DNA of 64,000 bases, from the NCBI RefSeq assembly GCF_000024965.1, contig NC_013530.1, positions 2,418,001-2,482,000 of the forward strand, written 5' to 3'. Of this stretch, positions 1 through 64,000 are shown one piece after another (position 1 is the first letter of the stretch; each line of letters opens with the position of its first letter). Both the position numbers and the translations under genes were made by a program. The notes beneath the pieces were generated by a model. The model ran no database searches and had not been told where the DNA came from. It saw only the letters and a program-made list of their open reading frames with translations. Source of the DNA: Xylanimonas cellulosilytica DSM 15894. Its GTDB lineage: Bacteria; Actinomycetota; Actinomycetes; Actinomycetales; Cellulomonadaceae.

Positions 1-916
1 CCGCCCACACCAGGGCCATCACCGCGAGCACGCGGGTGCGCCGCCGCCCGCGCGCCCTGCCCATCACCCAGAACTGCAGGGCCACGATCACCACGGTGTT
101 GACCACGAACGCGAAGCCCACCACCCGCGTGGACACCTGCGAGGCCTGCCGGGCGAAGGCGGGAAACCCGGCCTCCATCTGCCCGTAGCCCACGAACGAG
201 GCCAGCAGCGCGAGCACGGTGAGCCACGCGACGGCCGGCGTGCGCAGGATCGCGAGGTAGCCGACGGACGGGGCGGCGACGTCGTCGGGCCCGGGACGTG
301 CGGCGCGGCCGTGCAGGTGCCGCAGGGGACCGAGCTGCACCACCAGGGCCGGGACGAAGCAGGCCGCGTTGACGGTGAACGCGACGACGAACGTGGCCGG
401 ACGGTCGACGTCCATCAGCAGGCCGCCGACGACGCCGCCCACACCGATCCCCAGGTTGAGCAGCGCGAAGCTGACGCCGTAGTAGCGCTGGCGCAGGTCG
501 CCCGTGACCACGGTGGCCACCAGGGCGTTGATCGCCGGCCAGGCCACCCCGAGCTGGATCCCGAACAGGCAGAGCGCCACCGCCGCGACCCAGGGCACGG
601 TGGCGAAGGCCAGCAGGCCGAGGCCCGCCATCGCGGCGAGCAGCCCGCCGACCACCACGACCCGTGCGCCGAGCCGGTCCACGAGCACGCCCGCGGGCCC
701 GGTGATCACCAGTCCCGTGATCGCGATCAGGCCCATGAGCGTGCCCGACAGGCCGAGCGGGAACCCGCGCACCTCGTGCAGGTAGATGATCGTGAACGGC
801 AGCGTCAGGCCGCGCCCGAAGAACTGCACGACGACGGTGGACAGCAGCCACCGCCCGTCGCGGGGCAGCTCGTCCCAGAACGCGAGGGCGCCCGATCGGG
901 CGGTCGTGGCGGGCAT
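1..916 (-). CDS. MFS transporter, C-terminally truncated by the window edge
   Basis: The frame is open from an ATG at 916 to the left edge, about 305 residues without a stop. The N-terminus is cytoplasmic, followed by hydrophobic segments. A loop with VDRLGAR fits the MFS motif between helices 2 and 3, and the helices continue to the edge, as in a 12-TM drug or sugar-efflux MFS protein. Substrate cannot be read from the sequence. The start is supported by a CAGGAT box 7 nt upstream, a leaderless arrangement. It lies 63 bp beyond the end of another MFS gene on the same strand, so the two are tandem but the downstream one seems to have its own promoter. Confidence 0.8.
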   Translation of the reverse strand, partial: MPATTARSGALAFWDELPRDGRWLLSTVVVQFFGRGLTLPFTIIYLHEVRGFPLGLSGTLMGLIAITGLVITGPAGVLVDRLGARVVVVGGLLAAMAGLGLLAFATVPWVAAVALCLFGIQLGVAWPAINALVATVVTGDLRQRYYGVSFALLNLGIGVGGVVGGLLMDVDRPATFVVAFTVNAACFVPALVVQLGPLRHLHGRAARPGPDDVAAPSVGYLAILRTPAVAWLTVLALLASFVGYGQMEAGFPAFARQASQVSTRVVGFAFVVNTVVIVALQFWVMGRARGRRRTRVLAVMALVWA

Positions 917-923
917 GCGTTCG

Positions 924-929
924 ATCCTG
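924..929 (-). promoter_or_regulatory. Candidate leaderless -10 box for the partial MFS gene
   Basis: On the minus strand CAGGAT ends 7 nt before the ATG at 916 and there is no Shine-Dalgarno. No convincing -35 is visible. Confidence 0.4.
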
Positions 930-979
930 GCCCTCGCCCCCGACACGGGTCGAGCCGAAAACGGCTCGACCTCCGTCCG

Positions 980-2371
980 TCAGACGGCGGTGCGCCCCCG
1001 GATCCCGGCGAGGCTGAGCAGGCCCCCGACGGCGAACAGCGCCGCCGTGACCACCAGGCCGCGGTGGAACGTGCCGACGTCGAGCGCCCCGCCGAGGATG
1101 ACGCCAGCGAGCGCCACCACGACGAGCCCGGCCACGCGGGCGACCGCGTTGTTCACGGCGGAGGCGATGCCGGCGTCGGCCGGTGGCGGCGCGCCGAGGA
1201 TGGCGGCGGTCAGGGGCGCGACGGTGACGGCGAGGCCGAGGCCGAACACGGCTTGCCCGGGGAACACCTGGGACCAGTAGTGGGCGCTCGCGTCGGTGGC
1301 GAGCATGAGCAGGAACCCGGCGGCGGCGAGCAGGGGTCCGACGGTCATGAAGGCGCGGGCACCGAAGCGGGCGGCGAGCGCGCCGAACGTGCCGGACAGC
1401 GTCAGCAGCGCGACGAAGGCGGGCATCTGGGCCAGCCCGGCGAGGGTCGCCGTGTACCCGGCGACCTGCTGGAGGAACAGGGTGACGAGGAACCCGCCGA
1501 AGCCGAGCGCCCCGTAGATCGCGGCGGTGGCGGCGTTGCCCCAGGCAAAGTTCCGCAGGGCGAACAGGCGCAGCGGGAGCATGGGGTCGGCGGTGCGGCG
1601 CTGGCTGAGCAGGAACGCGGCGAGGCCGATGGCGCCGAGGGTGAGTCCGCCCACCACGAGCGGGTGCCCCCAGCCGAGCCGCCCCGCCTCGATGAGGGCG
1701 GTCACGGTGGCGGCGAGGCCGACCGCGGCCAGCACGGCCCCGCGGACGTCGAGCCGGCGGCCCTGGCCGGGCGCGCGCTCGGGGAGCGCACGCACCAGCA
1801 GCAGCGTGCCGAGGCACACGGGCACGGTCAGCCAGAACACGAACCGCCAGGACAGGGTGTCGACGAGCAGCCCGCCCGCGAGCGGTCCGACGATCACGGC
1901 CGTGCCGGTCCAGGCCGTCCACCGGCCGATGGCGCGGCCCTGCTCCTCGCCGTCGAACGTGGAGACGATCATCGCGAGCGAGCTCGGGACGAGCAGCGCC
2001 CCGGCGACGCCCTGTACGGCGCGGGCGGCGACGAGCACGGCACCGGTGGGGGCCAGCGCGCACGCGGCCGAGGCGGCGGCGAACCCGGCGAGGCCCGCGA
2101 CCAGCACCCGTCGCCGGCCGTGCACGTCGCTCAGCGACCCGGCGAGCAGGATGAGCGCGCCGAGCGTGACCAGATAGGCGTCGACGACCCACTGCTGCAG
2201 GCCGAGGGTCGCCGCCTCGTCGCCGCCGAGCTCGTGCCCGATCGCCGGCAGCGCCACGGTGACGACCGTCCCGTCGAGGAACGCGACGAACGTCGCCAGG
2301 ATCGCGACGAGCAGCACGCGGCGCGCGACGGCGTCAGGTGCGGGCGTCGTCGGGCCGTCGATGCCCACCAC
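980..2371 (-). CDS. MFS transporter, DHA2 (EmrB/QacA-like) drug exporter family
   Basis: The 463-residue protein starts with a short polar tail, then a first helix with FLDGTVVTVALPAI, the D-x-T-(I/V)-V-x-V-A-L-P pattern of 14-TM DHA2 exporters. LSDVHGRRRVL follows (MFS motif A), and GWRF-like SWRFVFWLTVPV ends the first half. Such proteins export hydrophobic drugs or metabolites with proton exchange at the inner membrane; the substrate here is unknown. The start is GTG at 2371 or the next codon, GTG at 2368. The latter sits exactly 6 nt from a TAGCGT -10 box. Two DNA dyads overlap the promoter, so a local repressor is likely, but no regulator gene is adjacent. Confidence 0.85.
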   Translation of the reverse strand: MVGIDGPTTPAPDAVARRVLLVAILATFVAFLDGTVVTVALPAIGHELGGDEAATLGLQQWVVDAYLVTLGALILLAGSLSDVHGRRRVLVAGLAGFAAASAACALAPTGAVLVAARAVQGVAGALLVPSSLAMIVSTFDGEEQGRAIGRWTAWTGTAVIVGPLAGGLLVDTLSWRFVFWLTVPVCLGTLLLVRALPERAPGQGRRLDVRGAVLAAVGLAATVTALIEAGRLGWGHPLVVGGLTLGAIGLAAFLLSQRRTADPMLPLRLFALRNFAWGNAATAAIYGALGFGGFLVTLFLQQVAGYTATLAGLAQMPAFVALLTLSGTFGALAARFGARAFMTVGPLLAAAGFLLMLATDASAHYWSQVFPGQAVFGLGLAVTVAPLTAAILGAPPPADAGIASAVNNAVARVAGLVVVALAGVILGGALDVGTFHRGLVVTAALFAVGGLLSLAGIRGRTAV

Positions 2372-2411
2372 GTCACGCTACGCCGTGACGCATCTCACGT
2401 CAGATCTGACG
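2371..2411 (-). promoter_or_regulatory. Promoter with two operator-like dyads upstream of the DHA2 exporter
   Basis: On the minus strand TAGCGT (2375-2380) is a good -10 box for a leaderless transcript starting at GTG 2368. It lies inside a perfect 7-bp dyad (2371-2377 with 2384-2390, 6-nt spacer). A second, fully palindromic 14-mer CGTCAGATCTGACG occupies 2398-2411. Both share the half-site TGACG, suggesting binding of a dimeric repressor. The regulator is not identifiable. Confidence 0.5.
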
Positions 2412-2471
2412 GCCTGTTGTGATCTGGCTCATAGCACCAACTTGCATTTCGTGACGGTTTTCACGCAGTCC

Positions 2472-2477
2472 TACACT
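2472..2477 (+). promoter_or_regulatory. Candidate leaderless -10 box for mqo
   Basis: TACACT ends 8 nt before the GTG start at 2486; no Shine-Dalgarno is present. The -35 region is weak. Confidence 0.45.
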
Positions 2478-2485
2478 CGACGCTC

Positions 2486-4018
2486 GTGACTGATGAATCC
2501 CTGAACACCACGGATCAGGTCGACGTCGTCCTCATCGGCGGCGGCATCATGAGCGCCACCCTCGGCACGCTGCTCCAGCAGCTCGAGCCGACCTGGACGA
2601 TCCGCCTGTACGAGCGCCTCGACGACGTCGCGCTCGAGTCGAGCAACCCGTGGAACAACGCCGGGACCGGGCACGCCGCGCTGTGCGAGCTGAACTACAC
2701 GCCCGAGCGCAAGGACGGCTCGATCGACATCTCCAAGGCGGTGAAGATCAACGAGCAGTTCGAGGTGTCCCGCGAGTACTGGCACCACCTGCTCGCGCAG
2801 GGCGCGCTGACCGGCACCGACTTCCTCCAGCGCACCCCGCACATGACGTTCGTGCGCGGCGAGCGGAACGTCGACTTCCTGCGTCGCCGGCACGAGACGC
2901 TCTCGGCGCACCCGCTGTTCAAGGACATGGAGTTCACCACCGACCGCGCGCGGATCGCCGGATGGTCGCCCCTGCTGGTCGAGGGCCGCGACGAGGCCGA
3001 GCCGGTCGCCGCCACCCGCAACACCGCCGGCACCGACGTCGACTTCGGTGCGCTGACCCACCAGCTGATCGACTCGATGGTCGCGCGCGGCGCGGACGTG
3101 CGCCTCCAGCACGAGGTCCGCTCGATCCGCCGCACGCGCGACGGTCGCTGGCGGATCAAGGTCAAGGACCGTTCGTGGAACGCGGCCCGCCGGCACCACA
3201 CGGTCAGCGCCCGGTTCGTGTTCGTCGGTGCGGGCGGCGGCGCGCTGCCGCTGCTGCAGTCGGCGGGCATCCCGGAGATCAAGGGCTTCGGCGGCTTCCC
3301 CATCTCGGGCGAGTTCCTGCGCACCTCGAACCCCGAGCTCGTCGCCCGCCATCGGGCCAAGGTGTACGGCAAGGCCGACGTCGGCGCGCCGCCCATGTCG
3401 GTGCCGCACCTCGACACGCGTGTGGTGGACGGGCAGTCGTACCTGATGTTCGGCCCGTACGCCGGGTTCAGCCCCAAGTACCTCAAGAAGGGCAAGTACC
3501 TGGGCCTGGTCACGTCGCTGCGCGCCCACAACCTCACCTCGATGCTCGGCGCGGGCATCAAGAACATGGACCTCACGCAGTACCTGGTCGGCGAGCTCGT
3601 CGCCCGCCCCGAGACCAAGTTCGCCACGCTCCAGGCCTTCTACCCCGAGGCGCAGCCCAAGGACTGGGAGCGGATCACCGCCGGGCAGCGCGTCCAGGTG
3701 ATCAAGCGCGACAAGGACGGCAAGGGCGTCCTGGAGTTCGGCACCGAGGTGGTCGCGGCGGCCGACGGCTCGATCGCCGGCCTGCTCGGCGCCTCCCCCG
3801 GCGCCTCGACCGCCGTCTCGGCCATGGTCGAGCTGCTCGGCCGCTGCTTCCCGGCCCACGCCGAGGCCTGGCGCCCGCACCTGGCCCGCATGATGCCGAG
3901 CCTCGACGGCGTCCCCGGTGACACGCACACCCTCGCCGACGAGCACCACGCCGACGCGCACGGCCTGGTGCTGGACGCCGAGGCGTACGAGTCCGCCGAG
4001 GCCGACGCCCGCGCCTGA
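2486..4018 (+). CDS. mqo: Malate:quinone oxidoreductase
   Basis: This membrane-associated FAD enzyme oxidises malate to oxaloacetate and passes electrons to quinone, replacing or supplementing NAD-linked malate dehydrogenase in the TCA cycle. The 510-residue product has the FAD-binding glycine motif GGGIMSATLG near residue 18. ESSNPWNNAGTGHAALCELNYTP, the highly conserved Mqo segment, lies near residue 52, and the full length fits the family (about 490-550). The start is GTG, 8 nt after a TACACT box. It is monocistronic: the downstream gene is convergent, 12 bp away. Electrons from Mqo would enter the same quinone pool served by the cytochrome bd oxidase encoded at 32.4 kb. Confidence 0.95.
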   Translation: MTDESLNTTDQVDVVLIGGGIMSATLGTLLQQLEPTWTIRLYERLDDVALESSNPWNNAGTGHAALCELNYTPERKDGSIDISKAVKINEQFEVSREYWHHLLAQGALTGTDFLQRTPHMTFVRGERNVDFLRRRHETLSAHPLFKDMEFTTDRARIAGWSPLLVEGRDEAEPVAATRNTAGTDVDFGALTHQLIDSMVARGADVRLQHEVRSIRRTRDGRWRIKVKDRSWNAARRHHTVSARFVFVGAGGGALPLLQSAGIPEIKGFGGFPISGEFLRTSNPELVARHRAKVYGKADVGAPPMSVPHLDTRVVDGQSYLMFGPYAGFSPKYLKKGKYLGLVTSLRAHNLTSMLGAGIKNMDLTQYLVGELVARPETKFATLQAFYPEAQPKDWERITAGQRVQVIKRDKDGKGVLEFGTEVVAAADGSIAGLLGASPGASTAVSAMVELLGRCFPAHAEAWRPHLARMMPSLDGVPGDTHTLADEHHADAHGLVLDAEAYESAEADARA

Positions 4019-4030
4019 CCGCAGCCGACC

Positions 4031-4909
4031 TCAGGGCAGCAGGGCGTCCCGCGCGGCTGCCCGGACCGCCGCCGCGACGGCGTCGAGCACCGGTGTGCGC
4101 AGCGACCACTGCTGCCAGTGCAGCTCGACGTCCACGTGCTCGCCGGGGTCGAGGTCGACCAGGTTCCCGGCCGCCTCGGCGGCCGCGGAGTCCTCGGCGG
4201 GCAGCAGGCCCCAGCCGAGCCCGAGCCGGACGGCGCGCCCGAAGTCGTCCGACGACGGGACGTAGTGCCGCGGCGGGGCGGCGTCCGCGCCGCCCCGGGC
4301 GCGCAGGTACCGGTCCTGCAGGTCGTCCTTGCGATCGAACATCATCACGGGTGCCACCGCGAGCGCCTCGGCGGTCACCCCGTCGGGGAACCATCGTGCG
4401 ACGAATCCGGGCGTCGCGAACGGGCGGTACCGCATCACCCCGAGGCGCACCGCCACGCACCCCTGCACGGGGGTGGCCTGCGTGGTCACGGCGGCCATGA
4501 CCTCGCCCTGGCGCAGCAGCTCGGCCGAGTGGTCCTGGTCCTCGCGGTGCACGTCGAAGACGGCGAGGTGCCCGACGGCGGCCAGGGCGGGCAGCGCCCA
4601 CGTGTGCAGCGAGTCGCCGTTGACGGCGATCGGCACGAGCGGCAGGGTCCCGGCGGTGCTGCGCGGACGCGGCAGCCCGGTCTCGCGCACGACGGCGAGC
4701 ACCTGCCGCGCCGACCGCAGGACGTCGACGCCGGCGGCGGTCGCGACGACCGGCCGCGACCGCCGCAGCAGCACCGTGCCGGCGGAGGTCTCGAGTGCCT
4801 TGATCCGTTGGCTGACCGCCGACGGCGTCACGTGCAGCAGCCGGGCGGCGGCGTCGAAGGATCCTTCGTCGACGACGGCGACGAGCGCTTCGAGCTGGGC
4901 GAGCTCCAT
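4031..4909 (-). CDS. lysG: LysR-type regulator, LysG/ArgP family
   Basis: The 292-residue protein has an N-terminal winged helix-turn-helix (QLEALVAVVDEGSFDAAARLLHVTPSAVSQRIKALE, quoted in parts: SFDAAARLLHVTPSAVSQR) and a periplasmic-binding-like effector domain. The HVTPSAVSQRIKALE recognition helix and total length are typical of LysG/ArgP/IciA proteins, which sense lysine or arginine and activate the exporter gene. It is divergent from a LysE-type exporter with 80 bp between start codons, the classic lysG-lysE arrangement. A TAAACT box 6 nt upstream of its ATG implies a leaderless mRNA. Confidence 0.88.
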   Translation of the reverse strand: MELAQLEALVAVVDEGSFDAAARLLHVTPSAVSQRIKALETSAGTVLLRRSRPVVATAAGVDVLRSARQVLAVVRETGLPRPRSTAGTLPLVPIAVNGDSLHTWALPALAAVGHLAVFDVHREDQDHSAELLRQGEVMAAVTTQATPVQGCVAVRLGVMRYRPFATPGFVARWFPDGVTAEALAVAPVMMFDRKDDLQDRYLRARGGADAAPPRHYVPSSDDFGRAVRLGLGWGLLPAEDSAAAEAAGNLVDLDPGEHVDVELHWQQWSLRTPVLDAVAAAVRAAARDALLP

Positions 4910-4915
4910 GAACCC

Positions 4916-4921
4916 AGTTTA
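4916..4921 (-). promoter_or_regulatory. Leaderless -10 box for lysG
   Basis: TAAACT on the minus strand, 6 nt before the ATG at 4909. It shares the 80-bp divergent region with the lysE promoter, where LysG would bind. Confidence 0.5.
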
Positions 4922-4953
4922 AGCACATCTGTTGCTGCCACAGAATCATTCGC

Positions 4954-4983
4954 TGGACTGCATCCGGTAGCCGCACCTACCGT
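4954..4983 (+). promoter_or_regulatory. lysE promoter, leaderless
   Basis: TGGACT (4954-4959), 18-nt spacer, TACCGT (4978-4983), then 6 nt to the GTG start at 4990. Confidence 0.5.
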
Positions 4984-4989
4984 CGTCGG

Positions 4990-5616
4990 GTGCACTCCCC
5001 CTCCCTTCTCGCCGCGCTCGCCGGCCTGGGCTTCGGCCTCTCGCTCATCGTCGCCATCGGCGCCCAGAACCTGTACGTGCTGCGGCAAGGGCTGCGCCGC
5101 GAGCACGTGGGCGCCGTCATCGCGGTGTGCGCCGGCTCCGACGCGGTGCTCATCACGGCGGGGGCCGCCGGCGCGGGCGTCCTGGTGGACGCCGTGCCCT
5201 GGCTCGGGACGGCGATGCGCTGGGGCGGCGCGGCCTTCCTGCTGGTCTACGCCGCGCTCGCCGCACGTCGCGGCCTGCGCGCGGGGGACGACGCCCTGCG
5301 TGCCGACGACGCGGGCCTGCGCACGACCCTGCCCGCCGTCGTCGGCACGACGGCGGCACTGACCTGGCTGAACCCGCACGTGTATCTGGACACGCTCGTG
5401 CTGCTGGGCTCGGTGGCGGCCGGGCACGGGTCCGCACGCTGGTGGTTCGCGGCCGGGGCCGTGGTGGGGAGCGTCGTCTGGTTCACGGCGCTCGGCTACG
5501 GCGCGCGCCTGCTGCGCCCGCTGTTCGCGCGCCCGACCGCGTGGCGGGTGCTCGACGGCGTCGTCGCCGTCGTCATGACCGCCATCGCCGTCGGGCTGAT
5601 CCTGGGATCACGCTGA
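4990..5616 (+). CDS. lysE: LysE/ArgO family basic amino-acid exporter
   Basis: The 208-residue inner-membrane protein has about six hydrophobic segments. Its N-terminal signature is GLGFGLSLIVAIGAQNLYVLRQGL, of which the conserved core is IGAQNLYVLRQG. TWLNPHVYLDTLVLLGS (conserved LNPHVYLDT) lies in the middle, as in LysE and ArgO. These carriers export L-lysine and L-arginine when internal pools rise, for example during peptide use. Divergent transcription with the lysG-type regulator supports the assignment; whether lysine or arginine is preferred cannot be told. The start is GTG, set by the leaderless promoter. Confidence 0.9.
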   Translation: MHSPSLLAALAGLGFGLSLIVAIGAQNLYVLRQGLRREHVGAVIAVCAGSDAVLITAGAAGAGVLVDAVPWLGTAMRWGGAAFLLVYAALAARRGLRAGDDALRADDAGLRTTLPAVVGTTAALTWLNPHVYLDTLVLLGSVAAGHGSARWWFAAGAVVGSVVWFTALGYGARLLRPLFARPTAWRVLDGVVAVVMTAIAVGLILGSR

Positions 5617-5717
5617 CCACTGCCTGGATGACGCCCCCTAAACGGTTCAGCGGCTGGTTTCACCCGCAGGCGCCCCGCCAGAGTGTGGCCCGTCATTGCC
5701 GACACCTGGGAGAGAAC

Positions 5718-6773
5718 ATGAAGTTCGCATCAGCTCGAAAGAAGGGTGCGGTCCTCGCACTGGCGCTCGCCACCGTCGCCGCCGGCGTCGTGGTCGCGCA
5801 GCCCGCGGCGGCGCACGGGAGCGTCACCAACCCGCCCACGCGCAACTACGGCTGCTTCGAGCGCTGGGGCGACGACCACCTGAACCCGGTCATGGCCACC
5901 GAGGACCCGATGTGCTGGGGCGCCTTCCAGGCCGAGCCCTCCGCCATGTGGAACTGGAACGGTCTGTACCGCGAGAACGTGGGCGGCAACCACGAGGCCG
6001 CCATCCCCAACGGCCAGCTCTGTTCGGGCGGCCGCACCGAGAACGGCCGCTACAACTACCTGGACACCCCGGGCCAGTGGGTCGCCAAGGGCGTGCCGAA
6101 CAACTTCCGCCTCACGCTGACCGACGGCGCCCAGCACGGTGCCGACTACCTGCGGATCTACGTGTCGAAGCCCGGCTTCGACCCGACCACGCAGGCGCTC
6201 GGCTGGGACGACCTCACGCTCGTCAAGGAGACCGGGCGCTACGGCACCACGGGCCTGTACGAGACCGACCTGAGCATCCCGGGCCGCTCGGGCCGCGCGG
6301 TGCTCTTCACGATCTGGCAGGCCTCGCACCTGGACCAGCCGTACTACCTGTGCTCCGACATCAACATCGGCGGCGGGGACCTGTACCCGGGCGAGAACCC
6401 CGGTGTGCCGACGCCCACCCCGACGCCCACCCCCACGCCGACGCCGACGCCCACCCCGACCCCGACCCCGACGCCGACGCCCACGCCGACCCCGGTGGCC
6501 GGCGACTGCTCGGCCGAGATCACCATCGTGAACTCGTGGGACAACGGCTACCAGGCCGAGCTGGTCATCACGGCCGGTGACAGCGCTGTGTCCTCCTGGA
6601 GCGCCACGGTGAACGGCGCCACCATCGACCAGGCGTGGGGTTCTCAGCTCTCGGGCTCGAACGTGCTGAGCAACGAGTCCTGGAACGGCAACCTGGCGGC
6701 TGGAGCGTCGACCTCCGCGGGATTCATCGGCAGCGGCAGCCCTTCCGGGCTGAGCGCGACCTGCTCCGCCTGA
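5718..6773 (+). CDS. Secreted AA10 lytic polysaccharide monooxygenase with CBM2
   Basis: This 351-residue exported copper enzyme oxidatively cleaves crystalline polysaccharide, most likely cellulose. A signal peptide (residues 1-32, ending QPAAA) exposes His33 as the mature N-terminus. His33 and His140 (in AQHGADYLRIYVSK) form the expected copper histidine brace. The catalytic domain runs to about residue 230 and ends YYLCSDI, with a Tyr-Tyr pair around the usual axial aromatic position. A Pro-Thr repeat linker of about 35 residues follows. The C-terminal 90 residues (two terminal Cys, NSWDNGYQ, NESWNG) are a CBM2 cellulose-binding module. The start is ATG at 5718 with GGGAGAG upstream; an in-frame extension further upstream overlaps lysE and lacks support. 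Confidence 0.93.
   Translation: MKFASARKKGAVLALALATVAAGVVVAQPAAAHGSVTNPPTRNYGCFERWGDDHLNPVMATEDPMCWGAFQAEPSAMWNWNGLYRENVGGNHEAAIPNGQLCSGGRTENGRYNYLDTPGQWVAKGVPNNFRLTLTDGAQHGADYLRIYVSKPGFDPTTQALGWDDLTLVKETGRYGTTGLYETDLSIPGRSGRAVLFTIWQASHLDQPYYLCSDINIGGGDLYPGENPGVPTPTPTPTPTPTPTPTPTPTPTPTPTPTPVAGDCSAEITIVNSWDNGYQAELVITAGDSAVSSWSATVNGATIDQAWGSQLSGSNVLSNESWNGNLAAGASTSAGFIGSGSPSGLSATCSA
6411..6495 (+). repeat. Pro-Thr linker microsatellite-like repeat inside the LPMO gene
   Basis: Tandem 6-bp units of the type CCGACG/CCCACC encode alternating Pro-Thr dipeptides joining the AA10 and CBM2 domains. Such runs vary in length between strains by slippage. Confidence 0.85.
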
Positions 6774-6809
6774 CGGCAGCAGCGCAACGCTGATCGATGC
6801 AGCACGACC

Positions 6810-6845
6810 AGTGCCCGGTGGCGGCCCCTACCGCCACCGGGCACT
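6810..6845. terminator. Bidirectional terminator between LPMO gene and pntB
   Basis: A perfect 15-bp inverted repeat (6810-6824 with 6831-6845, 6-nt loop) lies 37 bp after the LPMO stop and 9 bp before the convergent pntB stop. The T tract is poor, as is usual in high-GC genomes. Confidence 0.75.
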
Positions 6846-6853
6846 GCCCATGC

Positions 6854-8260
6854 TCAGAGCGCCTGGACGATCTTCTCGACCTGGTCCTTGGCGTCGCCGA
6901 ACAGCATGTGGGTGTTCTCGCGGAAGAACAGCGGGTTCTGCACGCCCGCGTACCCGGTGGCCATGGACCGCTTGAAGACGATCACCTGCTTGGCGTGCCA
7001 CACCTCGAGCACGGGCATGCCCGCGATGGGCGAGGACGGGTCCTCGAGCGCGGCCGGGTTGACGGTGTCGTTGGCACCGATGACGAGCACGACGTCGGTG
7101 CGCTCGAAGTCGTCGTTGACCTCGTCCATCTCGAGGACGATGTCGTACGGCACCTTGGCCTCGGCGAGCAGCACGTTCATGTGACCGGGCAGGCGCCCGG
7201 CCACGGGGTGCACGCCGAACCGCACGTCGACGCCCGCGGCGCGCAGCCGCGACACGAGCTCCGCGACGGGGTACTGCGCCTTGGCGACGGCCATGCCGTA
7301 CCCGGGGGTGATCACCACGGACCTCGCGCCGCGCAGCAGGTCGGCCACGCCGTCGGCCAGGATCTCGCGGTGCTCGCCCTGCTCCGCCGCCGGGCCGGCC
7401 GCGACGGCGCCGCCGTCGGACCCGAACCCGCCGAGGATCACCGAGACGAACGACCGGTTCATGGCCTTGCACATGATGTAGCTGAGGATCGCACCGGAGG
7501 ACCCGACCAGGGCGCCGGTGACGATGAGCAGGTCGTTGCCGAGCATGAAGCCGGCCGCGGCGGCCGCCCACCCGGAGTACGAGTTGAGCATCGAGACGAC
7601 GACGGGCATGTCCCCGCCGCCGATCGCGGCGACCATGTGGAAGCCCAGCAGCAGCGCGATCACGGTCATGACGCCGAGCGCGACCAGCCCCTGTGCGGGG
7701 GCGACGACGAACCACACGAGCAGCCCCGCCGACGCCACGAGCGCCCCGAGGTTGAGCCAGTTGCGGCCCGGGAGCGTGAGCGGCGCGGACCGCATCCTCG
7801 CCGACAGCTTGAGGAACGCGACGATCGAGCCCGTGAACGTCACGGCACCGATGAGCACGCCGAGGAACACCTCGACCAGGTGCACCGACCCGCCGTAACC
7901 GGCGTGCACGCGCTCGGTGAGGAAGGAGTCGAACCCGACGGCCACGGCGGCGAGACCCACGAACGAGTGGAGGATCGCGATGAGCTCGGGCATCTGCGTC
8001 ATCTCGACGCTGCGTGCCCGCCACGCCCCGACGGCGGCACCGATGAGCAGCACGACGACGATGAGCGAGATCGTCACGCCCACCGGCCGCTGGGACTGGT
8101 CGGCGGCGAGCATGATCGTGGCCACGAGGGCCAGGGCCATGCCGACCATGCCGAGCGTCACGCCCCGGCGGGCCGAGGTCTGCTTGGAGAGCCCGGCGAG
8201 GGACAGGATGAACAGGACGGCCGCGACGACGTAGACGGCCTGGGCAAGCTGGGTCAGCAC
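6854..8260 (-). CDS. pntB: NAD(P) transhydrogenase beta subunit
   Basis: The 468-residue membrane subunit of proton-translocating transhydrogenase couples hydride transfer between NADH and NADP+ to proton influx. The N-terminal half carries about eight or nine hydrophobic helices. The C-terminal third is the soluble NADP(H)-binding domain III, with [13 protein letters not shown] and [12 protein letters not shown]. The start is GTG, 1 nt after the pntA stop, so the two are translationally coupled. It ends at a bidirectional terminator. Confidence 0.95.
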
Positions 8261-8261
8261 G

Positions 8262-9833
8262 TCATGCGTCCTTCCGGAACATGGCGATCATCCGGCGCGA
8301 GACCAGGAAGCCACCGAAGATGTTGATGCTCGCGACGGTCGCCGCGACGAACGCCAGGATCGTCACCGCGAGGTTCGCGTTGCCGAGCTGCAGCATCGCG
8401 CCGACCAGGATGATGCCGGAGATGGCGTTGGTCTGGGCCATGAGCGGTGTGTGCAGCGAGTGGCTGACGTTGGAGATCACGTAGAACCCGATCACCACCG
8501 ACAGGGCGAACACGGTGAAGTGCCCGAGGAACGACGGCGGCCCGTAGGTCAGGCCGAGGATCACGAGCACGGCCGCGAGCGCCCCGCCGAACGTCAGCCG
8601 CCGACGGCGCAGCTGCGCCTTGGCCGCGGCGTCGGCGGCGGTGGCGGCGAGCGCCGCGGTCTGCGCCGCCGGCGTCGGACCGGCGCCGAGGTCGGCTGCC
8701 GGGGCGGCGGACACCTGGACGGGGGGCGGCGGCCACAGGGTCTCGCCGGACCGCGTGACGGTCATGCCGCGCTGCACCGGGTCCTCCAGGTCGAGCACGA
8801 GCGTGCCGTCCTTGCCCGGGGTCAGGAGCGTGAGCAGGTTGACGATGTTGGTGCCGTAGAGCTGCGAGGTCTGCGCGGGCATGCGGCCGGGCAGGTCGGT
8901 GTAGCCGAGGACGACGACGCCGTTCTCGGTCACGGCCCGCTCTCCGGGGACCGTGGCCTCGGCGTTGCCGCCGCCCGACGCGGCGAGGTCGACGATGACG
9001 GACCCCGGCTTCATCGCGGCGATCATCTCGTTCGTGATCGTGCGTGGCGCCTTGCCGCGCACCAGCGCCGTCGTGATGACGATGTCGGCGCGGGCGGTCT
9101 CCTGCGCGTACATGCGCGCGGTCGCGGCCTCCTGGTCAGCGGTCAGCTCGCGGGCGTACCCGTCGGAGCTGACCTCCTGCTGCGCCGCCTCGGCCTGCAC
9201 GAACGTCGCGCCCATGGACTCGATCTGCTCGCCGGCCTCGGGGCGCACGTCGAAGGCGCGCACGTCGGCGCCGAGCGAGGACGCGGTGCCGATGGCCGCG
9301 AGGCCCGCCACGCCGCCGCCGATGACGAACACGGTCGCGGGCGGCGTCTTGCCCGCCGCGGTGACCTGCCCGGTGAACATGCCCTGGAACTCGGCGGCCG
9401 CCTCGATCACGGCCCGGTACCCGGACACGTTCGACATCGTCGAGAGCGTGTCGAGCGCCTGGGCGCGTGAGATGCGCGGCACGGCGTCCAGGGCCATCGC
9501 GGTGACCTGCCGGTCCGCGTAGGCCTGCACGGCGTCGGGGTTCGCGCCCGGGAAGAGCTGCGCGACGAGGACCGCACCGGGCTTCAGCAGATCCAGCCGC
9601 CCCGCGTCGGGGGCGTCCACGGCGACGACGACGTCGCTGCCCCAGACCTCCGCGGTCGGCGCCGTGGTGGCACCGGCCTCGACGTAGGCGGCGTCGGAGA
9701 AGTTGGCTGCGGCACCGGCGTCGTGCTCGATGACGACGTCGTACCCCAGCTTCCTCAGCTTGGCCACGGTGGCGGGGGTCGCGGCGACGAGCCGCTGGCC
9801 CTCCCGGGACTCCCGGGGCACGCCGATGCGCAT
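8262..9833 (-). CDS. pntA: NAD(P) transhydrogenase alpha subunit
   Basis: The 523-residue alpha subunit has the alanine-dehydrogenase-like NAD(H)-binding domain I at residues 1-380 (start [20 protein letters not shown]; nucleotide motif [20 protein letters not shown], core [10 protein letters not shown]). The C-terminus has about three or four helices (from [14 protein letters not shown]). It is therefore the one-piece PntA of many bacteria, not the split PntAA/PntAB form. The start at 9833 is chosen because GGAGG lies 5 nt upstream on the minus strand; a longer in-frame extension has no ribosome site. It forms a two-gene operon with pntB that supplies NADPH. Confidence 0.95.
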
Positions 9834-9983
9834 GGAACCTCCACGGTCTTGGACGGACGCCAGCAACCTACACCGTGCGGACAGACCACACGGGCGTGGC
9901 GCTCGACGCACGACTTGCTCCTCCGGCAGGGCCCCGGTCCGCAGGGAACGGGTGACGACGGGGTGATTTCATGTCATCATCCA

Positions 9984-10013
9984 TTGTCACGAAAGGCACG
10001 CCGGGGTTAGCGT
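9984..10013 (+). promoter_or_regulatory. Leaderless promoter of the TetR-glycosyltransferase operon
   Basis: TTGTCA (9984-9989), 18-nt spacer, TAGCGT (10008-10013), then 6 nt to ATG 10020. It is one of the best promoter matches in the window. Confidence 0.6.
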
Positions 10014-10019
10014 CGACGC

Positions 10020-10595
10020 ATGGGTACACGGACGTACACGATGCGTGCTCGGGCGGACGCCGCCGCGGCATCCCGGCTGCGCGTCGTGCACGCCGTGATC
10101 GACCTCGCGGCCGAGCGACTCGTCGCGGAGATCACGCTCGACGACGTCGCCGAGCGCGCCGGGGTCAGCGTGCGCACCGTGCTGCGCCACTACGGCGACC
10201 GCGACGGCCTGCTGGACGCGGCCATCGAGACGGCCACCGCCGAGGTGATGGCCGAGCGCGAGGTGCACGGCGGGCGTGACGAGGCCGTCCGGGTGGTCAT
10301 GGCCCACTACGAGAAGCACGGTGCGCTCTCGCTGCGCCTGCTCGCCCAGGAGGACGACGCACGCATGGCACCCGTCGTAGCGGACGCCAAACGGGTGCAC
10401 CGCGAGTGGGTCGAGGCATCCTTCGCCGCCGACCTGCCCGCCGACCCCGCCGCGCGCGAGGAGGTCGTCGACCTGCTCGTCGTCGCGACGGACGTCTACT
10501 GCTGGAAGCTCCTGCGCCGCGACCGCGGCCAGGCCGCTCCCGTCGTCGAGCAGCGCATGCGCCGGCTCGTCGACCTGATCCTCGCCGGAGGCTGA
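10020..10595 (+). CDS. TetR family transcriptional regulator
   Basis: The 191-residue protein has a TetR N-terminal helix-turn-helix at about residues 25-70 (TLDDVAERAGVSVRTVLRHYGDRDGLLDAAIE, core VAERAGVSVRTVLRHYGDRD). The all-helical ligand domain is unassigned. It is separated by a single base from the glycosyltransferase gene and cotranscribed with it, so it most likely regulates this small operon. The ligand is unknown. The start is set by a TAGCGT box 6 nt upstream. Confidence 0.9.
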   Translation: MGTRTYTMRARADAAAASRLRVVHAVIDLAAERLVAEITLDDVAERAGVSVRTVLRHYGDRDGLLDAAIETATAEVMAEREVHGGRDEAVRVVMAHYEKHGALSLRLLAQEDDARMAPVVADAKRVHREWVEASFAADLPADPAAREEVVDLLVVATDVYCWKLLRRDRGQAAPVVEQRMRRLVDLILAGG

Positions 10596-10596
10596 G

Positions 10597-11709
10597 ATGC
10601 ACGCGCTGTTCGTGACTTTCGACGGCGGCGGCAACCTGCCGCCCACCCTCGGCATCGCCGCGGAGCTCACGCGACGCGGCGCCACCGTGGAGTTTCTCGG
10701 GCACGCGCGGCAGCGTGGACGCATCGAGGACGCCGGGTTCGTGTTCGAGGCCTACCGCCGCGGCCGGGACTACGACATCACCGCGCCGCGCCGCACGCTC
10801 GGCGGGCTGCTCGACTTCACCGCGCTGGTCACCGACCGGGGCGTCGCCGCCGACATGGTCGAGGCCGCGGACGGTGCGGACGTCGTCGTCGTCGACTGCC
10901 TGCTCTACCGCGCGCTGCTCGCCGGAGCCGAGGCCGGCCTGCCCGTCGTGTCGCTGGAGCACACGCTGCACGGCTTCTTCCTGACCTATCGCGGCGGCCC
11001 CGTCGGCCTGACGGTGCGGCTGCGCGGCGTGCGCGTGGCCGCGGCGCTGGCGGCACCGCGGCTCACCCTGGTCGCGACCCGCCCCGAGCTCGACACGGCC
11101 ACGGCCACCGCGTCGGTGCGCCACACCGGCTTCGTGTGGCAGGGCACGCCCGTCGCCGCGGAACCGCCGCGCGGGGCGCCACGCATCCTGGTGAGCTACA
11201 GCACGACCCACTTCCCCGGGCAGGCGGCCGCGCTGCAACGGGCGATCGACGGGCTCGCGGGCCTGGCCGCCGAGGTGCTCGTCACGACGGGTCCCACGGT
11301 GGACCCCGCCGCGCTGCGCCCCGCGGCCAACACCACGATCGTGCGCTGGGCGGACCACGGCGATCTGCTCCCCGAGACGTCCCTCGTCGTGAGCCACGGC
11401 GGCCACAGCACGGTCTCGCGGACGCTCGCCCACGGCATCCCGCTGCTCGTGGTGCCGATGCACCCGCTGCTCGACCAGCCCGCCGTCGGGCGGGCCGTCG
11501 CGGCGCAAGGTGCCGGACTCACCCTGCCGAAGTCGGCCTCGCCGGCGCAGGTGATGCAGGCAGCGGCGACCCTCCTCGCCGACGGGCCCCACCGGGCCGC
11601 CGCGGTGCGCCTGGGCGAGTCGATCCGCTCCCGGGACGGTGCCGTCGTCGCCGCGGACCTGCTCGCCCAGTTCGCCCGCGACCCGCGGCGCGCGGGCGTC
11701 GCGGCCTGA
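10597..11709 (+). CDS. GT1-like (UGT/MGT-type) glycosyltransferase
   Basis: The 370-residue GT-B enzyme probably transfers a sugar from a nucleotide donor to a small hydrophobic acceptor. The N-terminal Rossmann half has FDGGGNLPPTLGIAAEL and REFLGHARQR-like FLGHARQRGRIEDAGF. The C-terminal donor half has SHGGHSTVSRTLAHGIPLLVVPMHPLLDQP (core SHGGHSTVSRTLAHG), matching the nucleotide-sugar-binding signature of natural-product and macrolide glycosyltransferases. It is shorter than typical members (390-420). No polyketide or peptide cluster is nearby, so detoxification of an exogenous compound under control of the adjacent TetR gene is plausible. A strong terminator follows. Confidence 0.82.
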   Translation: MHALFVTFDGGGNLPPTLGIAAELTRRGATVEFLGHARQRGRIEDAGFVFEAYRRGRDYDITAPRRTLGGLLDFTALVTDRGVAADMVEAADGADVVVVDCLLYRALLAGAEAGLPVVSLEHTLHGFFLTYRGGPVGLTVRLRGVRVAAALAAPRLTLVATRPELDTATATASVRHTGFVWQGTPVAAEPPRGAPRILVSYSTTHFPGQAAALQRAIDGLAGLAAEVLVTTGPTVDPAALRPAANTTIVRWADHGDLLPETSLVVSHGGHSTVSRTLAHGIPLLVVPMHPLLDQPAVGRAVAAQGAGLTLPKSASPAQVMQAAATLLADGPHRAAAVRLGESIRSRDGAVVAADLLAQFARDPRRAGVAA

Positions 11710-11728
11710 CGTCGCACCGCAGACGCAC

Positions 11729-11776
11729 CAGAGGCCGTTCCGGAACCTTCGTGCGAAGGTTCCGAAACGGCCTCTG
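11729..11776. terminator. Bidirectional terminator between the glycosyltransferase and tRNA-Ala
   Basis: 23-bp arms with one mismatch (11729-11751 with 11754-11776) form a long hairpin. It lies 19 bp after the glycosyltransferase stop and 14 bp beyond the 3' end of the convergent tRNA. Confidence 0.8.
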
Positions 11777-11790
11777 AACTGCTGTTTCGG

Positions 11791-11863
11791 TGGAGCTGAG
11801 GGGACTCGAACCCCTGACCCCCTGCATGCCATGCAGGTGCGCTACCAGCTGCGCCACAGCCCC
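11791..11863 (-). tRNA. tRNA-Ala(GGC), downstream copy
   Basis: A 73-nt cloverleaf: acceptor stem GGGGCTG with CAGCTCC and discriminator A, including the G3-U70 wobble pair that identifies alanine tRNAs. The D-loop contains GGTAGCGC, the anticodon arm CCTGC-ATGGCAT-GCAGG gives anticodon GGC, and the T arm has GGTTCGAGTCC. CCA is not encoded. The sequence is identical to the copy at 11961-12033. Confidence 0.97.
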
Positions 11864-11881
11864 GAAGGTGATCCGTGCGTC

Positions 11882-11896
11882 TCGCCCGAAGGGCGA
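11882..11896. other. Short hairpin between the two tRNA-Ala genes
   Basis: 6-bp stem TCGCCC/GGGCGA with a 3-nt loop in the 97-bp spacer. It may be a processing or pausing signal; there is no evidence for a gene. A possible TTGACG -35 element for the downstream tRNA lies at 11943-11948 on the minus strand. Confidence 0.3.
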
Positions 11897-11960
11897 ACCA
11901 CAAGCATCAGGCGACGTCGATCCCGCCGCCAGGCGAACACCGCGTCAACGATGTCGCTCG

Positions 11961-12033
11961 TGGAGCTGAGGGGACTCGAACCCCTGACCCCCTGCATGCC
12001 ATGCAGGTGCGCTACCAGCTGCGCCACAGCCCC
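11961..12033 (-). tRNA. tRNA-Ala(GGC), upstream copy
   Basis: Identical over all 73 nt to the copy 97 bp downstream, with the same GGC anticodon and G3-U70 pair. Its upstream side carries a good promoter, so the pair is probably transcribed together. GGC reads GCC, the commonest alanine codon in this GC-rich genome. Confidence 0.97.
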
Positions 12034-12077
12034 GTTCTTGCTCCCGACGGGGGCCAACCCCCGCAGGAACGTCCGTG

Positions 12078-12107
12078 ATCCTATGCGCTCTCGGCGGCCT
12101 GGTCCAA
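12078..12107 (-). promoter_or_regulatory. Promoter of the tRNA-Ala pair
   Basis: On the minus strand TTGGAC (12102-12107), 18-nt spacer, TAGGAT (12078-12083). Transcription would begin about 40 nt before the mature 5' end of the first tRNA. Confidence 0.6.
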
Positions 12108-12140
12108 ATCGGCGGGGCCGCCCCGGCCACCGGACGAGGC

Positions 12141-12845
12141 TCAGCCCGCCGCCATGCCCGCCGTGTCCGACGCCTGCTCGGCGCCCGTCTCCGGGCCGGC
12201 CCGCCACGCCTCAGGGGCGTACGCCGCGCCCACGTTGTGCGCGACCACCCGCCACGGCGGCTGCGACCCGCCGTGCGCGCGCGTGAGCTGGCTCCAGTGG
12301 GCGTTGGTGAGCCCGACGACGCCGCGCCAGCCCGGGTCCTGCCCGAGCATGGCCGTGACGGCCAGGGTGATCGCCGCCCCGTGGGAGACGACGACGAGAG
12401 TCTGATCCCGGTCGAGCGTCGCCGCGTGATCCTCGATCGCGACGCGCATCCGCTCCGCGACCTGCTGGCGCGTCTCACCGCCGGGCGGCAGCCCGTGCTC
12501 GTCGTCGCCGCGACGCCACGCGGCGTGCCCCTCGGGCCAGCCCTGCGCGATCTGCGCGCCCGTCAGCCCTTCCCAGTCACCGAAGGACCGCTCCCGCAGG
12601 CGCGGGTCGGTGACGACCCCGACGCCCAGCAGGTCCGCGTACGCCTGCGCGGTATCGGCCGCCCGGCCGAGGTCGGAGGAGACGACGCAGGCGGCGCGGT
12701 GCGCCCGCACCAGGGCACGCGCGGCCTCGTGCGCCTGCCAGCGGCCGACGTCGTCGAGGTCGACGTCCGTCTGGCCCTGGAGGCGTTCGGCGCGGTTCCA
12801 CTCGGTGCGTCCGTGGCGCAGCAGGACGACGGTACCGGCGGCCAC
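12141..12845 (-). CDS. Histidine phosphatase (phosphoglycerate-mutase-like) family protein
   Basis: The 234-residue enzyme carries the phosphohistidine motif LRHGRTEWN near residue 9, an acidic RERSFGDWEG segment, and a second catalytic His in VVSHGAAITL. It belongs to the cofactor-dependent PGM/cobC-like phosphatase branch; the substrate is undefined. It follows rsfS by 6 bp. This nadD-rsfS-phosphatase order is common in Actinobacteria (established synteny), where it is sometimes annotated as a phosphoglycerate mutase. Glycolytic mutase activity is doubtful. Confidence 0.88.
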   Translation of the reverse strand: MAAGTVVLLRHGRTEWNRAERLQGQTDVDLDDVGRWQAHEAARALVRAHRAACVVSSDLGRAADTAQAYADLLGVGVVTDPRLRERSFGDWEGLTGAQIAQGWPEGHAAWRRGDDEHGLPPGGETRQQVAERMRVAIEDHAATLDRDQTLVVVSHGAAITLAVTAMLGQDPGWRGVVGLTNAHWSQLTRAHGGSQPPWRVVAHNVGAAYAPEAWRAGPETGAEQASDTAGMAAG

Positions 12846-12851
12846 CGGGAC

Positions 12852-13244
12852 TCAGGCCTCGGTCGCCCCGGCGGGCGGCTCCGTGACGTCCGCGGGCAGC
12901 GGCACCACGGGGCAGTCCTTCCAGAGACGCTCGAGCGCGTAGTAGACGCGATCCTCGGCGTGCTGGACGTGCACCACGACCTCGCCGAAGTCCAGCAGCA
13001 CCCAGCGGCCCTCGGACTTGCCCTCACGGCGGATCGGCTTGGCGCCCGCCTTGAACATGGCCTCCTCGACGGCGTCGACGATGGCCGACACCTGCCGCTC
13101 GTTGGTGCCGGAGGCGATGAGGAACACGTCGGTCAGGACGAGCTGCTCGCTCACGTCCAGCGCGATGATCTCGTCGGCCTTGAGGTTCGAGGCCGCACGA
13201 GCGGCGACGACCGCCAGCTCGACGGCGCGCTCGGTCGCGGTCAC
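12852..13244 (-). CDS. rsfS: Ribosomal silencing factor RsfS
   Basis: The 130-residue member of the RsfS/Iojap family binds ribosomal protein L14 and blocks 30S-50S joining in starvation. Core sequence: KADEIIALDVSEQLVLTDVFLIASGTNERQV, in which LTDVFLIASGTNERQV is diagnostic; also GRWVLLDFGEVVVHV. The start is GTG at 13244, giving a 4-nt GTGA overlap with the upstream membrane-protein gene and hence translational coupling. The in-frame region further upstream lies inside that gene. Confidence 0.95.
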   Translation of the reverse strand: MTATERAVELAVVAARAASNLKADEIIALDVSEQLVLTDVFLIASGTNERQVSAIVDAVEEAMFKAGAKPIRREGKSEGRWVLLDFGEVVVHVQHAEDRVYYALERLWKDCPVVPLPADVTEPPAGATEA

Positions 13245-14422
13245 AGGGTTCCTCTCGGAGGGGTCAGGGTGTCGATCACGGTGGTCACCGCGGACGCGTC
13301 TGCGTCGGGGGCGAAGCTCGGGTCGTCGTTGTCGATGATCTGCCACAGCAGCCAGCCGAGCACGAACGCGACGACGACCAGGATGATGTAGTGCAGCCAC
13401 GTGTACGAGGGGCGTGGTTCGTCGTCCTCGTCGTCGGCGGCCGCCTCGGCGCGCGAGCGCACCGGCTGCTCCGGGGTGACGAACGAGTCGAACGGCGACG
13501 GCTGCGGGCGGGCGGGCGGCAGCGAGCCCGGCAGGCCCGTCCTGGCACCGGCGTCGGCAGCCGCCGCCCCCGGCGCGCCGGGGGCACCCGGGGCGGCGGT
13601 CGTCGCCCCCGCACCCGTGATGGAACCCCAGGACGGCGCACCCGGCGCGCCCGCCGGCGACGCGGGGTTCGCGCCGGCGACCGGCGTCGCGCCCCACGGC
13701 GACCGCGGCGTCGTCGTCGGCTGTGAGGGCTGTGAGGGCTGTGAGGGCTGTGGCGCGGACGCCGGTTGCCCCGGCGTCGCCACCGTGCCGAACGGCGCGT
13801 TCGCGGCCCTGCGCGACGGGACGCCGGGAGTCGACTGCCCAGGAGGCGGCGACGCGGGCGCCGCCCCGGCACTCGCGGTCGAACCGAACGAGGGTGCCGC
13901 CGACGGCGACGTCCTGCCGAACGACGGCGCGGCGGACTGCTGCGGTGCGCCACCGGTCTGGCCGAACGAGGGCGCCGCCCCGCGGCCCGGGTACGACGAC
14001 GTGTCGGCGGCCGGGCGCGGGAACGCCGTCGGCGACGGCGGCGCGACCGGCTGCCCCACGGGCATCCGCGCCGAGGTGCGGGTCGGCGTACCGGGCGCGG
14101 CCGGTGCCGGGTGGGCCGGGACGGGCTGGACGCCGCTGCGCTGCACGGGCGTGAGCCGACCTGTCTCGTCGAGGCCCCGCACTCCCCCCGTCACCGACGG
14201 CGGGCGCACCACCGGGGGCGCCGCCGGCTCGGGAGCCGACGGGGTGTGCAGGCTGCGACGCGTCGGCGGGACGACCGGCGCCGCCGGAGCCGGAGCCGGA
14301 GCCGCGGGAGCCTGCGCCCCGGGGCCGCCGGACGCGGCCGCGCGAGCCCGGGCGGCGGCCTCCTCGCGCTCGCGGATCTCGCGTCGCGTCAGCGGGCGCC
14401 CCTGGGAGCTGTTGTCACTCAT
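13241..14422 (-). CDS. Pro/Ala-rich single-pass membrane protein between nadD and rsfS
   Basis: I do not recognise a domain. The 393-residue product opens with a charged helix ([19 protein letters not shown]). About 300 residues of Pro/Ala/Gly/Ser/Thr-rich disordered sequence follow, with repeated APSFG and [11 protein letters not shown] units. An acidic patch (AAADDEDDE) precedes one transmembrane helix near residues 345-365 ([18 protein letters not shown]), and the tail is about 27 residues. With a cytoplasmic N-terminus the long tail would face the cytosol. Overlaps of 8 nt with nadD and 4 nt with rsfS tie its synthesis to both. Some actinobacteria carry an LCP/LytR-type membrane gene at this place (recalled, not checked); no LCP domain is present here. 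Confidence 0.75.
13718..13751. repeat. 9-bp tandem repeat in the Pro-rich protein gene
   Basis: Consecutive copies of GGCTGTGAG on the plus strand encode the [11 protein letters not shown] run. A likely site of strain-to-strain length variation. Confidence 0.7.
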
Positions 14423-15071
14423 CGTCTGTCTCGTCCTCGCTCGATCCGACGCTCTGACCTCGGTACAGGCCGTGCTTCGCGATGTACTGCACCACCCCGT
14501 CCGGCACCAGGTACCAGACCGGCTGGCCTGCCTCTGCCCGGCGACGGCAGTCCGTGGATGAGATCGCCATCGCGGGCACCTCGAGGGTCGTCACAGCGCC
14601 CTCGGGAATTCCATCGATAGTCAGATTGTGCCCCGGACGGTTCACGGCGACGAAGTGGGCCATGCTCCAGAGCGTGTGCGCGTCTTTCCAGGAGAGGATC
14701 TGCGCCACCGCGTCCGCGCCGGTGATGAAGAACAGCTCCGCGTCGGGCCGTTCCGCACGCAGGTCGCGCAGCGTGTCCACCGTGTAGGTGAGCCCGGGAC
14801 GGTCGATGTCGACGCGGCTGACCGTGAACCGCGGGTTCGACGCCGTCGCGATCACCGTCATGAGGTAGCGGTGCTCCGCGGCGGTGACGGTCTTGTCCTG
14901 CTTGAACGTCGGCCTGCCGGTGGGCACGAACACGACCTCGTCGAGCCCGTAGCTCGCCGCCACCTCCGACGCGGCCACGAGGTGGCCGTGGTGGATGGGG
15001 TCGAACGTGCCGCCCATGACGCCGATGCGTGGGCGGGCGGGTGCGACGTCGCGTCCGGTGGCGTCCTCCAT
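14415..15071 (-). CDS. nadD: Nicotinate-nucleotide adenylyltransferase
   Basis: This cytosolic enzyme joins NaMN and ATP to make deamido-NAD in NAD synthesis. The 218-residue product has the nucleotidyltransferase motif [18 protein letters not shown] near residue 16 (HxGH) and the C-terminal ISSTDCRRR (ISSTxxR). The start is ATG at 15071; longer in-frame sequence overlaps the small membrane-peptide gene just upstream. It overlaps the next gene by 8 nt and heads the nadD-membrane protein-rsfS-phosphatase operon. Confidence 0.94.
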
Positions 15072-15073
15072 CG

Positions 15074-15169
15074 TCAGTGGCGGTTCCACATGTTGCGGAA
15101 CGCGTACGTCGCCAGGAGGGCGAGCGCGAGGACGCCGAAGGCGAGCAGGCCGGTGACGGCGGGGTTCAT
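15074..15169 (-). CDS. 31-residue single-helix membrane peptide
   Basis: A short ORF, ATG at 15169 to TGA at 15074, encodes a 31-residue peptide: polar MNPAVTG, a hydrophobic helix ([17 protein letters not shown]) and a basic end (RNMWNRH). GGAGGAG lies 3 nt before the ATG, the strongest ribosome site nearby. The stop is 2 nt before the nadD start, so it would be translationally coupled to nadD. Function is unknown. A small membrane peptide between proA and nadD is plausible as a conserved actinobacterial feature, but I cannot confirm it. Confidence 0.75.
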
Positions 15170-15243
15170 GGCTCCTCCGAAAGTGTCGGTCGGGTGTGTG
15201 GCCGGGAAAGTCTCTCACGCGCCGGTCGAGCGCGGTCCACGGG

Positions 15244-16536
15244 TCAGGGGCGGACGTGACCGTCCCCGTTGACCACCCACTTCGTCGTGGTGAGCTCGGT
15301 CAGCCCCATGGGGCCGCGTGCGTGCAGCTTCTGGGTGGAGATGCCGATCTCGGCGCCGAGGCCGAGCTCGCCGCCGTCCGTGAACCGCGTCGAGGCGTTG
15401 ACCATGACGGCCGCCGCGTCGATCTCGGCGACGAACCGCTCGGAGGAGCGCAGGTCGCTCGTGAGGATCGCCTCGGTGTGACCCGAGGACCACCTGCGGA
15501 TGTGCTCGATCGCCTCGTCGAGGCCGCTCACGACGCGGACGGCGAGCTCCATCGCCAGGTACTCGGTGGCCCAGTCCTCGTCCGTCGCCGGGGCGACGAC
15601 GACGCCGCCGGGGGCCAGCGCCACCGTGCGCTCGTCGCCGTGCAGCACGACGCCCGCCTCGGCGAGGCGCGCGAGCACGTCCGGCAGGAACCGCTCGGCG
15701 ACCGCGTCGTGCACCAGGAGCGTCTCGGTGGCGTTGCACGCGCCGACGCGCTGCGTCTTGGCGTTCATGACGATGTCGACGGCGCGGTCCAGGTCGGCTG
15801 ACGCGTCGACGAAGACGTGCACGTTCCCGACGCCGGTCTCGATGACGGGGACGGTCGACTCCGCCACCACCGTGCGGATCAGCCCCGCACCGCCGCGCGG
15901 GATGAGCACGTCGACCAGGCCGCGCGCATGCATGAGCGCGACGCCGCCGGCACGGCCCCACGGGTCGACGGTCTGCACCAGGTCGGCGGGCAGGCCCCGG
16001 GCCTCGAGCGCGTCGCGCAGCACGCGCACGATCACCTCGTTGGAGCGGGCGGCGGCGGACCCGCCGCGCAGGATGACGGCGTTGCCGGACTTGAGCGCGA
16101 GGCCCGCGGCGTCGACGGTCACGTTGGGGCGGGCCTCGTAGATCATGCCGACGACGCCCATGGGCACCCGCAGCTGGCGCAGGCGCAGGCCGTTGGGCAG
16201 CGTCTGCCCGCGCACCACCTCGCCGACCGGGTCGGGCAGCGCCGCGACCTCGCGCAGCGCGGCAGCGATGCCGTCGACGCGTGCGGGCGTCAGGGCGAGG
16301 CGGTCCAGCAGGCCGGGCGTCATGCCCGCCGCGCGCTCCCGGTCGAGGTCCTCGGCGTTCGCCGCGACCAGCTCGTCCGTCGCGGCGACGAGGGCGTTCG
16401 CGAGCGCGTGCAGCGTCGCGTCCTTGGTGCCGCGCGGCGCCGTCGCGAGCGACCGCGAGGCCACCTGGGCCCGGCGGGCGACGTCCCGCACCTCGGTCTC
16501 GACGTCGGACGTGGTCGGTGAACTGACGGCGGTCAT
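15244..16536 (-). CDS. proA: Gamma-glutamyl phosphate reductase
   Basis: Second enzyme of proline synthesis: NADPH-dependent reduction of gamma-glutamyl phosphate to glutamate semialdehyde. At 430 residues it matches the family. [30 protein letters not shown] (core [12 protein letters not shown]) lies in the cofactor domain, and the catalytic Cys is in [13 protein letters not shown]. The start is ATG at 16536, 7 nt after a TAGGCT box on the minus strand, i.e. a leaderless transcript separate from proB. proB is 1.5 kb upstream on the same strand, with an MFS gene of opposite orientation between them. Confidence 0.95.
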
Positions 16537-16543
16537 GAGCGTG

Positions 16544-16549
16544 AGCCTA
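16544..16549 (-). promoter_or_regulatory. Leaderless -10 box for proA
   Basis: TAGGCT on the minus strand ends 7 nt before the proA ATG. It faces away from the MFS promoter in a 46-bp divergent region. Confidence 0.45.
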
Positions 16550-16570
16550 CTGTCCGAGGCTCGCAGCGGG

Positions 16571-16576
16571 CAGAAT
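16571..16576 (+). promoter_or_regulatory. Leaderless -10 box for the MFS gene
   Basis: CAGAAT, then 6 nt, then ATG 16583. It supports this start over an in-frame ATG at 16535 that would overlap proA. Confidence 0.45.
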
Positions 16577-16582
16577 CCGTCC

Positions 16583-18004
16583 ATGACCACGGCCTCCGGC
16601 CGCCCGGGACGCCTCGGCTCCCCCGGGCCGCTCACCCGCACCGAACGTCTCGACGGGCTGCCCTTCACGCGCGCGCACCTGCGACTGCTGATCGGCTCGG
16701 GCGTCGGGTGGGCACTCGATGCGATGGACGTCGGCATCATGTCGTTCGTGCTCGTGGCGATCGGCCAGCAGTGGGCCCTGTCCACAGGCGAGCGGTCCCT
16801 GCTCGGCGCGATCGGGTTCGCCGGCATGGCGGTGGGCGCCGCGCTCGGCGGCCTGCTGGCCGACCGGGTGGGCCGCCGCCAGGTCTTCGCGCTCACGCTG
16901 CTGGTGTACGGGCTCGCGACGGGCGCCTCCGCACTGGCCGGCGGGCTCGCGGTGCTGATCGTGCTGCGCTTCGTCGTCGGGACAGGGCTCGGCGCCGAGC
17001 TGCCCGTCGCGTCCACGCTCGTCAGCGAGTACGCGCCGACCCGTATCCGGGGACGCGTCGTGGTGATCCTCGAGTCGTTCTGGGCGGTGGGCTGGATCGC
17101 GGCCGCCGTCGTCGGGCTGGTGCTGGTGCCCGCGTCCGACGACGGCTGGCGCTGGGCGTTCGCGATCGGGCTGGTGCCGGCCGCCTACGCGCTGTACGTG
17201 CGTACCCGGCTGCCGGAGTCGGTGCGGTTCCTGGAGGGTCGCGGCCGGCACGCGGAGGCGGAGGCGGCGGTCCGCACGTTCGAGCAGTCCCCGCCATGGA
17301 GGGGCGCCCCGCCCGACGCACCTCCCCCGCCGGCTGCGGAACTCCCGGCGAACGGTTCCGAGCCCGAGCACGGGACGTCGGCAGCCCCGCAGCCGGAGGC
17401 GGAGGCGCGGGCCGGGGTGCGGGCGCTGTTCTCCCGTGGGCTGCGACGTCGGACGGTGGCGCTGTGGCTGACGTGGTTCGGCGTGAACTTCGCCTACTAC
17501 GGGGCGTTCACCTGGATCCCGACGCTGCTGGTGGCCGACGGGTTCTCGATGGTGCAGTCGTTCGGGTACACCCTCGTGATCACCGTCGCCCAGCTTCCCG
17601 GGTACGCCGTCGCGGCCTGGCTGATCGAGGTCTGGGGGCGCCGGGCGGTGCTCGTGTCGTTCCTCGCGGGGTCGGCCGTGGCGGCGCTGGGCTTCGGGCT
17701 GGCAGGGTCCGTGCCGCAGATCCTCGTCGCCGGCATCGCGCTGTCGTTCTTCAACCTGGGCGCCTGGGGTGCCCTGTACGCCGTCACCCCGGAGAGCTAC
17801 CCGACGCGGGTGCGCGCCACGGGGGCCGGCAGCGCGACGGCGTTCGGCCGCATCGCCTCGATCCTCGCGCCCCTGGTGACGCTCCCGCTGCACGACCGCA
17901 TCGGCACGGGCGGCGTCTTCGCCGTCTTCGCGGGCGCGTTCCTGCTCGCGATGGTGGGGGCGTCGCTGCTGACGGAGCTGCGAGGGCTGCGGCTGGAGGA
18001 ATGA
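16583..18004 (+). CDS. MFS transporter, sugar-porter/NiaP-like branch
   Basis: The 473-residue 12-TM carrier has helix 1 with [19 protein letters not shown], the loop motif [11 protein letters not shown], and [30 protein letters not shown] (core [17 protein letters not shown]) at helices 4-5. This combination resembles the SV2/NiaP and aromatic-acid symporter groups. The central loop (residues 215-280) is long and Pro/Ala-rich. Niacin is an attractive guess because nadD is close, but transcription is separate and the substrate is not demonstrated. It is inserted between proA and proB on the opposite strand. Confidence 0.8.
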
Positions 18005-18014
18005 CCGCGCGGCG

Positions 18015-19133
18015 TCACCGGTGGTTCAGCACCAGGTCGTCACGGTGGACGACCTCACGGTCGTAGCCCTCCCCGAGCTGCTCGCGCAGCTCCGCGGTCT
18101 GGCGCCCCAGCAGCACCGGCAGCTCGGCGGAGTCGAAGGCGACCAGGCCGCGGGCGACGACGGCGCCGTCCGGGGCGACCAGCTCGACCGGGTCGCCGGC
18201 GTCGAACTCCCCCTCGACACGGGTGATGCCCGCCGGCAGCAGCGAGGCCCGGCCGCCGCGCACCGCACGCGCCGCACCGTCGTCGACGTGCAGGCGGCCG
18301 CGCACCCGTGCCGCGTGCGCGATCCACAGCCGGCGGGCCGAGGTGCGGCGGCCGGTCGCGGCGAACAGCGTGCCGACGTCGTCGCCCACGAGCGCCGCCG
18401 CGGCGTTGCGTGCGGCGGCGAGCACCACGGTGATGCCTGACGCCGTCGCGATCCGCACGGACTCGAGCTTGGTGACCATGCCACCGGTGCCGACCGCGCT
18501 GCCCCGGCTGCTGACGGGCACGTCGGCGACCTCGGCGAGGTCGCCGACGTAGGGGATGCGCTGCGCCCCGGGTTGCGACGGCGACCGGTCGTGCAGCCCG
18601 TCGACGTCGGTGAGCAGCACGAGCGCGTCGGCGCGCACGAGGTGGGAGACGAGGGCGGCGAGGCGGTCGTTGTCGCCGAACCGCAGCTCGTCGGTGGTGA
18701 CGGCGTCGTTCTCGTTGACGACGGGGACGACGCCGAGCGCCAGCAGGCGCGAGAGCGAGCGCTGCGCGTTGCGGTAGCGCAGACGCCGCACCGTGTCCTC
18801 GGCCGTGAGGAGCACCTGACCGACGCGGATGCCGTACCGGGCGAACGCCTCGGCGTACCGGGCCACGAGCAGGCCCTGGCCGACGGACGCCGCGGCCTGC
18901 ATGGTGGCGAGGTCCTTGGGCCGGGTGGCAAGACCCAGCGGGCCGATCCCCGCCGCGACCGCACCGGAGGTCACGAGCACCACCTGGGTGCCCGCGGCGT
19001 GCCGCGCGGCCAGCACCTCGACCAGCGCTCGCAGCGCGGCGACGTCGAGGTGTCCGTCCGGCCCGGTGAGGGACGAGGAACCGATCTTGACGACGACGCG
19101 GCGGGCGGCGGGCAGGGCGGAGCGGGAGGTCAC
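18015..19133 (-). CDS. proB: Glutamate 5-kinase with C-terminal PUA domain
   Basis: First enzyme of proline synthesis, phosphorylating glutamate and subject to proline feedback in the family. The 372-residue protein has the amino-acid-kinase domain at 1-265 (VVVKIGSSSLTG; LVTSGAVAAG; PVVNENDAV; FGDNDRLAALVS) and a PUA domain at about 280-365. The start is GTG at 19133, with GATGAT ending 6 nt upstream. It ends 10 bp from the convergent MFS gene. Confidence 0.95.
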   Translation of the reverse strand: MTSRSALPAARRVVVKIGSSSLTGPDGHLDVAALRALVEVLAARHAAGTQVVLVTSGAVAAGIGPLGLATRPKDLATMQAAASVGQGLLVARYAEAFARYGIRVGQVLLTAEDTVRRLRYRNAQRSLSRLLALGVVPVVNENDAVTTDELRFGDNDRLAALVSHLVRADALVLLTDVDGLHDRSPSQPGAQRIPYVGDLAEVADVPVSSRGSAVGTGGMVTKLESVRIATASGITVVLAAARNAAAALVGDDVGTLFAATGRRTSARRLWIAHAARVRGRLHVDDGAARAVRGGRASLLPAGITRVEGEFDAGDPVELVAPDGAVVARGLVAFDSAELPVLLGRQTAELREQLGEGYDREVVHRDDLVLNHR

Positions 19134-19220
19134 CGGCTCATCATCGCCGACGCGACCGCGCGCACGGGCGCGGCGCCCGGGGATCGGTCGTCCCCGGGCG
19201 CCGCGTGCGGGGCGGATCGG

Positions 19221-21656
19221 TCAGCTGACCTTCACCGTCATGTCGGTCCCGTTCTGGTTCTGCACCGAGATGCTGACCCCGTGACCCGGGAGCTTGACGC
19301 CGTGGTTCGGCAGCTCCTCGTAGAAGTACTTGTCGGTGTCACGGAAGGTCGGTACCCCCTTGAGCCCGCCGAAGGTGTTCGGGACACCGTCGACGTGCAG
19401 GGTGACCTTGTCCGTCTTGGTGAGGCCGAACGGCGCGTCGTAGACCTGCACGCGGGAACGCCACAGCGCCCCGGTGGAGGTCTGCGCGAACGGCTTCGGG
19501 TGCGCGTCGATGTACAGGTTCCGGCCCTCGCCGGGGTGCAGCATCGTGTCGTTGTTGGTGTGCGACGTGTCCCAGTAGGAGATCAGCAGACCCTGCTGGT
19601 ACGCGTAGTGGTCGACCTTGTCCGGCAGCGCCGTGCCGTATCCGAAGAAGTACGGCCCCGTCTTGAGGTACTGGTCGTAGCTCACGTAGGTGCGGCTGGC
19701 GGCGATGTAGTAGCCGGGGTGGCTGGTCACGTACGACACGCCGGCCACGATCCAGCCGTTGGTCGTCCACTCGCCCAGGCCGCCCTCGGCGTCGCCGATC
19801 ACGACACCGCCCAGCGTGATCTGGTCGAGCAGGATGCCGTCCGGGACGTCCGGGTCGTCGCCCGACACGGCGGGGTCGGTGACGTACGCGAAGGTCAGCT
19901 CGATCGTCTGCCCGGCGTAGGCGGACAGGTCGACGGTCCGTTCGGCCCACTCGGCCTGGGTGCCGTCCCACACGTCCACCTGCGCGCCGTCGGCGAGCAC
20001 CTGGACGTAGTCGTAGCCCGCCTCGATGTCGTACCTGGTCTGGAAGGCCAGCACGGGGTCGTCGGCCGGGACGGTCACCGTCCGCGCCAGGTTGAGGATC
20101 GAGTTGTCGACGTGGCCGGAGTAGTACTGGCCCTCGCCCTCGAACGGCGGGTCGAACTCGTGCGTGACCTCCTTGTCCGGCAGGCCGACGACGACGGCCT
20201 GCGGTCTCTTGTTGTTGTACTCGCTGGCCCCGAGCTTGACGGTCTTCTTCTTGCCCGCCTCGACGTACTCGTAGTCGAGCCAGCCGAGCTGGAGCTTGTT
20301 CCAGGCGCCCAGGTCGCCGCCGCGCTCGCCGATGCCCTTGTCGGTCTTGGAACCGAGGCGGCTCTGCGCCATGAGCGTCCAGTGCTCGTTGTTGTTGTCG
20401 CCGCCCATGATCGAGTTGTAGTCGTCCGGCAGACCGAGGTCGTGGACGTACTCGTGGTAGAAGACGGACCGGCCGCCGTTCTCCGGCTGCATGGTGTAGT
20501 CGCCGACGTAGAACCCGGTGAAGTCGTCCGTCTCGTTGACCGTGCCGTCGGCGTTGATGGTGCCGCCGATCGGGGTGCCCGTGTTGCAGGCGCGGCCGTC
20601 GAAGCAGCTGGGCCCGTACGCCAGGTTGGCGTACCAGCGGTGGCTCCAGATGGCGTCGGTGGCGTAGATCGGGTCGCCGTCCGCCTCGTCGCCGCCCGCG
20701 TGCACGATCTGGAAGTGGTCGATCCAGCCGTCGGGCTCGTTGAAGTCGCCGTCACCGTCGAGGTCGTAGCGGTCCTGGACGTCGAACGTCGCGAGCTCCG
20801 CCTTGATCTCGTCCATCGTCTGGCCGGCGGCGAGCTGGGCGTTCACCCACGCCTTGGCGGCGTCGCGGATGAGCAGCTTGACGTCGGCGCAGACGTTGCT
20901 GTCGCAGCGGGCCGTCCCGTAGCGGCCCTGCGTGTAGTCGACCTTGACCCAGTCGGTCACGACGCCGTCGACGCTGTAACGGCCCGAGGACTGCGTCTCC
21001 ATGTAGTTCTTGAGCGACTCGCCCTTGCCGAAGTAGAGGTTCTGGAAGTACTGCTGCGAGTAGTCCGCGGTCCAGACCGTCGAGTTGTCCGTGCGGCGGT
21101 CGGGCTCGGGGATCTCGTTGTGCAGCGGACCCTCGTGCCGCTGGGCGTCGGGGTCGAGCGCGAAGTCCGGCTGCTGGTCGCCGAACTCGACGAGGACGAC
21201 GAAGATCCGGTCGGTGCCCTCGCGGGCGAGCTCGACGTACCGGGACTGGTAGGAGTCCTTGCCGCCCTTGCCCTTGCCCCGGTCGTTGCCACCCTTGCCG
21301 TGGCCCTTCCCGTTGCCGCCGCCCTTCCCGTTGTCCTTGCCCTTGCCCTTCCCGTTGTCCTTGCCGTTGCCCTTGCCGTTGTTGTCCTTGCCCTTGCCGT
21401 GCTCCTGGGCGTCGGTGAACTCGACGACCCGGGAACCGTTGATGGTCTGGACCGTCGCGTTGCCGGCCAGGACATCCTGGATGGCCTGCTCACGCAGGGC
21501 CGCCTGCTTCTCCGCCAGCGGGTTGGGCAGGGCGTCGGACGGGATCACCGTCGACTCCGGCACGTCCGCTACGGGCACCGCCTGGACGGCGGGCGCAACC
21601 GCAAGGCAGGCGCCGACGAGCGCCAATCCCGCGGTGATCGCTGGAACTCTCCGCAC
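19221..21656 (-). CDS. Secreted M6 (immune inhibitor A-like) metalloprotease
   Basis: This 811-residue exported zinc protease has a signal peptide at residues 1-26 (ending AVQA) and a propeptide containing a striking Gly/Lys/Asn tract at residues 87-134. The M6 catalytic domain has the zinc motif HEYVHDLGLPDD at 401-412, inside YHEYVHDLGLPDDYNS. Beta-rich regions with MAM-like character (DGILLDQITLGG) follow. Family members degrade extracellular proteins. The start is GTG at 21656, GGGAGG 7 nt upstream. It sits between obgE and proB, which are usually neighbours in Actinobacteria, indicating a later insertion. Confidence 0.92.
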   Translation of the reverse strand: MRRVPAITAGLALVGACLAVAPAVQAVPVADVPESTVIPSDALPNPLAEKQAALREQAIQDVLAGNATVQTINGSRVVEFTDAQEHGKGKDNNGKGNGKDNGKGKGKDNGKGGGNGKGHGKGGNDRGKGKGGKDSYQSRYVELAREGTDRIFVVLVEFGDQQPDFALDPDAQRHEGPLHNEIPEPDRRTDNSTVWTADYSQQYFQNLYFGKGESLKNYMETQSSGRYSVDGVVTDWVKVDYTQGRYGTARCDSNVCADVKLLIRDAAKAWVNAQLAAGQTMDEIKAELATFDVQDRYDLDGDGDFNEPDGWIDHFQIVHAGGDEADGDPIYATDAIWSHRWYANLAYGPSCFDGRACNTGTPIGGTINADGTVNETDDFTGFYVGDYTMQPENGGRSVFYHEYVHDLGLPDDYNSIMGGDNNNEHWTLMAQSRLGSKTDKGIGERGGDLGAWNKLQLGWLDYEYVEAGKKKTVKLGASEYNNKRPQAVVVGLPDKEVTHEFDPPFEGEGQYYSGHVDNSILNLARTVTVPADDPVLAFQTRYDIEAGYDYVQVLADGAQVDVWDGTQAEWAERTVDLSAYAGQTIELTFAYVTDPAVSGDDPDVPDGILLDQITLGGVVIGDAEGGLGEWTTNGWIVAGVSYVTSHPGYYIAASRTYVSYDQYLKTGPYFFGYGTALPDKVDHYAYQQGLLISYWDTSHTNNDTMLHPGEGRNLYIDAHPKPFAQTSTGALWRSRVQVYDAPFGLTKTDKVTLHVDGVPNTFGGLKGVPTFRDTDKYFYEELPNHGVKLPGHGVSISVQNQNGTDMTVKVS
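21256..21398. repeat. Gly-Lys/Asn-Gly codon repeat in the M6 propeptide
   Basis: Imperfect tandem units of the type GTTGTCCTTGCCCTTGCC (plus strand) encode GKGKDNGKG-like repeats at residues 87-134. The codon pattern is unusually repetitive and strongly basic compared with the acidic mature protein. Confidence 0.8.
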
Positions 21657-21808
21657 AGAAACCTCCCAGACTCGTGGTCAGCCTCGGCGTCGTGTCGGGG
21701 CTGCCCGGGAGTCTAGGGACTTGTGACCCATATCACCATAGGAAGCCGCAAATCCAACCATCCGCCGTAGGGATCACATCGTGGACGGCAGCGGATGGCG
21801 GGCCGCGG

Positions 21809-23320
21809 CTACTCGGAGTCCGGGTCCGTCCAGTGCCCGGCCTTGCGCTCGGTCCACAGCTCGCGCCGCGCCTCCGTCTTGGCGTCCATGCGCTCGGTGA
21901 ACTCCTGGCGCTTCTCCGCACGGGTCTTGCGCGAACGGTCCTCCAGGCGCATGTCGGTGCCACGCGACCCGAGCAGCTCGGGGCCGGTCATCAGCGTCGG
22001 CTCCCAGTCGAAGACGACGGCGTTGCGCTCGTCGCCGATGCGCACCTCGTCGCCCGCGACCGCGCCCGTCTTGAACAGCCGCTCCTCGACGCCCAGCTTC
22101 GCGAGCCGGTCCGCGAGGAAGCCCACGGCCTCGTCGTTGTTGAAGTCGGTCTGGCGCACCCAGCGCTCCGGCTTCGAGCCGCGCACCTCGAAGTACACGC
22201 CGTCCGCGTCCTGCTTCCTGGTCACGGTGAACCCGGCGTCGTCGACGGCCTTGGGCCGCAGGACGACGCGGGCCGGGGCCGGGGCCGGGGCGGCGGCACG
22301 GGCCTCGGCCACGATCGCGCCCAGCGCGAACGTGAGCCCGCGCAGGCCCTCGTGCGACGCCGTCGAGACCTCGAAGACGCGCAGGCCGCGCGCCTCGAGC
22401 TCGGGCTTGACGAACTCCGCCAGCTCGCGCGCCTCGGGCACGTCGATCTTGTTGAGCACCACCAGACGGGGCCGCTCGGCGAGCGGGACGCGCCCGATCT
22501 CCAGGTCCTCCGCGTACGCGGCGAGCTCCGCCTCGATGATGTCCAGGTCCGTGATCGGGTCCCGGCCCGGCTCGAGCGTCGCGCAGTCGAGCACGTGCAC
22601 GACGACGGCGGTGCGCTCGATGTGGCGCAGGAACTCCAGCCCCAGGCCCTTGCCCTCGCTCGCGCCCGGGATCAGGCCGGGGACGTCGGCGACGGTGTAC
22701 CGGGTGTCGCCCGCCTCGACCACGCCGAGGTTCGGCACCAGGGTGGTGAACGGGTAGTCGGCGATCTTGGGTCGCGCCGCCGAGATCGCCGCGATGAGGG
22801 ACGACTTGCCCGCGCTGGGGAAACCCACGAGCGCGACGTCGGCGATGGTCTTGAGCTCGAGCACGATGTCGGCCGACTCGCCGGGCTCGCCCAGCAGCGC
22901 GAAACCCGGGGCCTTGCGCTTGGGCGAGGCGAGCGCACGGTTGCCGAGCCCGCCCTTGCCGCCCGCGGCGACGACGTACTGGGTGCCCGCGCCGACGAGG
23001 TCGGCGAGCACGTTGCCGTCGAGGTCCTTGACGACCGTGCCGTCGGGCACCGCCAGGACCAGGTCCTCGCCCTTGGCACCGTCGCGGTCGTCGCCCATGC
23101 CCTGGGTGCCGTTGGTGGCGTGGCGGTGCGGCGAGTGGTGGTAGGTGAGCAGCGTCGTCGTCTGCGGGTCGACGACGAGCAGCACCGAACCGCCGTCGCC
23201 GCCGTTGCCGCCGTCGGGGCCGGCGAGCGGCTTGAACTTCTCGCGGCGGATGGAGGCGACACCGTGGCCACCGTCCCCGCCCGAGGCGTGGAGAACGACG
23301 CGGTCGACGAAGCTGGCCAT
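21809..23320 (-). CDS. obgE: GTPase ObgE/CgtA
   Basis: Essential ribosome-assembly and stress GTPase, 503 residues. The Obg glycine-rich domain is at 1-160 ([31 protein letters not shown], core [16 protein letters not shown]). The G domain has [11 protein letters not shown] (P-loop), [16 protein letters not shown] (switch II) and NKIDVPEA (NKxD). The C-terminal OCT domain is followed by an about 70-residue charged tail. The start is ATG at 23320. It follows rpmA in the conserved rplU-rpmA-obgE order, with a strong hairpin between. Confidence 0.96.
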
Positions 23321-23344
23321 GGGTGAATCCTCTCAGGCAAAGCG

Positions 23345-23376
23345 AGAGGGGCGCGCCGAACCCGGCGCGCCCCTCT
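23345..23376 (-). terminator. Terminator/attenuator hairpin between rpmA and obgE
   Basis: A perfect 13-bp GC-rich inverted repeat (23345-23357 with 23364-23376, 6-nt loop) lies 71 bp after the rpmA stop and 24 bp before the obgE start. It could reduce read-through from the ribosomal genes into obgE. Confidence 0.65.
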
Positions 23377-23447
23377 ACGAAGGAACTGCTACGAAGTGCG
23401 GGTCAGGCCACGATCGCGGCCCGCCGCATCCTTCGCTGCGTTGCGGC

Positions 23448-23708
23448 TCAGACCTCGGCCGGCTCGACGATGTCGACGACCTTGCGGCCACGACGCGTCG
23501 CGAACTTGACCGCACCGGCGGTCAGCGCGAACAGCGTGTCGTCGCCACCGCGGCCGACGTTCTCGCCCGGGTGGAAGTGGGTGCCGCGCTGGCGGACGAT
23601 GATCTCGCCCGACTTGACGACCTGGCCGCCGAAGCGCTTCACGCCGAGCGACTGTGCGTTCGAGTCACGACCGTTGCGCGAGGAGCTCGCGCCCTTCTTG
23701 TGTGCCAT
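23448..23708 (-). CDS. rpmA: 50S ribosomal protein L27
   Basis: The 86-residue L27 reaches the peptidyl-transferase centre. [28 protein letters not shown] (start [16 protein letters not shown]) is canonical and lacks the cleavable N-terminal extension found in Firmicutes. It is 61 bp downstream of rplU on the same transcript. Confidence 0.98.
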
Positions 23709-23769
23709 CTCTGGTGCCTGCTTTCAGGAAGTACGGGGAGGTTCACGCGGGCTGCGGGCCCGCGGCAAG

Positions 23770-24078
23770 TCACTTGATGCCGGTGACCTTGACGCGGGTC
23801 AGCGACTGGCGGTGACCCTGACGCTTGCGGTAGCCGGTCTTGTTCTTGTACTTGAGGATGACGATCTTCGGGCCCTTCTCGTCCCGAACGACCTCAGCCG
23901 TGACCTTGACCTTCGCCAGCTTCGCGGCGTCGGTGGTCACCTTCTCCCCGTCGACGAGCAGCAGAGCGGGCAGCTCGACGGTGTCGCCGGCCTTCGCGTC
24001 GATGCTGTTCATCACGACGATGTCGCCGACGGACACCTTTTCCTGACGGCCACCGGCCTTGACGATCGCGTACACCAT
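23770..24078 (-). CDS. rplU: 50S ribosomal protein L21
   Basis: The 102-residue L21 begins [19 protein letters not shown] and ends with the basic [14 protein letters not shown]. The start is ATG at 24078 with AGGAGA 8 nt upstream; an in-frame extension upstream has no support. It is first gene of rplU-rpmA-obgE. Confidence 0.97.
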
Positions 24079-24188
24079 GGTGCATATCTCCTGGTCTGGG
24101 CGTGCCGCACGGCGGAGGACACCGGCTTGGTCTGCAACTCGGCTCGCCGCGGCGATCGAGTGCGGTGCGTCCGTGGGCACACGGGACA

Positions 24189-24208
24189 GGCACGCCGATG
24201 GGCGTGCC
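24189..24208 (-). promoter_or_regulatory. Hairpin in the rplU upstream region
   Basis: Perfect 8-bp stem (24189-24196 with 24201-24208, 4-nt loop), 111 bp before the rplU start. It may belong to a ribosomal-protein leader structure; I cannot match it to a known L21 leader. Confidence 0.3.
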
Positions 24209-24341
24209 GACGCACAAGACTACACCACCAGGCCGCCAACCCCGCTGACGACTACCATCGACGGGTCATCACAGGCCACAGTCGCAGGGTTGGAGCACCC
24301 ACGGTCTGCGCCGCTCGCTGCACCTGACCGGAAGGCTTTCC

Positions 24342-26357
24342 ATGACAGGCACGACGACGTCCTCGGACTCCGGCGGAGAGCCCCACCACACGAACGGAGC
24401 GAGCCGGCACCGGACCGCACGCCTCCTGCACGAGGTGTCGCTCCCCCAGATCGCCGAAGGTCTCCACCCGGCGCTGCTGCCCGGCATCAGCGTCGAGGAC
24501 AACGACCACCGCTTCGGCGTCAACAAGGCCGTCCTCGGCATCGCGTTCGGCCTCGTCGTCGGCGTCATCGCCTGGGGCGTCCTCGCCGCCGACAGCCTCC
24601 ACGACGCCTCCGAGGTCGCGTTCGCCGTCGTGACCGAGGACTTCGGCTGGTTCTTCGGGGTGCTGATGCTCGCCGTCTTCGGCTTCATGATGTGGCTCGG
24701 CTTCGGCCGCTACCGCAGCATCCGCCTCGGGCAGGACGGCGAGCAGCCCGAGTTCTCCACGGCCTCCTGGGTCGCCATGATCTTCGCCGCGGGCATCGGC
24801 ATCGGCCTGCTCTTCTACGGCCCGCTCGAGCCGACGACCCACTTCACCGCGCTCCCACCCACCTTCGAGGGCGTCGAGCCCGGCAGCGACCAGGCGATGC
24901 ACCTCTCCCTCGCCCAGACCATGTTCCACTGGGGGCCCATCGCCTGGAGCATCTACGCGCTGGTGGGCGGCGCCGTCGCCTACGCGTCCTTCCGCAAGGG
25001 GCGCGCGCCGCTCATGTCCGCGCTCCTCGAACCCATCTTCGGTGCGCGCACCCGCGGCCCGCTCGGCGCCTTCGTCGACATCTTCGCCATCATCGTGACC
25101 TTGTTCGGCACCGCCGTCTCGCTCGGCATCGGCACCCTGCAGATCGGGCGTGGCGTCGAGATCGTCGCCGGCATCGGACCGCTCGGCAACGCCGCCCTGG
25201 TCGGCATCATCGCGCTGCTCGGCGTCGCGTTCGTGGTCTCGGCCGTCTCCGGGGTCAAGCGCGGCATCCGCGTCCTGTCGAACGTCAACATGGTCCTCAC
25301 GGGCGCGATCGCCCTCTTCGTCTTCGTCGCCGGACCCACCGTGCTGCTGCTCAACCTGCTCCCGGGCGCTCTGATGACGTTCCTCGGCGAGTTCCCGGCG
25401 CTCGCCGCACAGTCCGGCGCCACGAGCGAGGACGCCCAGTCCTTCATGAGCGGCTGGACCACCTACTACTGGGCCTGGTGGGTCTCCTGGACCCCGTTCG
25501 TGGGCCTGTTCATCGCCAAGATCAGCCGCGGCCGCACGCTGCGCGAGTTCGTGCTCACCGTGATCATCGTCCCCACCCTCGTCTGCCTCGTCTGGTTCAC
25601 GGTGCTCGGCGGCACGAGCATGTGGCTGGAGCAGGCGGGCGCGGCGATGACCGACTCCGAGTCCGGCCAGGACATGCTCTTCGCCCTCCTGGACAACCTC
25701 CCGGCCGGGGTGGTGACCTCCGCGATCGCCATGGTCTGCGTGGGCATCTTCTTCGTCACCAGCGCCGACTCCGCCTCGATCGTGATGGCGTCCCTCGCCG
25801 AGAAGGGCAACCCGGCCCCCCGCCGGTGGAACACGATCGTGTGGGGCTCGGCGCTCGCCGTCATCGCCGCGGTGCTGCTGGTCGGTGGCGGGAGCGCCGC
25901 CCTCAGCGGCCTGCAGAACCTCATGATGGTGACCGCGCTGCCCTTCGCGTTCATCATCGTGCTCGTCATGGTGGCCTGGTCCAAGGAGTTGGCCCGCGAC
26001 CCGCAGACCATCCGCCGCCGGTTCGCCCGCGTGGCGCTGGCGCGCGGCGTGCGCGAAGGCATCGAGCAGCACGGGGACGACTTCGTCGTCGGCGTCGTCA
26101 AGGCCCACCCCGAGAAGGGAGCCGGCGCCTGGCTGGACACGGACGATCCAGGGCTCACCGCGTGGTACTCCCCCGGGTCCGGGAGCGCCGGCGCGCAGCT
26201 CGACGACGGGACGCTGCTCGCCGAGGCCAGGAACGACGAGAGCCGGGCCGACGAAGATCCCGCCGTCGACCCGTCTGTCGTCCCCGTCGACCCGTCTCCC
26301 GTCCCCCCGGCCGGGTCACCGGACCGGCCCGGCCCGGACGCCCCGGGCACGGCCTGA
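24342..26357 (+). CDS. BCCT family betaine/choline/carnitine transporter
   Basis: A 671-residue inner-membrane sodium- or proton-coupled carrier for quaternary ammonium osmolytes such as glycine betaine or choline. It has about 12 helices after a 55-residue cytoplasmic N-terminus. Diagnostic BCCT sequence: FAAGIGIGLLFYGPLEP, FHWGPIAWSIYA, and GWTTYYWAWWVSWTPFVGLFIAKISRGRT (core YYWAWWVSWTPFVG). The last about 110 residues are a Pro/Asp-rich cytoplasmic tail, where osmosensing resides in BetP-type members. GGAAGG lies about 7 nt before the ATG. It is transcribed away from rplU. Confidence 0.92.
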   Translation: MTGTTTSSDSGGEPHHTNGASRHRTARLLHEVSLPQIAEGLHPALLPGISVEDNDHRFGVNKAVLGIAFGLVVGVIAWGVLAADSLHDASEVAFAVVTEDFGWFFGVLMLAVFGFMMWLGFGRYRSIRLGQDGEQPEFSTASWVAMIFAAGIGIGLLFYGPLEPTTHFTALPPTFEGVEPGSDQAMHLSLAQTMFHWGPIAWSIYALVGGAVAYASFRKGRAPLMSALLEPIFGARTRGPLGAFVDIFAIIVTLFGTAVSLGIGTLQIGRGVEIVAGIGPLGNAALVGIIALLGVAFVVSAVSGVKRGIRVLSNVNMVLTGAIALFVFVAGPTVLLLNLLPGALMTFLGEFPALAAQSGATSEDAQSFMSGWTTYYWAWWVSWTPFVGLFIAKISRGRTLREFVLTVIIVPTLVCLVWFTVLGGTSMWLEQAGAAMTDSESGQDMLFALLDNLPAGVVTSAIAMVCVGIFFVTSADSASIVMASLAEKGNPAPRRWNTIVWGSALAVIAAVLLVGGGSAALSGLQNLMMVTALPFAFIIVLVMVAWSKELARDPQTIRRRFARVALARGVREGIEQHGDDFVVGVVKAHPEKGAGAWLDTDDPGLTAWYSPGSGSAGAQLDDGTLLAEARNDESRADEDPAVDPSVVPVDPSPVPPAGSPDRPGPDAPGTA

Positions 26358-26395
26358 GCCCGGCTCCCGGGTCGCGTCTGCCTCCGGGACTCGAC

Positions 26396-26602
26396 TCAGT
26401 CGAGGACGAACGTGATCTCCAGCACGACCTGCCAGTGCGTGATGTGCCCGTCCGTGACGTCGACCTTCTGCTCCTTGACCCAGGCGCCCTGGACGTTGCG
26501 CAGCGTCGCCGTCGCCCGCTCGACGCCGACCTTGATCGCGTCGTCGAAGCCCACGTCGGAACGTGCGCTGATCTCCGTGATGCGTGCCACCGTGCCGGAC
26601 AT
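26396..26602 (-). CDS. Dodecin flavin-storage protein
   Basis: A 68-residue protein that forms a hollow dodecamer binding flavins. SDVGFDDAIKVGVERATATLRNVQGAWVKEQKV contains the flavin-stacking Trp (QGAWVKEQ) and HWQVVLEITFVLD the flavin-contacting Gln; length and ending match the family. The start is ATG at 26602 with GGGGA upstream. It is convergent with the BCCT gene (38 bp apart). Confidence 0.92.
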   Translation of the reverse strand: MSGTVARITEISARSDVGFDDAIKVGVERATATLRNVQGAWVKEQKVDVTDGHITHWQVVLEITFVLD

Positions 26603-26676
26603 GGTGTCCCCGATCGTCGCTGATGGAACCTTCCGTTCGAGAATGACCCGCCCTGGTGTGCCTCGCCACCTGGACG

Positions 26677-26682
26677 CAGGAT
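26677..26682 (+). promoter_or_regulatory. Leaderless -10 box for the methyltransferase gene
   Basis: CAGGAT, then 6 nt, then ATG 26689. It fixes the start over an in-frame GTG at 26656. Confidence 0.5.
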
Positions 26683-26688
26683 GGACCG

Positions 26689-27261
26689 ATGGAGGACGAC
26701 GACGTCGCCGCGGCGCTGCGGGCGGTACCCCGTGGCGGGTTCCTCCCTCGCCTGCAGCGCCCCCTGGCGGCCCAGGACCGCCCGCTCGAGATCGGGCACG
26801 GACAGACCTGCTCGCAGCCGTCGACGGTCGCGGCGATGCTGCGCCTGCTCCGGGTACCGCGCGGCGCACGCGTGCTCGACGTCGGCGCGGGCTCCGGCTG
26901 GACGACGGCGCTGCTGGCGCACCTGGTGGGGCCGGACGGGGAGGTGTTCGGCGTCGAGCGCCGCGCGGACCTGGCCGCCTGGGGCGCGGCGAACGTTGCC
27001 CGGGCCGGCATGCCGTGGGCGCGTGAGGTGCGGGCGGAGGAGGGCGTGCTCGGCCGTCCGCGTGCGGACGGCTGGGACCGGATCCTCGTGTCGGCGGCCG
27101 CCGACGATCTGCCCGCGGCGCTGGTCGGCCAGGTCGCGACGGGCGGGCGCATGGTGATCCCGGTCCGCCACGCGATGGTGCTCGTGGAGGTCGACGACGA
27201 CGGCGCGGTCCGCACCTCGGAGCACGGCACGTACGCGTTCGTCCCCCTGATCGAGGACTAG
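26689..27261 (+). CDS. pcm: Protein-L-isoaspartate O-methyltransferase-like protein
   Basis: A 190-residue SAM methyltransferase of the PIMT family, which repairs isoaspartyl residues in aged proteins. ALRAVPRGGFLPR and DRPLEIGHGQTCSQPSTVAAML (core IGHGQTCSQPSTVA, the PIMT substrate motif) precede the SAM-binding VLDVGAGSGWTTALLA. The C-terminal half is short relative to E. coli Pcm, as often seen in actinobacterial paralogues. It is followed after 4 nt by an alpha/beta hydrolase gene, probably cotranscribed. Confidence 0.87.
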   Translation: MEDDDVAAALRAVPRGGFLPRLQRPLAAQDRPLEIGHGQTCSQPSTVAAMLRLLRVPRGARVLDVGAGSGWTTALLAHLVGPDGEVFGVERRADLAAWGAANVARAGMPWAREVRAEEGVLGRPRADGWDRILVSAAADDLPAALVGQVATGGRMVIPVRHAMVLVEVDDDGAVRTSEHGTYAFVPLIED

Positions 27262-27265
27262 ACCC

Positions 27266-28138
27266 GTGCCGCACGGGACGCGCAGGGCACCCGGGACGCA
27301 CAGCGCGCCCGGGACGCACGCGCCGGACCCTCGGCGCCGACCGTCGTCGCTAGTGACCGTCCGGGGCGGCCTGCGGCTGTCGTACGCGTCCCACGGCGAG
27401 GGTCCGGCCGTCGTGCTGCTGCCGGGGCCGACCGACTCGTGGCGTTCCTACGAACCCGTGCTCGAGCGGCTGCCGTCGTCGATCCGGGCGATCGCCGTCT
27501 CGCAACGCGGCCACGGCGACTCGGACAAGCCGGCCACCGGCTACGAGGTCGAGGACTTCGCCGCCGACGTGATCTCCCTGCTCGACACCCTCGACATCCG
27601 GCAGGCCGTCCTGGTCGGGCACTCGGGGTCGTGCCCGGTCGTCCGCCGCGTGGCCGTCGACCACCCCGACCGGGTCACCGGCCTGGTGCTCGAGGCGTCC
27701 CCGACCACGCTGGTCGGCGACGCGGGGTTCCAGGAGTTCGTGACGGCGGTCGTCTCCGGGCTGGAGGACCCGATCGACCCCGGGCTCGCCCGAGCCTTCG
27801 TCGTCGCCACCTCGCCGCACGGCATCGACCCGGCCGTCCTGGACCAGTTCGTGGACGACCTTCTGCAGGTGCCGGCCCGCGTGTGGCGCGAGACGTTCGG
27901 AGCGTTGCTGCGGTACGACGACACGCACCTCCTGGGGCGCATCGCCGCACCCACCCTGCTGATCTGGGGAGACGCCGACGAGCTGGTCGCACGACCGATG
28001 CAGGACGAGCTGGTCGCCCGGATCCCCGGCGCCACCTTGACGATCTACTCCGGTGTGGGCCATTCCCCCCGGTGGGAGGACCCGTCACGGTTCACGCGGG
28101 ACGTCGTCGAGTTCGTCGCGCGGTCAGGCCCGCGCTGA
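27266..28138 (+). CDS. Alpha/beta hydrolase
   Basis: The 290-residue enzyme has a complete catalytic triad: nucleophile Ser in LVGHSGSCPVV (G-H-S-G-S), Asp in LLIWGDADELV and His in SGVGHSPRWEDP. VSQRGHGDSDKP before the nucleophile is the typical hydrolase/esterase/haloalkane-dehalogenase-like segment. The Cys after the nucleophile loop is unusual but not diagnostic. The substrate is unknown. The start is GTG at 27266; an in-frame GTG at 27353 would remove a low-complexity 29-residue N-terminus and may be the real one. Confidence 0.82.
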   Translation: MPHGTRRAPGTHSAPGTHAPDPRRRPSSLVTVRGGLRLSYASHGEGPAVVLLPGPTDSWRSYEPVLERLPSSIRAIAVSQRGHGDSDKPATGYEVEDFAADVISLLDTLDIRQAVLVGHSGSCPVVRRVAVDHPDRVTGLVLEASPTTLVGDAGFQEFVTAVVSGLEDPIDPGLARAFVVATSPHGIDPAVLDQFVDDLLQVPARVWRETFGALLRYDDTHLLGRIAAPTLLIWGDADELVARPMQDELVARIPGATLTIYSGVGHSPRWEDPSRFTRDVVEFVARSGPR

Positions 28139-28151
28139 CGCGGCGGCATGA

Positions 28152-28742
28152 TCAGCGTCGATGCTGGCGGCAGCGGGCCTGATAGGACTCCTGCCCGCCC
28201 ACGTGGGCGGGCACCGGTGCGGTCGCATCGGCGTCGTCGGGCAGCAGGCGGACGTGGTAGGCCGCGTCGCGGCCGCAGATCGTGCACACCGCGGTCAGCT
28301 TGACCACGTTCTCCGCGACCGCCATGAGCGCCGGCAGCGGCTCGAACGGCCGCCCGTCGAACGTCACGCACAACCCTGCGACGACGACGACCAGCCCGTC
28401 GTCCGCGAGCCGCAGCACCACGTCCACCAGGTCCGGGCCGAAGAACTGCGCCTCGTCGATCGCGACCAGCTCGGTGCCCGGCGTCACGAGGCCTGGGATC
28501 TCGGCGGCCTCCGAGGCCGTCGCGGAGGGGATCTCCAGGCCCGAGTGGGACGCGATCTTGCCGCCGCCGGCCCGCACGTCGAGCGCGTGGTTGACGACGA
28601 CGACGCCGCGCCCCGCGATCCGGGCCCGCCGCACCCGCCGGACGAGCTCTTCGGACTTCCCGGCGAACATCGGCCCCGCGACCACCTCGACCCGTCCCGC
28701 CGTGCGCGCGGATGCAGGACCTGGGGCCGTGGGCGTGCTCAT
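28152..28742 (-). CDS. tdk: Thymidine kinase, type II
   Basis: The 196-residue salvage enzyme has the P-loop GPMFAGKSEELVRRVRRA, the Mg/catalytic DEAQFF, and a zinc-binding lasso (CTICGRDAAYHVR plus a C-terminal Cys). It phosphorylates thymidine using ATP. The start is ATG at 28742, with CAGGAT ending 8 nt upstream, possibly leaderless. It is convergent with the hydrolase gene (13 bp apart) and downstream of rne. Confidence 0.95.
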   Translation of the reverse strand: MSTPTAPGPASARTAGRVEVVAGPMFAGKSEELVRRVRRARIAGRGVVVVNHALDVRAGGGKIASHSGLEIPSATASEAAEIPGLVTPGTELVAIDEAQFFGPDLVDVVLRLADDGLVVVVAGLCVTFDGRPFEPLPALMAVAENVVKLTAVCTICGRDAAYHVRLLPDDADATAPVPAHVGGQESYQARCRQHRR

Positions 28743-28771
28743 AGCCTCAGATCCTGCACCCGCGGCGCAGG

Positions 28772-31700
28772 TCAGGGCTCGGCGGGGTGGTCGTGAGCGT
28801 GCGCGGCCGCCGCGGCGATCGTGGCCAGGGTGGCCTTGACCGCCTCGCGAGCCTCCGACTTGTCGTCGGGCAGCTTGGGGACCTCGGTGTGCGGCACCGT
28901 CTCGGCAGGCTTCGACGTCGCACGCTTACGACGCGACCGCTTCGACTCCCCCGCCGCGGTGCCGCCGTCGGCGGGCTCGGCGTGCGCGGAGCCACCCTTC
29001 TCGATCGGCTCGGCGTGCACGATGAAGCCGCGGCCCTTGCAGTGCTCGCAGGTCTCGCTGAACGCCTCGACCAGGCCCTGCCCGACGCGCTTGCGCGTCA
29101 TCTGGACCAGGCCCAGCGACGTCACCTCGGCCACCTGGTGCTTGGTGCGGTCGCGGCCCAGGCACTCGACCAGCCGGCGCAGCACCAGGTCACGGTTCGA
29201 CTCCAGCACCATGTCGATGAAGTCGATGACGATGATGCCGCCGATGTCGCGCAGGCGGAGCTGGCGGACGATCTCCTCCGCGGCCTCCAGGTTGTTGCGC
29301 GTCACCGTCTCCTCGAGCGTGCCGCCCGCACCGGTGAACTTGCCGGTGTTGACGTCGATGACGGTCATCGCCTCGGTGCGGTCGATGACCAGCGAGCCGC
29401 CCGAGGGCAGCCAGACCTTGCGGTCCATGCCCTTGGCGAGCTGCTCGTCGACGCGGTGCACGCTGAACACGTCGGTGTTCTCGGTCCATGAGGTCACCCG
29501 CTCGCGCAGGTCGGGGGCGAGCTCCTCGACGTACCCGGCGACCTCCTGCCAGGCACCGTCACCCTGCACGATCAGCGACGAGAAGTCGTCGTTGAAGATG
29601 TCGCGCACCACGCGGATCGCCAGGTCCGGCTCACCCTGCAGCAGCGCCGGGGCGCTGGTCGACGCGCGTCCGGCCTTGGTGGTGATGCCCGTCCACTGGT
29701 TCTGCAGGCGCTCGACGTCGGCGCGCAGCTCCTCCTCCGAGGCACCCTCGGCGGCGGTGCGCACGATGACTCCGGCCCCCTCGGGCACGATGTCGCGCAG
29801 CACCTTCTTGAGGCGGTTGCGCTCGACGTCGGGCAGCTTGCGGCTGATGCCGGTCATGCCGCCGCCGGGGACCAGCACCAGGTAGCGGCCCGCGAGCGTG
29901 ACCTGCGAGGTCAGGCGGGCGCCCTTGTGGCCGATCGGATCCTTGGTGACCTGCACCAGCACCGAGTCGCCCGACTTGAGGGCCTGCTCGATGCGGCGCG
30001 GCTGGCCGCCGTCCAGGCCGGCTGCGTCCCAGTTGACCTCACCGGCGTACAGGACGGCGTTGCGACCCTTGCCGACGTCGACGAACGCGGCCTCCATGGA
30101 CGGCAGCACGTTCTGCACGCGACCCAGGTACACGTTGCCCACCATGGACGACTGCGACTGCTGCGAGACGTAGTGCTCGACGAGCACGCCGTCCTCGAGC
30201 ACGGCGATCTGCGTGCGGCCGTCGCGCTCGCGCACGATCATCGAGCGCGAGACCGACTCGCGGCGCGCGAGGAACTCGGCCTCGGTGATGATCTGGCGGC
30301 GGCGGCCGGCGTCACGGCCCTCGCGGCGGCGCTGACGCTTGGCCTCCAGGCGCGTGGAGCCCTTGAGCGCGGTCACCTCGTCGCTCGAGCGGCTGCGCTG
30401 GGTCTCGGCACGCTCGGCACGCGAGCCGCGGCGCCGACGACGGCGACGGCTGGAGCCGCGCGAGCCGTCCTCGCCGCCCTCCTCGCCCTCGTCGGTCGTG
30501 TCGTCCTCAGCCTCGTCGGCGCCCTCGGTCTCCGCGTCGGCGTCCGCCGGGTCCGCGTCGGTCGCGTCGTCCTCGTCGCCGTCCTCGTCCTCGGGGCGGC
30601 GGCCGCCACGACGGCCGCGGCCGCCCCGGCGCCGACGACGGCGCGGGCGGTCGTCGTCCTCGGGCTCCAGCTCGGTGTCCTCGTCGTCGACCAGATCCTC
30701 CGGACCCAGGTCGACCAGCTCGACGCCGTCGGCGACGAGCTCGGCCTCGATCGCGGCGACCTCCTCGGCCGCGGCGGCCTCCTCACCCGTCAGCTCGACG
30801 GGCTCGGGCGCAGTCGGCTCGACCCGCGCGGCGGCCCCGACCGGTTCGGGCAGGTCCAGGACGAGAGGAGCCTTCGCGGGGGCGTCCGCGGTCGTGGGCT
30901 CGGCGGTCTTCCGGGACGCACGCCGTGCGCGGCCGGACGCGGGCTTCCGCTCCGCGGTGGGCCGCGTCTCCGCGACGTCCTGGGTCTCGGCCCCGCCCTG
31001 GATCTCCGGGGTGGGCGTCGTCTCGGCGGGCTTCGTCGCCAGCGCGGGCGTCGTGGGCGGGCCCGCGGGTGCGACGACGCGGCGTGAGCGGCGCGGCGTG
31101 GCGAGGTCCGGCGCCTGGAAGAGCATCGCGGTGGTGGCCAGGCGCGGCGTCGACGAACCGGGAGCGCGCGAGGCGGTCGCCGTCGAGTCCGCGGGCGGCT
31201 CGGTGTCCGCGACGGCCTGCTCGCCGGTCGTGGCGGCTACCGGCTCGGCAGCGGAACCGGACCGCTCGACGCGGTCGGTGCGTTCAGCGCGCGCACGGCG
31301 GGTGCGGGGGGCGCGGGTGGCCGCCTCGGCGCCGGGCTCGTCGGCGCTCTCGGTCTTCGCTGCGGCCTTGGCACGGGTCGACTTGGTGGCGGCGGTCTTC
31401 GGGGCGCGGGTCTCGCGCCCCGGCTCGCCCTGCGCGGCGGTGTTCTCTGCGACGGTGTCCTGCGCGGGGGTGTCCGCGGCGGGAGCCTCCGTCGCGGGCA
31501 CGACCTCGGTGGCCGCCTCCTGTGCGGCGGCCTTCGGGCGGCGCGTGCGGGTGGTCTTGCGGGGTGCCTTCTCGACGGGCTCGACGTCGTCCGCGCGGGC
31601 GGGAGCGGAGGCGCTCGGAGCGGCCGGGCCGTTCGGCAGCTCGATGTCGGCGAGGCTGCGGACGGCGCGCCGGCTGCCCGCACCGGTGGACCGGCCCACG

Positions 31701-31903
31701 GTCACCCGGGTGCTCGGCTCCGTGGTGGCGGCGTCGTCGGCCCGCTCGGGCATGACGATGTCGGTGAGGCTGAGGGCCGCGGGCTCGGCCTGCCGGGGGG
31801 TGACGGGCGCGTCCGGCGTGGTGCCGGCGGCGGGGCCACCCGCGGGGCGCATCACACGGCGGCGTGCGGGCTTGCGGGTGGGTTCGGTGTTGTCAGAGGT
31901 CAC
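28772..31903 (-). CDS. rne: Ribonuclease E/G with long disordered N-terminal extension
   Basis: This 1043-residue endoribonuclease initiates mRNA decay and rRNA processing. Residues 1-545 are low-complexity, alternating basic ([13 protein letters not shown]-type) and acidic blocks, as in actinobacterial RNase E, where the scaffold is N-terminal. The S1 domain starts near 585. Catalytic Asp residues lie in DVNTGK (about 850) and DFIDM (about 894), and the Zn-link CEHC is at 952-955. The remaining tail is about 85 residues, Lys/Arg/Glu-rich. The start is GTG at 31903 with AGGAG about 9 nt upstream. RNase E is commonly next to rplU in Actinobacteria; here five or so genes separate them. Confidence 0.95.
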   Translation of the reverse strand: MTSDNTEPTRKPARRRVMRPAGGPAAGTTPDAPVTPRQAEPAALSLTDIVMPERADDAATTEPSTRVTVGRSTGAGSRRAVRSLADIELPNGPAAPSASAPARADDVEPVEKAPRKTTRTRRPKAAAQEAATEVVPATEAPAADTPAQDTVAENTAAQGEPGRETRAPKTAATKSTRAKAAAKTESADEPGAEAATRAPRTRRARAERTDRVERSGSAAEPVAATTGEQAVADTEPPADSTATASRAPGSSTPRLATTAMLFQAPDLATPRRSRRVVAPAGPPTTPALATKPAETTPTPEIQGGAETQDVAETRPTAERKPASGRARRASRKTAEPTTADAPAKAPLVLDLPEPVGAAARVEPTAPEPVELTGEEAAAAEEVAAIEAELVADGVELVDLGPEDLVDDEDTELEPEDDDRPRRRRRRGGRGRRGGRRPEDEDGDEDDATDADPADADAETEGADEAEDDTTDEGEEGGEDGSRGSSRRRRRRRGSRAERAETQRSRSSDEVTALKGSTRLEAKRQRRREGRDAGRRRQIITEAEFLARRESVSRSMIVRERDGRTQIAVLEDGVLVEHYVSQQSQSSMVGNVYLGRVQNVLPSMEAAFVDVGKGRNAVLYAGEVNWDAAGLDGGQPRRIEQALKSGDSVLVQVTKDPIGHKGARLTSQVTLAGRYLVLVPGGGMTGISRKLPDVERNRLKKVLRDIVPEGAGVIVRTAAEGASEEELRADVERLQNQWTGITTKAGRASTSAPALLQGEPDLAIRVVRDIFNDDFSSLIVQGDGAWQEVAGYVEELAPDLRERVTSWTENTDVFSVHRVDEQLAKGMDRKVWLPSGGSLVIDRTEAMTVIDVNTGKFTGAGGTLEETVTRNNLEAAEEIVRQLRLRDIGGIIVIDFIDMVLESNRDLVLRRLVECLGRDRTKHQVAEVTSLGLVQMTRKRVGQGLVEAFSETCEHCKGRGFIVHAEPIEKGGSAHAEPADGGTAAGESKRSRRKRATSKPAETVPHTEVPKLPDDKSEAREAVKATLATIAAAAAHAHDHPAEP

Positions 31904-32255
31904 GCGGTGTGTGCTCCTGCTGCCCTGCCGCCCACACCACACCTGTGGGCCGCCGGGCGCTCGTCGTCCGTTCCGCGGATGGGCGGCTGGACGGAAGTCT
32001 CGGTGACGGCCGGCGACTGCCTCGTCTTCGCGGACGCCGGGCGGTCAGGGTCCCCTTCAGTGACTCTGACCGCGGCACCGCGTGCGGACGCGGGAGCTGC
32101 GAGCTCGTGGCCTTCGAGGGGATGTGGCCCCCGGAGGTTGCGTTCAAGTATCGCACCGTCGTGACCGTCTCGTGACGAACGGGCGCTGCGTGTCCGGCAC
32201 GACCTTGGGCCGTAGGGGTCACCGAGCGACGCGGCCGCCGGCGGACGACCCCCGC
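31904..32255. other. Intergenic region between rne and cydA, rne-proximal part
   Basis: Part of the 502-bp divergent gap. Apart from the hairpin and candidate rne promoter I see no gene, repeat or RNA gene. Short open frames here have no ribosome site and look like chance. Confidence 0.6.
32041..32073 (-). promoter_or_regulatory. Hairpin in the putative rne 5' leader
   Basis: A 12-bp stem with one G-U pair (32041-32052 with 32062-32073, 9-nt loop). A possible GATACT -10 box at 32147-32152 on the minus strand would give a leader of about 240 nt containing this hairpin. Long structured rne leaders are known from E. coli, where they mediate autoregulation; the parallel is inference. Confidence 0.35.
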
Positions 32256-32311
32256 TGTAAGGATGCTCACACCGTGTCGGATTGACTCGTGAAGAACTTC
32301 ACGAGCAGGCT
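32256..32311 (+). promoter_or_regulatory. cydABDC promoter with Rex-type operator
   Basis: TTGACT (32283-32288), 17-nt spacer, CAGGCT (32306-32311). The spacer is almost filled by a perfect dyad: CTCGTGAA (32286-32293), GAAC, TTCACGAG (32298-32305). Its CGTGAA-N4-TTCACG core has the geometry of the Streptomyces Rex site (TGTGAA-N4-TTCACA), with one T-to-C change per half. A weaker site TGTAAG-N4-CTCACA lies at 32256-32271. Rex releases DNA when NADH/NAD+ rises, inducing cytochrome bd at low oxygen. Confidence 0.72.
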
Positions 32312-32337
32312 GCACGCAGGCCCCGACGTGCGGAGAC

Positions 32338-32360
32338 TCTCCCGCTGCGACGTCGGGAGA
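32338..32360 (+). promoter_or_regulatory. Hairpin in the cydA leader
   Basis: Perfect 7-bp stem TCTCCCG/CGGGAGA with a 9-nt loop in the roughly 90-nt leader. The ribosome site AGGAG follows at about 32392, just before the GTG start. Confidence 0.4.
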
Positions 32361-32405
32361 CTGCGCAGTTGGCCCGTGCCGGTCCCGAGCTCAGGAGACG
32401 CACCC

Positions 32406-33905
32406 GTGGAGACCTTGGACCTCGCCCGATGGCAGTTCGCCATCACGACCGTCTACCACTTCATCCTCGTCCCGTTGACGATCGGGCTGGCGCCCCTCGT
32501 CGCGGGCATGCAGACGGCGTGGGTGGTGACGAAGAACGAGCGCTGGCTCCGCCTGACCAAGTTCTTCGGCAAGCTGCTGCTCATCAACTTCGCCCTCGGC
32601 GTGGCCACCGGCATCGTGCAGGAGTTCCAGTTCGGCATGGCCTGGAGCGAGTACTCCCGGTTCGTCGGTGACGTGTTCGGGGCGCCGCTGGCGATGGAGG
32701 CCCTGGCGGCCTTCTTCGTCGAGTCGACGTTCCTGGGGCTGTGGATCTTCGGCTGGGACCGCCTGAGCAAGAAGGTGCACCTCGCGTGCATCTGGCTGCT
32801 GGCGATCGCGACCAACCTCTCCGCGTACTTCATCCTCGCCGCCAACTCGTGGATGCAGCACCCCGTCGGCACCGTCTACAACGAGGCGACCGGCCGGGCC
32901 GAGATGGAGTCGATCGGCGCGATCCTCACCAACAGCACGCTGCTGGCCGCGTTCCCGCACACCATCAGCGCCGCGTTCCTGGTCGCCGGCACGTTCGTGT
33001 CCGGCATCGCCACCTGGTGGATGGTGCGCCTGGTGCGGAGCAAGAAGCCCGAGCTCGTCGCGCTCGCGCGGGACACGTACCGCCCCGCCGTCGTCCTCGG
33101 GGCGATCGTCATGCTGGTCTCGGGCATCGGCGTCGGCATCTCCGGCGACGTGCAGGGCAGGCTCATGTACGAGCAGCAACCGGGCAAGATGTCCGCCGCG
33201 GAGGGCCTGTGCGAGTCCGAGGAGGGGGCGGCGTTCTCCCTGCTCACCGTGGGGCCCTGGAACCCGACGTGCGACGACCTCACGCGCGTGATCTCGGTAC
33301 CGGGCGTCGCAAGCTTCCTCGGCACCGGGCACTTCTCCGGACCCGAGTCCGCGCTGCCCGGCGTCAACGACGTGCAGCGCGAGATGGAGGCGCGGTTCGG
33401 CGCGACCGACGAGGCCGGCAACCCGATCAGCTACACCCCGCCGCTCGGCATCACCTACTGGTCGTTCCGCCTCATGATCGGGCTGGCCGCGTTCTCCGCT
33501 GCGCTCGCCCTGTGGGCGCTGTGGGCCACGCGCCGCGGGCGCACCTCGGACAACCCGTGGCTGTCCCGGCTCGCGATCGTCGCCATCCCGGCGCCGTTCC
33601 TCGCGTCCTCGTTCGGGTGGATCTTCACGGAGGTCGGCCGGCAGCCCTGGGTGGTCGCCCCCAACCCCACCGGCATCGACCAGGTGCGGCTGCTGACCGA
33701 GCGTGGCGTGTCCACCGCGGTGCCACCGGGCGTCGTCCTCGCCTCGCTGATCGTCTTCACGCTGCTGTACGCCGCCCTCGGCGTCGTCTGGTACCGGCTC
33801 ATCCACCGGTACGCGATCGAGGGCGTGCCGCAGGTGCACGACGAGTCCCCCGAGGCCCGCGCCCGCGACATCGACGCGGACCGCCCGATGTCCTTCGCCT
33901 ACTGA
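32406..33905 (+). CDS. cydA: Cytochrome bd ubiquinol/menaquinol oxidase subunit I
   Basis: A 499-residue membrane subunit carrying haems b558, b595 and d, which oxidises quinol and reduces O2 at low oxygen. Conserved sites: His18 in QFAITTVYHFILVPLTIG (QFAITTVYHF), WSEYSRFVGDVFG, NSWMQHPVG, FPHTISAAFLVAG (haem ligand region), and EVGRQPWVV (GRQPW) near residue 412. The Q-loop is the short form. The start is GTG at 32406 with AGGAGA 8 nt upstream; an in-frame extension to 32289 would include the promoter and is rejected. Confidence 0.96.
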   Translation: METLDLARWQFAITTVYHFILVPLTIGLAPLVAGMQTAWVVTKNERWLRLTKFFGKLLLINFALGVATGIVQEFQFGMAWSEYSRFVGDVFGAPLAMEALAAFFVESTFLGLWIFGWDRLSKKVHLACIWLLAIATNLSAYFILAANSWMQHPVGTVYNEATGRAEMESIGAILTNSTLLAAFPHTISAAFLVAGTFVSGIATWWMVRLVRSKKPELVALARDTYRPAVVLGAIVMLVSGIGVGISGDVQGRLMYEQQPGKMSAAEGLCESEEGAAFSLLTVGPWNPTCDDLTRVISVPGVASFLGTGHFSGPESALPGVNDVQREMEARFGATDEAGNPISYTPPLGITYWSFRLMIGLAAFSAALALWALWATRRGRTSDNPWLSRLAIVAIPAPFLASSFGWIFTEVGRQPWVVAPNPTGIDQVRLLTERGVSTAVPPGVVLASLIVFTLLYAALGVVWYRLIHRYAIEGVPQVHDESPEARARDIDADRPMSFAY

Positions 33906-33932
33906 GCCGCGGCCGAGACAAGGAGAACTGAG

Positions 33933-35021
33933 ATGGACCTGTCGATCCTGTGGTTCGTGCTCATCGCCGTCCTGTGGACCGGGTACCTGGTGCTCGAAGG
34001 CTTCGACTTCGGCGTCGGGATGCTGCTGTCGATCTTCCCGCGCGGCACCGCGAAGCAGAAGCACGACGAGCGCCGCGTGCTCATCAACACCATCGGCCCC
34101 GTCTGGGACGGCAACGAGGTGTGGCTGCTCACCGCCGGCGGCGCGACCTTCGCCGCCTTCCCCGAGTGGTACGCCACCCTGTTCTCAGGGTTCTACATCC
34201 CGCTGCTGCTCATCCTGGTCGCACTCATCGTGCGCGTGGTCGCGTTCGAGTACCGCGGCAAGATCGCCTCGGCGGTGTGGGCGCGTCGGTTCGACGTGCT
34301 CCTCCAGATCGGCTCGTGGGTGCCCGCGGTCCTGTGGGGCGTCGCGTTCGCCAACCTGGTGCGCGGCGTGCAGCTCGACGTCGACCACCAGTACGTGGGC
34401 GGGTTCTGGGCGCTCCTCAACCCGTTCGCGCTGCTGGGCGGCCTGACGACGCTGGTGCTGTTCCTCCTGCACGGCTCGGTGTTCCTCGCGCTCAAGACCG
34501 ACGGCGAGCTGCGCCTGCGGGCACGGACGTTCGCCGCGCGGCTCTCGCTGGCCGCCGTCGTCATCGCGGGCGGCTGGGCCGTCTGGGCCCAGGTCGCGTT
34601 CTCCGTGACGTGGACGTGGGCTGCCGTCGCCGTCGCCGCGCTCTGCCTGGTCGGCGTCGTCGTCACCAACGCCCGCGGGCGCGAGAGCTGGGCCTTCACG
34701 CTCTCGGCCGTCGCGATCGTCGCCGCCGTCGTGCTGATCTTCGGGTCCATGTACCCCGACGTGATGCCCGGGCTCGACGGCGGACCGTCCCTGTCGATCG
34801 CCGCCGCGTCGTCGACCCCCTACACGCTGACCGTGATGACGTGGGTCGCCGTGATCCTCACCCCCGTCGTCATCGCCTACCAGAGCTGGACGTACTGGGT
34901 GTTCCGGCGCCGGCTGACCACGTCGGACCTGCCCGCGCCGGCCGGCCTGTCGTGGAAGAAGGTGCGCGAAGCCCTCGGCGGCGCCGACGAGCCCGCGGTC
35001 ACGCCCGCCGACCTCAACTGA
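33933..35021 (+). CDS. cydB: Cytochrome bd oxidase subunit II
   Basis: The 362-residue CydB has about eight helices. LVLEGFDFGVGMLLSIFPRG (core LEGFDFGVGML), GPVWDGNEVWLLTAGGATFAAFPEWYA (core DGNEVWLL) and a C-terminal SWTYWVFRRRL are standard. AAGGAGA lies 6 nt before the ATG. It is 27 bp after cydA and 7 bp before cydD in one operon. Confidence 0.96.
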   Translation: MDLSILWFVLIAVLWTGYLVLEGFDFGVGMLLSIFPRGTAKQKHDERRVLINTIGPVWDGNEVWLLTAGGATFAAFPEWYATLFSGFYIPLLLILVALIVRVVAFEYRGKIASAVWARRFDVLLQIGSWVPAVLWGVAFANLVRGVQLDVDHQYVGGFWALLNPFALLGGLTTLVLFLLHGSVFLALKTDGELRLRARTFAARLSLAAVVIAGGWAVWAQVAFSVTWTWAAVAVAALCLVGVVVTNARGRESWAFTLSAVAIVAAVVLIFGSMYPDVMPGLDGGPSLSIAAASSTPYTLTVMTWVAVILTPVVIAYQSWTYWVFRRRLTTSDLPAPAGLSWKKVREALGGADEPAVTPADLN

Positions 35022-35028
35022 CGGCCGC

Positions 35029-37056
35029 GTGAAGCCCTTCGACCCCCGCCTGCTCCAGCGCACGCGTGCCGCCCGGCGGTACGTGGTGCTCACGGCCGCC
35101 CTCGGGCTGGCGTCGGCGCTGCTCATCGTCGGCCAGGCGCTGCTCGTGGCGTCGCTGCTCGGCGCGCTGGTGGCGCACGGGTCCGTCCCGGGCCCGACGG
35201 CGCTGCGCACCCTGGGGGCGCTGGCCGGCGTGGCCGCGGGACGCGGGCTCGTGGCGTGGGCGCAGGAACGCTTCGCGCAGAAGGCCGCCGCCCGCACCAT
35301 CGCCGAGCTGCGCTCCCAGCTGGTGGCGCACGCGGTGACCCTCGGCCCACGGTGGGCGTCGGGGGCCCGCCGGGCCGAGGTCGCCACCCTCGCGACGCGC
35401 GGGCTCGACGCCCTCGAGCCCTACCTGGTGCGCTACCTGCCCTCGCTCCTGCTCACCGCGCTCGTGACTCCCGCGGTGCTCGTCGTGCTCGGCGCGCTCG
35501 ACTGGGTCTCGCTGCTCGTCTGCCTGGTCACGCTGCCGCTCGTGCCGCTCTTCATGTGGCTCGTCGGGCTCATGACCCAGGGCACCTCCGAGCGACGCCT
35601 CGTCGTCGTCCAACGGCTCGGGGCGCAGGTGCTGGACCTGCTGGCCGGGCTGCCCACCCTGCGCGCGTTCGGGCGCGAGATCGGGCCGGGGGCACGCGTG
35701 CGCTCGCTCGGCGAGGCGTCGAAGAAGGCGACCATGGGGACGCTGCGCGTCGCGTTCCTGTCCGGGATGGTGCTGGAGCTGCTAACCACGCTCTCGGTGG
35801 CGGTCGTCGCCGTGGGCGTCGGGCTGCGACTCGTGCACGGGTCCATGACGCTGACCGCCGGGCTGGCCGTGATCATGCTGGCGCCAGAGGTGTACCTGCC
35901 CCTGCGGGCCGTGGGAGCACAGTTCCACGCGTCGACGGACGGACTGGCGGCGGCGTCGTCGGCGTTCGCGTTGCTGGAGGCTGGCGTGGACGGGGCGGAC
36001 GGGGCGGACGGGCTGGATATTGGGCCGGCTGGTGGGCTGGGGCGGGAGGTGCGAGCGGACGTCGTTCGAGAGATGGAATCGGTCGCTTCGCTCCCTCGAA
36101 TCTCTCGAACGACGTCCCCTCTCCCCTCCCTCACGGATGGCGTGCAGGTATCTCCTGGTGGCGGGCTCGGGACTGGCGTGTCGGTGCGGGCTGTCGTGCT
36201 CGATGGCGTGTCGGTGCGGGCTGGGGACCGGGCCGTGGAGGCTCCGTCGGGGTTGTCGGCGCGGATCGAGCTCGGCACGGGGCGGCCGGGCGGAGGGCGC
36301 GTCATCGTGCTGCGCGGGCCCTCGGGGGCGGGGAAGTCGACGACGGTGGACGTGCTGCTCGGGCTGCTGCGTCCGGATGCGGGGAGCGTCTCCCTCGAGT
36401 TGTCAGACGCACGCAAGACCCTGAACTTGGGTGGCTCTGACACGTCGGAGGAGTGGCGGGACTGGTGGTGGTCCCAGGTCGTGTGGGTGCCGCAGCGGCC
36501 GGCCATCGCGCCCGGAACCCTTCGGGACGTGGTCGCCGGGGGCGTTCGCGGCGACGACGAGAGCGGCGCGGGCGTGCGCGACGACGACGAGCACCGGGAC
36601 CACGAGCACCAGGACCGCGAGCGCGAGCGCGAGGGCTGCAGGCACAGGGTCCACAGGACCCGGGACGGTGACGCCGGGCTCCATGCGGCGGCGCGGACGA
36701 CCGGGCTCGACGTCGTCGTCGCCGGGCTGGCCGACGGGTGGGACACCCGGGTCGGTGTCGGGGGCGTCGGGCTGTCGGTCGGGCAGCGGCAGCGCGTCGC
36801 GCTGACCACGGCGCTCGTCGCCGGAGCCGATCGGCCCGTCGTCGTGCTCGACGAGCCCACCGCCCACCTGGACGCCGCGGGTGAGCAGGTCGTGCTCGAC
36901 ACCGTGCGCGCGTGGCGTGACGCCGGACGCACCGTGATCGTCGTCGCCCACCGGGAGTCGGTCGTGGGCCTCGCGGACCAGGTGATCGACGTCCACGCCC
37001 AGGCGCTGACCGCCGAGGCGCTCACGGCGGAGGCGTACACGGCGGTGGGCGCATGA
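35029..37056 (+). CDS. cydD: ABC exporter subunit CydD with unusual insertions
   Basis: One half of the CydDC transporter needed for assembly of cytochrome bd (haem/thiol homeostasis). At 675 residues it is about 100 longer than usual. Six helices run to residue 315, followed by a Gly/Ala/Asp-rich insertion (about 320-400) partly encoded by an 18-bp-arm palindrome. The NBD has Walker A GPSGAGKSTT, Q-loop VPQRPA and a highly charged insertion (DDDEHRDHEHQDRERERE) near 520. The signature is LSVGQRQRV in place of LSGGQ; Walker B VVVLDEPTAHLD and H-loop VAHRE are intact. The start is GTG. The ATGA overlap with cydC couples the two. Confidence 0.92.
   Translation: MKPFDPRLLQRTRAARRYVVLTAALGLASALLIVGQALLVASLLGALVAHGSVPGPTALRTLGALAGVAAGRGLVAWAQERFAQKAAARTIAELRSQLVAHAVTLGPRWASGARRAEVATLATRGLDALEPYLVRYLPSLLLTALVTPAVLVVLGALDWVSLLVCLVTLPLVPLFMWLVGLMTQGTSERRLVVVQRLGAQVLDLLAGLPTLRAFGREIGPGARVRSLGEASKKATMGTLRVAFLSGMVLELLTTLSVAVVAVGVGLRLVHGSMTLTAGLAVIMLAPEVYLPLRAVGAQFHASTDGLAAASSAFALLEAGVDGADGADGLDIGPAGGLGREVRADVVREMESVASLPRISRTTSPLPSLTDGVQVSPGGGLGTGVSVRAVVLDGVSVRAGDRAVEAPSGLSARIELGTGRPGGGRVIVLRGPSGAGKSTTVDVLLGLLRPDAGSVSLELSDARKTLNLGGSDTSEEWRDWWWSQVVWVPQRPAIAPGTLRDVVAGGVRGDDESGAGVRDDDEHRDHEHQDREREREGCRHRVHRTRDGDAGLHAAARTTGLDVVVAGLADGWDTRVGVGGVGLSVGQRQRVALTTALVAGADRPVVVLDEPTAHLDAAGEQVVLDTVRAWRDAGRTVIVVAHRESVVGLADQVIDVHAQALTAEALTAEAYTAVGA
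36057..36117. repeat. 18-bp-arm palindrome inside cydD
   Basis: Perfect inverted repeat, arms 36057-36074 and 36100-36117, 25-nt loop. It encodes part of the linker between the membrane and nucleotide-binding domains. No matching copy is seen elsewhere in the window. Confidence 0.85.
36401..36442. repeat. Small palindromic insert in the CydD nucleotide-binding domain
   Basis: Arms TGTCAGA (36401-36407) and TCTGACA (36436-36442) enclose a second small stem ACCC/GGGT. The 42-nt span is 14 codons and encodes SDARKTLNLGGSD-like residues between Walker A and the Q-loop, absent from typical CydD (from memory). Confidence 0.5.
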
Positions 37057-38966
37057 GCCGCGATCCCCTCCGGGCCGTGCTGCCCCTGCTCGAGGTGCGA
37101 CCCTGGCGCGTGGTGCGGGCCGTGGTGCTCGGCGCGCTCGCGCTCGGCTGCTCCGTGGGTCTCGCCGCCGTGTCCGCCTGGCTCATCGCGCGGGCCTCGC
37201 AGATGCCGCCCGTGCTCACCCTGTCCGTCGCCGTCGTCACGGTGCGGGCCTGCGGCGTCGGGCGGGGCGTGCTCCGGTACCTGGAGCGGCTCGCCTCGCA
37301 CGACGTCGCACTGGGCGGCATGGCCGCGCTGCGCGCCAACCTCTACGACGCGCTCACGCGCGGGCCCGTCACCGGGGTGGTCGGCCTGCGGCGCGGCGAC
37401 CTGCTCGCCCGGGTCGGCGCGGACGTCGACGACGTCGGCGACGTCGTCGTGCGCTCGCTCGTACCGGCCGGGGTCGCCGTGGTCGTAGGGCTGGCCTCGG
37501 TGGCGCTCGTCGCGGCGTTCCTCCCGACGGCGGCGCTCACGCTGCTGGGCTGCCTGCTGCTGACGGGCGTCCTGGCTCCCTGGCTCGCCGCGCGGGCCTC
37601 GGCCGTCACGGAGGCGCGTGGCGCGCAGGCCCGCGCCGAGGTCACCGCGCGGACGCTCGCCATCCTCGAGGAGGGCCAGCAGCTCCGCGTCGCAGGCCGG
37701 CTCGACGCCGAGCTCGCCGCGCTCGCGGCCGCGGACGAGCGGCTGACCGCGGCGGGCGACGACGGCGCGCGCACCGCCGGGGTGTCCGCGGCGATCGGGG
37801 CGGCGGCCCAGACGCTGGCCGTGATCGCCGCGCTCTGGCTCGGCATGGGCGCGCTCCAGGCGGGAACCCTCGCCGAGGTCGAGCTCGCCGTCGTCGTGCT
37901 CACGCCGCTCGCCGTGTTCGAGGTGACCTCGGTGCTGCCGGGGGCGGCCGTGCAGCTCCGGCGCTCGCGCGAGGCGGCCGCCCGGCTGGCGGCGCTCCTC
38001 CCCCGCACCCCCACCCTGTCAGCCCCACGAGGGCAGCGATCCCGCCGTGCACCTGACACGCCTAGGAGCGAGGCACGCGTGTCAGGTCTTCGGGGTGCCC
38101 AGGGTCGCCGTGAGGCTGACACCTCGGGGGGTGGGGAGCTGCTCGTGCTGGAGGGGGTCTCGGCCGGGTGGCCGGGCGCGGCTGCGCCTGCCGTCGACGG
38201 GGTTGGCCTCACGTTGCGGGCCGGGTCCGTGGTCGCGCTCGCCGGGCCGTCCGGGGTGGGCAAGACGACGTTGCTGATGACGGCCGCCCGGCTGTTGCCG
38301 GCGTGCGCCGGGACCGTGCACGGCGACTCCACCACGCTGTTCCTCGCCGAGGACGGGCACGTGTTCGACACGACCGTGCTCGAGAACCTGCGGGTCGCGC
38401 GCGGCGACGTCACGCCCGACGACGCCCGGGCCGCCCTCGACGCCGTCGGCCTCACCACCTGGCTCGACGGGCTGCCCGACGGGCTCGACACCGCGCTCGG
38501 CGGCGGGGCCACCACGATGTCCGGCGGGGAGCGGCGCCGTCTGCTGGTCGCGCGCGGCCTGCTCAGCCCGGCGCGCGTGCTGCTGGTCGACGAGCCCGCG
38601 GAGCACCTCGACGCCGCAGCGGCCGACGCCGTCGTCGCTGCCCTCGCCGCTCACGCCCGCGCCACGGGTCGCGCGGTCGTCGTCGCCACGCACCGCCTCT
38701 CGGCCGCGACGGGCGCGGACGAGGTGCTGCTGCTCACGCCACCCGACGACGGTCACGTGATCCCGGCACCCGGCGGGGTCGCGGTGCCGGGCGATGCGGC
38801 GAGCACGGGGCGTGTCGACGGCGGCCGAGCGAGCCGCGCCCCCGCCGTCGTCGGCGCGCGAGGAACGCACGCCGACCTCCTGCGCGACGTGCCGCAGTAT
38901 GCCTGGGCGACGGGGCGGGAGGACGCACGCGCGGCCGGGCGGGAGAACGCCGACGCGGGCGGGTAG
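37053..38966 (+). CDS. cydC: ABC exporter subunit CydC
   Basis: The 637-residue partner of CydD. Six helices occupy residues 1-310, then a linker of about 50 residues (320-365) encoded by nested DNA palindromes. The NBD follows: Walker A GPSGVGKTTLL, a Q-loop region LAEDGHVFDTTVLENL in which Glu stands where Gln is expected, signature MSGGERRRL, Walker B VLLVDEPAEHLD and H-loop ATHRLS. A 75-residue low-complexity tail follows. The ATG overlaps the cydD stop. With CydD's LSVGQ, one ATP site may be degenerate, as in other heterodimeric exporters (inference). Confidence 0.92.
   Translation: MSRDPLRAVLPLLEVRPWRVVRAVVLGALALGCSVGLAAVSAWLIARASQMPPVLTLSVAVVTVRACGVGRGVLRYLERLASHDVALGGMAALRANLYDALTRGPVTGVVGLRRGDLLARVGADVDDVGDVVVRSLVPAGVAVVVGLASVALVAAFLPTAALTLLGCLLLTGVLAPWLAARASAVTEARGAQARAEVTARTLAILEEGQQLRVAGRLDAELAALAAADERLTAAGDDGARTAGVSAAIGAAAQTLAVIAALWLGMGALQAGTLAEVELAVVVLTPLAVFEVTSVLPGAAVQLRRSREAAARLAALLPRTPTLSAPRGQRSRRAPDTPRSEARVSGLRGAQGRREADTSGGGELLVLEGVSAGWPGAAAPAVDGVGLTLRAGSVVALAGPSGVGKTTLLMTAARLLPACAGTVHGDSTTLFLAEDGHVFDTTVLENLRVARGDVTPDDARAALDAVGLTTWLDGLPDGLDTALGGGATTMSGGERRRLLVARGLLSPARVLLVDEPAEHLDAAAADAVVAALAAHARATGRAVVVATHRLSAATGADEVLLLTPPDDGHVIPAPGGVAVPGDAASTGRVDGGRASRAPAVVGARGTHADLLRDVPQYAWATGREDARAAGRENADAGG
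38017..38121. repeat. Nested palindromes inside cydC
   Basis: Outer arms 38017-38028 and 38110-38121 (12 bp, one mismatch) enclose perfect 11-bp inner arms 38051-38061 and 38077-38087. All share TGTCAG/CTGACA. The 105-nt span equals 35 codons and encodes the TMD-NBD linker. Confidence 0.7.
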
Positions 38967-39000
38967 GCGGACACACGCGCGACCGGGCGGGAGAACGCCG
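38923..39000. repeat. Imperfect 30-bp direct repeat at the 3' end of cydC
   Basis: 38923-38952 and 38971-39000 match at 28 of 30 positions with a 48-bp period. The cydC stop codon (TAG) falls between the copies, so the repeat has reshaped the C-terminal tail. Confidence 0.65.
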
Positions 39001-39066
39001 GCGGCCCGGTGGGAGGACGTCTACGTCGGCTGACGATCCGCCGCGATGGCCTCTCGCCCGTCGCGA

Positions 39067-39072
39067 TAGCGT
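39067..39072 (+). promoter_or_regulatory. Leaderless -10 box for the hydroxyacid dehydrogenase gene
   Basis: TAGCGT, then 6 nt, then GTG 39079. This separates the gene from the cyd operon. Confidence 0.5.
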
Positions 39073-39078
39073 CCACCC

Positions 39079-40032
39079 GTGAAGATCCTCGTCCCGGGCA
39101 ACGTTCCGTTCGACTCCGTGCCCAGCCTCGACGACGCCGCGGACGCCGTCGTGCCCTACGTGATGCGGGACCCGGTCCCGCCCGAGCACGCCGACGCCGA
39201 CGTGCTCGTCACGTGGGCCTCCCCCGCACGGGTGCTGGAGGACGCCGCACGGCGCCTGACCCGGCTGCGGTGGGTCCAGGCGCTCAACGCCGGGCCGGAC
39301 GCCGTGCTCGCCGCGGGGTTCGCCCCCGAGGTCGTCGTATCGTCCGGGCGCGGGCTGCACGACGGGACCGTCGCCGAGCACACGCTGGCCCTCGTGCTCG
39401 CGACCGTGCGCCGGATCGACCGGTCGCTGGCCGCACAGCGCGCGCACGCGTGGGACCGCGGGCTGGGCAAGGAGCAGGCCTCACGCGAGGCGGGCCCGAC
39501 CTTCACGCTCGACGGCGCCCGGGTGACCCTCTGGGGCTTCGGGTCGATCGCCCTCAAGACGGCCCCGCTGCTGGCGGCGCTCGGAGCCCGGGTGACCGGC
39601 GTCGCGGGGTCGGCCGGGACACGCGGCGGGTTCCCCGTCGTCGACGAGTCCGCGCTGCCCGCCCTGCTCCCCGAAACCGACGTGCTCGTCTCGCTGCTGC
39701 CCGCCACCCCGGGGACCCAGCACGCGCTCGACGCCGCCACGCTCGCCCTGCTGCCGCCGCACGCCCGGTTCGTCAACGTGGGCCGCGGCGCGACCGTGGA
39801 CGAGGAGGCCCTGGTCGCCGCCCTGGTGGCGGGTCGACTCGCGGGCGCGGCGCTGGACGTCACGGAGACGGAGCCGCTGCCCGCCGGCTCGCCGCTGTGG
39901 GACGCCCCGAACCTGATCCTCACGCCGCACGTCGCGGGCGGTCGTCCGCAGGGCGTGGCCGCGTTCCTCACGGAGCAGGTCCGCGCCTGGAAGGAGGGTG
40001 GGGCCGCGGCGCTGCGCAACGTCGTCGGCTGA
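39079..40032 (+). CDS. D-isomer-specific 2-hydroxyacid dehydrogenase family protein
   Basis: The 317-residue NAD(P)-dependent oxidoreductase has nucleotide motif LWGFGSIALKTAPLLAALG (GFGSIA). The catalytic Arg is in FVNVGRGATVDEEAL, Glu in LDVTETEPLPAGSPLW and His in LTPHVAGGRP. The family includes phosphoglycerate, glyoxylate and lactate dehydrogenases; without the regulatory ACT domain this is not a classic SerA. The substrate is not predictable. It ends 6 bp from the convergent mutM gene. Confidence 0.88.
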   Translation: MKILVPGNVPFDSVPSLDDAADAVVPYVMRDPVPPEHADADVLVTWASPARVLEDAARRLTRLRWVQALNAGPDAVLAAGFAPEVVVSSGRGLHDGTVAEHTLALVLATVRRIDRSLAAQRAHAWDRGLGKEQASREAGPTFTLDGARVTLWGFGSIALKTAPLLAALGARVTGVAGSAGTRGGFPVVDESALPALLPETDVLVSLLPATPGTQHALDAATLALLPPHARFVNVGRGATVDEEALVAALVAGRLAGAALDVTETEPLPAGSPLWDAPNLILTPHVAGGRPQGVAAFLTEQVRAWKEGGAAALRNVVG

Positions 40033-40038
40033 TCTCCG

Positions 40039-41058
40039 CTACCAGCGCGCGTTGGCCCCACGCGGGCGGGGCTGGCAGCGCGGGCACCAGTGGGCGCTGC
40101 GGTTCATGAACGTGTCCCGCACGATCGGTGTCCCGCAGCGGGGGCACGGCTCACCCGCACGCCCGTACGCGGCCAGGCCACGCGCGAAGTACCCCGACTC
40201 GCCGTTGACGTTGACGTACAGGGTGTCGAAGCTCGTGCCGCCGACGGCGAGGGCCTCGCGCATGACGTCCTCGGCGGCGTCGAGCACCCGGGCGACCTCG
40301 ACCGGCCGCAGCACGTCCGTCGCCCGCGCGTAGTGCACGCGCGCCCGCCACAGCGCCTCGTCGGCGTAGATGTTCCCGATACCGCTGACCAGCGTCTGGT
40401 CGAGCAGTGCGCGCTTGATACCCGTCCGCCGTCGTCGGACCGCGGCGATCACCGCGGCGCGACCGGGCGTGCCGGGGGCGAGCTCGGGATCGAGCAGATC
40501 GCGGGCGATGTGCGCGACGGGCCCGGGGACGGCCGGTTCGTCGGTGCCGAGCCCGCCGGGGGCGCCGTCGGGCGTCGGGACGAGGCCGACGACGGCGAGG
40601 TGCCCGAAGGTGCGCTGGTCGACGAAGTCGAGCGCGGTGGCGCCGGTGGGTGCACCCGTCAGGTGCAGGCGGACGCGCAGGTGGGGATGGGCCCAGGGGT
40701 CGCGGCCGTCGCGGACGAGGAGCTGCCCGGACATGCCCAGGTGCGCGAGGAGTGCGGTCCTCGTGGTGGAGCCGGCGTCGGTGGTTGAGCCTGTCGAAAC
40801 CACCCCTGCGGGATCGAGTGGGGTGGTTTCGACAGGCTCAACCACCGGGGCGGCGGCGAGCGGGAGCCAGAGGAACTTGCCGCGGCGGGCTGCGGCCGTC
40901 AGCGTTGCGCCTTCGATGAGGGACGCGAACGCGGACGGGCCGCCGTCCTGGCGGCGTACCGAGTAGTCGCGCAGCACCTCGACCTCGCGGACGCGCGCGC
41001 CGACCACGTGGCGGGCGAGTCCGTCCCGGACGGTCTCGACCTCGGGGAGCTCAGGCAC
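40039..41058 (-). CDS. mutM: Formamidopyrimidine-DNA glycosylase carrying an in-frame REP-like insert
   Basis: This base-excision repair enzyme removes 8-oxoguanine and cleaves abasic sites. After loss of the initiator residue the N-terminus is PELPEVETV with the catalytic Pro and Glu. Lys61 is in RRGKFLWL and the H2TH region has [25 protein letters not shown] (core [15 protein letters not shown]). The C-terminal zinc finger is CPRCGTP...CPRCQ. At 339 residues it is about 50 longer than usual; residues 71-93 come from a 69-nt palindromic element lying just after Lys61. The start is GTG, overlapping the rnc stop by 8 nt. Confidence 0.95.
40779..40847. repeat. REP-like perfect palindrome inside mutM
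   Basis: 26-bp perfect arms (40779-40804, 40822-40847) with a 17-nt loop. The motif GGTTGAGCCTGTCGAAACC resembles a palindromic repeat I recall as widespread in actinobacterial genomes. It is 69 nt long, read as 23 codons, and its two arms translate as VVEPVETT and VVSTGSTT. Confidence 0.9.
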
Positions 41059-41770
41059 CCGGCTCGGCGGGGATGGCCTGGAGCGCGCGGTACGCCTGCT
41101 CAGCGGCCTCCTGCTCGGCGTGCTTCTTCGCGGTGCCGTGCCCCAGGCCCAGCACCGGGCCGGCCGTCACCTGCGCGTGGAACGCCCGCGCGTGCTCCGG
41201 CCCTTCCGCGTCCACCTCGTAGGTGGGGGCGGGGTAGCCGCGCTCGGCGCAGGCCTCCTGCAGGGACGTCTTCCAGTCGAGGCCCGCGCCCAGGTCGGCG
41301 GCGGCGTCGAGCGTGTCGTCCACCAGGCGGTGCACCAGCTCGCGTGCGGCCTCCAGGCCGTGCGAGATGTAGGTCGCGCCGATGAGCGCCTCGACCGTGT
41401 CCGAGAGGATCGAGTCCTTGTCGAACCCGCGCGTGCGCCGCTCGCCCTTGCCGAGCAGCACGTACGAGCCGAGCTCCAGGCGCCGGGCCACGGCCGCCAG
41501 CGACCGCTGCGACACGGTGGCCGCCCTCATCTTCGCCAGCTCGCCCTCGGAGACATCAGGGTGGCGGCGGAACAGCGCCTCGGTGACCACGACCCCCAGC
41601 ACCGAGTCGCCCAGGAACTCGAGCCGCTCGTTGTGGGGGATGCCCCCGGCCTCGTGCGCGAAGGACCGGTGCGTCAGGGCAAGCACAAGAAGCTCGGGGT
41701 CCAGAGGGACCCCGAGCTTCTCCAGCAAAGCAGTCGGCCCCGGCTTCGAAGAAGTCCCGTTGCCTGTCAC
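41051..41770 (-). CDS. rnc: Ribonuclease III
   Basis: The 239-residue double-strand RNA endonuclease processes rRNA precursors. The catalytic domain has the signature [22 protein letters not shown] (core [13 protein letters not shown]), and D/E sites continue in [12 protein letters not shown]. The C-terminal dsRNA-binding domain is at about 160-230 ([30 protein letters not shown]). The start is GTG at 41770, 7 bp after rpmF, in the DUF177-rpmF-rnc-mutM operon. Confidence 0.96.
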
Positions 41771-41777
41771 AGGCTGA

Positions 41778-41972
41778 TCAGCCCGCGTGCTCGGTGCGCA
41801 GCGCCTCGGCGTACTGACGGCCCTTGTAGGTGCCACAGGTCGGGCACGCGGTGTGGGACAGCTTCTGTCCCTTGCAGTTCGGGCACGTCGTGAGGGCGGT
41901 CGCGGTGGTCTTCCACTGCGAGCGACGCGCACGGGTGTTGCTGCGCGACATCTTGCGCTTCGGAACAGCCAC
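41778..41972 (-). CDS. rpmF: 50S ribosomal protein L32, zinc-ribbon form
   Basis: The 64-residue L32 starts MAVPKRKMSRSNTRARRSQWK and retains both Cys pairs (CPNC, CPTC), so it is the zinc-binding form. The start is GTG at 41972; it follows DUF177 by 2 bp. Confidence 0.97.
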   Translation of the reverse strand: MAVPKRKMSRSNTRARRSQWKTTATALTTCPNCKGQKLSHTACPTCGTYKGRQYAEALRTEHAG

Positions 41973-41974
41973 GG

Positions 41975-42529
41975 CTAGCTCTCTTTCGTCTCGTCGGTCA
42001 CGCTCGACTGCTCGAGCATGGCTTGCAACGCCGACCAGCGAGGGTCGACGACGTCATGGGTGTGATCCGGGTCGTCCGCGAGGCGTGCTCCACACTCGGA
42101 GCACAGGCCGGGGCAGTCCGGACGGCACAGCGGTTGAAATGGTAGTGCAGTCACGACGGAATCCCGAACCGCGGGCTCGATGTCCGCCAGGTCCCCGTCG
42201 AGCACCGACTCCTCGTCGGCCAGCTCGTCGTCGCCGGCGTCCTCGGCCGCGTGGATGCGCTCGGGGTAGCCGAACAGCTCCTGGACCCGCACGGTGACCT
42301 CCTGGGTCACCGGGTCCAGGCACCGCACGCACTCCCCGACCGCCGTGCCGCGCACGACGCCGGAGACCAGCACGCCCTCCATGACTGCCTCGAGGCGCAG
42401 ACCCACGGTGAGGTCGGTGCCCGCCGGGATGCCGATCACGGCAGTGCCCAGGTCCGCGGGCGCGGGCACGACGCGAGCGAACTCGCGCATGGTGCCGGGA
42501 CGCCGCGAGAGATCGTGCGTGTCGAGCAC
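41975..42529 (-). CDS. DUF177 (YceD) family protein
   Basis: The about 184-residue protein has LDTHDLSRRPGTMREF at the N-terminus and two Cys motifs (ECVRCLDP and CRPDCPGLCSECG), characteristic of the DUF177/YceD family always found beside rpmF and implicated in 23S rRNA metabolism. No Shine-Dalgarno precedes the GTG at 42529. An ATC codon 9 codons upstream (42556) has GGAG 6 nt before it and would add ISTDQRSPL, resembling the N-terminus of relatives. The true start may therefore be non-canonical. Confidence 0.88.
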   Translation of the reverse strand: MLDTHDLSRRPGTMREFARVVPAPADLGTAVIGIPAGTDLTVGLRLEAVMEGVLVSGVVRGTAVGECVRCLDPVTQEVTVRVQELFGYPERIHAAEDAGDDELADEESVLDGDLADIEPAVRDSVVTALPFQPLCRPDCPGLCSECGARLADDPDHTHDVVDPRWSALQAMLEQSSVTDETKES

Positions 42530-42617
42530 GAGCGGCGAGCGCTGGTCGGTGCTGATGGCAGGCTCCGGTCAGGAAGGGAGTGAACGGGGTGGCGACCCTC
42601 TCAAGGGCCAGCGCACG

Positions 42618-42646
42618 AGTCTATGCCATGCGGCAGCGACGACCAA
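42618..42646 (-). promoter_or_regulatory. Promoter of DUF177-rpmF-rnc-mutM
   Basis: On the minus strand TTGGTC (42641-42646), 17-nt spacer, TAGACT (42618-42623). The transcript would have a leader of about 60-85 nt depending on the DUF177 start. Confidence 0.55.
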
Positions 42647-42697
42647 CGCGAGCGTCGGGTGACCCCCGACACGCCCGGCGCGCCCCGCCGGTCGCGC

Positions 42698-43237
42698 TCA
42701 GCTCTCCTCGGGCCACTCCGGGTCGCGCACGTGGTCCCAGCGCGGGCGTCCGGCGTCCGGGCCGAGCCGCTCGGCGAGCTTCGCCCGCCCGGCCTGCACC
42801 TGCGCGGTGAGCGTCGCCAGATCGTCGGCGAACGACTCGAGCCGCGCGTCGCAGTACGAGTCGGCGTCGGCGCGGAGCTTGGTGGCCTGCTGCTCGGCCT
42901 CCGCGACGATGTCGGCCGCCCGCGCGTTCGCCTGGGCCACGACCTGCTCCTGCTCGACCAGCTCGAGGGCACGTTGCCGGGCGACGGCGAGCGTCTCCTC
43001 GCCGGAGCGCCGCGCGTCGTCGAGCTCGTCCTGCGCCTGCCGCAGCAGCTCGTCCGACCGCTCGACGGCGCTGGGCAGCCCGTGCCGCAGCTCGTCGACG
43101 AGCCCCACGAGCGCTTGCCGGTCCACGCGTACGTCCTGCGACATGAACACCGGCTTGGCGTTGTCGACGAGCGAGGCCAGCTCGTCGAGCACCTCCAGCA
43201 GCGCCGACGGGGACAGCGTCCCGATCTCCTGAGTCAT
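42698..43237 (-). CDS. Coiled-coil protein between coaD and DUF177 (DivIVA/ATP-synthase-b-like)
   Basis: The 179-residue, soluble, acidic protein has one long coiled coil at about residues 55-150 (SDELLRQAQDELDDARRSGEE, VEQEQVVAQANARAADIVAEAE). This pattern resembles DivIVA-like and F0-b-like proteins. Such a gene is commonly found beside coaD in Actinobacteria; its role is undefined. The start is ATG at 43237 directly behind a perfect AGGAGG. An ATG at 43255 would place that site inside the gene and is rejected. Confidence 0.8.
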   Translation of the reverse strand: MTQEIGTLSPSALLEVLDELASLVDNAKPVFMSQDVRVDRQALVGLVDELRHGLPSAVERSDELLRQAQDELDDARRSGEETLAVARQRALELVEQEQVVAQANARAADIVAEAEQQATKLRADADSYCDARLESFADDLATLTAQVQAGRAKLAERLGPDAGRPRWDHVRDPEWPEES

Positions 43238-43277
43238 GGTTCCTCCTGCGTTCATGCTGATATCCCTGCCGTGCCTG

Positions 43278-43769
43278 TCACCGCTGTGCCGCGAGCGCGG
43301 CCCGCACCGCCGGCGCGACGCCGTCGGGCACCAGGTCCTCGATCACGCCGCCGTGCCGGGCGATGTCCTTGACCAGCGACGACGCGATGTGCGCGAACGC
43401 CGGGTCCGCGGGCAGGTAGACGGTCTCGACGCCGGACAGGTGCCGGTTGACGAGCGCCATCGGCAGCTCGGCGTCGAGGTCGCCGCCCCCGCGCAGGCCC
43501 TTGACCAGGGCGGTCGCGCCGACGTCGCGGCAGAAGTCCACGACCAGCCCGGGCACGACCTCGGCGCGCACGTCGGCCGTCGCGGGGTCCGCGGCGAGCG
43601 CCGCGCGCACGAGCTCGACGCGCTGGTCGAGGCTCAGCAGCCCCGTCTTCCCGGCGTTCTTCGCCACTCCGACGACGACGCCGTCGAACAGCGCGCGGGC
43701 GCGGCGCACGACGTCGAGGTGACCGAGCGTGAACGGGTCGAAGGACCCGGGGCAGACGGCGATGCTCAC
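43278..43769 (-). CDS. coaD: Phosphopantetheine adenylyltransferase
   Basis: Penultimate step of coenzyme A synthesis. The 163-residue enzyme has AVCPGSFDPFTLGHLDVVRRA (core PGSFDPFTLGH), KGLRGGGDLDAELPMALVNRHL and HIASSLVKDIARHGG. The start is GTG at 43769, 6 nt after a TAGCGT box. Confidence 0.97.
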   Translation of the reverse strand: MSIAVCPGSFDPFTLGHLDVVRRARALFDGVVVGVAKNAGKTGLLSLDQRVELVRAALAADPATADVRAEVVPGLVVDFCRDVGATALVKGLRGGGDLDAELPMALVNRHLSGVETVYLPADPAFAHIASSLVKDIARHGGVIEDLVPDGVAPAVRAALAAQR

Positions 43770-43775
43770 GCACCC

Positions 43776-43781
43776 ACGCTA
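43776..43781 (-). promoter_or_regulatory. Leaderless -10 box for coaD
   Basis: TAGCGT on the minus strand, 6 nt before GTG 43769. Confidence 0.5.
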
Positions 43782-43834
43782 ACCACGCCCGGCCTCACAA
43801 CCCGGCAGGCAGCGCCGCGCACGGGCCAGCCCGC

Positions 43835-44401
43835 TCAGGACGGTTCGGCGTAGTAGACGGCGGTCTCGCCGTAGTCCTTGCGGGCGAGCGGCTCCAGGCC
43901 GTCCGGCCAGGCGGGCTCCGGGCTGCGGGTCGACCGTTCGACGACGACGACGGCGTCGGGGGCGAGCACCCCGGGGGCGCAGAGCGACGCGAGGACGCCA
44001 CCGAGGGCCGCCTCGGACAGGTCGTAGGGCGGGTCGAGGAACACGAGGTCCAGCGGCTCCCCCGGCGCGGTGGCGAGCCCGGCGGCGAACCGGCCGGCGT
44101 CGTCACCGACCACCCGGACGGTCCCCCCGAGCCCGAGGGTGGCGACGTTGCGCTTCGCGACCTCGACCGCGCCGCGCGCCGAGTCCACGAGCGTGACGCC
44201 CACGGCCCCGCGCGAGGCCGCCTCCAGGCCGAGCGCCCCGGACCCGGCGTACAGGTCGAGCACCCGCGCCCCGTCGAGCACGTCGTAGTGCACGAGGCGG
44301 CTGAAGATCGCCTCCCGGGTGCGCTCCGACGTCGGGCGCGTGCCCTTCGCGGGCACGGCGATGCTGCGCCCCCCGACACTCCCGGCCACGATTCGAGTCA
44401 C
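43835..44401 (-). CDS. rsmD: 16S rRNA (guanine966-N2)-methyltransferase
   Basis: The 188-residue enzyme has TRIVAGSVGGRSIAVP at the N-terminus, SAM motif VLDLYAGSGALGLEAASRGA (core DLYAGSGALGLEA) and catalytic FLDPPYDL. The start is GTG at 44401, 7 nt from a TACGCT box; longer in-frame sequence reaches into the recG region without support. recG-rsmD-coaD is standard order. Confidence 0.95.
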   Translation of the reverse strand: MTRIVAGSVGGRSIAVPAKGTRPTSERTREAIFSRLVHYDVLDGARVLDLYAGSGALGLEAASRGAVGVTLVDSARGAVEVAKRNVATLGLGGTVRVVGDDAGRFAAGLATAPGEPLDLVFLDPPYDLSEAALGGVLASLCAPGVLAPDAVVVVERSTRSPEPAWPDGLEPLARKDYGETAVYYAEPS

Positions 44402-44408
44402 GCCCGCG

Positions 44409-44414
44409 AGCGTA
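44409..44414 (-). promoter_or_regulatory. Leaderless -10 box for rsmD
   Basis: TACGCT on the minus strand, 7 nt before GTG 44401. Confidence 0.45.
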
Positions 44415-44478
44415 GGACACGCCTGCCGCCAGCGACCGGCGACGTCGTCGGCCTGACGCCGGACGCGCCGAGGACGGC

Positions 44479-46728
44479 TCAGGCGCGGTCCAGGAACTCC
44501 TCCTGGTCCGGGTCGAGCTGGGCCGCGATGGCCGCCGCGAGCGCCGGGTGTGCGGCCAGGTCGACGTCGGCCGCGACGACGCCTGCCGCCTCCCGCCGGG
44601 CCTCCTCGATGAGGTCGGCGTCCTTGACCACGCGCAGCAGCCGCAGGCCGCTCGTGCGGCCCGACTGAGCCGCCCCCAGCACGTCGCCCTCCGACCGCAG
44701 CTCCAGGTCGAGCTGGGCGAGCCGGAACCCGTCGGTCGTCTCCGCGAGCGCCTCGACGCGCGCGGCCGCTGGTGTGCCGGGCTCGGCCGTCGAGACGAGG
44801 AGGCACAGGCCCGGCGCCGAGCCGCGGCCCACGCGCCCGCGGAGCTGGTGCAGCTGGGACAGGCCGAAGCGGTCCGCGTCGAACACGACCATGACGGTGG
44901 CCTCGGGGACGTCGACGCCCACCTCGATCACCGTCGTCGAGACCAGCACCTGCGAGGTGCCCGCGGCGAACCGGGTCATGGCCGCGTCCTTCTCGGCGGG
45001 CGGGAGCTGGCCGTGCAGCACGTCCACCGCGAGGCCGGCGAGGGCGGGGGTCTCGCGGAGCTGGTCGGCGACCTCGAGCACGGCGCGCAACGGGGTGCGG
45101 TCCGGCACGTCCCCGGCGGAGAGCGCGAGGAAGTCCGGCACGTCGTCGAAGTCGGTCGCAGCGGCCTTGCCCGAGACCTCGTCATCGGGGTGGATGCGCG
45201 GGCAGACGACGTAGGCGCGGTGGCCGGCGTCGACCTCCTCGCGCACGCGCTGCCAGGTGCGCTGCATCCAGCGCGGGTTGGCGGCCGGCACGACGACGGT
45301 GCTGATGCCCGCACGCCCGGCGGGGATCTGCGTCAGGGAGGACACTTCCAGGTCGCCGAAGACCGTCATCGCCACGGTGCGCGGGATCGGCGTCGCCGTC
45401 ATCACCAGCAGGTGCGGTGCCACCTTGCCCTTGGCGCGCAGCGCGTCGCGCTGCTCGACGCCGAACCGGTGCTGCTCGTCGACGACGACGAGGCCGAGGT
45501 CCGCGAACTGGACGTTCTCGCTGAGCAGGGCGTGGGTGCCGACGACGACGCCCGCCTCGCCGGAGGCCGCCTGGAGCAGGGCGGTCTTGCGGGCGGCGGC
45601 GGGCAGCGACCCCGTGAGCAGCGCGACCCGTGTCCCGTCCTCGGCCCCGCCCAGCAGCCCGCCTTCGGCGAGCGGGCCGAGCAGGGTGCGCAGGGTCCGG
45701 GCGTGCTGCGCCGCGAGCACCTCGGTGGGCGCGAGCAGGGCGGCCTGCCCGCCGGCGTCGATCACCTGGAGCATGGCCCGCAACGCCACGACCGTCTTCC
45801 CTGACCCGACCTCACCCTGCAGGAGGCGTTGCATGGGCCGCGGCTGGGCGAGGTCGTACGCGAGGTCCTCCCCCACGGACACCTGACCGGAGGTGAGCGT
45901 GAAGGGCAGCGCGGCGTCGAAGCGGTCGAGCAGCCCGCCCGGCCGCGCGGGGCGTGCCGTCGCGTCCTCGGCGGCCGTCCGCGCCCGCCGTTGCGCGATC
46001 GCCGCCTGGAGGACGAACGCCTCCTCGAACCGCAGCCGGTGCCGGCCCCGGTACGCCTCCTGCGTGTGCTGCGGCGTGTGCACGAGCTTCAGGGCGTCGT
46101 ACCGGGACGGCAGCCCCGCCCGGGCGCGGACCTCCAGCGGCACGGGGTCGGGTACGTCGTCCTCGGTCAGCGTGTCGAGCACGGTCCGCACGCAGCGCTG
46201 GATCTTCCAGGTCGGCATCGACGCCGTCGCCGGGTACATCGGGATGGGCAGGCTGGCCAGGTACAGCGCCGACTCGTCGTCGGTGACGTCGCCGCCCTCG
46301 CCCACCATGAGGTAGTCCGGGTGCGTGAGCTGCCGGGTGCCGCGGTAGACGCCGACGACGCCCGTGAACACCCCCGACGCCCCGCCGACGAGGCGCTGCT
46401 CGTGGTACCTCAGCGCGCCCGGGTGCTTGGCGAAGAACGTCAGGGTCAGCTCGTGGCGGCCGTCGCTGACCACGGCCTCCAGGCGCGCCCCGTTGCGGGA
46501 GGCGTTCGAGCGGACCGCGGTCCGCTCGACCCGCGCGAGCACCGAGACGTGCTCGCCGATCGCCAGCTTCGCCATGTCCGTGAGCTGCCCGGGCTCGGCG
46601 TAGCGCCGCGGGTAGTGGCGCAGCAGGTCGTCGACGGTGGCGAGCCCCATCTTGGCCAGCGCGTTCCCGGTGCGCGTGCCGAGCAGCCGCGTCAGCGGCT
46701 CCTGCAGCCGCCCGCCCGGCCCGCTCAT
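44479..46728 (-). CDS. recG: ATP-dependent DNA helicase RecG
   Basis: The 749-residue branch-migration helicase rescues stalled forks. The wedge/OB region is at 1-260. Helicase motifs: QGEVGSGKTVVALRAML (I), DEQHRFG (II), MTATPIPRTVAMT (III), STTVIEVGVDVPEATVMVV (V) and LHQLRGRVGRG (VI), followed by the RecG C-terminal domain. The start is ATG at 46728, overlapping the upstream DAK2 gene stop in ATGA. Confidence 0.96.
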   Translation of the reverse strand: MSGPGGRLQEPLTRLLGTRTGNALAKMGLATVDDLLRHYPRRYAEPGQLTDMAKLAIGEHVSVLARVERTAVRSNASRNGARLEAVVSDGRHELTLTFFAKHPGALRYHEQRLVGGASGVFTGVVGVYRGTRQLTHPDYLMVGEGGDVTDDESALYLASLPIPMYPATASMPTWKIQRCVRTVLDTLTEDDVPDPVPLEVRARAGLPSRYDALKLVHTPQHTQEAYRGRHRLRFEEAFVLQAAIAQRRARTAAEDATARPARPGGLLDRFDAALPFTLTSGQVSVGEDLAYDLAQPRPMQRLLQGEVGSGKTVVALRAMLQVIDAGGQAALLAPTEVLAAQHARTLRTLLGPLAEGGLLGGAEDGTRVALLTGSLPAAARKTALLQAASGEAGVVVGTHALLSENVQFADLGLVVVDEQHRFGVEQRDALRAKGKVAPHLLVMTATPIPRTVAMTVFGDLEVSSLTQIPAGRAGISTVVVPAANPRWMQRTWQRVREEVDAGHRAYVVCPRIHPDDEVSGKAAATDFDDVPDFLALSAGDVPDRTPLRAVLEVADQLRETPALAGLAVDVLHGQLPPAEKDAAMTRFAAGTSQVLVSTTVIEVGVDVPEATVMVVFDADRFGLSQLHQLRGRVGRGSAPGLCLLVSTAEPGTPAAARVEALAETTDGFRLAQLDLELRSEGDVLGAAQSGRTSGLRLLRVVKDADLIEEARREAAGVVAADVDLAAHPALAAAIAAQLDPDQEEFLDRA

Positions 46729-48386
46729 CCCTCGACCCCGATCGCCACGCCCGTCCCCGCGCGGCCGGTGCGCAGCAGCACGCACTCGGCCCCCCGCTCG
46801 TCCGCCACGTCCGCCAGCTCGGCCACGAGCTCGGGGCGCACCAGGTCGTCGGCCAGCAGGGTGACCACCTCGCCGCCCCCGTCCAGCAGGGCCCGCAGCG
46901 CGTCCTCGGCGTCGTCGGCGTCCGTGGCAGCAGCCCGCAGGCCGCCGAGCGCATCCCGCACGGCCTGGGCCACGTCGGCCTGCGGATCGTCGGCGGCCGC
47001 GGCGAGGACCGCGACCACGACGGCCGCGTGGACGTCGGTCGGGGTGTCCAGGACGACCACACCGGGCGGCGCACCGTCCTCGGCCTCGTGCTCGGCGGCC
47101 AGCCGCCGGACGGCCGGCTCGACGGCCTGCCCGCCGTTCCTGAGCACGAGCACCGTGCGCGGACCGGCGCCGACGGCGGCGAGCGCGAGGTCGCGTGCGT
47201 GCACCCCGACGGGTGCCACGGGCACGAGCACCACCGCACCCGCCCGGGCGAGCTCCGCCGCGAGCGCCGGGGCGTCGGTGCTCGCGACGACGACGAGCCC
47301 GGCGTCGGGCACGGCGAGGTGCCGCACGTGCACGGGTTCGACGCGTCCGCGCCCTGCCCACCGGCGCGCCACGGCGAGGGCGGCACCCAGGTCCGGGGTG
47401 TGCACGTGGGCCTGCCACGCCGAGTCCTCGTCCGATCCGAGGTCCGCCCCGCCGACGACGACGACGGAGCCGCCCACGGTCGCCAGGTCGGCGCGCAGGG
47501 TGTCGGCCACGCCGCCGTCGGGGAACTCGTCCGCTCCGGCCGGGCGGCGCAGCACGAACATGACCTCGAGCTCGTCGGCGCCCCAGGGCACGCCCTGGTG
47601 CCCGCCCGGGGGTGTCCACGGGCCGGGTTCGACGGCGTCGGCGTGCGCGGTGTCGTGGCCGGTCATCTCCAGGCCGAGGGTCACGGGCATCACGGCGAGC
47701 ATGCTGGTGGTCGCCACCGACACGCCCGCTCGCTCCGCGGGCTCCGGGCCGGGCGCGGTGGCGAACCTGCGGGCCACGCGCAGCGCGTCGAGCACGAGGA
47801 CCAGGCCGCAGGCGCCGGCGTCGAGCACGCCGGCGCGGGCCAGCGGAGCCAGGGTGTCCACGGAGGAGAGGGCGGCCTCGCGGGCGCCGCGCACGGCAGC
47901 CTCGAGCACGTCGTCGGCGCGGGCGCCGGGCCGCGCGGCGACGTCGTGGGCGGCCGCGGCGGCGACGTCGGCGGCCGTGAGGATGGTGCCCGGCTCGGGG
48001 TGCGCGACGGCGGTCCGGGCCGTGCCGGCGGCGACGTCGAGGGCGCGGGCGAGGGTGTCACCGCGGGTGGCGGCGACGGCGAGTCCGCGCAGCCACTCCG
48101 AGAGGATGACGCCGGAGTTGCCGCGCGCCCCCAGCAGGGCACCGCGGGCGAGCCGTCGCAGCAGGGCGGCGGCCCCGGCGTCGTCGGGCGCGGCGGCGAC
48201 CGACCGGGCCCCCTCGCGCGCGGTCAGGTGCATGTTGGTGCCGGTGTCGCCGTCGGCCACGGGGAACACGTTGACGTGGTCGATGGCGTCGCGCTCCCGC
48301 CCGAGCGCCCCGGCGGCGAGGCGCGCCCACGACCGCACGACGGCGGCGTCGAGCGCGGCGGTCACGCGCGCGTCGGCGTCCGGCAC
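46725..48386 (-). CDS. DAK2-domain (YloV/FakA-like) fatty-acid kinase family protein
   Basis: The 553-residue protein has an N-terminal DAK2 kinase domain with the Mg/ATP motif NVFPVADGDTGTNMHLT and GALLGARGNSGVILSEWLRG. The middle and C-terminal domains match YloV/FakA proteins, which phosphorylate fatty acids bound to FakB/DegV partners. No FakB is in the window. The start is GTG at 48386 with GAGGAG 6 nt upstream. Translationally coupled to recG, the usual actinobacterial order. Confidence 0.9.
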   Translation of the reverse strand: MPDADARVTAALDAAVVRSWARLAAGALGRERDAIDHVNVFPVADGDTGTNMHLTAREGARSVAAAPDDAGAAALLRRLARGALLGARGNSGVILSEWLRGLAVAATRGDTLARALDVAAGTARTAVAHPEPGTILTAADVAAAAAHDVAARPGARADDVLEAAVRGAREAALSSVDTLAPLARAGVLDAGACGLVLVLDALRVARRFATAPGPEPAERAGVSVATTSMLAVMPVTLGLEMTGHDTAHADAVEPGPWTPPGGHQGVPWGADELEVMFVLRRPAGADEFPDGGVADTLRADLATVGGSVVVVGGADLGSDEDSAWQAHVHTPDLGAALAVARRWAGRGRVEPVHVRHLAVPDAGLVVVASTDAPALAAELARAGAVVLVPVAPVGVHARDLALAAVGAGPRTVLVLRNGGQAVEPAVRRLAAEHEAEDGAPPGVVVLDTPTDVHAAVVVAVLAAAADDPQADVAQAVRDALGGLRAAATDADDAEDALRALLDGGGEVVTLLADDLVRPELVAELADVADERGAECVLLRTGRAGTGVAIGVEG

Positions 48387-48489
48387 GGTCTGCTCCTCGA
48401 TGGTCCGGGTGGGCTGGCCCCCACGGTAACCTTGTCCGCCAGGGCTTCCCGGCAGGTCTCGGCAGCTCCCTCGGGTGAGGGAACCCACG

Positions 48490-48519
48490 TTGGAGCCAGT
48501 CGGTGTCGTCGGGTATCCT
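48490..48519 (+). promoter_or_regulatory. rpmB promoter
   Basis: TTGGAG (48490-48495), 18-nt spacer, TATCCT (48514-48519), giving a leader of about 90 nt that ends with AGGAG before GTG 48617. Confidence 0.6.
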
Positions 48520-48616
48520 GTCGTGGTTGCCCGGCGTCAGCCGGGCCCCCAGACCTCTTCCACCACCACGTCGGTGCTGCCTTCAGCCCGCCGTGATCGA
48601 CACTCAGGAGACATCC

Positions 48617-48808
48617 GTGGCTGCCAACTGCGACGTCTGCGGCAAGGGCCCGGGCTTCGGGCACTCGATCTCGCACTCCCACATCCGCACGAAGCGCCGC
48701 TGGAACCCGAACATCCAGCGCGTCCGCGCCGTCGTCGCGGGCACGCCGAAGCGCGTGAACGTGTGCACCTCGTGCCTCAAGGCCGGGAAGGTCACGCGAG
48801 CCGTCTGA
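48617..48808 (+). CDS. rpmB: 50S ribosomal protein L28, zinc-ribbon form
   Basis: The 63-residue L28 has CDVCGKGPGFGHSISHSHIRTKRRWNPN (core GFGHSISHSH) and the second pair CTSC, so all four zinc Cys are present. Like L32 here, it is the form typically replaced by Cys-less paralogues under zinc starvation in Actinobacteria (established). The start is GTG with AGGAG 7 nt upstream. It is monocistronic and divergent from the DAK2-recG operon. Confidence 0.97.
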   Translation: MAANCDVCGKGPGFGHSISHSHIRTKRRWNPNIQRVRAVVAGTPKRVNVCTSCLKAGKVTRAV

Positions 48809-48827
48809 GCCGCGCCCCAGCACACGG

Positions 48828-48862
48828 CAGAGCCCGCCAGGTCCCGGACCTGGCGGGCTCTG
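48828..48862 (+). terminator. rpmB terminator
   Basis: Perfect inverted repeat, 15-bp arms (48828-48842 with 48848-48862), 19 bp after the rpmB stop. Confidence 0.8.
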
Positions 48863-48918
48863 TCGCGTGCACACCCACGCGCATTGCCAAGGATTCGTGA
48901 AGGGTTCACCAAACCGTC

Positions 48919-48947
48919 TTGGTCTTTGCTGCGGGCGGTGGCACCCT
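48919..48947 (+). promoter_or_regulatory. Candidate leaderless promoter of the GNAT gene
   Basis: TTGGTC (48919-48924), 17-nt spacer, CACCCT (48942-48947), 7 nt to ATG 48955. Confidence 0.4.
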
Positions 48948-48954
48948 TGACCGC

Positions 48955-49491
48955 ATGACGGTGGATCTCGACAGCGTGATCATCCGGGCGGCCACCCCGC
49001 AGGACGCGGCCCGCATCGCGCAGGTACACGTGACCTCGTGGCAGTCCGCGTATGCGGAGCTGCTCCCGGCCGACTACCTGGCCGATCTGGACCCCGACGT
49101 GCGGGCGGGTCGCTGGGCGTCGGTGCTCAGCACCAAGGAGGGATCGGCGACCGCCGGGCACGTGCTCGTCGCGGAGCAGGACGGCCGCACGCTGGGCTTC
49201 GCGAGCTTCGGCCTCTCGGCCGACGAGGACGCCGAACCCGGCACGTACGAGCTCTACGCGATGTACCTCGAGCCCGGTGCCTGGGGCCGCGGCGTGGCCC
49301 GCGAGCTCATGCGCACGGTGCTCGCCTCGATCCCCGCGGGTGCCGTGATGACGCTGTGGGTGCTCGACGGGAACGACCGCGCCCAGCACTTCTACCGCCG
49401 CCACGGTTTCCATCCCGACGGCGTCGAGCGGATCGACGAGATCGGCGGCGTCCCCCTCACCGAGCTGCGGTTCCGCCGCCCCGGCGCCTGA
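48955..49491 (+). CDS. GNAT family N-acetyltransferase
   Basis: The 178-residue acetyl-CoA-dependent transferase has IRAATPQDAARIAQVHVTSWQSAYAELLP (typical N-terminal VHVxSWQxAY helix). Acetyl-CoA binding motif A is YAMYLEPGAWGRGVARELM (G-x-G-x-A region), and motif B is LWVLDGNDRAQHFYRRHGF. The target is unknown. It lies between rpmB and thiL, converging on thiL 48 bp away. Confidence 0.88.
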   Translation: MTVDLDSVIIRAATPQDAARIAQVHVTSWQSAYAELLPADYLADLDPDVRAGRWASVLSTKEGSATAGHVLVAEQDGRTLGFASFGLSADEDAEPGTYELYAMYLEPGAWGRGVARELMRTVLASIPAGAVMTLWVLDGNDRAQHFYRRHGFHPDGVERIDEIGGVPLTELRFRRPGA

Positions 49492-49539
49492 CGGGCAACG
49501 GCCCGCCCGCCCCACACCCGCAGCGCGACGGCGCGCTCC

Positions 49540-50565
49540 TCACTGGTGGAAGTGGTCCCAGCCCGGGGACGTCTGCGGGGGCATGCCATCGAGCGTGACC
49601 CCGGCCGCGGGATCCGCGGGGCGGACCGCGCCCAGGCGCGTGAACCCGTCCGGGAGCGTCACGTCCGGGGGGAAGGTGGCCAGCAGGCCGTGGTCCTCGC
49701 CGCCCGCGAGCACCCAGGTGAGGGCCCGGGCGAGCGCCCGGTCGGACGCCCGGTCCGCGGCGTCGCCGAGCGCGGCGGCCGCAGGCAGCAGCTCGGCGAC
49801 GTACGGCTGCAGCGCCCCGCGTTCCAGGTCGACGACGACGCCGCTGGCCGCCGCGATCCGCCCGGCGTCACGCAGCAGGCCGTCGGAGACGTCGAGCATC
49901 GCCGTCGCGCCCGCGGCGTTCGCTGCGGGCCCCTGGTCGAGCGGCGGGGCCGGGCGCAGGAAGCCGGTGACGAAGGGGGCGAGCGGACCGGCGGCACCGG
50001 GGGCGCCGTCGCCGGGCGACGCGGCACCCGCCTCCAGCAGGGCGAGCCCGGCGGCCGACCTCCCGCGCACCCCGGCGTGCGCGACGACGTCGCCGGGCCT
50101 CGCCCCCGAGCGCAGCACGGGCGGGCGTCCGCCGAGGTCGCCGTGCACGGCGACGGACACCATCACCACCGACCCGCCCGACAGGTCGCCGCCGACGACG
50201 GCCGCGCCCACCGGGGAGCACGCGTCCGCGAGCCCGCGCGCGAGTCCTTCGACCCACGCGACCTCAAGGTCACCGGGCATCGCCAGCCCGACGACCAGCG
50301 CCGTCGGCCGCCCGCCCATCGCGGCGACGTCCGCCAGGTTCTGCGCGGCGGCGCGCACGCCGACGTCGTAGCCCGTCGACCAGCGGTGGCGGAAGTGGAA
50401 GTCCTCGACCAGCACGTCCGTGGACACCACGTACCGGCCGTCCGGGGCGGCGACGACGGCCGCGTCGTCGCCGGGACCCACCAGGGTGGCGGCCCCCGTG
50501 GGCAGCAGCGGGACGATGCGGGCCAGCAGCCCGGACTCGTCGAGGTCACGTACGCGCAGTGTCAC
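49540..50565 (-). CDS. thiL: Thiamine-monophosphate kinase
   Basis: Final step of thiamine diphosphate synthesis. The 341-residue AIR-synthase-fold enzyme has VGPGDDAAVV, STDVLVEDFHF, NLADVAAMGG, VGGDLSGG and LDVSDGLLRDAGRIA, all canonical metal and nucleotide sites. The start is GTG at 50565, 6 nt after TAAGGT on the minus strand. It is divergent from the DUF3515 lipoprotein gene with only 42 bp between start codons. Confidence 0.95.
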   Translation of the reverse strand: MTLRVRDLDESGLLARIVPLLPTGAATLVGPGDDAAVVAAPDGRYVVSTDVLVEDFHFRHRWSTGYDVGVRAAAQNLADVAAMGGRPTALVVGLAMPGDLEVAWVEGLARGLADACSPVGAAVVGGDLSGGSVVMVSVAVHGDLGGRPPVLRSGARPGDVVAHAGVRGRSAAGLALLEAGAASPGDGAPGAAGPLAPFVTGFLRPAPPLDQGPAANAAGATAMLDVSDGLLRDAGRIAAASGVVVDLERGALQPYVAELLPAAAALGDAADRASDRALARALTWVLAGGEDHGLLATFPPDVTLPDGFTRLGAVRPADPAAGVTLDGMPPQTSPGWDHFHQ

Positions 50566-50571
50566 GCGACG

Positions 50572-50601
50572 ACCTTAAGGGGCCGCGGGCGCAGGTACGG
50601 T
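50572..50601. promoter_or_regulatory. Interlocked divergent leaderless promoters of thiL and the DUF3515 gene
   Basis: Minus-strand TAAGGT (50572-50577) is 6 nt from thiL's GTG. Plus-strand TACGGT (50596-50601) is 6 nt from the lipoprotein's GTG. They are 18 bp apart, so each -10 falls on the other's -35 position. Confidence 0.55.
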
Positions 50602-50607
50602 GGGCGC

Positions 50608-51066
50608 GTGCTCCGCCGTGCCCTGCCCGCGCTCTCGCTGATCGTGCTGGTCACGGCGTGCACCCCCACCATCGCCGTCGACGCCGCCCCGGACGCCGCC
50701 AACCCGGCCTGCGCGCCGGTGATGCTCGCACTGCCGACGACGCTCGCGGGCGACCTGGCCAAGGCGAAGACGACCGCGCAGGCCACCGCCGCCTGGGGCA
50801 CCGGCGGGGCGGCCGTGACGCTGCGCTGCGGCGTCGAGCCGCCCGGACCGTCGGCGGACTGCCAGCAGGTCGACTCGGGAAGGAACGTCGTCGACTGGAT
50901 CGTGCGGGAGGGCGAGGACGGCACGTGGCGGTTCACGACCTACGGCCGCGACCCCGCCATCGAGGTCACCATCCCCCCGGCCGTCCGGGAGACGCACTCG
51001 TCGTCGATGGTCATCGACCTGGCGCAGGCGGTCAGCCTCGTCGAGGCGACGAAGACCTGCACGTAG
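50608..51066 (+). CDS. DUF3515 family lipoprotein
   Basis: The 152-residue predicted lipoprotein has a signal sequence LRRALPALSLIVLVTACTP with lipobox LVTAC, Cys at residue 18. The remainder has four further Cys (PACAP, LRCG, ADCQQ and a near-terminal TCT), which suggests disulfides in the exported domain. This matches DUF3515, a family typically beside ddl and thiL in Actinobacteria; its function is unknown. It ends 7 bp before the convergent ddl stop. Confidence 0.87.
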   Translation: MLRRALPALSLIVLVTACTPTIAVDAAPDAANPACAPVMLALPTTLAGDLAKAKTTAQATAAWGTGGAAVTLRCGVEPPGPSADCQQVDSGRNVVDWIVREGEDGTWRFTTYGRDPAIEVTIPPAVRETHSSSMVIDLAQAVSLVEATKTCT

Positions 51067-51073
51067 ACGGGCG

Positions 51074-52207
51074 CTACCGCAGGCCGGTCGGCCGTTCGAG
51101 CGCGAGCTGGATCAGCTCGTCGATGAGCTGCGGGTAGGTCAGGCCGGTCGCCTCCCACATGCGCGGGTACATGGAGAACGGCGTGAACCCGGGCATGGTG
51201 TTGATCTCGTTGACGATGACGCGCTCGTCGGGCGTCACGAACACGTCGACGCGCGACAGCCCTTCGGCGCCGACCGCGTCGAAGGTCCGCACCGCGATGG
51301 AGCGCACCTGGGCGACCACCTTGTCCGGCAGGTCCGCCGGGCAGCGCAGCTGCACCGCCGACTCGTCGAGGTACTTGGCCTCGAAGTCGTAGAAGGCGTG
51401 CGCGCCGTGGTCGACGACGATCTCGCCCGGCAGCGAGGCACGCGCCGGCAAGCCGGACCGGCCGCCCAGCACCGCGCACTCCACCTCACGCCCCTCGATG
51501 CCCTGCTCCACGATCACCTTGGGGTCGTGCCGCTGCGCCTCCGCGACGGCGGCCGGCAGGTCGGCGAGGTCGTCGACGCGGGTGATCCCCAGCGACGACC
51601 CGGCGCGCGCGGGCTTGACGAACACCGGCAGCCCGAGCCGCGCGACGGCTGCGGTGGCCTCCTCACGACGGGTCTCCCAGTCCCGGGGCAGGATCACCGT
51701 GTACGGCCCCACGGGCAGCCCTTGGCCCTCGAGCACCAGCTTCATGAAGTGCTTGTCCATGCCGACGGCGGAGGCCAGCACCCCCGCGCCGACATAGTGC
51801 ACGTCCGCGAGCTCGAGCAGGCCCTGCAGCGTGCCGTCCTCGCCGAACGGCCCGTGCAGCAGCGGGAAGACGACGTCGACCTCGCCCAGCACCCCGGGCA
51901 CCTGTCCGGGTTCGAGCACGCGCAGGGTGCGCTCCCCCGCCGTCAGCGACAGGACGACCTCCGCGCCGTCGTCGGACGTCACCTCGGGGAGGCGCCCGTC
52001 CGTGATCTCCCAGCGCTCCGGCTCGTCCGCGGCGACCACCCAGCGGCCGTCCCGGGTGATGCCCACCGGGACGACGTCGTAGACGTCACGGTCGATGGCG
52101 CGCAGCACCCCGGCCGCGGTCGCGGCGGAGATGGCGTGCTCACCGGAGCGACCCCCGAACAGGAGGGCGACGCGGGTCTTGCGGGCGGGGCTGGGCTGCT
52201 CGGACAT
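51074..52207 (-). CDS. ddl: D-alanine--D-alanine ligase
   Basis: This peptidoglycan precursor enzyme makes D-Ala-D-Ala. The 377-residue ATP-grasp protein has VALLFGGRSGEHAIS (GGRSGEH), PLLHGPFGEDGTLQG, GMDKHFMK, FVKPARAGSSLGITRV and NEINTMPGFTPFSMYP. The phenotype for vancomycin cannot be read from it. The start is ATG at 52207 with TAGTGT 7 nt upstream; longer in-frame sequence is rejected. Confidence 0.96.
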   Translation of the reverse strand: MSEQPSPARKTRVALLFGGRSGEHAISAATAAGVLRAIDRDVYDVVPVGITRDGRWVVAADEPERWEITDGRLPEVTSDDGAEVVLSLTAGERTLRVLEPGQVPGVLGEVDVVFPLLHGPFGEDGTLQGLLELADVHYVGAGVLASAVGMDKHFMKLVLEGQGLPVGPYTVILPRDWETRREEATAAVARLGLPVFVKPARAGSSLGITRVDDLADLPAAVAEAQRHDPKVIVEQGIEGREVECAVLGGRSGLPARASLPGEIVVDHGAHAFYDFEAKYLDESAVQLRCPADLPDKVVAQVRSIAVRTFDAVGAEGLSRVDVFVTPDERVIVNEINTMPGFTPFSMYPRMWEATGLTYPQLIDELIQLALERPTGLR

Positions 52208-52214
52208 CGGCCCG

Positions 52215-52220
52215 ACACTA
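52215..52220 (-). promoter_or_regulatory. Leaderless -10 box for ddl
   Basis: TAGTGT on the minus strand, 7 nt before ATG 52207. Confidence 0.45.
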
Positions 52221-52280
52221 CCGGACAGCCTCGCCCCACCCAGGGCACGACGGCCCGCGCCCCCGCCCGCTCGACGGTGA

Positions 52281-52286
52281 TAGGAA
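52281..52286 (+). promoter_or_regulatory. -10 box or ribosome site of the acyl-CoA dehydrogenase-like gene
   Basis: TAGGAA, 6 nt before ATG 52293. The embedded AGGAAA could instead act as a Shine-Dalgarno, so leaderless status is ambiguous. Confidence 0.35.
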
Positions 52287-52292
52287 AGCCTC

Positions 52293-53444
52293 ATGCCGAC
52301 GCGCATCCTGACCGACGACCTGCTGCACACGATCCGCGGGCGTGCCGCCGCCCACGACAGGGCCAACGACTACTTCGACGACGACCTCGCCGACCTCAAG
52401 GCCGCCGGCTACCTGGCCGCCCTCGTCCCGACCGACCTCGGCGGGCCCGGCCTCGGCCTCGCCGACGTCGTGCACGAGCAGGCCCGCCTGGCCGGCGCTG
52501 CCCCCGCCACGGCGCTCGCGGTCAACATGCACCACGTGTGGACGGGCGTCGCGAGGTTCCTGCACGACCGCGGCGACACGTCGATGGACTGGCTGCTCGA
52601 GGAGGCCCGCGACGGCGAGGTGTTCGCGTTCGGGTACTCCGAGGCGGGCAACGACCTGGTGCTGCTGGGCTCGCGCACGCAGGCCAGGCCCGACGGCGCG
52701 GGCGGCTACACCTTCCACGGCCGCAAGATCTTCACCTCGAACTCCCCGGGCTGGACGCGCCTGGGCGTCATGGGCCTGGACGACACCACCGACCCGGACA
52801 ACCCGGTCATCGTGCACGCGTTCATCCCGCGCGACGGCGGCGGCTTCGAGATCCTCGACGACTGGGACACCCTCGGCATGCGAGCCTCCCAGTCACGCAC
52901 CACGGTGCTCGACGGCGCCCACGCCCCGGCCGACCGGGTGATGCGCAAGGTCGCCCCGGGACTGTCGCTGGACCCGTACGTGCTGGGCATCTTCACCAGC
53001 TTCGAGCTGCTGACCGCGAGCGTCTACGCGGGCATCGCCGACCGCGCCCTGGAGCTCGCGGTCGAGACGGTGGGCACGCGCACGTCGATGAAGACCGGCA
53101 AGCCGTACTCCCAGGACCCCGACATCCGCTGGCGGATCGCGTCCGCAGCCCTCGCCCAGGACGGCATCTGGCCGCAGTTCGACCAGGCCGCCGCCGCCAT
53201 CGACGACGGCGAGAACCTGGGCGCCGCCTGGTTCCGCCAGACCGCCGGCATCAAGGTGCGCGCCACGGAGACCGCCCGCTACGTCGTCGACGAGGCGATC
53301 CGCTGCTCGGGCGGCTCCACCTACTTCAACCGCTCCGAGCTGGGGCGCCTGTACCGCGACGTGCTCGCGGGCATCTTCCACCCGTCCGACGACGAGTCCG
53401 CGCACTCGACCGTCGCGCAGTCGCTGCTGGGGCCGCTCGAATGA
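52293..53444 (+). CDS. Acyl-CoA dehydrogenase-fold flavoprotein, possibly a monooxygenase
   Basis: The 383-residue FAD/FMN enzyme has N-terminal helical, middle beta (FAFGYSEAGNDL, KIFTSNSPGWTRLGVMGL, LGMRASQSRTTVL) and C-terminal helical domains. Its C-terminal segment reads RLYRDVLAGIFHPSDDESAH and lacks the Y-E-G catalytic Glu motif of true acyl-CoA dehydrogenases. It instead resembles the RD...H pattern of the related flavin-dependent monooxygenases (HpaB/DszC group). Its stop overlaps the Sua5-like gene start in ATGA. The substrate is unknown. Confidence 0.8.
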   Translation: MPTRILTDDLLHTIRGRAAAHDRANDYFDDDLADLKAAGYLAALVPTDLGGPGLGLADVVHEQARLAGAAPATALAVNMHHVWTGVARFLHDRGDTSMDWLLEEARDGEVFAFGYSEAGNDLVLLGSRTQARPDGAGGYTFHGRKIFTSNSPGWTRLGVMGLDDTTDPDNPVIVHAFIPRDGGGFEILDDWDTLGMRASQSRTTVLDGAHAPADRVMRKVAPGLSLDPYVLGIFTSFELLTASVYAGIADRALELAVETVGTRTSMKTGKPYSQDPDIRWRIASAALAQDGIWPQFDQAAAAIDDGENLGAAWFRQTAGIKVRATETARYVVDEAIRCSGGSTYFNRSELGRLYRDVLAGIFHPSDDESAHSTVAQSLLGPLE

Positions 53445-54481
53445 CCGTCCTGCTCCACGCCGACCAGCCCGACGACGTCGCGGCGGCGGCCGGCATCCTG
53501 CGCGCCGGCGGCATCGTCGCCCTGCCCACCGAGACCGTCTACGGGCTCGCGGGCGACGCCCTGGACCCCGCCGTCGTCGGCGCGATCTATGCGGCCAAGG
53601 GGCGCCCGTCCGACAACCCGTTGATCGTGCACGTGGCCGCGTTCGACGACCTGCCCGCCGTCGTCCGCGACGTGCCCGGCTCCGCGCGGGCGCTCGCCGA
53701 GGCGTTCTGGCCCGGACCTCTCACGATGGTGCTCCCCCGCCGCGACGTCGTGCCGGACCGGGTGACCGCGGGACTCGACACCGTGGCGGTGCGGGTGCCC
53801 GCTCACGAGGCGTTCCGCGCCGTGCTGCGGCTGGCGGGCGTGCCGCTCGCCGCGCCGTCGGCCAACCAGGCCGGCTCCCCCAGCCCGACGACGGCGGAGC
53901 ACGTGCTGCACGACCTCGACGGCCGCATCCCCGCGGTGCTCGACGGCGGCCCGTGCACGGTCGGTGTCGAGTCCACCGTCGTCGACCTCACGAGCACGCC
54001 GCCGCGCCTGCTGCGCCCCGGCGGGGTGTCGCTGGAGGAGCTGCGGGCCGTGCTCGGCGACGTCGACGTCGACCCGGCGGTGGCGGGCGAGCTCGCGCCC
54101 GACCAGGTGCCCGGGTCGCCGGGCATGAAGTACCGGCACTACGCGCCCGCCGCCCCCGTCGTCGTCGTCGATGGCCCGACGACGGAGGCCGCCGCGTGGG
54201 TGCGCGGCCAGCCCGAGCTGCACCCCGTGGTGCTGTGCTCCGAGGAGGAGGCCGCGGCGTTCGCCGGTCTGGACGTGGTGACCTACGGTTCGGCGGCCGA
54301 CCCCGCGAGCCTGGCCCGCGGGCTCTTCGGCGCCCTGCGGAGCGTGGACCGGCCCGAGATCACCCGGGTGTTCGCCCGCTGCCCCGCCGACGACGCGGGC
54401 ATCGCGCGGGCCGTGCGGAACCGGCTGCTCAAGGCCGCGGCGTTCCGGGTGGTGCGAGCCGGCGCACCAGCAGCGACATGA
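53441..54481 (+). CDS. L-threonylcarbamoyladenylate synthase, Sua5 type
   Basis: The 346-residue protein has the YrdC fold at 1-205 (GGIVALPTETVYGLAGDAL, AIYAAKGRPSDNPLIVHV with the KGRP motif, PSANQAGSPSPTTAEHV). The C-terminal Sua5 domain (about 240-340) follows SPGMKYRHYAPAAPVVVV, which identifies the long Sua5 form. It makes the intermediate for tRNA t6A37. It is unlinked to the other tsa genes here, so a second YrdC gene elsewhere is possible. Its 3' end overlaps the convergent MFS gene by 53 bp. Confidence 0.92.
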   Translation: MTVLLHADQPDDVAAAAGILRAGGIVALPTETVYGLAGDALDPAVVGAIYAAKGRPSDNPLIVHVAAFDDLPAVVRDVPGSARALAEAFWPGPLTMVLPRRDVVPDRVTAGLDTVAVRVPAHEAFRAVLRLAGVPLAAPSANQAGSPSPTTAEHVLHDLDGRIPAVLDGGPCTVGVESTVVDLTSTPPRLLRPGGVSLEELRAVLGDVDVDPAVAGELAPDQVPGSPGMKYRHYAPAAPVVVVDGPTTEAAAWVRGQPELHPVVLCSEEEAAAFAGLDVVTYGSAADPASLARGLFGALRSVDRPEITRVFARCPADDAGIARAVRNRLLKAAAFRVVRAGAPAAT

Positions 54482-55730
54482 GCGCCGCGCCCGCGCACAG
54501 CAGGCCCGCCCCGTACCAGACGCCGTCGTAGGTGCCGGTGGCGTCGCGCACGACGCCGCCCAGCCACGCCACCAGACCCGCGCCGACCTGGTGCGCGGCG
54601 AGCACCCAGCCGAACACGATCGACGCGTCCTGCCCGTAGTGCTCCCGGCACAAGGCCATGGTGGGCGGCACGGTGGCCACCCAGTCGAGCCCGTAGAACA
54701 CGATGAAGAAGACCATCGGCGGCTCGACCTGCGGCCCCAGCAGCGACGGCAGCGTCATCAGGGCGACACCGCGCAACGTGTAGTAGACGCCCAGCAGCAG
54801 CCTGGGCGAGACGCGGTCGGTGAGCCAGCCCGAGAAGATCGTGCCCGCGATGTCGAAGACGCCGACGACGGCGAGCAGGGTCGCGCCCGCCGTCATCGAC
54901 ATGCCGTGGTCGTGGGCGGCGGGCACGAAGTGCGTCTTGACCAGCCCGTTCGTGGACGCCCCGCAGATGGCGAAGGCGCCCGCGAGCAGCCAGAAGGTGC
55001 TGGTGCGCGAGGCGCCGGTCAGCGCGGCGACCGTGCGCCGTCCGGCCCCGGTCCGGGGTGCCGGCCGGGGTTCGACGACGTCGGAGCCGTAGGGCGGCAC
55101 GCCCGCGTCGGCGGGATGGTCGCGCATCGCGAGCAGCACGAGCGGCACCGCGAGCGCCGCCACGATCCCCACCGTCACGGACGCCGAGCGCCAGCCGTGC
55201 TGCCCGATCAACCAGCTCAGCAAGGGCAGGAACACGAGCTGCCCCGACGCCGACCCGGCCGTGAGCACGCCGCTGACCAGACCACGCCGCCGCACGAACC
55301 ACCGCTGCGTGATGGTCGAGGAGAACGCGAGCGCCATGCTGCCCGTGCCGAGCCCGACGAGCGCGCCCCAGCCGAGCACGAACTGCCAGGGTGCCGTCAT
55401 CCAGATCGTCGCGAGCGCCCCGCCGGTGATGAGAGCGAGCGCGACGAGCAGCACCGGCCGGATGCCGAACCGGTCCATGAGCGCGGCCGCGAACGGGGCC
55501 GTCAGGCCGTAGAGCGCGAGCTGCACGGAGACGCCGAGGCCGATGGTGCCGCGCGACCAGCCGAGCTCGTGGTGCAGCGGTTCGACGAGCAGGCCGGGCG
55601 CGGAGCCGAAGGCCGCGGCGGCGACGATCACCAGGAAGGCGACGGCGGCGACGCCCCACGCCGGGTGGATCCGGTGGGGCGGTACCCGGGTGGCCGGGGC
55701 GGTCGAGGGCGTGTCCCGTGTCTGCGTCAC
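54429..55730 (-). CDS. MFS transporter, monocarboxylate/OFA-like
   Basis: The 433-residue 12-TM carrier has HELGWSRGTIGLGVSVQLALYGLTAPFAAALMDRFG (core GWSRGTIG, the signature of the OFA/MCT group), STITQRWFVRRRGLVSGVLTAGSASGQ and GGVVRDATGTYDGVWYGAG. The group transports organic acids such as oxalate, formate or monocarboxylates; the substrate is not known. The start is GTG at 55730, 6 nt after GAGGAT. It is divergent from the GlxA-type regulator, a likely controller. Confidence 0.85.
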   Translation of the reverse strand: MTQTRDTPSTAPATRVPPHRIHPAWGVAAVAFLVIVAAAAFGSAPGLLVEPLHHELGWSRGTIGLGVSVQLALYGLTAPFAAALMDRFGIRPVLLVALALITGGALATIWMTAPWQFVLGWGALVGLGTGSMALAFSSTITQRWFVRRRGLVSGVLTAGSASGQLVFLPLLSWLIGQHGWRSASVTVGIVAALAVPLVLLAMRDHPADAGVPPYGSDVVEPRPAPRTGAGRRTVAALTGASRTSTFWLLAGAFAICGASTNGLVKTHFVPAAHDHGMSMTAGATLLAVVGVFDIAGTIFSGWLTDRVSPRLLLGVYYTLRGVALMTLPSLLGPQVEPPMVFFIVFYGLDWVATVPPTMALCREHYGQDASIVFGWVLAAHQVGAGLVAWLGGVVRDATGTYDGVWYGAGLLCAGAALMSLLVRRLAPPGTPRP

Positions 55731-55736
55731 GCCCCG

Positions 55737-55794
55737 ATCCTCGGGGGTGCTGCGTGTGACCACGAGTGGCCTGCTGGTCAGTGTTCGATAGGAT
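55737..55794. promoter_or_regulatory. Divergent leaderless promoters, MFS and glxA-type gene
   Basis: Minus-strand GAGGAT (55737-55742) precedes GTG 55730 by 6 nt. Plus-strand TAGGAT (55789-55794) precedes ATG 55801 by 6 nt. The 70-bp region would hold the regulator's binding site. Confidence 0.5.
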
Positions 55795-55800
55795 CCGGCC

Positions 55801-56799
55801 ATGACGTCTGGACCAGAAGCCGTGCTCCGCGGCCGACACCGCGTCGTCGTCCTCCTGCAGGACGGGTTCATCCCGTTCGAGCTCGGCATCCCCCATCGCA
55901 TCTTCGGCCGGGCCCGCGACGCCGGCGGCCACGACCTCTACGACGTCGTCACGGCCGCCGTGACCGGACCCGGGGCGGTGCGCTCGGACAGCGACGTCGT
56001 CGTCCTGGCCGAGCACGGGCCGCAGGCGCTCGCCGACGCGGACACCCTCGTGGTCCCCGCCTCGTCGCTGCCGGGACCGGTCCGCGAGGAGGGTCGCCTG
56101 ACTCCCGCCCTCGAGGCCGCGTTCGCGCACCTGCGGCCCGGGACCCGGCTGATGTCCATCTGCGTCGGCAGCTTCGTGCTCGCGGCCGCCGGGTTCCTCG
56201 ACGGGCGCCCGGCCACGACGCACTGGGCCGATGCAGAGCTCATGGCCCGCCTCTTCCCGCGCGTGCGGGTGCAGCCCGACGTGCTCTACGTCGACGACGG
56301 CGACGTGCTCACCTCGGCGGGGGTCGCGGCCGGCGTGGACCTGTGCCTGCACGTGGTGCGCCGGGACCACGGCGCGGCGGTCGCGGACGACGTCGCCCGC
56401 CGGACCGTCGTCCCGCCGCACCGCGACGGCGGTCAGGCGCAGTACGTCCGCCGCTCCGTGCCGGTCGCGTCGTCGTCGGGCACCGGTGCGGCGCGGGCCT
56501 GGGCGCTCGACCACCTGGCGGAGCCGCTGTCGCTGGAGGACCTCGCGGCGCGGTGCGCGATGAGCGTGCGGACGTTCACCCGCCGGTTCCGCGACGAGAC
56601 CGGGCAGAGCCCCGGGCAGTGGCTCACGGCGCAGCGCGTCGAGGCGGCACGGCACCTGCTCGAGGACTCTGGCCTCGGGCTGGAGCAGATCGCGGCCCGC
56701 TGCGGGTTCGGCACGGCTCAGTCCCTGCGCGCGCACGTGCAGGCGGCGCTCGGGGTCACGCCGACGCAGTACCGCCGGACGTTCCGCCGGGCGGCCTGA
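55801..56799 (+). CDS. GlxA-type regulator: DJ-1/PfpI domain plus AraC helix-turn-helix
   Basis: The 332-residue protein has an N-terminal DJ-1/PfpI-like domain (LLQDGFIPFELGIPHRIFG; nucleophile-elbow ICVGSFVLAAAGFLDGRPATTHW, core CVGSFVLAAAGFLDGR). The C-terminal AraC domain is at about 230-328 (LEDLAARCAMSVRTFTRRFRDETGQSPGQWL; IAARCGFGTAQSLRAHVQAALGVTPTQYRR). GlxA-type proteins respond to small metabolites. It is flanked by the divergent MFS gene and a downstream PLP enzyme, both candidate targets. Confidence 0.92.
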   Translation: MTSGPEAVLRGRHRVVVLLQDGFIPFELGIPHRIFGRARDAGGHDLYDVVTAAVTGPGAVRSDSDVVVLAEHGPQALADADTLVVPASSLPGPVREEGRLTPALEAAFAHLRPGTRLMSICVGSFVLAAAGFLDGRPATTHWADAELMARLFPRVRVQPDVLYVDDGDVLTSAGVAAGVDLCLHVVRRDHGAAVADDVARRTVVPPHRDGGQAQYVRRSVPVASSSGTGAARAWALDHLAEPLSLEDLAARCAMSVRTFTRRFRDETGQSPGQWLTAQRVEAARHLLEDSGLGLEQIAARCGFGTAQSLRAHVQAALGVTPTQYRRTFRRAA

Positions 56800-56808
56800 G
56801 ACGAGTCG

Positions 56809-56814
56809 TAGGCT
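56809..56814 (+). promoter_or_regulatory. Leaderless -10 box for the PLP enzyme gene
   Basis: TAGGCT, 6 nt before ATG 56821, at the end of the glxA-type gene. Confidence 0.5.
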
Positions 56815-56820
56815 GCGGCC

Positions 56821-57957
56821 ATGCCGTCGCACGACTCGCTCCGCCCTGCCTCCGTCGCCGTCACCGCGGGCCGCCCGCCGCGCGTCCAGGGCGGTCCGGT
56901 CAACCCGCCCGTGGTGCTGAGCAGCACGTACGTCTCCCAGGGCGACCCCGGCTCCGACCTGCTGTACGCACGCATCGGCACCGAGACGTGGCAGCCGTTC
57001 GAGGAGGCGCTGGGCCGCCTGGAGGGCGCCACCCACCCGGCCGTCGTCTTCGGCTCGGGGATGGCGGCCGTCGCCGCCGCGCTGTCTCTCGTGCCCGACG
57101 GGGGCGTGCTCGTCGTCCCGCGGCACGCCTACCAGGTGAGCCTCGGGTACGCCGACGACCTCGCGGCCCGGCACGGCGTCGAGGTGCGCCGCGTCGACAT
57201 CGCGGAGACCGACCAGGTGGTGGCGGCGCTGGACGGTGCCGACGTCGCGCTGATCGAGTCCCCCACCAACCCGATGCTCGAGGTCGCTGACCTGCCCGCG
57301 CTGCTCGACGCCGCCCGTTCGCGCGGGGTGCGCACGATCGTCGACAACACGTTCGCCACCCCGCTCGGCCAGAACCCGCTGGCCCTCGGCGCCGACGTCG
57401 TCCTGCACTCCGTGACCAAGTACCTGGCCGGGCACTCCGACGTCGTCCTCGGCGCGTGCGTGACGAACGACCCGGAGCTCGACGCGCGGCTGCGGGCCTA
57501 CCGGACGCTGCACGGGTCCATCGCCGGGCCGATGGAGGTCTGGCTCGCGCTGCGCGGTCTGCGCACCCTGGCGCTGCGCGTCGAGCGGGCGCAGGCCAAC
57601 GCCGTCGTGCTCGCCGAACGCCTCGCCGCGCACCCGGCGGTCGCCGAGGTGCGGCACCCGTCGCTGCCGAGCGACCCGGGGCACGAACGGGCCCGCACCC
57701 AGATGCGCGGCTTCGGCGCGATCATCGGCGTGCGGCCCGTGGGCGGCCCCGCGGCGGCCGACGCCGTCGTCGCCGCCCTGCGGCTGTGGGTCCCGGCGAC
57801 GTCGCTGGGCGGCGTCGAGTCCACCCTGGAGCGCCGCCGCCGCTTCGCCACCGAGTCCCTGACCGTCCCCGAGGACCTGCTGCGCATGTCGGTGGGCATC
57901 GAGGACGTCGAGGACCTGTGGGCGGACCTGGCCCAGGCCCTCGACCGCCTGCTCTGA
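56821..57957 (+). CDS. Cys/Met metabolism PLP-dependent enzyme (cystathionine gamma-synthase-like)
   Basis: The 378-residue fold-type I enzyme has PVNPPVVLSSTYV, YARIGTETWQPFEEALGRLEG (core YARIGTETWQPFE), FGSGMAAVAAALSLV, ESPTNPMLEVADL and the PLP-lysine motif HSVTKYLAGHSDVVLG. Between cystathionine gamma-synthase, gamma-lyase and related elimination enzymes the sequence alone does not decide. Location beside a GlxA regulator and an exporter suggests a catabolic or specialised role instead of core methionine synthesis. Confidence 0.88.
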   Translation: MPSHDSLRPASVAVTAGRPPRVQGGPVNPPVVLSSTYVSQGDPGSDLLYARIGTETWQPFEEALGRLEGATHPAVVFGSGMAAVAAALSLVPDGGVLVVPRHAYQVSLGYADDLAARHGVEVRRVDIAETDQVVAALDGADVALIESPTNPMLEVADLPALLDAARSRGVRTIVDNTFATPLGQNPLALGADVVLHSVTKYLAGHSDVVLGACVTNDPELDARLRAYRTLHGSIAGPMEVWLALRGLRTLALRVERAQANAVVLAERLAAHPAVAEVRHPSLPSDPGHERARTQMRGFGAIIGVRPVGGPAAADAVVAALRLWVPATSLGGVESTLERRRRFATESLTVPEDLLRMSVGIEDVEDLWADLAQALDRLL

Positions 57958-57975
57958 GCCGACCGTGTGACGCCG

Positions 57976-58004
57976 GCCAGGTCACGCACGCGTCACGACC
58001 TGGC
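57976..58004 (+). terminator. Candidate terminator dyad after the PLP enzyme gene
   Basis: 8-bp perfect arms GCCAGGTC (57976-57983) and GACCTGGC (57997-58004), 13-nt loop, starting 19 bp after the stop. No T tract. Confidence 0.4.
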
Positions 58005-58089
58005 GACGGATCCGACGTCAGGGCGACGCACACCCGGCCGGATCTCGCCGCGACGGCTACCGTCGACTCAACGACGAGCGGAGGTTCCC

Positions 58090-58776
58090 ATGTCTGCCAG
58101 GGCATTCACGGCGAGGACGTTCACCGCGGGCGCATGTGCCGCGGGGCTGCTCGCCCTCGCCCTCGCGGGGTGCGCCGGATCGGGCGAGGACCCTGGTGAC
58201 GGCACCGGCACGGACACCGCGACGGCCTCCGAGTCCCCTGCGACGGAGGAGCCGACGCCGACCGAGACCACGGACGACACGTCGCCGACCCCCATGCCGT
58301 CGCCGACGGGCCCCGAGGTCGACGAGCCCGGCACGGACCTGCCGTTCGTGGACCCAGGCACGGTCGCGGAGGCCGAGCCCGGCGACGACGCGCTGCTCTC
58401 GGTCACCGACGTGCGGGTGGCGAGCCACGACACCTTCGACCGCGTCGTCTTCGACCTCGAGGGCACCGGGACGCCCGGGTGGCGCGTCGAGTACGTCGAC
58501 GAGGCCCTCGACGACGGCTCCGGCCTGCCCGTCGAGGTCGACGGGGACGGCGTGCTCCAGGTGCGCATCTCGGGCACCGGCATGCCGATGGACACCGGCG
58601 TCGACGAGTTCTCAGGCGGCACCGTGGAGCTCGACGGCGAGTCGGTCGAGGAGGTCGTCTACCGGTTCGTGTTCGAGGGGTACTCGACGGCGTTCGTCGG
58701 CACGGACGACCGCGCGCCGTTCCGGGTGTTCACGCTGGAGAACCCGACGCGCCTGGTGGTCGACGTCCAGCACTGA
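58090..58776 (+). CDS. AMIN-like domain lipoprotein
   Basis: The 228-residue lipoprotein has a signal ending in lipobox LALAGC, Cys at 27. A Thr/Pro/Glu/Asp-rich linker spans residues 28-90. The beta-rich domain from about 105 (LLSVTDVRVASHDTFDRVVFDLEGTGTPGWRVEYV; core HDTFDRVVFDLEG) ends LVVDVQH, as in actinobacterial AMIN-like domains thought to bind cell-wall material. The start is ATG at 58090 with GGAGG about 5 nt upstream; longer in-frame sequence is rejected. It converges on gpsA, 13 bp apart. Confidence 0.85.
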   Translation: MSARAFTARTFTAGACAAGLLALALAGCAGSGEDPGDGTGTDTATASESPATEEPTPTETTDDTSPTPMPSPTGPEVDEPGTDLPFVDPGTVAEAEPGDDALLSVTDVRVASHDTFDRVVFDLEGTGTPGWRVEYVDEALDDGSGLPVEVDGDGVLQVRISGTGMPMDTGVDEFSGGTVELDGESVEEVVYRFVFEGYSTAFVGTDDRAPFRVFTLENPTRLVVDVQH

Positions 58777-58789
58777 CGCCGGCGCCGGG

Positions 58790-59797
58790 CTAGACCCCTT
58801 CGGCCTTCTGGGGTCGCGACAGCAGCATCGGCCCGAGATCCTCCACCGACATCGCCCCGGTGACGACGGCGACGACGCCCGCGGTGATCGGCATCTCGAC
58901 GCCGTGCTTCGTGGCGAGCTCCAGCACCGACTGCGAGGACTTGACGCCCTCGGCGGTACCCCCGGTCGCGGCGATCGCCTCGTCGAGGGACAGGCCCTTG
59001 CCGAGGTTGCTGCCGACGGAGTGGTTGCGGCTCAGCGGCGACGCGCAGGTCGCCACGAGGTCGCCCATGCCGGCGAGCCCCGCGAAGGTCTCGGCGCGCG
59101 CGCCGAGAGCCACGCCCAGGCGGGTCATCTCGACCAGGCCGCGGTTGATGAGCGTCGCGGCCGTGTTCCAGCCGTACCCCATGCCCTGCGCGATGCCCAC
59201 GGCCAGCGCGATGACGTTCTTGACCGCGCCGCACAGCTCGATGCCGACGACGTCGTCATTCGTGTAGGGGCGGAAGTAGGAGTTGCCGCACGCCTGCGCG
59301 ACCAGCTTCGCCGCGTCCTCGTTGGTCGAGGCGACGACGGTCGCCGTCGGCTGCCCGACCGCGATCTCCTTGGCCAGGTTCGGCCCGGAGACGACGACGA
59401 TGCGGTCGTCGGAGATGCCGAGCGCCTCGGCGACGACCTCGCTCATGAGGCGGTCCGTCGACAGCTCGACGCCCTTCATGAGGGAGACGACGACGGCGTC
59501 GGGCTCGATCAGCGAGGCGAGCGGTGCCAGCGCCCCGCGGGCGACCTGCGACGGGATGGCGACGACGACGATGCCGGCACCCGCCAGCGCCGCCGCAGGG
59601 TCGGAGGTGCCGGTGATGCCGTGGGGCAGGTCGATGCCCGGCAGGAACTGCTCGTTGCGGTGCGTCGCGTTGATCGCCGCGGCCACCGACTCCTCCCGGC
59701 TCCACAGCCGCACCTCGCGGCCGGCGTCGGCGAGGACCTTGGCGAAGGTGGTGCCCCAGGCTCCGGCTCCAAGGACTGCTACGGGGCTGAGGTTCAC
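58790..59797 (-). CDS. gpsA: NAD(P)H-dependent glycerol-3-phosphate dehydrogenase
   Basis: It makes sn-glycerol-3-phosphate for phospholipids. The 335-residue enzyme has AVLGAGAWGTTFAKVLADAG (GAGAWGTT) at the N-terminus, SGPNLAKEIAVGQPTATVV, the catalytic Lys region CGAVKNVIALAVGIAQGMGYG and GLAGMGDLVATCASPLSRNH. The GTG start overlaps the plsC stop (GTGA), coupling the two lipid genes. Confidence 0.96.
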   Translation of the reverse strand: MNLSPVAVLGAGAWGTTFAKVLADAGREVRLWSREESVAAAINATHRNEQFLPGIDLPHGITGTSDPAAALAGAGIVVVAIPSQVARGALAPLASLIEPDAVVVSLMKGVELSTDRLMSEVVAEALGISDDRIVVVSGPNLAKEIAVGQPTATVVASTNEDAAKLVAQACGNSYFRPYTNDDVVGIELCGAVKNVIALAVGIAQGMGYGWNTAATLINRGLVEMTRLGVALGARAETFAGLAGMGDLVATCASPLSRNHSVGSNLGKGLSLDEAIAATGGTAEGVKSSQSVLELATKHGVEMPITAGVVAVVTGAMSVEDLGPMLLSRPQKAEGV

Positions 59798-60549
59798 GGG
59801 CGCTCCACGGGCGGGTAGGTCGTCTGCTTCTTCTTGTGCTCGGGGTGCAGCCGCAGGTCGAAGCGGGCTGTCGGAGCCTGCTCACCACGGATCACCTCGA
59901 GCTCACGCGTGATGGCGTCCATGACCCGGCTCGTGACCTCCCGCAACGTCGCCGCGTCGGCGGGCCGGTCGTACAGGTCCGACAGGTCGACGGCGGGACC
60001 GACGCGCACCTGGATGCGCTTGCGCGGGAAGGGGCGCGGGACGCGGGCGTAGCGGGCCAGGACGTCCCCGGCACCCCACTGCGCGATCGGGACCACCGGC
60101 TGCCGGGTGGCGAGCGCGAGCCGGGCCAGGCCCGTCTTGCCCTCCATCGGCCACAGGTCGGGGTCGCGGGTGATCGTGCCCTCGGGGAAGATCGCCACGC
60201 AGGCGCCCCCCTCGAGCTCGACGCGCGCGGCCTCCAGCGAACGGCCCGCCTCGGTGGTGCCGCGGTCCACGGGGATCATGCGGGTGGCGCGCAGCAGCGA
60301 ACCGATCACCGGGGTGGTGAACAGGCCCCGCTTGGCCAGGATGCGCGGCTCGAACCCCTGGTCGTACAGGAAGTGCGCGAAGCTCAGGGCGTCCAGCTCG
60401 GTCGCGTGGTTGGCCGCGGCGATGAACCCCCCGGTGCGGGGCAGGTGCTCCGTCCCGGACCACTGCGGCTTGGACACCGCGAACATCAGGTGACGGACGA
60501 GCCAGGCGATCACGCGGTACGCGCGGGAGTCAGGACGGGCGATGGGCAC
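59794..60549 (-). CDS. plsC: 1-acyl-sn-glycerol-3-phosphate acyltransferase
   Basis: The 251-residue membrane-associated enzyme adds the second acyl chain to form phosphatidic acid. The catalytic motif is NHATELDAL (HxxxxD), block II has RMIPVDRG and block III VAIFPEGTITRDP (FPEGT). The basic C-terminus ends with HKKKQ. The start is GTG at 60549 with TAGGCT about 8 nt upstream, possibly leaderless. Coupled to gpsA. Confidence 0.94.
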   Translation of the reverse strand: MPIARPDSRAYRVIAWLVRHLMFAVSKPQWSGTEHLPRTGGFIAAANHATELDALSFAHFLYDQGFEPRILAKRGLFTTPVIGSLLRATRMIPVDRGTTEAGRSLEAARVELEGGACVAIFPEGTITRDPDLWPMEGKTGLARLALATRQPVVPIAQWGAGDVLARYARVPRPFPRKRIQVRVGPAVDLSDLYDRPADAATLREVTSRVMDAITRELEVIRGEQAPTARFDLRLHPEHKKKQTTYPPVERP

Positions 60550-60557
60550 GGACCCAG

Positions 60558-60563
60558 AGCCTA
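60558..60563 (-). promoter_or_regulatory. Candidate -10 box for plsC-gpsA
   Basis: TAGGCT on the minus strand ends 8 nt before GTG 60549. Confidence 0.35.
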
Positions 60564-60612
60564 CCCGCGCCCCCGCGCCCGACGACGACGATGGGCGCCT
60601 CCGGCCCGGCGG

Positions 60613-61929
60613 TCAGCCCCGGGCGACGTCGGCGCCGAGCGCGACGAGCTTGTCCTGGAAGTTCTCGTAGCCGCGGTCGATGAGGCTGATGCCCCGCACG
60701 GTCGAGGTGCCCTTGGCGGCGAGCGCCGCGATGAGGTGGGAGAAGCCGCCGCGCAGGTCGGGGACCTCGATGTCGGCGGCGGCGAGCGGGGTGGGGCCGG
60801 AGATCACGGCGGAGTGGTGGAAGTTGCGCTGCCCGAACCGGCAGGCGCCGCCGCCGAGGCACTCCTTGTAGGTGGCGATCGTGGCGCCCATCTGGCGCAG
60901 GGCCTCGGTGAAGCCGAAGCGGTTCTCGTAGACGGTCTCGTGGACGATCGACAGGCCGGCGGACTGGGTCAGGGCGACGACGAGGGGCTGCTGCCAGTCG
61001 GTCATGAAGCCGGGGTGCACGTCGGTCTCGAGGACGATGGGGCGGAGCTCGCCGCCGGGGTGCCAGAAGCGGATGCCGTCCTGCTGGACGTCGAACTTGC
61101 CGCCCACCTTCCGGAAGGTGTTCAGGAACGTCATCATCTCGGGCTGGGTGGCGCCCTTGATGGTGACGTCGCCGCCGGTGGCCAGGGCCGCGGACGCCCA
61201 GGAGGCCGCCTCGATGCGGTCGGACAGGGCGGTGTGCTGGTAGCCCTCGAGGCGGTCGACACCCTCGATGCGGATCACCCGGTCGGTGTCGACCGAGATG
61301 ATCGCGCCCATCTTCTGCAGGACGGCGATCAGGTCCATGATCTCGGGCTCGATCGCGGCGTTGCGCAGCTCGGTGATGCCCTCGGCGCGCACGGCGGTGA
61401 GCAGGAGCTGCTCGGTGGAGCCGACCGAGGGGTACTCGAGGCGGAACTTGGTGCCGCGCAGGCGCTCGGGGGCGCGCAGGTGGATGCCGTTGGGCCGCTT
61501 GTCCACGACGGCGCCGAACTGGCGCAGGATGTCCAGGTGGTAGTTGATCGGCCGGTCGCCGATCCGGCAGCCGCCCAGGTCGGGGATGAAGGCCTCGCCG
61601 AGGCGGTGCAGCAGCGGGCCGCAGAACAGGATCGGGATGCGCGACGAGCCCGCGTGCGCGTCGATGTCCGCCATGTGCGCCGACTCGACGTTCGACGGGT
61701 CGAGGTCGAGGATGCCGGCGTCCGTGTCGTACTTCACGTTGACGCCGTGCAGCTCCAGCAGGCCGGAGACGACGCCGACGTCGCGGATCTGCGGCACGTT
61801 GCGAAGGACGCTCGCGGTCTCCCCGAGGAGCGAGGCCACCATCGCCTTGGAGACGAAGTTCTTGGCGCCGCGCACCGTGATGGTGCCCTGGAGCGGGTTG
61901 CCCCCGTTGACGTACAGCAGGTCGTTCAT
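60613..61929 (-). CDS. murA: UDP-N-acetylglucosamine 1-carboxyvinyltransferase
   Basis: First committed step of peptidoglycan synthesis, the fosfomycin target. The 438-residue protein has GGNPLQGTITVRGAKNF at the N-terminus and the active-site loop LGGCRIGDRPINYHL, whose Cys (equivalent to E. coli Cys115) indicates a fosfomycin-sensitive type. AETTIEG-like and terminal RGYENFQDKLVALGADV are conserved. The start is ATG at 61929. It is divergent from the MHS transporter; plsC and gpsA follow it on the same strand. Confidence 0.96.
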   Translation of the reverse strand: MNDLLYVNGGNPLQGTITVRGAKNFVSKAMVASLLGETASVLRNVPQIRDVGVVSGLLELHGVNVKYDTDAGILDLDPSNVESAHMADIDAHAGSSRIPILFCGPLLHRLGEAFIPDLGGCRIGDRPINYHLDILRQFGAVVDKRPNGIHLRAPERLRGTKFRLEYPSVGSTEQLLLTAVRAEGITELRNAAIEPEIMDLIAVLQKMGAIISVDTDRVIRIEGVDRLEGYQHTALSDRIEAASWASAALATGGDVTIKGATQPEMMTFLNTFRKVGGKFDVQQDGIRFWHPGGELRPIVLETDVHPGFMTDWQQPLVVALTQSAGLSIVHETVYENRFGFTEALRQMGATIATYKECLGGGACRFGQRNFHHSAVISGPTPLAAADIEVPDLRGGFSHLIAALAAKGTSTVRGISLIDRGYENFQDKLVALGADVARG

Positions 61930-61980
61930 CAGCTCAGTGCGTCCCTAGCCTCGGCGGGTTGCCGGTGTGCCGGCCGGTCG

Positions 61981-62022
61981 ATCCTCCCCCTGGGGGTCCG
62001 GTGGTGCCAACACGCTGGCACC
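61981..62022 (-). promoter_or_regulatory. murA promoter with dyad over the -35
   Basis: On the minus strand TTGGCA (62005-62010), 18-nt spacer, GAGGAT (61981-61986). A perfect dyad GGTGCCA-N6-TGGCACC (62003-62022) covers the -35 element, a possible repressor site. Confidence 0.45.
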
Positions 62023-62085
62023 CCCCGTTGATTCCGTTCACCACGTTTCCACATCCTCGTCGCGGCGACCCCGCGGGCGTCCCAC

Positions 62086-62128
62086 ATCCTGAGACAGGTG
62101 CTTCAGGATACGGAACGCTTCTTACCGT
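62086..62128 (+). promoter_or_regulatory. Dyad and leaderless -10 upstream of the MHS transporter
   Basis: ATCCTGA (62086-62092) and TCAGGAT (62103-62109) form a 7-bp dyad with a 10-nt spacer. TACCGT (62123-62128) lies 7 nt before ATG 62136. The right arm overlaps the expected -35 region. Confidence 0.4.
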
Positions 62129-62135
62129 GTCAGGT

Positions 62136-64000
<1,865 letters not shown>

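Follow-up and report, generated by a model that had tools for sequence, protein, structure and literature searches.

An in-frame REP doublet in mutM of Xylanimonas cellulosilytica and its repeat family

Rickettsia palindromic elements are palindromes that occur in frame in several unrelated genes, where they encode a tolerated peptide, and REPINs were reportedly described by Bertels and Rainey in 2011. REPs inside genes have been reported in several species, dimers included and many of them in replication or repair genes, in a 2013 paper whose accessible text also cites the Rickettsia elements and gives loops of 4–5 nt for CGTC REPs and 2–20 nt for GTAG REPs (PMC3733652). The accessible text of a further paper (PMC2817692) places RAYTs in the Y1 transposase family PF01797 and describes some REPs with GTGG heads. 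Here we analyse a palindrome carried by mutM in a 64,000-nt stretch of the X. cellulosilytica DSM 15894 genome (contig NC_013530.1), referred to below as the window. The original prediction took the in-gene location to be the novel part. As the text of PMC3733652 attests, that location in itself has been known since 2013, and several other proteins of this genome are hit as well. What is new, as far as we searched, is an actinobacterial family that lacks the unpaired GTAG/CGTC tag, in a genus without a detected Y1 transposase, together with one-sided half-REPs and recurrent use of particular protein linkers.

The palindrome and its protein setting

The palindrome (40779–40847) is a REP doublet, or REPIN-like unit, of 69 nt. 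Its two arms (40779–40806 and 40820–40847) are 28 bp each, 100% complementary and separated by a 13-nt loop with a central GATCG (40807–40819); the 26-bp arms and 17 nt described originally amount to the same 69 nt. The first arm is a plus-strand REP, CGGTGGTTGAGCCTGTCGAAACCACCCC, which is identical over 27 nt to the commonest sampled form of the repeat and differs at one flanking base, and the second is an inverted REP on the minus strand that is fully complementary to the first. A decayed half-REP lies on the plus strand at 40762–40773, 18 nt outside the first REP (CGTGGTGGAGCC versus GGTGGTTGAGCC, 10 of 12 positions matching). This was the longest perfect inverted repeat in the window for loops of 3–60 nt, and in five first-order Markov control sequences of the same length the longest arms reached only 11–13 bp. 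The motif TGAGCNTGTCGA, matched exactly, was found in the window at the two mutM arms only. A second perfect inverted repeat lies inside rnc (41688–41721), with 15-bp arms, a 4-nt loop and no REP core.

The host gene, mutM/fpg (40039–41058, minus strand), was identified from the list of open reading frames and from NCBIfam. It encodes 339 residues from a GTG start and overlaps the end of rnc (41051–41932, minus strand) by 8 nt. The protein passed both Fpg/MutM profiles, with 272.9 bits for NF002211 (cut-off 212) and 235.3 for TIGR00577 (cut-off 203.3), and it has the N-terminal PE, the Lys after the RRG motif and the C-terminal Cys4 zinc finger of the MutM/Fpg family. Consistent with the prediction that the catalytic and zinc residues are present, M1, P2, E3, K61, C305 and C308 were invariant among 48 aligned sequences, and C325 and C328 were nearly so. 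We infer that MutM carrying the insert is still functional. The protein had also been described as about 50 residues longer than usual, which holds against several actinobacterial MutMs of 284–296 residues, but the excess is only 30 residues against the 309-residue protein of G002, a relative in the same genus with an empty site.

From the coordinates, the 69-nt insert corresponds to approximately residues 71–94, and the decayed half-REP extends to about residue 99. On each strand the 69-mer can be translated without a stop in two of its three frames, and in the mutM sense the third frame is interrupted by a stop. The frame that mutM uses is free of stops, as originally read, and encodes VVEPVETT...VVSTGSTT, a polar, Pro/Thr-rich peptide predicted to be unstructured. 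Searching the PDB with MutM matched 39 distinct sequences, the best MutM among them being 1l1t. In phmmer comparisons with solved MutM structures, the aligned stretches stopped at residue 64 and resumed at residue 100, and in the 1l1t chain four residues (64–67) lie between the two. An AlphaFold2 model made from 48 MutMs (mean pLDDT 91.8) places the insert as a coil between strands 62–68 and 101–106, at the low confidence given by 10-residue block means of 50–63. The model suggests that it is likely a β-turn of MutM that tolerates the insert.

A repeat family of doublets, arrays and half-REPs

The genome comprises 3,831,380 bases in two contigs (3,742,776 and 88,604). Searching it with the 69-mer gave at least 197 matches at E ≤ 0.001, both strands counted and 40 of the 246 first-look candidates scored. 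The 14-mer core TTGAGCCTGTCGAA was present in 453 copies (226 + 227), compared with none for the reversed control, so the motif of the arms is not unique in the genome. Across the order, any copy of this core was found in 9 of 149 genomes. Besides the present genome, two carry 13 and 16 copies and six carry one or two; because the control pattern also gives single hits in three of the order's genomes, single copies mean little. The original prediction likened the core motif to a repeat of many actinobacterial genomes; by these counts the exact core is not common but concentrated here. Within the genus, we compared 11 genomes, namely the present one (G000) and ten relatives (G001–G010). A looser core, TGAGCNTGTCGA, gave 530 hits in G000, 164 in G010 and 158 in G008, and 54, 50, 25, 16, 10, 6, 3 and 2 in the remaining genomes, with controls at 0–4 per genome. 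For G008, which is represented by 1.5 Mb (65% complete), 158 hits correspond to a density of the same order as that in G000. Tracing the family over the phylum with this relaxed core was abandoned as too loose, with 352 of 396 genomes matching, mostly at low counts.

To describe the repeat, we used a sample of 62 elements, made up of the first 100 listed core hits (56 clusters, from the first 1.14 Mb) and mutM. The consensus of the 182 units in this sample, CCGGTGGTTGAGCCTGTCGAAACCACC(CC), has a 7-bp stem (GGTGGTT/AACCACC) and a conserved 11-nt loop; the core served as the search key, and its conservation is therefore partly by construction. Five neighbouring stem pairs were intact in 91–99% of the 182 units, and 84 of the units had the commonest form. 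Covariation gave no support to the stem in these units, as the stems hardly vary and pairing was not above the expectation from column make-up. With a palindromic unit in the 20–40-bp range and a high copy number, the repeat is a REP by the usual definition. It does not have the unpaired tag at one end that marks the GTAG/CGTC super-families: the consensus flanks, read by eye, are C-rich and contain neither GTAG nor CGTC. GTGG does occur in the consensus, but paired within the stem, and because some published REPs carry GTGG heads the margin of the tag test is not wide.

Adjacent REPs in the sample (120 pairs) were oriented ++ in 57 cases, +- in 35, -- in 20 and -+ in 8; the predominance of ++ neighbours indicates that tandem arrays exist too. 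The +- pairs peaked at a core spacing of 43 nt (16 of 35 adjacent pairs). In a wider set of 36 listed doublets, partly picked by similarity to the mutM copy and with spacings counted from the list, 25 had this spacing, which corresponds to the 69-nt unit, and 11 contained GATC. As in REPINs, these are inverted doublets with a preferred spacing that make a single hairpin, and the spreading unit is probably the 69-nt inverted doublet.

We also found half-REPs. When sampled 5′ seeds (GGTGGTTGAGC, up to two mismatches) were followed into the unit, 30 of 214 proved to be half-REPs, 23 of which then continued with C, and no halves were found among 135 sampled 3′ seeds (TGTCGAAACCACC, up to two mismatches). 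All except one of the 30 half-REPs are followed by a further GGTGGTT of the same orientation, the most frequent spacing being 18 nt (11 of 30), which is also the spacing of the half-REP in mutM. With a shorter seed, GGTGGTTG, matched exactly in the wider set, 72 of 291 units broke after GAGC or GAGCC, some of these 72 being C-to-T variants of full REPs, and 20 broke earlier. Half-REPs consist of the 5′ stem and about half of the loop, mostly end in GAGC or GAGCC, and are stacked outward from full REPs. Their one-sidedness points to an event halfway along the REP loop.

In-frame copies in other genes and in relatives

Using a codon model trained on the window, we scored all 62 elements for read-through. 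Eleven read through, five had coding flanks that did not join, 20 had one coding flank and 26 had none; in-gene copies are a minority of the elements. The test is strict, since mutM itself was missed and fell among the 20 elements with one coding flank (right flank 0.05, threshold 0.1), so read-through counts may be low. All 11 read-through elements and mutM use the same reading frame, and the second open frame (RWLSLSKPP...) is unused. The 11 are not all independent, as two pairs each lie in one gene.

Pfam was run on ten open reading frames (ORFs), and NCBIfam on nine of these and on MutM, with the LacZ ORF excluded. Ten of the 11 read-through elements fall in eight recognisable proteins. 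HrpA and a RecB-like nuclease-helicase carry two each, and single elements lie in an S9 peptidase, the mycothiol synthase MshD, an MrfA-like helicase, a UvrD_C/PD-(D/E)XK protein and a GH3 glucosidase (all assigned by Pfam/NCBIfam) and in a LacZ-type beta-galactosidase (Pfam). Nine of the 11 elements are flanked by matched domains on either side, and a tenth shares its ORF with one of those nine. Element 128149 has a Pfam domain on one side; TIGR03491 matches its ORF in two stretches, and this ORF runs in frame into that of element 129712. Element 256290 was left out of the ten, as its recognised domains lie on one side only. Five of the nine hosts, including MutM, act on nucleic acids, which echoes the 2013 REP report as far as its accessible text goes (PMC3733652), in a sample that is small and in which large proteins are bigger targets. 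The same peptide was found in unrelated proteins, and the repeat stands in frame in several unrelated genes (11 of 61 elements, plus mutM), as protein-coding palindromic elements do. mutM is not special among them; it is one of several proteins hit in the genome.

Two of the host linkers were compared across the genus. The linker around one of the HrpA elements showed this REP in none of the ten relatives over the stretch compared, which for G009 and G007 started inside the linker, and in G004 it is longer and unrelated. The G004 HrpA linker (L191) contains one unrelated stretch with CGTC...GACG-like ends. The MshD linker has several REPs in G000 and a half-REP/REP series of its own in G010, and the motif was absent from the other nine genomes. 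In G004, the MshD linker (L181) holds a different, CGTC-like palindrome, also in frame, that starts CGTCATTCTGCG, which shows that different palindromes can land in the same linker.

For MutM, we compared the loop between RRGKxLW and HLGM. A match at E ≤ 1e-60 was obtained in eight of the 11 genus genomes, the misses being 93, 65 and 72% complete. The loop is empty in G002 (MutM 89% identical), G006 and G005, and holds about 11 other residues in G001 and G004. Five of the eight loops are therefore short or empty, and the inserted residues are not shared throughout the genus. In G010 the loop contains half-REPs plus one REP, and in G003 a decayed doublet, which scored 24 against the element, a value reached by none of 2,000 codon shuffles and none of 3,972 window pieces; its arms have lost their pairing, with 7 of 26 positions matching. 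None of 80 named MutM loci had the REP core within the loop, a sensible loop having been delimited in 77 of them, some by fixed position, and in four of the 80 this loop is long, at 52, 36, 32 and 32 residues. The longest belongs to Promicromonospora sp. MEB111 (L064, 1501–2679); it is Ala/Pro-rich, sits at the same site and has no REP core.

A tree of MutM alone did not resolve the branching of G000, G002 and G003, and concatenated DNA placed G003 nearer to G000 than G002, with weak support (87.66% versus 84.44%). From these sequences, the insertion may have been common to G000 and G003 and then lost in G002, or insertion may have occurred more than once. If it was shared with G003, the pristine arms in G000 would need a later re-insertion or conversion. 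No target duplication was readable at the MutM site because the loops are too divergent between species.

Origin of the insertion and comparison with known systems

No Y1 transposase (PF01797) was found in the X. cellulosilytica genome at E ≤ 0.001, and none of the 11 genus genomes, four of which are less than 80% complete, had a match at E ≤ 0.1, compared with eight of 14 control genomes. The repeat therefore differs from REPINs in having no associated RAYT gene detected in the genome. SbcD (TIGR00619) likewise had no match in the 11 genus genomes, and across the order 117 of 149 genomes match, 94 of them over the cut-off. Loss of SbcCD was considered as a cause of the repeat and rejected, as SbcD and the repeat are distributed differently across the order: at least four genomes of another genus of the family have no SbcD match and no core copies, and both G126 and G015, with 13 and 16 core copies, have a match. 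This mismatch makes the absence of SbcD at most permissive. The original prediction spoke of a mobile palindromic element tolerated as an insertion; the hundreds of copies and the short or empty sites argue for the insertion, and, with no mobiliser found, it is the copy number and the empty sites that suggest mobility.

We consider it very probable that the mutM palindrome is an in-frame insertion of a dispersed REP doublet that is close to neutral for MutM. The insert would belong to a high-copy REP family that is non-autonomous, and the doublet would have entered the β-turn that links two strands in the N-terminal domain of MutM. Its tolerance could be explained by a length of 69 nt, or 23 codons, with two of three frames open, and by the polar, Pro/Thr-rich and presumably unstructured peptide, with Lys61 not displaced. 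Copies in bad frames or in structured regions would have been purged. Our best guess is that copying proceeds through a single-stranded hairpin handled by some enzyme, a step for which we would put the chances a little below even. A further reading, which we regard as unlikely, is that a RAYT-free palindromic repeat grows through processing of its own hairpin, in a genus where SbcD too went undetected. On this reading, the retention of the 5′ stem by half-REPs and the absence of isolated 3′ halves from the sample would suggest that the REP loop is cut, or the template switched, about halfway along it, whether by an enzyme of the host or by a transposase yet to be described.

The arrangement in doublets, the favoured distance between REPs and the many copies also fit REPINs as the accessible text of PMC3116915 presents them, and the repeat could be a classical RAYT-driven REPIN whose Y1 (HUH) transposase disappeared only recently. 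Given that PF01797 was missed in every genus genome at a threshold that detected it in controls, and that the consensus has no unpaired GTAG head, its GTGG lying inside the paired stem, we find this history possible but rather doubtful. A different kind of explanation is that the palindrome is kept for a role in nucleic acid: its hairpin in the mRNA might adjust mutM expression downstream of rnc, for example, or a nucleoid protein might bind it. REPs elsewhere have been proposed or shown to have such roles, according to the text of PMC3733652, and this part of the mRNA has a folding energy of -75.1 kcal/mol (z -9.07 versus 200 shuffles). However, strong folding is built into any perfect 28-bp palindrome, and the z-score therefore adds nothing independent. 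Moreover, the loops of relatives are short, empty or, in G003, decayed without palindromy, and the element is present in several unrelated genes; a nucleic-acid role is thus improbable. Finally, the inserted residues might simply belong to the working MutM protein of this lineage, with the DNA palindrome incidental, in line with the four long loops at this place among the 80 actinobacterial loci. We give this very little credence, as the DNA belongs to a repeat family with hundreds of core hits in the genome, relatives lack the insert and the same peptide occurs in unrelated proteins. In-frame insertion of a REP doublet remains our preferred account.

This actinobacterium, with its complete genome, provides protein-coding REP insertions in which one family enters several proteins in one frame, and the same linkers are used in sister species, once by a different palindrome. 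Together these copies form a natural series in which to study how protein segments arise from short palindromes, and a system for finding what copies REPs where no RAYT is detected. In the literature that we searched, which left most subscription journals outside, no paper was recognisable from its title as describing the repeat by its arm sequence, in long or shorter forms, and none on actinobacterial REPs or protein-coding palindromes was recognisable as describing it.

Among described systems, Rickettsia palindromic elements resemble the Xylanimonas family in behaviour, as the original prediction proposed: both lie in frame in unrelated genes and encode a tolerated peptide. The hosts differ, and the likeness is one of behaviour. 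With REPINs, in the accessible text of PMC3116915, the family shares an inverted REP pair at a preferred distance that forms a repeated hairpin unit with a variable spacer; there, REPINs are described as extragenic and RAYT-linked, whereas the Xylanimonas family is partly intragenic and no RAYT was detected. The intragenic GTAG/CGTC REPs of Di Nocera, De Gregorio and Rocco (2013; PMC3733652) are likewise short palindromes, often inverted dimers and some of them in frame, and CGTC REPs have no dedicated transposase according to the available text, just as none was detected for the Xylanimonas family. The main text of that paper does not mention 'actino', Streptomyces or Mycobacteri. In comparison with these REPs, the Xylanimonas family shows no unpaired tag, has a 7-bp stem with an 11-nt loop, includes one-sided half-REPs and lives in an actinobacterial host.
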